IMG/VR virus record: IMGVR_UViG_3300037347_000115
Span: 1-20,536 of that record
Strand: one strand, 5' to 3'
From: a virus
Length of the DNA stretch: 20,536 nt
This document shows, piece after piece, positions 1-20,536 of this stretch (positions within the stretch are counted from its first letter, which is position 1; each line of letters begins with the position of its first letter). A model generated the notes under the pieces. The model was not told where the DNA came from. It saw only the letters and a list, made by a program, of their open reading frames with translations, and ran no database searches. The position numbers and the translations under genes were made by a program.

Positions 1-2116
1 TGCGCCGGCGCGTCTCGGTCGTGATGATGCCGCGACCGACATAGGTGGCTGCACCGCGACTGCCACCTGCGCCGATAAACTCGACCAGCTTCGAGCCAGA
101 AGGGATGTTCGGCGGAACCTGGAATGCGCCAGTGAGTAGCCCGGCGGCATTGGCTGCAGTGTTCGCCGGCTGGCTGAGGGTCAGCCCGTCAAAGCGCAGT
201 GTGGCAAGTTGCTCCGTCGGCCCAAAACCCTCCGCGCGATACGCCACGCTCAACTGCCGCAGGAACTGCGCGCCCACATTGACCGAACTCATCACCTGCT
301 CGGCACGGCGCACGTCCACCACGGCATCGCTGTTGCCTGCACCCAAGATCAGTCGCTCGGTAATGTCAGAGGCCCATGAAGTATTCGTCAGCGTGAATTG
401 GTCAATCGACGGATTCAGCGTCACCATCGCCGGAATCGGTGCGAAGGCCTGATACGGATTGATCTTCATCGAACCGGTGCGGGCCAGTTGCTCCACGACG
501 GGAGTGAGCGTGTAGTCCAGCGTGATGATCTGGTTGCCGTTGGTTTGCGCATGGTGCGCATTGGCAGCAATCGGCAGGGTCAGCACACCGGCCACAATCG
601 CGCCGGTTTGCGCCACACCCTGGTCGCGCATGTCGTCATCGAAGAAGTTGTCGACGAACAGACCGCGCTTGGCGGCAGGCTCGCGGATGCTGGCGTCCAC
701 ACGCAAGCGTTCCTCCGCCATCAAGTCATACAGATCAAAAATCTGTGACTGCATGGCGGTCAGTTCAGACACCTTGATGGTGCGCACCGCCACATTGCGC
801 ACCTCCGGTGTCGCCCCCGTTGCCCACGACTGCACGATCTCGGCCAGCGCCAGGCGGCCCGCCGACACACTCGGCGCAGCGGGGTTGCGCAACTGACTGA
901 TGCCCTTGATGCGCTCGATCTGCCCATCGGCGGTGATGGCCAGCACATCGATGCGCGGCAGACGCCACTTGTAGTCGATGTACATGGTCGAGCCGGTCAC
1001 GATGCCAGTCACAGTGAAACCGGTGTCGGTCAGGTCGGTCGGCGTGATGCTGGCGATAAATTGGTAGGTGACCTGATAGCTCGAACCCGGTGCAGGTTCC
1101 GCACCGGCAGGCGACCAGTCAATCTCATCGCCCACCAGGGAATAGTCGGTGCCGGCGGCGTAGGTGGTCGTGCTCTGGCGGGCGAGCGTGACGGCCACGA
1201 TAGCCGCATCCGGCAGCACATCACGCGCGCCGGTGAATGCGCCATGCTGCACGGTGACGGTCTTGGACTGCGTTACCTTGACATCGAGGACGTTCGCCAG
1301 CGGCGGACGATTGAGGGTGACCACCATAGTCCCGTTGGCGGCCGGGTTAAACACCTGCGGCTCACTCGCTACCGTCTGCAAGTCAGGGTCGATGGGTAGG
1401 CGCAGGCGTTGCGATTGGTCGCGTGTCACCTTGAAGCCGCCGATGTTGGCGCGGCCTTCCGCCACCGAGAAGACATGCTCATTGGCCGCCCTATCCGTAC
1501 TGAGGAAGCGCACGCCGAGACCCTCGGTCACATAGTGGCCGTTGGCCTCGAAGTCATACCGGGCGAGCGATTGAATCACGCCATCGAGCACGGGCGGCTG
1601 GCGGCGGTTCTCCAATACGGCGTTGTCCAGCGCATAGACCGCGTGAAAGTCGCCGCTTTGTCCGTCAGACACGCCGGCGCCCATCCATCCCCAGACCAGG
1701 GTTTCTTGCAGGCGGCCCGCACCCGGCTCTTGGTAGTTGCGCACGCCCACCGCAGGCTCGCGCAAGGCCGGGTCTTCCTGTTCGGTAATGGTGCGGGCTG
1801 TGAAACGCACGCCGACGGCGATGCGCCCGGCAACAGGCACGGTGAATGATGCAGCAGATACCGGGCGCACGGCACCCCGCAGGTAGAGGCTAGCCGCCTC
1901 CAGCGTGACCGCGCCAGTATCGGCGTTGATGCGCAGCGTGCCGCCGACGACAATATCGCCGTCTTTCAGCAAGGCATCGGCCACGCCTTGCACACGGTGC
2001 ATCAGTGCGGACTGAATCTCATTGAGCTCACGCGATTGCAGGCCGTCGCCAGCACGGAACAAAAGCTGGCTGTAGTGCTTGGCCGGATCGAACAGGTTGT
2101 AGTAACGCTCGAGCAT
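1..2116 (-). CDS. DUF4815-type phage tail/baseplate protein, C-terminus beyond window
   Basis: A continuous reading frame of about 705 codons starts at ATG 2116-2114 and runs off the left edge without a stop, so the C-terminus is missing. The N-terminus (MLERYYNLFDP, then SRELNEIQ and an ALMHRVQGVADALLKDGDIV stretch) matches what I know of the DUF4815 family of phage structural proteins, found beside baseplate and fibre genes of contractile-tailed phages. The rest is beta-rich and low in cysteine, as expected for an extended fibre or baseplate-rim protein. Its Shine-Dalgarno (AAGGA) overlaps the stop codon of the upstream gene, 11 bases away, so it is in the same late operon. Family assignment is from memory of the pattern; the exact role (fibre, adaptor or baseplate wedge) is inference. 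Confidence 0.75.
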   Translation of the reverse strand, partial: MLERYYNLFDPAKHYSQLLFRAGDGLQSRELNEIQSALMHRVQGVADALLKDGDIVVGGTLRINADTGAVTLEAASLYLRGAVRPVSAASFTVPVAGRIAVGVRFTARTITEQEDPALREPAVGVRNYQEPGAGRLQETLVWGWMGAGVSDGQSGDFHAVYALDNAVLENRRQPPVLDGVIQSLARYDFEANGHYVTEGLGVRFLSTDRAANEHVFSVAEGRANIGGFKVTRDQSQRLRLPIDPDLQTVASEPQVFNPAANGTMVVTLNRPPLANVLDVKVTQSKTVTVQHGAFTGARDVLPDAAIVAVTLARQSTTTYAAGTDYSLVGDEIDWSPAGAEPAPGSSYQVTYQFIASITPTDLTDTGFTVTGIVTGSTMYIDYKWRLPRIDVLAITADGQIERIKGISQLRNPAAPSVSAGRLALAEIVQSWATGATPEVRNVAVRTIKVSELTAMQSQIFDLYDLMAEERLRVDASIREPAAKRGLFVDNFFDDDMRDQGVAQTGAIVAGVLTLPIAANAHHAQTNGNQIITLDYTLTPVVEQLARTGSMKINPYQAFAPIPAMVTLNPSIDQFTLTNTSWASDITERLILGAGNSDAVVDVRRAEQVMSSVNVGAQFLRQLSVAYRAEGFGPTEQLATLRFDGLTLSQPANTAANAAGLLTGAFQVPPNIPSGSKLVEFIGAGGSRGAATYVGRGIITTETRRR

Positions 2117-2127
2117 GATGGGGTTCC

Positions 2128-2820
2128 TTAGAAGGTGACGACGAATTCAAAGGTCTCGCGCGTCGATGGCTGGCGCACGATGGGCACGGAGTTTTGCAGC
2201 ACCAGCAGAATGCCGGGCTCGATTACCTGAGCGGGCAGGAAGAACTTCTGACCTGGCGGCAGGGCGGTGTCGGTCTGGGTGCCGACAAACAAGCCCTGCT
2301 CGCGGATGACGGAAGTCGCAACGTCATCGAAGTCAAAGCGCACCCGCACGAATAGGTGGTTGGTTGGTGTGGCCGAGATGCGGTAGCGGCCCGTGGGCAC
2401 GACGATCTCGCCCTCGGCATGGGCGGCTACGAAATGCACCTCATCGACCACGCGCCGCCCGACTTCGCCAAGCAGCGCGGCCTGGCTGATGGTCTCTGGT
2501 GGGACGTCGATCTTGAACTTGAGGCGCACCGTCGCACCACCAGAGATAGCGCCGTTTGGCAAGCGGCGCAGCGTGCCCTCGCGGGCGTTGACGCTGTAGT
2601 CGGTATCGAGCAGGTAGAGCGTGTTGCCGACGGTGCTCTTCACCTCGACCGCGCTGATGTGCGGCTGCCCGGTGTCGAGCACGCCGGAATCGTTGAATGC
2701 CTGCGCGGTGTCCTTGGTCGTGTTCCACAGGTCGTCGCCCTCGCCCAATGCAAGGTGCATGGTTTGTTGCTTGATCGCAGCCGCAAGTGCAGCGCGACCA
2801 CTGGTGGTCAGAATGGCCAT
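2128..2820 (-). CDS. Tail-fibre/baseplate-associated structural protein, unknown family
   Basis: 230 codons with a good Shine-Dalgarno (GGAG, 8 bases before ATG), 21 bases after the gpI stop. The N-terminus (MAILTTSGRAALAAAI, then HLALGEGDDLW) resembles the opening of many small proteins encoded between gpI and the tail fibre in P2- and Mu-like phages, where an N-terminal 'TxxGRAAL' segment precedes a beta-rich body. No catalytic motif, signal peptide or membrane segment is visible. Its position between tail protein I and the DUF4815 protein suggests a baseplate-to-fibre adaptor; this is inference from context. It is certainly a real gene from operon spacing, start signal and codon use. Confidence 0.65.
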   Translation of the reverse strand: MAILTTSGRAALAAAIKQQTMHLALGEGDDLWNTTKDTAQAFNDSGVLDTGQPHISAVEVKSTVGNTLYLLDTDYSVNAREGTLRRLPNGAISGGATVRLKFKIDVPPETISQAALLGEVGRRVVDEVHFVAAHAEGEIVVPTGRYRISATPTNHLFVRVRFDFDDVATSVIREQGLFVGTQTDTALPPGQKFFLPAQVIEPGILLVLQNSVPIVRQPSTRETFEFVVTF

Positions 2821-2841
2821 TCGGTTATCTCCAATCGAGGG

Positions 2842-4344
2842 TTAGTTGATGCGGGTGTGACTACTGCCAATCACCTCGTGGGTGTCGTTCCAGCTTGTTG
2901 TCGGCCAACGCACGCCTGTCCAGGTCTGGCCCTGCCATGCGGCACGCTTGCTGCTGGTGATCTCGCACGATTGATGCGACTGACCGCCTGCGGCGTAGGC
3001 CGCAGCACGAGTCAGCAGGCGCAGATGACTGCGGCCAGGCGGTGATGCCGCCAACGCCGTGTTGCCGCGCACGACCTGCTCTCGGATGAACATCTCGGTC
3101 AGTTCGCCTCGCGGCGTGCGACTGTTGACGTCGCCCAGTGCAGTGCTGTCCGACAACACAATCTGCGCTCGCTGAAACGGTCGCGCCCGCCACGGTGTGA
3201 TATTCCCCAGTGGCGCATTGATGCGGTGATGCGCGCGGCGCATCGACAAATCATCACGCGCCTGAGCACGCTCGCCCGTCTGCATATCGCCCAAGAGCGG
3301 TGCAGAGCGTGCCTGCACGCGATGCGTTGATCGTGACTCACGGCTGGCCAACAACGTCAGAGAAGGCACCAGCAATGCGCTGGCATGATCTGCGGCAAAC
3401 CGTTCCAGCAATTCTGCCCGCACCAGCCGGTGCAGTGTGGCCGACAGCCGCCCGCCGTTGCCGAGCACAATCGGTCCGCCATCTTCGTGCCAGACAAAGC
3501 GCGGCGTGCAGGCATTGATGTCGCCCAGCACTGTGCTGTCCGAGAGCACCACCAGCGCTTTGCAGAATCGTCGTTCCGGTATCCAGCCGGTTTGTGCTGC
3601 GCCGCCATCAAAGTTCGCCAGTGTGAATAGATGCGCGTGCAGTATTTGTTCGTTCAGCGTGTGGCCCGCATCGCCCAATACCGACCAGTCCAGCAGGTAG
3701 CGATCCAGCAAACGCGCTGCACCGAAGCGAGTCGGGTTGGCGGCCAACTGCACGTCAATCGGCAGAGGTGGATGCGCAAATTGGCGCACCCTGCCGAACG
3801 ACAACTTTGTCTTGCCGTCCGTCCAGAGCACGCCGCTGTGATCAGACAGCAGAGCCTCACCGAGCAAGCTCTCATCAAGCACAAAGCGGCGCAGGTCGTA
3901 ACCGTGATAAATCCGCGACAGCCTTGAGCGCGCGGGTGCCGACAGCCCTGCAATGGCGATCAGGTCGGCAATCGCCCGTTCCGTGTCAAGCACCTTGCCC
4001 GGATCAAGTTGAAACTCGGCAAAGTGAACGCCGGGTGGTTCCTGCTCCACGGTGGCCGTGGCACCAATCCACGCCAGTGCCGTGGTCAGCGCCGCTGGTG
4101 TGCCGCGCAGCCGTTGCCACAAAATTCCCTCGGCAATGGCATGGCGGGGTTCTGGCAGGTAGGGCAGCAACTCGCCCAAGCCATACTCCCAGATCAGCCA
4201 GGGCAGGAGTGGATCGCCAGGCGTGGTCTTGAAGCTGCGCAGCGCGTCAGTTGCTGGCGCCAGACGTGCGGCAGGGTCAAGCGTCAGCGATAGCGAGCGC
4301 TCCAGTAATGAGGCGTTCGACGGGAGGAGATGCTCTTGGGTCAT
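2842..4344 (-). CDS. P2 gpI-like baseplate/tail protein I, C-terminally extended
   Basis: 500 codons. The first ~200 residues carry the phage tail protein I pattern: an N-terminal LLPSNASLLERSL segment, then LLPWLIWEYGLGELLPYLPE and a LWQRLRGTPAALTTALAWIG segment. P2 gpI is only about 176 residues, so about 300 residues are extra here. The extension contains an internal repeat: VVLSDSTVLGDINACTPR (about residue 265) and IVLSDSTALGDVNSRTPR (about residue 393). The same units are recognisable in DNA near 3520-3550 and 3125-3165, and a weaker related stretch may lie nearer the N-terminus. gpI acts in the baseplate and contacts gpJ and the fibre. It starts 10 bases after the gpJ stop, with no clear Shine-Dalgarno. 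The repeat-bearing extension may be a fibre-attachment region (inference). Confidence 0.85.
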   Translation of the reverse strand: MTQEHLLPSNASLLERSLSLTLDPAARLAPATDALRSFKTTPGDPLLPWLIWEYGLGELLPYLPEPRHAIAEGILWQRLRGTPAALTTALAWIGATATVEQEPPGVHFAEFQLDPGKVLDTERAIADLIAIAGLSAPARSRLSRIYHGYDLRRFVLDESLLGEALLSDHSGVLWTDGKTKLSFGRVRQFAHPPLPIDVQLAANPTRFGAARLLDRYLLDWSVLGDAGHTLNEQILHAHLFTLANFDGGAAQTGWIPERRFCKALVVLSDSTVLGDINACTPRFVWHEDGGPIVLGNGGRLSATLHRLVRAELLERFAADHASALLVPSLTLLASRESRSTHRVQARSAPLLGDMQTGERAQARDDLSMRRAHHRINAPLGNITPWRARPFQRAQIVLSDSTALGDVNSRTPRGELTEMFIREQVVRGNTALAASPPGRSHLRLLTRAAAYAAGGQSHQSCEITSSKRAAWQGQTWTGVRWPTTSWNDTHEVIGSSHTRIN

Positions 4345-4354
4345 GTGTCATGTA

Positions 4355-5197
4355 TCATCTATCCCGTCCGACCAGTTCCAGATTCAGGCCGGCCAGACGC
4401 ACTGCCTGATTCGCCACCGCACGCACATCGGCAGTGGGCGAGAGCAGTTCCACCTTATGCACCCCGGCGCGTTGCAACTGGCCGATGATCCAGGAGCGGG
4501 TCAAGTCCCAGCCGAGTCCGGCACTCCCGGCCAGGGCTGACACAAAGACCGCACGCACTGCCAGGGCAGTCTCAATCGGCGCATCGGGATACAACCAGAC
4601 CCTGGCCACCACCGTCACCGGCAGCAGTTCGGCCGACACGACATCTACCGTGTCGGTGAGCACCCGAATGTCGTCACGCAGCACCACGCCGCGCACGGCC
4701 GCGAGCACGGAGGCAGGGACAGTGGCCTCATCTCCTTTGGCCAGCACGCTGATGCGCACCCGGCCCGGCTGCGGACTGTCGACTTCCACGTCAGCCACGT
4801 CCGGCGATGCGGACAACGCCCAATAGCGGTAATGCGCGGCGCCACCGGCATTGGCGAAGCCGATGATGCGCTGGCGTGTGCGCGCACGCAGGGCTTCGTC
4901 ATCTTCGCCCGGCAGACGGGTCACACCGTAGAACGCCGCCAGATGATCCAGATCACTGCCGGTGGCAAACGCCAGCAGGCTCGCCTTGGCCGCCGCGTTG
5001 ATGCGGTTGCGCAGCAGGACCTCGCGGTAGGCTGCCACCTCCAGCAACTTGATGGCCGGATCGGAGGCCAGCAGGGCCGAGTAGTCCGGGTAGCGCGTTT
5101 GAAACTCGGCCTGCAACTCGCCGAAGATGGTCTCAAACGACAGTGTTTCGATCACCGCTGGTGTCGGTAAGCTGGAAAGATCAGGAACCGTCGTCAT
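4355..5197 (-). CDS. Baseplate assembly protein J (P2 gpJ-like)
   Basis: 280 codons from ATG 5197-5195, chosen because GGAGG lies 6 bases upstream and it follows the gpW stop directly; the in-frame upstream extension would run inside gpW and is rejected. Typical gpJ features are visible in order: FQTRYPDYSALLASDPAIKL near residue 30, LLEVAAYREVLLRNRINAAA, LAAFYGVTRLPGEDDEALRA, and GGAAHYRYWALSASPDVADV. gpJ forms the baseplate wedge with gpW and gpI and links the hub to the fibre network. The length is close to P2 gpJ (about 300). No anomalies. Confidence 0.93.
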   Translation of the reverse strand: MTTVPDLSSLPTPAVIETLSFETIFGELQAEFQTRYPDYSALLASDPAIKLLEVAAYREVLLRNRINAAAKASLLAFATGSDLDHLAAFYGVTRLPGEDDEALRARTRQRIIGFANAGGAAHYRYWALSASPDVADVEVDSPQPGRVRISVLAKGDEATVPASVLAAVRGVVLRDDIRVLTDTVDVVSAELLPVTVVARVWLYPDAPIETALAVRAVFVSALAGSAGLGWDLTRSWIIGQLQRAGVHKVELLSPTADVRAVANQAVRLAGLNLELVGRDR

Positions 5198-5198
5198 C

Positions 5199-5534
5199 TC
5201 ACACCTCCAATCCCGCAAGCACCGTGGCTCGGCCATCGGGCAGATAAATACCTTCCAGATCAAGCACCACCCGGCCAGGCGCGGCGCTGGCGATCTTTAC
5301 GCGCGTCAGCTTCAGGCGCGGCTCCCAGCGGTCAAGCGCGTCGGCAGTGGCGGCGTAAAGCTCCATGGCCAGGCGCGGTGTCATGGGGTTGTCCACCAGG
5401 TCGGGTAGGCGCGAGCCGTAGTCCCGGCGCATGACGCGGGTGCCGATGCGGGTGGTGAGAATGTCCTTGATGCTTTGGCGCAGGTGGTCGAGGCCAGAGA
5501 GTGCCTGGCCGGTGGTGGCGTTGAGTCCGAGCAT
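5199..5534 (-). CDS. Baseplate wedge protein W (P2 gpW / T4 gp25-like)
   Basis: 111 codons. The core LDHLRQSIKDILTTRIGTRV followed by MRRDYGSRLPDLVDNPM is the gp25-like wedge signature. The start at ATG 5534-5532 has GGAGG five bases upstream; the same frame stays open to 5900 but without phage-like content, so the longer version is rejected. The ATG overlaps the TGA of the broken PAAR fragment (TGATG), the usual translational coupling of this operon, which shows the ancestral order was gpV, PAAR, gpW. gp25-family proteins nucleate the inner wedge ring and contact sheath and gpJ. Confidence 0.93.
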   Translation of the reverse strand: MLGLNATTGQALSGLDHLRQSIKDILTTRIGTRVMRRDYGSRLPDLVDNPMTPRLAMELYAATADALDRWEPRLKLTRVKIASAAPGRVVLDLEGIYLPDGRATVLAGLEV

Positions 5535-5653
5535 CAAAACCTCCGGGCGATGAAATTGGCCGACGAATACATTGGGAAAACCTTCTGCCCGCGCCTTGCT
5601 GGAAAGCACCCATACCCAGTGCAGTGGTCTCCAAGACGGGAGATGGCAGGCAT
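5534..5653 (-). pseudogene. PAAR spike-tip protein remnant, internally deleted and frameshifted
   Basis: ATG 5653-5651 has a good Shine-Dalgarno (AAGGAG). It opens a 39-codon frame whose start, MPAISRLGDHCTGYGCFP, matches the beginning of PAAR-domain proteins, which sharpen the tip of contractile-tail spikes. Full PAAR proteins are about 85-105 residues. Here, after FPARR, the homology moves to the next frame, where AEGFPNVFVG resembles the usual C-terminal end of the family (GSPNVFVG). The simplest reading is an out-of-frame internal deletion that joined the first ~20 and last ~12 residues. The fragment's stop overlaps the gpW start. What is seen: the motif and the frame change. Inferred: loss of function. 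Confidence 0.7.
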
Positions 5654-5665
5654 AGTGCTCCTTAA

Positions 5666-5768
5666 TGTCGCTAATAATGTCGCTAAAACTTGCGCGACAC
5701 AAATAATGTCGCGATAATGAAATCGCGACACAAACAGCTTTAATGACGCAATTGCGCGTTGCGCGACA
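5666..5768 (+). promoter_or_regulatory. Promoter and TGTCGC operator cluster upstream of the Fic gene
   Basis: Six copies of the hexamer TGTCGC or its complement GCGACA lie in about 100 bases: 5666-5671, 5678-5683, 5694-5699 (reverse), 5707-5712, 5725-5730 (reverse), 5763-5768 (reverse). The two middle ones form a perfect 9-base inverted repeat (TGTCGCGAT / ATCGCGACA) at 5707-5715 and 5722-5730. A sigma-70-like promoter, TTGCGC (5690-5695), 17 bases, GATAAT (5713-5718), lies across the palindrome, so a protein bound there would block polymerase. The base composition is AT-richer than its surroundings. Confidence 0.6.
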
Positions 5769-5778
5769 GGAGAAACAG

Positions 5779-7173
5779 ATGGCCAAACCGATCCCGATCC
5801 GTGAGTACGAAGCCGTCCTGGATGCCATTGGGCAGCTCCCAGGGGGCGCTGGTATTGAACAGATCGAGGCGAGCCTGACGAATCCACCCACCCGCCGCAC
5901 TTTGCAGCGTTGGCTGACCGACCTGATTGCTCAAGAGCGCTTGCACAAGGAAGGCCAAGGACGCGCCACGCGATATCTACGCGGGAAAATCGTCACCGCC
6001 AGCGCTCAAGTCACAGCACGGGCCCAAGCGACAGCGCACGCGGAAATCCTGATTCCCCTGTCCGACGAAGCAAAACAAATTGAGGCGCATGTCAGGCAGC
6101 CAGTGCAAAAGCGCAACCCCGTTGGCTACAACCAGGCGTTTTTGGATAACTACCAGCCCAACGTCAGCTTCTATCTACCCGAATCGATCCGGGCGGAACT
6201 GCTGGCCCATGGCCAAGCCGCCAATACCAATGAACCCGCTGGCACTTATGCCCGCCAAATCGCCAATCGTCTGTTGATCGATTTGTCGTGGAACTCCAGC
6301 CGCCTGGAGGGCAATACCTACTCCCTGTTGGAAACTGAGCGTCTGCTGTCGGTCGGCGTTGCCGCCACGGGCAAGGATGCGCTGGAATCCCAGATGATTC
6401 TTAATCACAAGGAGGCGATTGAGTTTCTGATCGCATCAGCCGCCGAGATCGGATTTAACCGCTACACCTTGCTGAATCTGCACGCGCTGCTGTCGGACAA
6501 CTTGCTCGAAGACCCCACCGCCAGCGGCCGCCTGCGCAGTATTGCCGTTGGTATTGGACAAACGGTGTTTTATCCGCTCGAAGGGCCGCAGCGCATTGAA
6601 GAGTGTTTCCAGCAGATTCTCGACACGGCAACCGCCATCGAAGACCCGTTCGAGCAGTCTTTTTTTGCGATGGTGCATCTACCTTATCTGCAGCCCTTCG
6701 AGGACGTCAACAAACGGGTATCGCGCCTGGCTGCCAACATTGCGCTGATCCAACGCAATCTGTGTCCGTTGTCCTTTGTCGATGTAGCCCAACAGACCTA
6801 CATCAGCGCCATGCTGGGCGTCTACGAGCTCAACCGCATCGAGCTGCTGCGCGATGTTTTTGTGTGGGCTTACAAACGCTCGTGCGCACGCTACTCTGCC
6901 GTGCGTCAGTCGCTCGGCGAACCCGATCCGTTTCGGATTCAGTACCGAACGCTGATCGCTGAAACCGTCACAGACGTGGTGCGCGGCCGTATGAACAAAG
7001 CGCAGGCTGTTGCGTTTGTTCGTCGCTGTGCCGATGAACAACTCCCCAAGCAAGACCGCGCGCGTTTTGTCGAAGTGACGGAAACCCAGCTGATGAGCCT
7101 GCACGAAGGGAGTATTGCCCGTTACCGGCTTCGCCCCAGTGAGTATCAAGCATGGCAGGATATCTGGAAATGA
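5779..7173 (+). CDS. Fic/DOC-fold protein with N-terminal winged helix, non-canonical active-site motif
   Basis: 464 codons. ATG 5779 is preferred over 5743 because AGGAG lies six bases before it and 5743 has no such signal. Residues ~10-68 look like a winged helix-turn-helix (TRRTLQRWLTDLIAQERL, then a basic GQGRATRYLRG wing). Residues 173-178 (SSRLEG, followed by N) fit the inhibitory-helix motif (S/T)xxxE(G/N) of auto-inhibited Fic proteins. The Fic loop is HLPYLQPFEDVNKRVSR at 300-316. Compared with the usual HPFx(D/E)GN(G/K)RxxR, the catalytic His position is Gln305 and the loop Gly is Val310; another His sits at 300. Fic enzymes usually transfer AMP to protein hydroxyls; with this loop the activity is uncertain. 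The gene runs opposite to the phage operon and sits between gpV and gpW as a late insertion. Confidence 0.85.
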   Translation: MAKPIPIREYEAVLDAIGQLPGGAGIEQIEASLTNPPTRRTLQRWLTDLIAQERLHKEGQGRATRYLRGKIVTASAQVTARAQATAHAEILIPLSDEAKQIEAHVRQPVQKRNPVGYNQAFLDNYQPNVSFYLPESIRAELLAHGQAANTNEPAGTYARQIANRLLIDLSWNSSRLEGNTYSLLETERLLSVGVAATGKDALESQMILNHKEAIEFLIASAAEIGFNRYTLLNLHALLSDNLLEDPTASGRLRSIAVGIGQTVFYPLEGPQRIEECFQQILDTATAIEDPFEQSFFAMVHLPYLQPFEDVNKRVSRLAANIALIQRNLCPLSFVDVAQQTYISAMLGVYELNRIELLRDVFVWAYKRSCARYSAVRQSLGEPDPFRIQYRTLIAETVTDVVRGRMNKAQAVAFVRRCADEQLPKQDRARFVEVTETQLMSLHEGSIARYRLRPSEYQAWQDIWK

Positions 7174-7204
7174 ATGAGACCAAAGCAGCGCAGAAGCTTG
7201 GCCG

Positions 7205-7250
7205 CCATCCTGCACCGACAGCCGCCAGTGATGCTGCGGGCGGTCCATCG
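7205..7250 (-). pseudogene. Remnant second copy of a gpV segment beside the Fic gene
   Basis: On the minus strand this stretch encodes DRPQHHWRLSVQDGG, nearly the same as DRAQHHWQLSVPAGG inside the intact gpV gene. In DNA, 7212-7245 aligns with 7580-7613: nine identical bases (GCACCGACA), three differing, fifteen identical (GCCAGTGATGCTGCG), then mostly matching. It lies after the gpV stop, with no start or frame of its own beyond about 40 codons. It is probably left from the recombination that placed the Fic cassette here, using a related but diverged gpV (inference). Confidence 0.6.
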
Positions 7251-7292
7251 AGCCTCGGCAAATTTGCCGACCCTCGGGTGCGATCTGCACCA

Positions 7293-7958
7293 TCAGGGAT
7301 GACTGTGGTGGTTGCTGTTGCCGCCGCCGTCCATGATGCTGCCGGTCGCTGAAATGCTGCCGGCGACATTTACGCTGCCCTCGATGCTGGCCCCTGCTCC
7401 ACCGCCGCCCTTGCCAACCAGTCCGGCAAGATAAGCCAGCAGACCCTTGACCGTCAGCTTGCCGGTGAACGTGCTCTTCAGTGCATCAACCGTAAGCTGC
7501 TGTGTCGTCAGCGTCGTGCCTGCGTCGGTCATCTCCAATGTCGTGCCGCCAACACATAACCGAATGCGTCCGCCAGCAGGCACCGACAATTGCCAGTGAT
7601 GCTGCGCCCGGTCATATTCCTGCACCGCGCCATCCTTCCACACCGTGCGCGAGACCTCCGCCGAATCTGCCGGTGCCGGATGGTCAGCCCGATACACCGA
7701 GCCCACCACCACCGCCTGATTCAAATCGCCACCGAGTGCCACCAGCAACACCTGCTCGCCGGGTTCAATCGCATGCCATGTCCGGTCGGGGCCTGCGCGC
7801 AGCGCGACAAAGGGCAACCAGCCGGTGGTGATCGGCCCGGCCTTGACCCGCACGCGGGCACGATTGGTATCGAGTTCCACCACCTGACCCATCAGCGCCA
7901 CATTGCTGATGCGCCGCTCGGCCTCGGTCATGTCCTGGTGCAGATTGCGCTCGGTCAT
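7293..7958 (-). CDS. Baseplate assembly protein V (P2 gpV-like central spike)
   Basis: 221 codons. Residues ~20-95 form the OB-fold part (NVALMGQVVELDTNRARVRV, GWLPFVALRAG, EPGEQVLLVALGGDLNQAVV). The C-terminal half is a repeat-like beta-helix stretch (LTTQQLTVDALKSTFTGKLT, GSVNVAGSISATGSIMDGGG). The protein ends NSNHHSHP, so an HxH pair sits at residues 218-220; in P2-type spikes an HxH set binds a metal ion at the tip. gpV is the trimeric membrane-piercing spike. It starts 4 bases after the U-like gene with no clear Shine-Dalgarno; a second in-frame ATG ten codons downstream has AGGA too close to it, so the exact start is uncertain. Confidence 0.9.
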   Translation of the reverse strand: MTERNLHQDMTEAERRISNVALMGQVVELDTNRARVRVKAGPITTGWLPFVALRAGPDRTWHAIEPGEQVLLVALGGDLNQAVVVGSVYRADHPAPADSAEVSRTVWKDGAVQEYDRAQHHWQLSVPAGGRIRLCVGGTTLEMTDAGTTLTTQQLTVDALKSTFTGKLTVKGLLAYLAGLVGKGGGGAGASIEGSVNVAGSISATGSIMDGGGNSNHHSHP

Positions 7959-7962
7959 AGTG

Positions 7963-8514
7963 TCATGGTGTCATGTGATGCGTGCCGATAGGCAGGTAAC
8001 TGTGCTCACTCGGCAGACCAATCTCCGGCGTCCAACTCGCCAGCACCTGCAGCGGCAATGTGCCGTCTGGCAATGTCACCGGCTTGGTCCAATAGGCCAC
8101 CTCGAAGGTCATGCGCGCCGCCAGCACCGGCGTATCGCCATCGCCGTCCTGGTCGACCTCGGTGCGGCTCAAGCGCGTGCCCTCGACCAACAGGCCCAGC
8201 GTCTCGTCGGCATCCAGCGTCGCCTCAATGGCCTGCGCCAAGGTATCAGCGTCCTCGGCCGCAGCCTCACCGCTGGTGATGACTTCGATAGAGAGTTCGA
8301 GCTTGCGGTAACGCAGGCCGGGATCGGCATTCGGGCTGTCCTCGATCCGCTCATCGCGGGTGTAGATCAGGATGGCCGGCAGCTTGGCGGCGAACAGCGG
8401 CGTGCTGCGATGGATGCTGATGCGCGCCTCAGTGATACGCGGATCAAGTGCCGGCAAATGCGCGACCAGGCGATCTTTGACCGCCTGCCGAATCAGCGTG
8501 CGCGGGTGCTTCAT
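7963..8514 (-). CDS. Lambda gpU-like tail terminator / minor tail protein
   Basis: 183 codons. The ATG overlaps the stop of the upstream gene (ATGA). The N-terminus MKHPRTLIRQAVKDRLVAHL, a LPAILIYTRDERIED strand, and RKLELSIEVI with a DADTLAQAIEATLDADETLG helix fit the gpU/tail-terminator fold of lambda-like phages. In such phages this protein caps the tail tube and forms the interface to the head connector. Position directly after the FII-like gene supports this. The match is to a general pattern rather than to unique residues, so a generic 'head-tail joining' call is the alternative. Confidence 0.65.
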   Translation of the reverse strand: MKHPRTLIRQAVKDRLVAHLPALDPRITEARISIHRSTPLFAAKLPAILIYTRDERIEDSPNADPGLRYRKLELSIEVITSGEAAAEDADTLAQAIEATLDADETLGLLVEGTRLSRTEVDQDGDGDTPVLAARMTFEVAYWTKPVTLPDGTLPLQVLASWTPEIGLPSEHSYLPIGTHHMTP

Positions 8515-8843
8515 GTGCGCCCACCTTTGTGCAGCAACAGTTTCAGGAAGCCATGCCCATCGGGGCGTACCTCGACAATCAGGTAAAGCTGTCCTTGCAC
8601 CGTCGCCGCATCGCCTTCAGTAGGCGTAGCCGGTAAATCAACCAGCCGCACTTCCAACACCGGCTGCACGCTCGAGACAGCCACACCACTGCTGACATCA
8701 ACCGACTCGAAGGCAGCGCTGAAGATGCCTCGCCCTGGCATGGCTTGGCCCTGACCCTCCAGGTGAAACACCACCGGCTCACCGAAGGTGGTCAGGACAA
8801 TGGCGGACATCGCTCGGGTCAGGTCACCGAAGACTGTGCCCAT
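8511..8843 (-). CDS. Lambda gpFII-like head-tail attachment protein
   Basis: 110 codons from ATG 8843-8841, whose first base is shared with the capsid gene's TGA (TGATG); a TTG one codon earlier is less likely. The small beta protein (AFESVDVSSGVAVSSVQPVL, then GDAATVQGQLYLIVEVRPDG and FLKLLLHKGG) fits the FII/phage tail attachment family, which docks on the connector after packaging. Order capsid, FII, U is as expected for a lambda-type head module. The stop overlaps the start of the next gene by four bases. Confidence 0.7.
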   Translation of the reverse strand: MGTVFGDLTRAMSAIVLTTFGEPVVFHLEGQGQAMPGRGIFSAAFESVDVSSGVAVSSVQPVLEVRLVDLPATPTEGDAATVQGQLYLIVEVRPDGHGFLKLLLHKGGRT

Positions 8844-9874
8844 CAAGCCCAGCCGGTGCTGGAGAACAGCCGCACAGTGAGCGCCGGGCGTTTCACAATC
8901 GGCAGCGGGTTACTCTGGCTGAACAGATCAATGCCGGTGCCGTTCGGGCGCGCCAGTTGATAGGCATAAAGCTCCTGTCCGTAGGTGCCCACCGCTTCCA
9001 TCAGGTTCGCCGGGGCGAAGTAGGTGCGGAAGGTGTCGAGCGTGCCGAGCGGGAAGGCGATGCCCTCTTTCTCGGTGATGAGACGCTCAGTCTGGCCGTT
9101 CGCCAGTGTGACCGTGCCGTAATACTCTTCGAACAAGATAGAACCAAAGCGAAAACCACGGCGAATGTCCTCGCGCAGCGGATTCGTGCCGGCGATGCCT
9201 TGGTAGAAGCTGTAGGCATCCTTGACGCTCTTGTGCTTGATCAGCGCGTCCATAAACTGCGGGCTGACCAGCGCGTGAATGCCGGTCATCATTTCGCCCC
9301 TGAGGTTGTCCTCGATATGGCGGGCGACGACGGTGCAACGGGTGATGATGTCCTCGTTGCTGGCGAAGATGAAGTCCACTGCCGCTTTATCGATACCGAA
9401 TTCAGCATGCCAGTCGTAGAGCGTGTTGCCAGCACCATCTTTGGTGATGCCGGAGAGCGCCTTGGCGCGCATGTATTCCAACGTCTGGGCGTGCTTGGCA
9501 CGCATGCGGCCGAGCTTGCGCGTCATCACGGTCACCAGCGGGTCTTCGCCAGCGGCCAGACCGAAACCGCGCTTGCCTTGAATCTCTTCGGGCAGCACCA
9601 CATCATCATGCGGAATATGTGGCACGGCGAAGGAGCGCATGCGGCGCACGTCACGCACGCCCACGGTAGCGGGTGCGCCGGGTGCGACAGAGGGCAGCAG
9701 GCGCAGTTCGCCCTCGATGGATTCCACGGCAACATTGCGCTGCGAGATGGGCTCAGGTGTGAAGAGGCCTAACTGACCGATGCGGCCATAAGGGTTCGGC
9801 AACAACTGGATGGCGGCAGACATCTCTGCGAGGGTGAAACCGCCCGCATCAAAGGGATTAACAATCGTGGTCAT
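8843..9874 (-). CDS. Major capsid protein (lambda gpE-like)
   Basis: 343 codons, about the length of lambda gpE (341). The N-terminal arm MTTIVNPFDAGGFTLAEMSA and LPNPYGRIGQLGLF, then MRSFAVPHIPHDDVVLPEEI, LEYMRAKALSGITKDGAGNT, and late FPLGTLDTFRTYFAPANLME with YAYQLARPNGTGIDLFSQSN are all features of the gpE family of HK97-fold capsid proteins. AAGGAGC lies upstream of the ATG, 30 bases after the decoration gene. It forms the icosahedral shell together with the decoration protein encoded just upstream. Confidence 0.95.
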   Translation of the reverse strand: MTTIVNPFDAGGFTLAEMSAAIQLLPNPYGRIGQLGLFTPEPISQRNVAVESIEGELRLLPSVAPGAPATVGVRDVRRMRSFAVPHIPHDDVVLPEEIQGKRGFGLAAGEDPLVTVMTRKLGRMRAKHAQTLEYMRAKALSGITKDGAGNTLYDWHAEFGIDKAAVDFIFASNEDIITRCTVVARHIEDNLRGEMMTGIHALVSPQFMDALIKHKSVKDAYSFYQGIAGTNPLREDIRRGFRFGSILFEEYYGTVTLANGQTERLITEKEGIAFPLGTLDTFRTYFAPANLMEAVGTYGQELYAYQLARPNGTGIDLFSQSNPLPIVKRPALTVRLFSSTGWA

Positions 9875-9904
9875 ATCAAAAGCTCCTTGAGGGTGGGGTC
9901 GGAA

Positions 9905-10288
9905 TCAAACAGCCTGGCGCACGACAATGCCGTGGACTGCGAGTTGGTCTTGCTTGGCGGTCTTGACCAGCGTCGTGGTGATGGTCGCCGCGAAGACCAG
10001 CGCGCTATCGGCCACGATCACCGGGCCACGCACCAATGCGACGGCGGAGGTGTCGGCGGCGGATGCCGCATCAAGCAGCACGGCGCAGGCGATCTCTGAT
10101 CCTTCCAGTCCGGCAGTGGATGCCTCTGGCGACAGCGTATAAGCGCCGGTTGCCGTGATGCGACCGAGCACCGCACCCAGGGGGTAGTCGGTGCCAGCAT
10201 GGAGGGTCACGGTTTCGCGGCAGTAGTTGGCGTCAAACTCGCGCTTGACGAGGTCGCCCAGATGGGCGGGTGCAGTCAGTGTGGGCAT
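9905..10288 (-). CDS. Head decoration protein (lambda gpD-like)
   Basis: 127 codons, AAGGAG eight bases before ATG, 12 bases after the protease/scaffold stop. The pattern LGDLVKREFDANYCRETVTL, YPLGAVLGRITATGAYTL, and a late ALVRGPVIVADSALVF matches the gpD family that stabilises expanded capsids by binding at three-fold positions. lambda gpD is about 110 residues. Position between scaffold and major capsid is the standard lambda order (C/Nu3, D, E). Confidence 0.9.
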   Translation of the reverse strand: MPTLTAPAHLGDLVKREFDANYCRETVTLHAGTDYPLGAVLGRITATGAYTLSPEASTAGLEGSEIACAVLLDAASAADTSAVALVRGPVIVADSALVFAATITTTLVKTAKQDQLAVHGIVVRQAV

Positions 10289-10300
10289 GGCAGGCTCTCC

Positions 10301-10723
10301 TTACAGTGAATTGGAATGGGTGTTGGAATTGGGATTGGCTTGCCGGGCGGCTTTCACCAGCGGGCTGTCGGCCAGCGCGGTCGATCCACTGCCGGTCTGC
10401 GCGGGCGCTTGTGACACGATGTCTTGCGCGGCGTCGCGTTCGGCAGCAGCTTTGAGTACCGTCTGGCGCAGGGCGTCCGGGGTGATGCGATTCGCCAGCG
10501 CCTGCATCGGGTCAATGCTGACGCCCAGACGTTTCGCCTGTGCAGCAACCTCGGTGAGTTCGGCCAACTGGGCGCGCAGTCGAGATTCGACTTGGGCGGT
10601 GATGGCGGCTTCGTCGACCTGAGGCGTCATCGGTAGCATCTGTGTCGCAGGCGTTGGCGTCGAAGCCATGCCTGTCAACTCAGCGGTTTCGTCACCGGTT
10701 GCTGGGGTTTGTGTTGTGCTCAT
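10301..10723 (-). CDS. Nested scaffolding protein (lambda Nu3-like), internal start in the protease gene
   Basis: An in-frame ATG at 10723-10721 inside the protease gene is preceded by a strong Shine-Dalgarno (CAGGAG, six bases before it), much better than expected by chance inside a coding region. The 140-residue product begins MSTTQTPATG and consists of a Pro/Thr-rich linker followed by a charged helix (AAITAQVESRLRAQLAELTE) and a DAAQDIVSQAPAQTGSG tail. This is the arrangement of lambda C/Nu3, where the C-terminal part of the protease is also made alone as the capsid scaffold. Independent translation is inferred from the start signal. Confidence 0.75.
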   Translation of the reverse strand: MSTTQTPATGDETAELTGMASTPTPATQMLPMTPQVDEAAITAQVESRLRAQLAELTEVAAQAKRLGVSIDPMQALANRITPDALRQTVLKAAAERDAAQDIVSQAPAQTGSGSTALADSPLVKAARQANPNSNTHSNSL

Positions 10724-11629
10724 AAGAATCTCCTGTGAGGTTTTGCTAGCGGAAAAAACACGGGTATGGCCTGGTGCAACACTGCGCACCGCAGGGCTGA
10801 TAAATTGGCTCAAGGCGTCAATCGCCTCGCGCAGACAACCGATCTGGTCGGCCAGTCCCGCCGCCAGCGCGGACTCACCCCGATAGACGCGGGCTTCGGT
10901 CGCGCGCACCACAGCGGGGTTAATGCGCCGCAAACCGGCCACCAGTGCGATGAACTGATCGTGCAGCGCATTGATGTCGGTTTGGATGTCGGTGGCTACG
11001 CTCTCTGGCAGCGGCGCGTGCGGGTGGCCGTCGACCTTGTGGGCGCCGGCATGGATGAAGCGGTAGCTCAGACCCGCTTGTGCGTCCGCCGCCGATACAT
11101 CCGTATGCACCGCCACCACGCCAATGGAGCCCACCTCGGCGGTACGGGTCAGCCACAGCCGGTCGGCGGCGCACGCCAGGGCGTAGGCGGCAGACAGTGC
11201 GGCTTCATCAGCAATCGCCCACAGCGGCTTGCCACTGGCCTTCGACAAGCTGCGCAGCCGGTGTGCCAGGTCGAACACGCCGCCGGCCTCGCCCCCGCTG
11301 GAATCAATCTCCAACAGCACAGCGTTTACCTGCGGATCAGCAAAGGCCGCCTGCGCTTGTCGCTCAATGTCGTGGTAGCTGGTCAGCCCGCTGGCAGCGG
11401 CCAGATAGCTTGATCTGCGCACCAGCGTGCCCAGGATGGGAATGATGGCAATGCCAGATTTAGTGACTTGCGGCGCAGCATCACGCGCCAGGGCATCCTG
11501 CGGCACTGACAGCACGGCATCACCGGCCAGCTTGCGGCCCATGACGCTGAGGATGACTTCGAGTTTCGGGCGCGCAATCAGCAGCGGCGCCCCGTAGAGG
11601 CGGGACGCCAGATAGGGTAAATCGGTCAT
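10301..11629 (-). CDS. Prohead protease, S49 (SppA-like) family, fused to scaffold (lambda gpC-like)
   Basis: 442 codons from ATG 11629-11627 (AAGGAT upstream). An in-frame extension to 11752 reads into the higB promoter and lacks homology. The serine-lysine peptidase core is visible: LLEIDSSGGEAGG (106-117), ALSAAYALACAADRLW with the expected nucleophile Ser146, GSIGV (167-171), HAGAHKVDG with the expected general base Lys198, and RVYRGESALAAGLADQIG (247-264). The Ser-Lys spacing of 52 equals that known for short SppA peptidases (Ser147/Lys199 in Bacillus). Residues 303-442 are the helical, Ala/Gln-rich scaffold domain, also made separately from an internal start. The enzyme matures the prohead by removing scaffold. 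Confidence 0.92.
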   Translation of the reverse strand: MTDLPYLASRLYGAPLLIARPKLEVILSVMGRKLAGDAVLSVPQDALARDAAPQVTKSGIAIIPILGTLVRRSSYLAAASGLTSYHDIERQAQAAFADPQVNAVLLEIDSSGGEAGGVFDLAHRLRSLSKASGKPLWAIADEAALSAAYALACAADRLWLTRTAEVGSIGVVAVHTDVSAADAQAGLSYRFIHAGAHKVDGHPHAPLPESVATDIQTDINALHDQFIALVAGLRRINPAVVRATEARVYRGESALAAGLADQIGCLREAIDALSQFISPAVRSVAPGHTRVFSASKTSQEILMSTTQTPATGDETAELTGMASTPTPATQMLPMTPQVDEAAITAQVESRLRAQLAELTEVAAQAKRLGVSIDPMQALANRITPDALRQTVLKAAAERDAAQDIVSQAPAQTGSGSTALADSPLVKAARQANPNSNTHSNSL

Positions 11630-11684
11630 AGGAATCCTTGGCAGACGGAGGAATTCAATGTGTCGGGCCGACAGCATTGCTGAC

Positions 11685-11719
11685 TTGTTTTTATACGGGA
11701 GTCCCGTATAATTTAGGCT
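11685..11719 (+). promoter_or_regulatory. higBA-type promoter with palindromic operator over the -10 box
   Basis: A perfect inverted repeat TATACGGGAGTCCCGTATA (11692-11710, nine-base arms around one base) overlaps a consensus -10 TATAAT (11707-11712); TTGTTT (11685-11690) with a 16-base spacer is the likely -35. Toxin-antitoxin promoters are usually repressed by their antitoxin through such palindromes. The toxin ATG at 11720 lies only 7 bases after the -10 box, so the message would be leaderless or nearly so. Confidence 0.75.
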
Positions 11720-12034
11720 ATGTACACGGTCACTGAAACCCCGGAATTCCAAGCGCAGGCTCGCAGAGTCTGGTCAGAGGACGAGCTTGACGGCTTCGTC
11801 GACTGGATTGCTTGTAACCCACTTGCCGGGGATGTGATTCCGGGCACGGATGGCGCGCGCAAAGTACGTTGGGCAGCGCAAGGCAAGGGCAAACGAGGCG
11901 GTGCGCGTGTCATTTATTTCAACATGCTGGAAGATGGCGTCATTGTGTTACTGGCGGTCTATGTGAAATCCGAGCAATTCAACGTCGCCGCCAAAGCTGT
12001 TAAAGGAGCGAAACATGAGCATGAAAAATCTTGA
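11720..12034 (+). CDS. higB: RelE/HigB-family mRNA-interferase toxin
   Basis: 104 codons. The RelE/HigB2 pattern is clear: MYTVTETPEFQAQARRVWSE, FVDWIACNPLAGDVIPGTDG, ARKVRWAAQGKGKRGGARVI, YFNMLEDGVIVLLAVYVKSE. These toxins cut mRNA in the ribosomal A site; the basic K/R-rich segment and the IYF strand are where the active residues normally lie. The 3' end overlaps the antitoxin start by 20 bases (toxin-first order, as in higBA). There is no Shine-Dalgarno. It is transcribed opposite to the phage operon, between protease and portal genes. The family is well supported; the HigB subfamily name is by gene order and partner type. Confidence 0.88.
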   Translation: MYTVTETPEFQAQARRVWSEDELDGFVDWIACNPLAGDVIPGTDGARKVRWAAQGKGKRGGARVIYFNMLEDGVIVLLAVYVKSEQFNVAAKAVKGAKHEHEKS

Positions 12035-12338
12035 TATTGAAAAGGTCGCCAAAGCGATAGAGGCCGATGCTGGCCAACCTATCGAAGGCTTGCGCGAATC
12101 TTTGGCGCAAGCCAAGGCGGGCATCGCCGGGCGTGTCACCACGCCAGACCAAATACTAGTTCGCCAGGCACGGGAGAAATCCGGCCTGACCCAAGCCGCG
12201 TTCGCCGAACGGATCGCCACGCCGGTGGCTACGCTGCGTGACTGGGAGCAGGGCCGCTTTACGCCGCCGGGCGCGGCGGCGTGTTTGCTACGCCTGATCA
12301 TTAAGCATCCTGATCTGACGGGCGAACTGACGGCCTGA
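12015..12338 (+). CDS. higA: HigA/NadS-type antitoxin, XRE-family helix-turn-helix regulator
   Basis: 107 codons, with AAGGAG six bases before ATG 12015. The C-terminal half is an XRE helix-turn-helix: LVRQAREKSGLTQAAFAERI, ATPVATLRDWEQGRFTPPG, ending ACLLRLIIKHPDL. The N-terminal half (IEKVAKAIEADAGQPIEGLR, ESLAQAKAGIAGRVTTPDQ) resembles the NadS/HigA2 group that neutralises HigB2-type toxins. It probably binds the palindrome at 11692-11710 and represses its own operon. Its last 38 bases overlap the 3' end of the convergent portal gene, so the two proteins share DNA at their C-termini. Confidence 0.88.
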   Translation: MSMKNLDIEKVAKAIEADAGQPIEGLRESLAQAKAGIAGRVTTPDQILVRQAREKSGLTQAAFAERIATPVATLRDWEQGRFTPPGAAACLLRLIIKHPDLTGELTA

Positions 12339-13749
12339 CTGGTGGCAGGTCTGGTCGCCCAAAGCGCAACCCCAGCGCATCTTCCCGCTTGTAATCAGCG
12401 GCGATCTGCTCATCCACCATCGCCGCATCAAAGCCGCGTTCGGCAATCGCCTGGGTGCGGGACTTGAGCCCGGCATCGATTGCCACAATCTCGGCGCGCA
12501 GGTCTTTGAGCGGGTCAACCCAGTCCCAGCGCGGGGGCAGCCAGGCGCAGTCCAGGTAGTCGCGGCGGCGCGACTCATAGTCCGCCAAGTCTAGGCTGCC
12601 TGAGAGCACTGCCATGTCCATCCAGCGTGCCCATATCGGTCGGCACATCTGAAACACCAGCACCGAATGCTGGAAGGCTTCGACCTTGCGCCTAAATTCC
12701 AGCAACGCCGCCCGGGTGTTCGAGTAATTCGCTTTGAGCATGTCCGCCGACAGGTTGGCGTAAGGCAGACCCAAGGCGGCGGCCACTTGCAGCAGCGTCC
12801 GATACTGGAAGCTCTCGTAGTTGCCGCCAACATCGGCTGGCTGCGAGAAGGTGATGTCCTCCCCGTCATCGAGCATTTGCAACTGGCCGGGTTCGAGCGG
12901 CAACAGCGGCTCGCCGCGTTCGTCCGACTCTTTGCCGTTATCAAACTCACGCTCGGGCCGATGCACGAAGCCGACAAACATGGCGGCGACCTTCTTGCGG
13001 TCCAGTTCGGCATCGTCGTATTGGTCGAGCAAGAACAGCTTGACCAGCGCCGGGGCGAAGCGGGAAACACCACGCAACTGGCCCGCATCGACCGGGTCAA
13101 TGAGGTGCAGCACCGACTCGGCTGGCACCCGCACGGTCTCGCCCACCAGGCCAGGGTCGGTGGTGTCGCCCGGATGGCGGCGCAGGAAGTGATACGCCAC
13201 GCGCCGCCCGATCCGGTCAAACTCAATGCTGGCCCGGATGCGGTTGCCGTTATTAAGCAGCTCGTTGCAGCCCAGCGGCAGCATCTCTGAGGGCAGCATC
13301 TGCAATTGCAGCGGCACCGTCAAGCCGTCCTCTGGCAAGCGCGGACGAATCCGAAAGAACACTTCGCCCGCAATAAACAGTTCGCGTGCTGCCCGGCGTT
13401 GCTGACCATAGAAGTCGGTGATGCCTTCGGCGTCCGATTCATCCGTCCAGCGCAGCCACAGGCGTTGCACCCGATCTTTGAGCACCGCGTCAGTAATGCT
13501 GGAGGACGGTTTGATGCCGGTGCCCACTGCATTCCCCGCCCATGACTCCACCGCATTGACGGCGTAGCCGTTGTTGCGGATCAGGAAGCGGGCGCGGGCG
13601 GTCATGTCGGCACCGGCGGCCTGGATCAGGGTGTTGACGTGGGCGCGGCTGGCGTGAAAGGTCTTGAGACGCCGGGCATTCAGCCCGCCCTCAAAGCCGC
13701 CGATCATGGCGCCGACCTTGCGGCGCAGACCCGAGAACATGGCGCCCAT
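12301..13749 (-). CDS. Portal protein (lambda gpB-like)
   Basis: 482 codons from ATG 13749-13747, preferred because AAAGGA precedes it and it forms a TGATG overlap with the connector stop; an ATG 18 bases upstream is inside that gene. Family features: LNARRLKTFHASRAHVNTLI, RARFLIRNNGYAVNAVESWA, GNAVGTGIKPS near residue 75, RELFIAGEVFFRIRPR, VLHLIDPVDAGQLRGVSRFA, AALGLPYANLSADMLKANYS. This is the lambda-type portal that forms the dodecameric channel at the capsid vertex and binds terminase. The C-terminus ends in a short PPVRPSVRPSDQDA tail that overlaps the higA coding region, perhaps altered when the cassette arrived. Confidence 0.95.
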   Translation of the reverse strand: MGAMFSGLRRKVGAMIGGFEGGLNARRLKTFHASRAHVNTLIQAAGADMTARARFLIRNNGYAVNAVESWAGNAVGTGIKPSSSITDAVLKDRVQRLWLRWTDESDAEGITDFYGQQRRAARELFIAGEVFFRIRPRLPEDGLTVPLQLQMLPSEMLPLGCNELLNNGNRIRASIEFDRIGRRVAYHFLRRHPGDTTDPGLVGETVRVPAESVLHLIDPVDAGQLRGVSRFAPALVKLFLLDQYDDAELDRKKVAAMFVGFVHRPEREFDNGKESDERGEPLLPLEPGQLQMLDDGEDITFSQPADVGGNYESFQYRTLLQVAAALGLPYANLSADMLKANYSNTRAALLEFRRKVEAFQHSVLVFQMCRPIWARWMDMAVLSGSLDLADYESRRRDYLDCAWLPPRWDWVDPLKDLRAEIVAIDAGLKSRTQAIAERGFDAAMVDEQIAADYKREDALGLRFGRPDLPPVRPSVRPSDQDA

Positions 13750-13961
13750 CACAATCCTTTCCCGCACACCGTGCGGATGCTGCGTGCGCGCGGCTTGCCC
13801 GACAGCCGGCCAATCTCGGTATCCAGACTGGAGAGCGCCGCGCGCATCTCGGCATCCGACTTGTAGGTGATCAATTTGTCGCCGGCCTTGATGCTCAGCA
13901 CGCCGTTGTAGCGGGCTGACAGCAGGGCTTCGTGCATGGCTTTGAGTTGGTCGAGGGTCAT
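13749..13961 (-). CDS. Head-tail connector protein, lambda gpW-like
   Basis: 70 codons, about the size of lambda gpW (68). The pattern MTLDQLKAMHEALLSARYNG, then SIKAGDKLITYKSDAEMRAA and LSSLDTEIGRLSG is the helix-hairpin-helix gpW fold that plugs the portal after packaging. Order terminase, W, portal is the lambda order. Its stop overlaps the portal start. The plus-strand yefM-yoeB cassette now separates it from terL. Confidence 0.88.
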   Translation of the reverse strand: MTLDQLKAMHEALLSARYNGVLSIKAGDKLITYKSDAEMRAALSSLDTEIGRLSGKPRARSIRTVCGKGL

Positions 13962-13993
13962 GGGAGATCGCCTTGCAAATGGACGCTCAATGC

Positions 13994-14021
13994 TTTACAC
14001 TTGTGCTACAAACGGTACAGG
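13994..14021 (+). promoter_or_regulatory. Possible weak promoter for yefM-yoeB
   Basis: TTTACA (13994-13999) and TACAGG (14016-14021), 16 bases apart, lie just upstream of yefM. The -10 match is weak. Alternating TTGT/TACAA and GGTACA half-sites nearby could be YefM operator elements, which usually have a TGTACA core, but no perfect palindrome is present. Low certainty. Confidence 0.3.
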
Positions 14022-14030
14022 TAACACATC

Positions 14031-14285
14031 ATGCGCGTCGTAAATTTCTCCGAGGCTCGCAACAGCCTCAAAAACGTCATTGATCAGGTCATTGACGATG
14101 CCGACTACACGGTCATTGCCCGGCGCGACGCAGCTGATGCGGTCGTCATGTCGCTGGAGACCTTCAACAGCCTGATGGAGACCGTCCACCTACTGAAATC
14201 GCCCGCTAATACCGCCCACCTGGCACGCTCCATCGAACAGTACCGCCAGGGCAAGCTGACGCAGCAGGGACTGACCGATGCCTAG
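14031..14285 (+). CDS. yefM: YefM/Phd-family antitoxin
   Basis: 84 codons. MRVVNFSEARNSLKNVIDQV, then DDADYTVIARRDAADAVVMS, LETFNSLMETVHLLKSP and a disordered C-terminal tail (SIEQYRQGKLTQQGLTDA) follow the YefM/Phd pattern closely. The N-terminal domain dimerises and binds DNA; the tail wraps the YoeB active site. It overlaps the toxin start by 8 bases, giving translational coupling. The cassette is opposite in strand to the phage operon and starts 70 bases from the connector gene's start. Confidence 0.94.
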   Translation: MRVVNFSEARNSLKNVIDQVIDDADYTVIARRDAADAVVMSLETFNSLMETVHLLKSPANTAHLARSIEQYRQGKLTQQGLTDA

Positions 14286-14541
14286 TCGCATCACCTGGAC
14301 GCTGGCGGCCTGGGAGGATTACCAGTATTGGCAGGGGCAGGATCGCAAGACTTTGAAGCGCATCAACAGCCTGATCCAGAACTGCCTACGAGAATCCTTC
14401 GAGGGCATCGGCAAACCGGAACCCTTAAAAGAAAACCTCTCTGGCTTCTGGTCTCGCCGCATCGATGAGACCAACCGCCTGATCTATCGGGTCGATGGCG
14501 ACGATCTGGTGATCATTGCCTGCCGCTACCATTACGACTGA
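14278..14541 (+). CDS. yoeB: YoeB-family ribosome-dependent mRNA interferase toxin
   Basis: 87 codons. It aligns by eye with E. coli YoeB over its full length: DYQYWQGQDRKTLKRINSLI, FEGIGKPEPLKENLSGFWSR, RLIYRV, and the terminal ACRYHY followed by one extra Asp. The catalytic residues known in E. coli YoeB (Glu46, Arg65, His83, Tyr84) correspond here to Glu48, Arg67, His85 and Tyr86, so the toxin should be active. YoeB binds the 70S A site and cuts mRNA. The stop is 11 bases from the convergent terL stop, so the cassette fills the gap exactly. Confidence 0.95.
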   Translation: MPSRITWTLAAWEDYQYWQGQDRKTLKRINSLIQNCLRESFEGIGKPEPLKENLSGFWSRRIDETNRLIYRVDGDDLVIIACRYHYD

Positions 14542-14552
14542 AGCAAGTTAGA

Positions 14553-16418
14553 TCACATATAGTTCGAAGCAATCGCCATGCGCCGTCGGCGTGGGCTCGG
14601 CGTCATCGGTGGAGTAATAGGTGCTGCGCCGGCAACGACGCGCACCCGACTCACCGGTACTGGCGGCAGCGCCTCCACCCGCTTGTTCAGACTCAAGCCC
14701 ATCGCCAGCAGGCCATGCAGCGCCGCATAGCCATACACCCGGCAGTCCAGCGCCTCATTGCGCCGGTCATCGGGCTTCCACCAGTAGCGCTGTGGGAAAC
14801 CCTTGACGTATTTGGTGCGCACCCGCTCGGCCGTCAGTTGATCAAAATACTGCGCATCCCGATCCAGCGGGAAATGCATCGTGCCCGGACCCGCATCGAC
14901 CTTCTTCAGTCGGGCGTAGATGGCTTCTTTGGCGGTATCCACACCGACCATGAACAGATTGACCTTGCCCTTGTTGGCCTTGCTCGGGCGCTTCGGCCAG
15001 ACCGGGCGCTTGCCAGACCCGCCTTTGATCGCCCAGATGCGTCGGCGCTCTTTGCCCTTGCAGAAGGCGTAGGCTGCCAGGGTGTGGTGGCCACCGGTGT
15101 CCAGACAGGCGGCTTCAATGATGAGGCCAGCGGCCAGCGTCTCGTGGGCGAAGGATGTCGACAGGTAGTCGTCCAGTTGCGCCCAGAGCGCGGGCGTCGA
15201 CGGATCGCCCCACAGCACCTTGTAATCGACCGACCAGGACTCCTCGTCCCGGCCCCAGCCGATCACTTCGAGTTCCAGTCGGTCATCCTGCACATCGATG
15301 CCGCAGGTGAGCAGCGCAACCTCGCCAGGCACGCCCGGGCCGTAGGTCTCGCGGCGTGTCATCAAGCCTTGCGCGTCCAGGGTCTCGCCCTCGCGGTCTT
15401 CCCAGGTCTCGGCCAACTTGGTGTTGACCCAGACCTTCAAGCGCACCGGGTCGTCCTTGGATGCGTGGTGCTCCTGCGCGATCTCGCCCCAGGTCAACCA
15501 GGGTGAATACAGGCTCGACAGGTGAAAGCCAAGGGTCTTGCCATCGCCTTGCGCCGTGGCCCGCCAGCGCCCGCCAGCCAGCAGCGCCGGCTTTCGGTAC
15601 TCGGGGTGCAGGCCCGCGCAGTGTGGGCAGTGCCAGGCTGCCTGTGCCCGCTCGTTCTCTGGCCAGCGGATATCGCGCCAGTTGATCTGACTGTGTACGC
15701 CGCAGTGGTCGCAGGGCACTTCGAAGATGCGCTGATCCGACTCCAGGTAGGCGGATTCGATGCGCGAGAACCCTTTCATCGTCGGCGTTGAGCACAGGTA
15801 GACCTTGCGGTTGATGAAGGTGGCGGCACGCTGCACCGCCAAAGAGATGGGGTCGCCCTCGCCATCGGCGTCAAACGGATAGCCGTCGACCTCATCCAGG
15901 AACAAGTAGCGCACCGGCATCGAGCGCAGGCCGACCGCGCTGTTGGCACCGGTCATGATCAGCACACCGCCGGGGAACTCCTTCATCAGTTGCGTGTTGC
16001 CGGAGTCGCGTGAGCGCGGGTCTTTGACGCGGCTCATCAGTTCCGGGCAGGACTCGATCAGCGCCGCGACCCGCTGCTTGGAGACGCGCTTGGCTCCTTC
16101 AACGGTGGGCTGCACCAGCAGCATCGGGCCGGGGGCGTGGTGGATGACATAGCCCAGCCAATTGAGGCCGACTTCTGTGCCACCTACCTGGGCCCCTTTC
16201 ATGAACACCACCCGCTCACAGCGGTAGATCGCCGACAGCGACTCCATCACTGCCGCCAAATACGGCGTGCGGCTGGTAGCCCAGCGTCCCGGCTCGGCCG
16301 ACGCCACCGAGGACAGCACTCGGTGCTCGTTGGCCCAGTCGTCGACGCTCAGGACGGGGTCGGGGGCGAGTCCCCGTTGCCACCCCGCCTCGACAACAGA
16401 TTCAAGGGTGTCGGACAC
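14553..16418 (-). CDS. terL: Terminase large subunit, GpA family
   Basis: 621 codons from GTG 16418-16416, chosen because GGAG lies six bases before it; a TTG two codons upstream is less well placed. ATPase motifs: KGAQVGGTE (74-82, Walker A-like), YLFLDEVDGY (171-180, Walker B with Asp175 and Glu176), CSTPT (209-213, motif III). Two Cys pairs, CDHC (236-239) and CPHC (264-267), form the zinc knuckle typical of the GpA family. The C-terminal nuclease has LLTCGIDVQDDRLELEVIGW and ACLDTGGHHT. It packages DNA into proheads through the portal. No small subunit lies upstream in this window, where the strand changes, so TerS must be elsewhere or replaced. Confidence 0.96.
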   Translation of the reverse strand: MSDTLESVVEAGWQRGLAPDPVLSVDDWANEHRVLSSVASAEPGRWATSRTPYLAAVMESLSAIYRCERVVFMKGAQVGGTEVGLNWLGYVIHHAPGPMLLVQPTVEGAKRVSKQRVAALIESCPELMSRVKDPRSRDSGNTQLMKEFPGGVLIMTGANSAVGLRSMPVRYLFLDEVDGYPFDADGEGDPISLAVQRAATFINRKVYLCSTPTMKGFSRIESAYLESDQRIFEVPCDHCGVHSQINWRDIRWPENERAQAAWHCPHCAGLHPEYRKPALLAGGRWRATAQGDGKTLGFHLSSLYSPWLTWGEIAQEHHASKDDPVRLKVWVNTKLAETWEDREGETLDAQGLMTRRETYGPGVPGEVALLTCGIDVQDDRLELEVIGWGRDEESWSVDYKVLWGDPSTPALWAQLDDYLSTSFAHETLAAGLIIEAACLDTGGHHTLAAYAFCKGKERRRIWAIKGGSGKRPVWPKRPSKANKGKVNLFMVGVDTAKEAIYARLKKVDAGPGTMHFPLDRDAQYFDQLTAERVRTKYVKGFPQRYWWKPDDRRNEALDCRVYGYAALHGLLAMGLSLNKRVEALPPVPVSRVRVVAGAAPITPPMTPSPRRRRMAIASNYM

Positions 16419-16539
16419 AAGCAACTCCGGGGCGAGAAGATAAAAAAATGATGAATAAATCCCAGATTTCGCTTGGCTTATGGTTTGAGTAGAGCGTTAC
16501 TACAAGCATCGCAACCAACACCAACCGGAGTCTCTGCAA
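16419..16539. other. Divergent intergenic region between terL operon and the small-gene array
   Basis: About 120 bases hold the start signals for the leftward late operon and for the first rightward small gene. The plus strand carries leader copy 1 (16472-16503). On the minus strand I see an AT-rich stretch (about 16440-16465) before the terL Shine-Dalgarno but no convincing -35/-10 pair. As the neighbouring small genes run the other way, the late promoter for terL must be here or read through from further right. Confidence 0.5.
16472..16503 (+). promoter_or_regulatory. Shared leader copy 1
   Basis: CTTGGCTT at 16472 and GCGTTACTAC at 16494 (22 bases from first base to first base), then ACAAGCATC as in copy 2, and CCGGAG before the ATG at 16540. 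The middle part differs from the other copies, and there is no upstream inverted arm. It is the divergent-region copy. Confidence 0.6.
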
Positions 16540-16764
16540 ATGAAAACCACCACCGCATTTCGCACCCTCAACGCCATGCGCATCGCCCGCCAAAACACTG
16601 GCGGATACAACGTTCGCGCACTCACCAAATCTGGTCAACCAAGCAAAGTGCTCAGCAGCGACTACAACGGGCAAACCGAATTTAGCCTTGAACAGGCCAC
16701 TGCTTACAAAACGCGCCTTGAGGAACTCAACGCAGATCGCACTTGGCTAGTTTTACCGACCTGA
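16540..16764 (+). CDS. Small protein A of the leader-linked array, unknown function
   Basis: 74 codons, with GGAG nine bases before ATG and a shared leader upstream. The sequence (MKTTTAFRTLNAMRIARQNT, GGYNVRALTKSG, then FSLEQATAYKTRLEELNADR) is basic in the N-terminal half and helical in the C-terminal half. I do not recognise a family. There are no Cys, signal peptide or membrane segment. It is probably real: good start, conserved leader, GC codon use, and its stop is just upstream of the next leader. Confidence 0.7.
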   Translation: MKTTTAFRTLNAMRIARQNTGGYNVRALTKSGQPSKVLSSDYNGQTEFSLEQATAYKTRLEELNADRTWLVLPT

Positions 16765-16784
16765 TGCAAAAAAACCAAGTTCCG

Positions 16785-16816
16785 CTTGGCTTCTCAAGCA
16801 AACAGCGCGTTACTAC
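16785..16816 (+). promoter_or_regulatory. Shared leader copy 2
   Basis: CTTGGCTT at 16785 and GCGTTACTAC at 16807 (offset 22), ATG at 16851. An upstream arm CCAAG (16775-16779) can pair with CTTGG (16785-16789). Alternatively GCTTG (16784-16788) can pair with CAAGC (16795-16799); the two hairpins exclude each other. Confidence 0.7.
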
Positions 16817-16850
16817 AAGCATCCCAACCAACACAGCAAAGGACAACCCC

Positions 16851-17057
16851 ATGACCACCATCAACAGCATCCTCGCCGAGATCGCCCGCCGCCACCTCAG
16901 CATCGAAACCCTGGAGACCCGCAACGCAGACAGCCTGGACTTTTATGACACCGCCGTCTGGTGTGTGCGTGACGCATTGGAAGCTGCCTTTAAAGCAGGC
17001 GTTGAACTGGGCGCCTCCATGCCCAAGCCGACAGAGTCAGAGATTGCCAACGGATAA
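16851..17057 (+). CDS. Small protein B, probable DUF6900 family
   Basis: 68 codons. The start at 16851 follows AAAGGA and the shared leader; an upstream in-frame ATG would run through the leader and is rejected. ILAEIARRHLSIETLETRNA, then DSLDFYDTAVWCVRDALEAA and FKAGVELG matches my memory of DUF6900, small proteins of phages and plasmids with a conserved 'ETLETRN-DSLDF--VAVW' core. The function is unknown. The short acidic tail SMPKPTESEIANG is probably disordered. The next leader begins a few bases after the stop. Confidence 0.75.
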   Translation: MTTINSILAEIARRHLSIETLETRNADSLDFYDTAVWCVRDALEAAFKAGVELGASMPKPTESEIANG

Positions 17058-17072
17058 GCAAAAAAGAGGTTG

Positions 17073-17120
17073 AGCCAAGCAACAAACGCTTGGCTTGTCC
17101 TGCAAACAGCGCGTTCATTG
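17073..17120 (+). promoter_or_regulatory. Shared leader copy 3, with 8-base hairpin
   Basis: AGCCAAGC (17073-17080), loop AACAAAC, GCTTGGCT (17088-17095) is a perfect 8-base inverted repeat. CTTGGCTT at 17089 is followed at offset 22 by GCGTTCATTG (17111). ATG at 17154. The A-rich GATAAGCAAAAAAGA just upstream is the same as before copy 4. Confidence 0.72.
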
Positions 17121-17153
17121 CACCGACCCAACCACCAACCCAAGGAAAAAATC

Positions 17154-17726
17154 ATGACCACCAGCCAACTCACCGCCAGCCAACACGCCGTCCTGGCCTA
17201 CGCCATTCACAACACCAGCGGCAAGATCGACTGGTTCCCTGACCACATCAAAGGCGGCGCGCGCCAGAAGGTGCTCGACGGGCTTTTCAACCGCGCACTG
17301 ATCACCAGCGACGGCGGCATCAACTGGTTTGTCGCCGCCGAAGGCTACGACGCCCTTGGCTGCGCCCGGCCAGGTGCTACCCCTGTTGCCCCTGACATAG
17401 AGATGGAGGCCGACGTGGCCGCAGCCGAGGCCTCCTGGGCGCAAGCGAAAGAGGTCGAACCCACCACGGTGGCAACGGTGGCAACAACAGTGACTGTGGT
17501 GGCCACAGAGCAGAAGCCCCGCACTCGCGAGCACAGCAAGCAGGCCACCGTAATCAGCATGCTCCAGCGGCCCGAGGGTGCAACCATCGCGCAGATCTGC
17601 GAGGCAACCAGCTGGCAAGCACACACCGTGCGCGGCACCTTTGCCGGAGCGTTCAAGAAGAAACTGGGGCTCAACATCACCTCAGACAAAACCCAGGGTG
17701 GCACGCGCACCTACCGGGTTGCCTGA
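17154..17726 (+). CDS. DUF3489 domain protein, probable DNA-binding regulator
   Basis: 190 codons, AAGGA before the ATG, shared leader upstream. The C-terminal ~75 residues are DUF3489: KQATVISMLQRPEGATIAQI, CEATSWQAHTVRGTFAGAFK, KKLGLNITSDKTQGGTRTYR. The pattern is that of a winged helix-turn-helix. The N-terminal part (LTASQHAVLAYAIHN, GGARQKVLDGLFNRALITSD, INWFVAAEGYDALG) may be a second winged-helix-like domain. Between them lies a Val/Thr/Ala-rich linker (VATVATTVTVVATEQ). It is the only array member that looks like a transcription factor, so it is a candidate regulator of the shared leader; this is inference. Confidence 0.85.
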   Translation: MTTSQLTASQHAVLAYAIHNTSGKIDWFPDHIKGGARQKVLDGLFNRALITSDGGINWFVAAEGYDALGCARPGATPVAPDIEMEADVAAAEASWAQAKEVEPTTVATVATTVTVVATEQKPRTREHSKQATVISMLQRPEGATIAQICEATSWQAHTVRGTFAGAFKKKLGLNITSDKTQGGTRTYRVA

Positions 17727-17742
17727 GCGCAAGGTCACACGC

Positions 17743-18060
17743 ATGAACGCCTTTCCGAATTTCACCAACGCCGCCCGCGAGTTCATCGCAGAGCGACTCG
17801 ACACCATCGAGAAGAACGATTTTTTCGATTACACGCCCCAGGACTTGGCCTCGGTACAACGCGAACACGGCCTGATCGAGCAGGAAATCGCCAACATGGG
17901 AATCTTGCTCGATGCGGCCAGCGCCATTGCCAACATGTTGCATCCGAGCATCGAGAAACTGCTGCGACAACGCGGCTTCGAATACGAGGCCGACCGCGTG
18001 GCCGACTTGGTGCGTGCCGTCGAGGCGATCAATACGCCCGATCAATCACCCAACATTTAG
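17743..18060 (+). CDS. Small protein D, unknown, co-transcribed with the DUF3489 gene
   Basis: 105 codons, only 17 bases after the DUF3489 stop and the sole gene in the array without its own leader, so the two form an operon. AAGG lies ten bases before the ATG. The product is mostly helical and acidic (FTNAAREFIAERLDTIEKND, FFDYTPQDLASVQREHGLIE, then ASAIANMLHPSIEKLLRQRG). No family is recognised, nor any catalytic motif or membrane segment. It could be a partner of the DUF3489 protein (inference from pairing). Confidence 0.7.
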   Translation: MNAFPNFTNAAREFIAERLDTIEKNDFFDYTPQDLASVQREHGLIEQEIANMGILLDAASAIANMLHPSIEKLLRQRGFEYEADRVADLVRAVEAINTPDQSPNI

Positions 18061-18111
18061 CGACTACGCCACGCTACGTGGCCCGCTTGGGATAAGCAAA
18101 AAAGATTCCAA

Positions 18112-18158
18112 AGAAGCCAAGAAATGCTTGGCTTCTCTCTCAAACAGCGCGTTACTAC
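18112..18158 (+). promoter_or_regulatory. Shared leader copy 4, with 10-base hairpin
   Basis: AGAAGCCAAG (18112-18121), loop AAATG, CTTGGCTTCT (18127-18136) is a perfect 10-base inverted repeat. GCGTTACTAC follows at 18149, again 22 bases after CTTGGC begins. ATG at 18198. Read on the minus strand the hairpin is followed by a T-run (from AAAAAAG), so it could also end leftward transcripts. Confidence 0.78.
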
Positions 18159-18197
18159 GGGTGTCGAAACAAACAAGCAAACAACCGGAGTCCAATC

Positions 18198-18377
18198 ATG
18201 AACCAAGTCACCATCAAACGCATCAGCACCGACGAAGAACTGATCTCCCAACGCACTATTGGCTACCAAATTTTGGTCAACGAAGAGTACTTGCTCACCT
18301 GTACGGATGTGATCGATGCGATGGCCTTCAAGGCCAAACTCGAACAGCAACCGCAGGACTGGGTCAAGATTGGCTGA
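18198..18377 (+). CDS. Small protein E, unknown function
   Basis: 59 codons, starting at ATG 18198 with GGAG eight bases upstream, ending TGA 18375-18377. The protein reads MNQVTIKRISTDEELISQRT, then IGYQILVNEEYLLTCTDVID and AMAFKAKLEQQPQDWVKIG. It has a beta-hairpin followed by a helix and is balanced in charge. I do not recognise it. Its leader is almost identical to that of gene H, over more than 90 bases, although the two proteins are unrelated. Support comes from the leader, start signal and codon use. Confidence 0.7.
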   Translation: MNQVTIKRISTDEELISQRTIGYQILVNEEYLLTCTDVIDAMAFKAKLEQQPQDWVKIG

Positions 18378-18434
18378 TGCCAATGCGCAGATGTCAGCGT
18401 CCTTCAAATCAATTCAAAAATTGATCGAAATTGA

Positions 18435-18466
18435 CTTGGCTTCTCAAGCAAACAGCGTCTTCATAG
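18435..18466 (+). promoter_or_regulatory. Shared leader copy 5
   Basis: CTTGGCTT at 18435, preceded by TTGA, and GTCTTCATAG at 18457 (offset 22), then AGGTGTTG. ATG at 18523, the longest distance of the eight. Upstream ATTCAAAAATTG (18412-18423) is shared with copy 6 (18899-18910), so copies 5 and 6 form a subtype. Confidence 0.65.
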
Positions 18467-18522
18467 AGGTGTTGCAGCAAACCTGCTCAACGCGACAAAA
18501 ACCAACCTAAAGGACAAAAATA

Positions 18523-18789
18523 ATGAGTAACACAGCAGCCCCATCCACCACGCAAGTGGCAGAGCAACTTCGCGACATCCAGCTTGAATTGATCGACTTG
18601 CTTGATCAGGCACAACGCCTGCTGCGCACCGCCCCAAGCATCACCCGCCAACGCGCAGAGAGCTATTGGCTGGCACACGCCCGCATGGCCATCACCAAGA
18701 ACCACAGTTATTTGGGTGGCTCCATGGTGGACATGGACGACACCATCGCCGAGATCGAAGGCGCGGGCGGCGAGGACGACGAGTCCTGA
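18523..18789 (+). CDS. Small protein F, unknown, acidic C-terminus
   Basis: 88 codons, AAGGA before the ATG. VAEQLRDIQLELIDLLDQAQ with RLLRTAPSITRQRAESYWLA looks like a long amphipathic helical hairpin. The C-terminus MVDMDDTIAEIEGAGGEDDE is strongly acidic. No family is recognised. An acidic small phage protein may mimic DNA or bind a basic surface, but that is speculation. It is probably its own transcription unit: leader copy 5 upstream, and a GC-rich hairpin 12 bases after the stop. Confidence 0.7.
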   Translation: MSNTAAPSTTQVAEQLRDIQLELIDLLDQAQRLLRTAPSITRQRAESYWLAHARMAITKNHSYLGGSMVDMDDTIAEIEGAGGEDDES

Positions 18790-18801
18790 TCAAAACGCAG
18801 T

Positions 18802-18822
18802 GCCGCCAACCAAACTGGCGGC
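18802..18822 (+). terminator. GC-rich hairpin after gene F, terminator-like without T-run
   Basis: GCCGCCA (18802-18808), loop ACCAAAC, TGGCGGC (18816-18822), a perfect 7-base stem just after the gene F stop. No T-run follows, so an intrinsic terminator is uncertain; it may protect the 3' end of the message. The remaining ~100 bases up to the next leader hold no gene I can support. Confidence 0.4.
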
Positions 18823-18921
18823 GCGTACCGGACAAGAGCCATGTTGGTGCGCGGGCATCAAAAGCAGCGTCAGATTGAAGTGACTACCTCGAAAAAAGAT
18901 TCAAAAATTGTTCGGGATTGA

Positions 18922-18953
18922 CTTGGCTTCTAAAGCAAACAGAGCGTTCATAG
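18922..18953 (+). promoter_or_regulatory. Shared leader copy 6
   Basis: CTTGGCTT at 18922, preceded by TTGA, and GCGTTCATAG at 18944 (offset 22), then AGGTGTCG. ATG at 18992. One base in the CAAG arm differs from copy 5 (AAAG). Same subtype as copy 5, with shared ATTCAAAAATTG upstream. Confidence 0.68.
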
Positions 18954-18991
18954 AGGTGTCGCGATTGACGACGCATTTACAAGGAAAAAAC

Positions 18992-19351
18992 ATGACACAC
19001 ATGACTATCACCATTGAACGCACACCACGCACCCTTGAGTTACACGACGGGGCCATCGAAGTGATCGAACTCGGAGTGCTACTCCCCTTTGCCCGCAAGC
19101 CTGCCGACTTGAATGAAGTGGGAGGCTACGGACAACAAAAAGTCTTCATCATCGAAACCCGGGAGATGAGCCCTGCCGAGTTTGACGATTTCGCCGCCAC
19201 ACTTCTCAAGTCGCGCGACTGGCTCAAGGGCAAGGGCGGCGGCGCATATGGCGGCTACCTCTGCATCGAGATCAGCGCACCGGGTCGCCCCTACCTCTAC
19301 ATCAACCCAGAAGGTAGCGACTACGCCCGTTACGTGGCCAGACTGGGCTGA
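18992..19351 (+). CDS. Small protein G, unknown function
   Basis: 119 codons. The start at 18992 follows AAGGA by six bases; a longer in-frame version would begin inside the leader and is rejected. The protein is an alpha/beta type: MTITIERTPRTLELHDGAIE, VIELGVLLPFARKPADLNEV, KVFIIETREMSPAEFDDFAA, KGKGGGAYGGYLCIEISAPG, PYLYINPEGSDYARYVARLG. I have a faint memory of similar hypothetical proteins on mobile elements but no family name. No catalytic motif is obvious; there is a single Cys. No membrane segment. Confidence 0.72.
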   Translation: MTHMTITIERTPRTLELHDGAIEVIELGVLLPFARKPADLNEVGGYGQQKVFIIETREMSPAEFDDFAATLLKSRDWLKGKGGGAYGGYLCIEISAPGRPYLYINPEGSDYARYVARLG

Positions 19352-19367
19352 TAAAAAAGATTGAAAA

Positions 19368-19413
19368 GAAGCCAAGAAATGCTTGGCTTCCCTCTCAAAC
19401 AGCGCGTTACTAC
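19368..19413 (+). promoter_or_regulatory. Shared leader copy 7, with 9-base hairpin
   Basis: GAAGCCAAG (19368-19376), loop AAATG, CTTGGCTTC (19382-19390) is a perfect 9-base inverted repeat; GCGTTACTAC follows at 19404 (offset 22). ATG at 19448. From the A-rich run before the hairpin to the CCGGAGTCCA before the start codon, it is nearly the same as copy 4. Confidence 0.78.
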
Positions 19414-19447
19414 GGGTGTCGAAACAAACAAACAACCGGAGTCCAAG

Positions 19448-19816
19448 ATGAACAAAAACCCAATCGCCATCCCCGCCACCACCAACGAGTCGTGGGGTTT
19501 TTGGGGCACCATGAACGAAAAGGCTAAAGCAGCCTGGCCCTTGGCGATGACAGCAGTCGCAGATGCCACCCAATGCGATCCCGAGCAAGTCAGAGCCTTC
19601 CTGGACAGCCGCCATGGCCGCCACTTTGCAGACGACGTCAACAACGCACTGTTTTTGGGTGCCAATCTGCAAGATGCCGTCAAACAGGCCACCCAACGTT
19701 GGATGACCTGGTCAATCAGCCGCCAAACCAGCAAGGATTGCGGCATCCCCAAGGGCCTGCCTTACCTCACCGGGTTTGTGCTGCAAGCCGCCATCGACGA
19801 AGAACTCGCGGCCTGA
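19448..19816 (+). CDS. Small protein H, unknown function
   Basis: 122 codons, GGAG six bases before ATG 19448. Trp-rich N-terminus (NESWGFWGTMNEKAKAAWPL), then AMTAVADATQCDPEQVRAFL, DSRHGRHFADDVNNALFLGA, and a C-terminus with PYLTGFVLQAAIDEELAA. It looks like a compact helical protein. No family is recognised. The RHGRHFADDVNNAL segment is the most distinctive part and would be the best search query. One gene in one leader-controlled unit. Confidence 0.72.
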   Translation: MNKNPIAIPATTNESWGFWGTMNEKAKAAWPLAMTAVADATQCDPEQVRAFLDSRHGRHFADDVNNALFLGANLQDAVKQATQRWMTWSISRQTSKDCGIPKGLPYLTGFVLQAAIDEELAA

Positions 19817-19819
19817 GAC

Positions 19820-19853
19820 CGAAAGGCCCGACCTAACGCTGGGCCGCATTTCG
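19820..19853 (+). terminator. Bulged hairpin after gene H, weak terminator candidate
   Basis: CGAAAGGCCC (19820-19829) can pair with GGGCC (19841-19845) and, after a three-base bulge, TTTCG (19849-19853). It lies directly after the gene H stop. There is no T-run, so termination is uncertain. Confidence 0.3.
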
Positions 19854-19877
19854 ATGGAAAGATTGTCGATCAAATAG

Positions 19878-19909
19878 CTTGGCTTCTCTTTTGACAAGCG
19901 CCATCATGC
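19878..19909 (+). promoter_or_regulatory. Shared leader copy 8, most diverged
   Basis: CTTGGCTT at 19878 followed by CTCTTTTGACAAGC, and GCCATCATGC at 19900, again exactly 22 bases on. ATG at 19945. The second box matches only loosely; the spacing is what links it to the other copies. Confidence 0.5.
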
Positions 19910-19944
19910 TTCTGTCAGCACAAACAAACCAAAGGATCAGCAAA

Positions 19945-20118
19945 ATGAACACCACCCTCGATCAAGTCATTGATGCACTGAAGCCAGGCCAAGAAATCCA
20001 AGTCTCCGGCGACAGTAACCTCTGGGTAACCGCCGAACGCAGCGGCAACGGCCAATGGCTACGTTTCGTGCGCCACACCCGCAACGGCTTCACGGTGTTC
20101 AAGACCACCCGGTTCTGA
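19945..20118 (+). CDS. Small protein I, unknown function
   Basis: 57 codons, AAAGGA upstream of ATG 19945. MNTTLDQVIDALKPGQEIQV, then SGDSNLWVTAERSGNGQWLR, FVRHTRNGFTVFKTTRF: a short helix followed by three or four beta strands, basic overall (possible nucleic-acid binder; speculation). The last 60 bases overlap the 3' end of the convergent methyltransferase gene, so the two genes share DNA in opposite strands. Confidence 0.62.
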   Translation: MNTTLDQVIDALKPGQEIQVSGDSNLWVTAERSGNGQWLRFVRHTRNGFTVFKTTRF

Positions 20119-20536
20119 TACCAGGTCATCAAACCGCACGCCATCCGACTCGCGGTTGGCACTGCCTTCGGCATAGTCCTGCCAGCGGCGAACAATAACG
20201 TCGCAGTGCTTCGGGTCAAGCTCCATCAGCCGCGCCTGGCGTCCCGATTTCTCGGCAGCGATCATGGTCGTGCCCGACCCACCGAAGGCATCCAGCACCA
20301 CATCACCGGGCCGACTGGAATTGCGAATCGCACGCTCCACCAGTTCCACGGGCTTCATAGTCGGGTGCAGATCGTTATTGTGCGGCTTTTTGATGTTCCA
20401 GACATCGCCTTGATTGCGGTCACCGCACCAGTGGCGTTTACTGCCCTCGGGCCAGCCATAGAGGATCGGCTCGAACTGGCGCTGGTAGTCGGCGTGGCCA
20501 AGCGTGAAGGTGTGCTTGGCCCAGATGATGAAGGTC
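20059..20536 (-). CDS. DNA N6-adenine/N4-cytosine methyltransferase, C-terminal part
   Basis: The frame enters from the right edge; the last 158 codons are present and end at TAG 20061-20059. Visible: FIIWAKHTFTLGHADYQRQF, PILYGWPEGSKRHWCGDRNQ, DVWNIKKPHNNDLHPTMKPV, then GDVVLDAFGGSGTTMIAAEK (AdoMet-binding motif I) and ARLMELDPKHCDVIVRRWQD. Motif I after the HPTMKP segment means the catalytic (D/N)PPY motif is upstream, outside the window, as in beta-class enzymes. In phages such enzymes are often ParB-nuclease/methylase fusions; that cannot be checked here. Likely role: protecting phage DNA from restriction. The last ~20 residues overlap gene I. Confidence 0.92.
   Translation of the reverse strand, partial: TFIIWAKHTFTLGHADYQRQFEPILYGWPEGSKRHWCGDRNQGDVWNIKKPHNNDLHPTMKPVELVERAIRNSSRPGDVVLDAFGGSGTTMIAAEKSGRQARLMELDPKHCDVIVRRWQDYAEGSANRESDGVRFDDLVSEPGGLEHREAVAGVAHET

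Follow-up and report, generated by a model that had tools for sequence, protein, structure and literature searches.

A phage Fic protein with a glutamine-type loop, a predicted winged helix and a putative operator array: a candidate one-gene toxin-antitoxin-like cassette

The virus record analysed here (20,536 bases, referred to as the window) carries a Fic gene whose active-site loop has glutamine in place of the canonical catalytic histidine, and this Gln-for-His Fic is, judging from its relatives, of a natural and widespread kind. On balance the gene is probably a solitary accessory phage gene of two domains, combining an autorepressor with a self-inhibited Fic effector in a toxin-antitoxin-like cassette. 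The Gln-type motif class was already printed in 2015 as clade D2 of Khater and Mohanty (PMC4454073), so that the main point of the initial annotation, a Fic motif lacking its histidine, is real but not new. What is new is the rest of the gene, namely its predicted winged helix, its putative operators and its genetic context.

The open reading frame spans 5743-7173 (+) and encodes 476 residues from the longest-ORF start. The in-frame ATG at 5779 was chosen as the start because homologues align from a Met at this codon and an AGGAG (5768-5772) precedes it; residues are numbered from there unless P0001 numbering is indicated, and counting from the longest-ORF start adds 12, by which His300, Gln305 and Val310 become 312, 317 and 322. 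Both fold and profile place the protein in the Fic/Doc family, the Pfam Fic model PF02661 matching with 39.1 bits against a cut-off of 24 (E 1.4e-9). Among solved structures, FICD and its worm homologue are the best phmmer matches, and the only PADLOC defence profiles to match, PDC-S04 (5.4e-14) and SoFic (9.4e-11), do so within the Fic region alone. An NCBIfam profile search of the protein gave no match, and its PHROG matches are families without a named function. The features discussed below are collected in Table 1.

Table 1. Features of the window gene and its surroundings, in window coordinates.
Feature	Position	Strand	Details
Winged-helix-Fic(Gln) gene	5779..7173	+	464 aa from likely ATG 5779; frame open from 5743
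Predicted N-terminal winged-helix domain	5797..5982	+	Model helices 7-18, 26-32, 39-51; strands 55-58, 65-68
Predicted recognition helix RRTLQRWLTDLIA	5893..5931	+	Model helix 39-51
Inhibitory helix motif SSRLEGN	6295..6315	+	Glu, Gly, Asn 87/87
Asn-His-Lys 209-211, family-specific	6403..6411	+	NHK 87/87
Fic loop HLPYLQPFEDVNKRVSR	6676..6726	+	Gln305 for His, Val310 for Gly
Putative operator array	5666..5768	.	TGTCGC at 5666, 5678, 5707; GCGACA at 5694, 5725, 5763
Promoter, read by eye	5690..5718	+	-35 TTGCGC (5690-5695), 17 bp, -10 GATAAT (5713-5718); operators inside
Baseplate gpV-like gene flanking fic	7293..7958	-	PF04717
Shortened PAAR-like spike gene flanking fic	5534..5653	-	39 codons left; 20-residue match, 75%, to L006 PAAR
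Toxin-antitoxin-like pair	11720-12034, 12015-12338	+	Weak RelE-like ORF and HTH/MqsA-like ORF; antisense to head genes
Toxin-antitoxin-like pair	14031-14285, 14278-14541	+	Phd/YefM and YoeB; antisense to head genes

Relatives were collected from phage contigs (6 loci), from plasmids (12 fetched of 51 records matching by tblastn) and from one genome per species (the best 80 of 566 encoding stretches). From 100 loci, 94 entered the upstream repeat set after 6 were dropped as near-duplicates or for too little upstream DNA, and 87 proteins entered the alignment, which leaves out those 6 and L013-L019. Class and phylum samples later added 33 loci, or 30 proteins after removal of 3 duplicates. The search patterns for the phage contigs and the one-per-species set draw in part on the loop and on LNHK, so that some of the invariance counted in these loci is built into the sampling; the relatives found by plasmid tblastn and the 30 later proteins are free of this pattern bias.

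Read from ATG 5779, the window encodes LQPFEDVNKRVSR with Gln305 and Val310 as the initial annotation had stated, and its question of whether these residues are conserved as a subfamily is answered by the alignment. The loop Gln (Gln317 in P0001 numbering) is invariant in all 87 proteins, and at Val322 (P0001 numbering; Val310 here) 85 have Val and two have Ala. Gln recurs in 12/12 fetched plasmid tblastn relatives and in 30/30 previously unseen proteins of the later search, and the distant plasmid relatives L014, L015, L016 and L019 carry Gly at the Val position. The D2 motif Qx[F/Y]x[D/E][G/V]NKR appears in the window as QPFEDVNKR, with Q, F, N, K and R in 87/87, D in 86/87 and V in 85/87. 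Decay or mutation of an ordinary Fic gene could explain the two altered canonical loop residues; the same Gln and Val in relatives of several phyla, which mark a conserved subfamily, together with an intact frame and intact putative operators, effectively rule it out.

The other residues that the annotation had reported as intact are so throughout the family. Asn323, Lys324, Arg325 and Arg328 (P0001 numbering) of the Asn-Lys-Arg-x-x-Arg part are each found in 87/87, and the encoded SSRLEGN corresponds to the inhibitory pattern (S/T)xxxE(G/N) that class II Fic proteins carry ahead of their core, its E (Glu189, P0001 numbering) and G being present in 87/87. The invariant loop Asn and Arg residues of Fic AMP transferases (N323, R325, R328) and the invariant inhibitory Glu would suit an ordinary AMP transferase, weak or rescued, with Gln or another residue replacing His. 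Residual activity of His mutants of IbpA and of His-to-Gln mutants of another enzyme is likewise described in PMC4454073, where D2 proteins are suggested not to be dead. An AMP transferase of this sort is nevertheless improbable, as the catalytic loop His is Gln in 87/87, a change of the loop His abolished growth inhibition by the Fic protein CccR (PMC9755527), and position 300 holds no conserved candidate. His300 had been proposed as a stand-in base; this position (312 from the longest-ORF start) is His in 60, Gln in 25 and Tyr in 2 of the 87 proteins, by which the proposal falls.

Another histidine lies in the family-specific Asn-His-Lys segment. Asn-His is retained in all 30 later proteins, NHK was not found in any His-type protein listed for comparison, and the His-type proteins L133, L144 and L146, of similar context, have Asn-Asn at this position. 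In the proteins compared, absence of the loop His coincides with presence of the Asn-His-Lys His, and His210 could be a relocated catalytic residue. The joint reading, in which a one-gene toxin-antitoxin would have moved its catalytic His from the loop to His210 while the same polypeptide would hold both its antitoxin, in the inhibitory helix, and the repressor that binds its operators, is regarded as unlikely.

In the AlphaFold2 model, which was built on 81 aligned sequences (mean pLDDT 87.2, pTM 0.65), three helices and a two-strand wing are followed by a low-confidence linker (71-88) and then by the Fic core. As modelled, the three helices and the wing are a winged helix; the Pfam HTH models give no match in the window protein and do match some relatives. 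In a VIA-align comparison of the model the top matches were structures of FICD (Z of about 25; ~235 residues at an rmsd of 2.5-2.8 Å), with the N-terminal part barely covered.

The DNA in front of the gene contains six TGTCGC/GCGACA half-sites, which overlie the likely promoter and ribosome-binding site of fic, the last of them abutting the ribosome-binding site. None of 40 shuffles matched the repeat score of this array. The TTGCGC-17-GATAAT promoter was read by eye and was missed by a mechanical sigma-70 scan; the repeats lie over it, around the -35 and -10 of their own gene, as is the case for CccR. The Fic protein very probably binds DNA before its own gene, and self-regulation of the window gene is considered highly likely.

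The upstream DNA of the first relatives also contains short repeats in both orientations, with a sequence that differs by branch. These were scored as the best 8-mer with one mismatch on both strands within 130 bp, with 40 dinucleotide shuffles as the null. The score beat all 40 shuffles in 64/94 fic upstreams and all but at most one in 78/94, 30/94 falling short of the former mark. A score of at least 3.5 was reached by 48/94 fic upstreams, compared with 7/502 upstream regions belonging to other ORFs of these loci and 0/456 intragenic pieces, and a score of at least 3 by 22 of the 29 scorable cases among the 30 later proteins. An operator label could be assigned in 75 of the 87 loci, 12 having none. 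Across these 75, the spacing from one site to the next is 18-22 bp in 116/205 cases, or about two DNA turns, and clusters of at least three core sites occur at the own fic promoter in 63/75, with a single one at any other place in the 528 kb of loci.

Operator type follows the recognition helix of the protein encoded downstream. TGTCGC operators pair with the helices RRTLQRWL and PRMLQRRL, TGGCGC operators mostly with PRRTLQRRL, TGGCAC operators with some KRTLQRRL proteins and TTGCGYNTA operators with RTLQYRL. A plain mutual-information analysis of protein columns against operator type was dropped, being dominated by relatedness, and because of this a partial Mantel test of operator against helix was used with Fic distance held constant; it gave a partial r of 0.18, which 0/999 permutations reached. 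The best of 453 nine-residue windows for tracking operator type comprises residues 51-59 of P0001, within the predicted recognition helix, and the best of 384 single columns is residue 56 (P0001). L050 and L083 have Fic domains only 10% apart, yet carry TGGCGC and TGTCGC operators, respectively, with different helices. When only the TGTCGC/TGGCGC group is considered, the signal becomes weak and the best column is 62, outside the recognition-helix core, so that any finer helix code within this group is tentative. The helix rule was drawn up post hoc and misfits 12/75 of its own data, 8 of these by giving no prediction; it agrees with the operator in 9/9 later proteins that have both a rule and a label. 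The co-variation of operator sequence with the recognition helix indicates that the protein is most likely self-repressing, and the role as a regulator that the initial annotation had raised as a possibility is strongly backed by the predicted N-terminal winged helix and the co-varying array.

Searched in whole genomes, a two-site TTGCGYNTA pattern was found in 11/14 genomes of the matching operator type and in 0/6 others, while a reversed-pattern control gave 8 matches in one genome and one in another. Beyond the known gene the pattern occurred in two places, at a second Gln-Fic gene (L115) and beside an AbiEii gene (L102). In L102, two full and one partial TTGCGC-type half-sites lie at about 1490-1550, directly downstream of the AbiEii toxin gene, and no Gln-Fic gene was seen within the 3 kb examined. 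With so few arrays outside fic promoters, the regulator seems to control mostly its own gene. Operators as a trait of Gln-type genes only were ruled out, since some His-type Fic genes have arrays in front of them too, 4/25 His-type genes of the same genomes reaching a repeat score of 3.5 or more. Arrays of other sequence precede the His-type fic of L133, L124, L139 and L130, for instance TCTACTAA in L133 and TTTTCGAT in L139. These other arrays, and the sequence-based assignment of the repeats to the Fic protein, would also be compatible with operators of another host or phage protein; this is very improbable given that operator type tracks the Fic protein's own recognition helix across phyla.

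The genes next to fic in the relatives bear on whether the protein acts on anything beyond itself. In an all-against-all comparison and a Pfam search of 59 downstream- and 43 upstream-neighbour ORFs, no partner gene recurred beyond hsdR and SIR2_2, with HSDR_N in 3/59 and SIR2_2 in 2/59 downstream neighbours. Integrase-like ORFs recur in L003, L015, L022 and L079, the family name being taken from the plasmid annotation of L015. The hsdR gene lies directly downstream of Gln-fic in L029, L033 and L045. In L033 (TGATG) and L045 (TAATG, about 4398) the fic stop overlaps the hsdR start, from which the fic array may set expression of the restriction enzyme in these two loci. In L009 and L063 the gene runs into a SIR2-domain gene, followed in L009 by a short Argonaute gene.

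Such run-ons fit a regulator as well as an effector. They are among the features that would agree with a pure regulator, whose Fic domain would lack catalysis and serve as a nucleotide or stress sensor tuning the autorepressor, sometimes with control of a downstream defence gene in the manner of the controller proteins of restriction systems; the operators with their helix co-variation and the lack of a catalytic loop His in any of the 87 proteins would be equally expected of it. Most loci, however, have no recurrent partner gene, the window phage has no downstream gene on the same strand, genomes mostly hold no second array, and the loop and inhibitory residues remain invariant, which together make a pure regulator somewhat unlikely.

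The window fic lies antisense within the baseplate operon, between gpV and a PAAR gene. A Pfam search of the shortened PAAR-like ORF gave no match; L155 and L174 keep a PAAR match over 93-95 residues, compared with the 39-codon remnant in the window. Across the 38 closest sister loci (L150-L187), the gpV-gp25 interval holds fic in 3 (L150, L155 and L174, contigs already met as L001, L002 and L006) and a toxin-antitoxin module in 12, all antisense to the tail genes. The latter are HigBA in 5 loci (L151, L152, L175, L176, L184), ParDE in 4 (L157, L158, L163, L166) and PrlF-YhaV in 3 (L159, L185, L186), the Pfam names having been obtained on one example per kind. In 6 sister loci the interval contains a same-strand gene of about 167 codons, and 17 have no such insertion, two of which (L167, L170) end at the contig edge. 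Each antisense insertion seen is thus either a toxin-antitoxin module or fic. The insertion joints differ, fic lying between gpV and PAAR and most others between PAAR and gp25. Within the baseplate operon of these phages the interval is a hot spot for cargo, occupied by HigBA, ParDE, PrlF-YhaV or Fic, or left empty.

These toxin-antitoxin occupants are the main reason for preferring a one-gene toxin-antitoxin-like cassette over a pure regulator. The separate genes of a type II toxin-antitoxin system are lacking here, the gene being single and its next neighbour, gpV, on the other strand. It may instead be a one-gene module that is both self-repressed and self-inhibited, and a toxin-antitoxin-like role is, from its context, moderately likely. 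In this reading the protein would bind the array, probably cooperatively given sites ~20 bp or two helical turns apart, and would repress its own gene. The inhibitory helix would be a built-in antitoxin, and the class-II-like Fic domain would be the effector, with chemistry that departs from standard His-based AMP transfer. As a whole, the gene would serve the prophage as a toxin-antitoxin-like cassette for stability or defence. The motif class of 2015 thereby gains a defined putative operator, a recognition-helix code and a context pointing to such a role. If the Fic domain is active without the loop His, the rule by which Fic proteins are called alive or dead must change; if it is inactive, these proteins form a large family of transcription factors built on a Fic domain, and some members stand at the head of restriction or Argonaute operons.

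Among the closest known systems is clade D2, in which His is also replaced by Gln in Qx[F/Y]x[D/E][G/V]NKR and which was described as 45 bacterial sequences, usually single-domain, with no function assigned there (PMC4454073). In the close family studied here, a predicted N-terminal winged helix and putative operator arrays are instead the norm. For the operators of Gln-type Fic proteins, no description was found in the literature searched. Another close system is CccR of Yersinia pseudotuberculosis, a class II Fic protein with an HTH domain and repeats at its own promoter, which it represses through two inverted repeats near -35/-10. CccR differs in its C-terminal HTH, compared with the N-terminal winged helix modelled here, in its catalytic His192, which is kept and needed for growth inhibition, in being a secreted effector, and in its operators, two 10-bp repeats 26 bp apart (PMC9755527). 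Kinch et al. had already raised the possibility that an HTH fused to Fic controls the expression of fic (PMC2686095). Among HTH-Fic proteins self-repression is therefore of a known kind; the variant features here are that the domain is N-terminal, the array phased and the core of the Gln type.

Sofic and CbFic2 are likewise class II Fic proteins with a further domain, but both are active AMPylases with the extra domain at the C-terminus; Sofic is antiphage (PMC12249575), and CbFic2 carries an HTH, its activity being altered by DNA (PMC10628234). Animal FICD is the best PDB match in both sequence and structure, but in the alignment it retains the catalytic His. Finally, HigBA, ParDE and PrlF-YhaV of the sister phages share with fic the gpV-gp25 interval, the antisense orientation and a self-contained organisation, but consist of two genes with a separate antitoxin.
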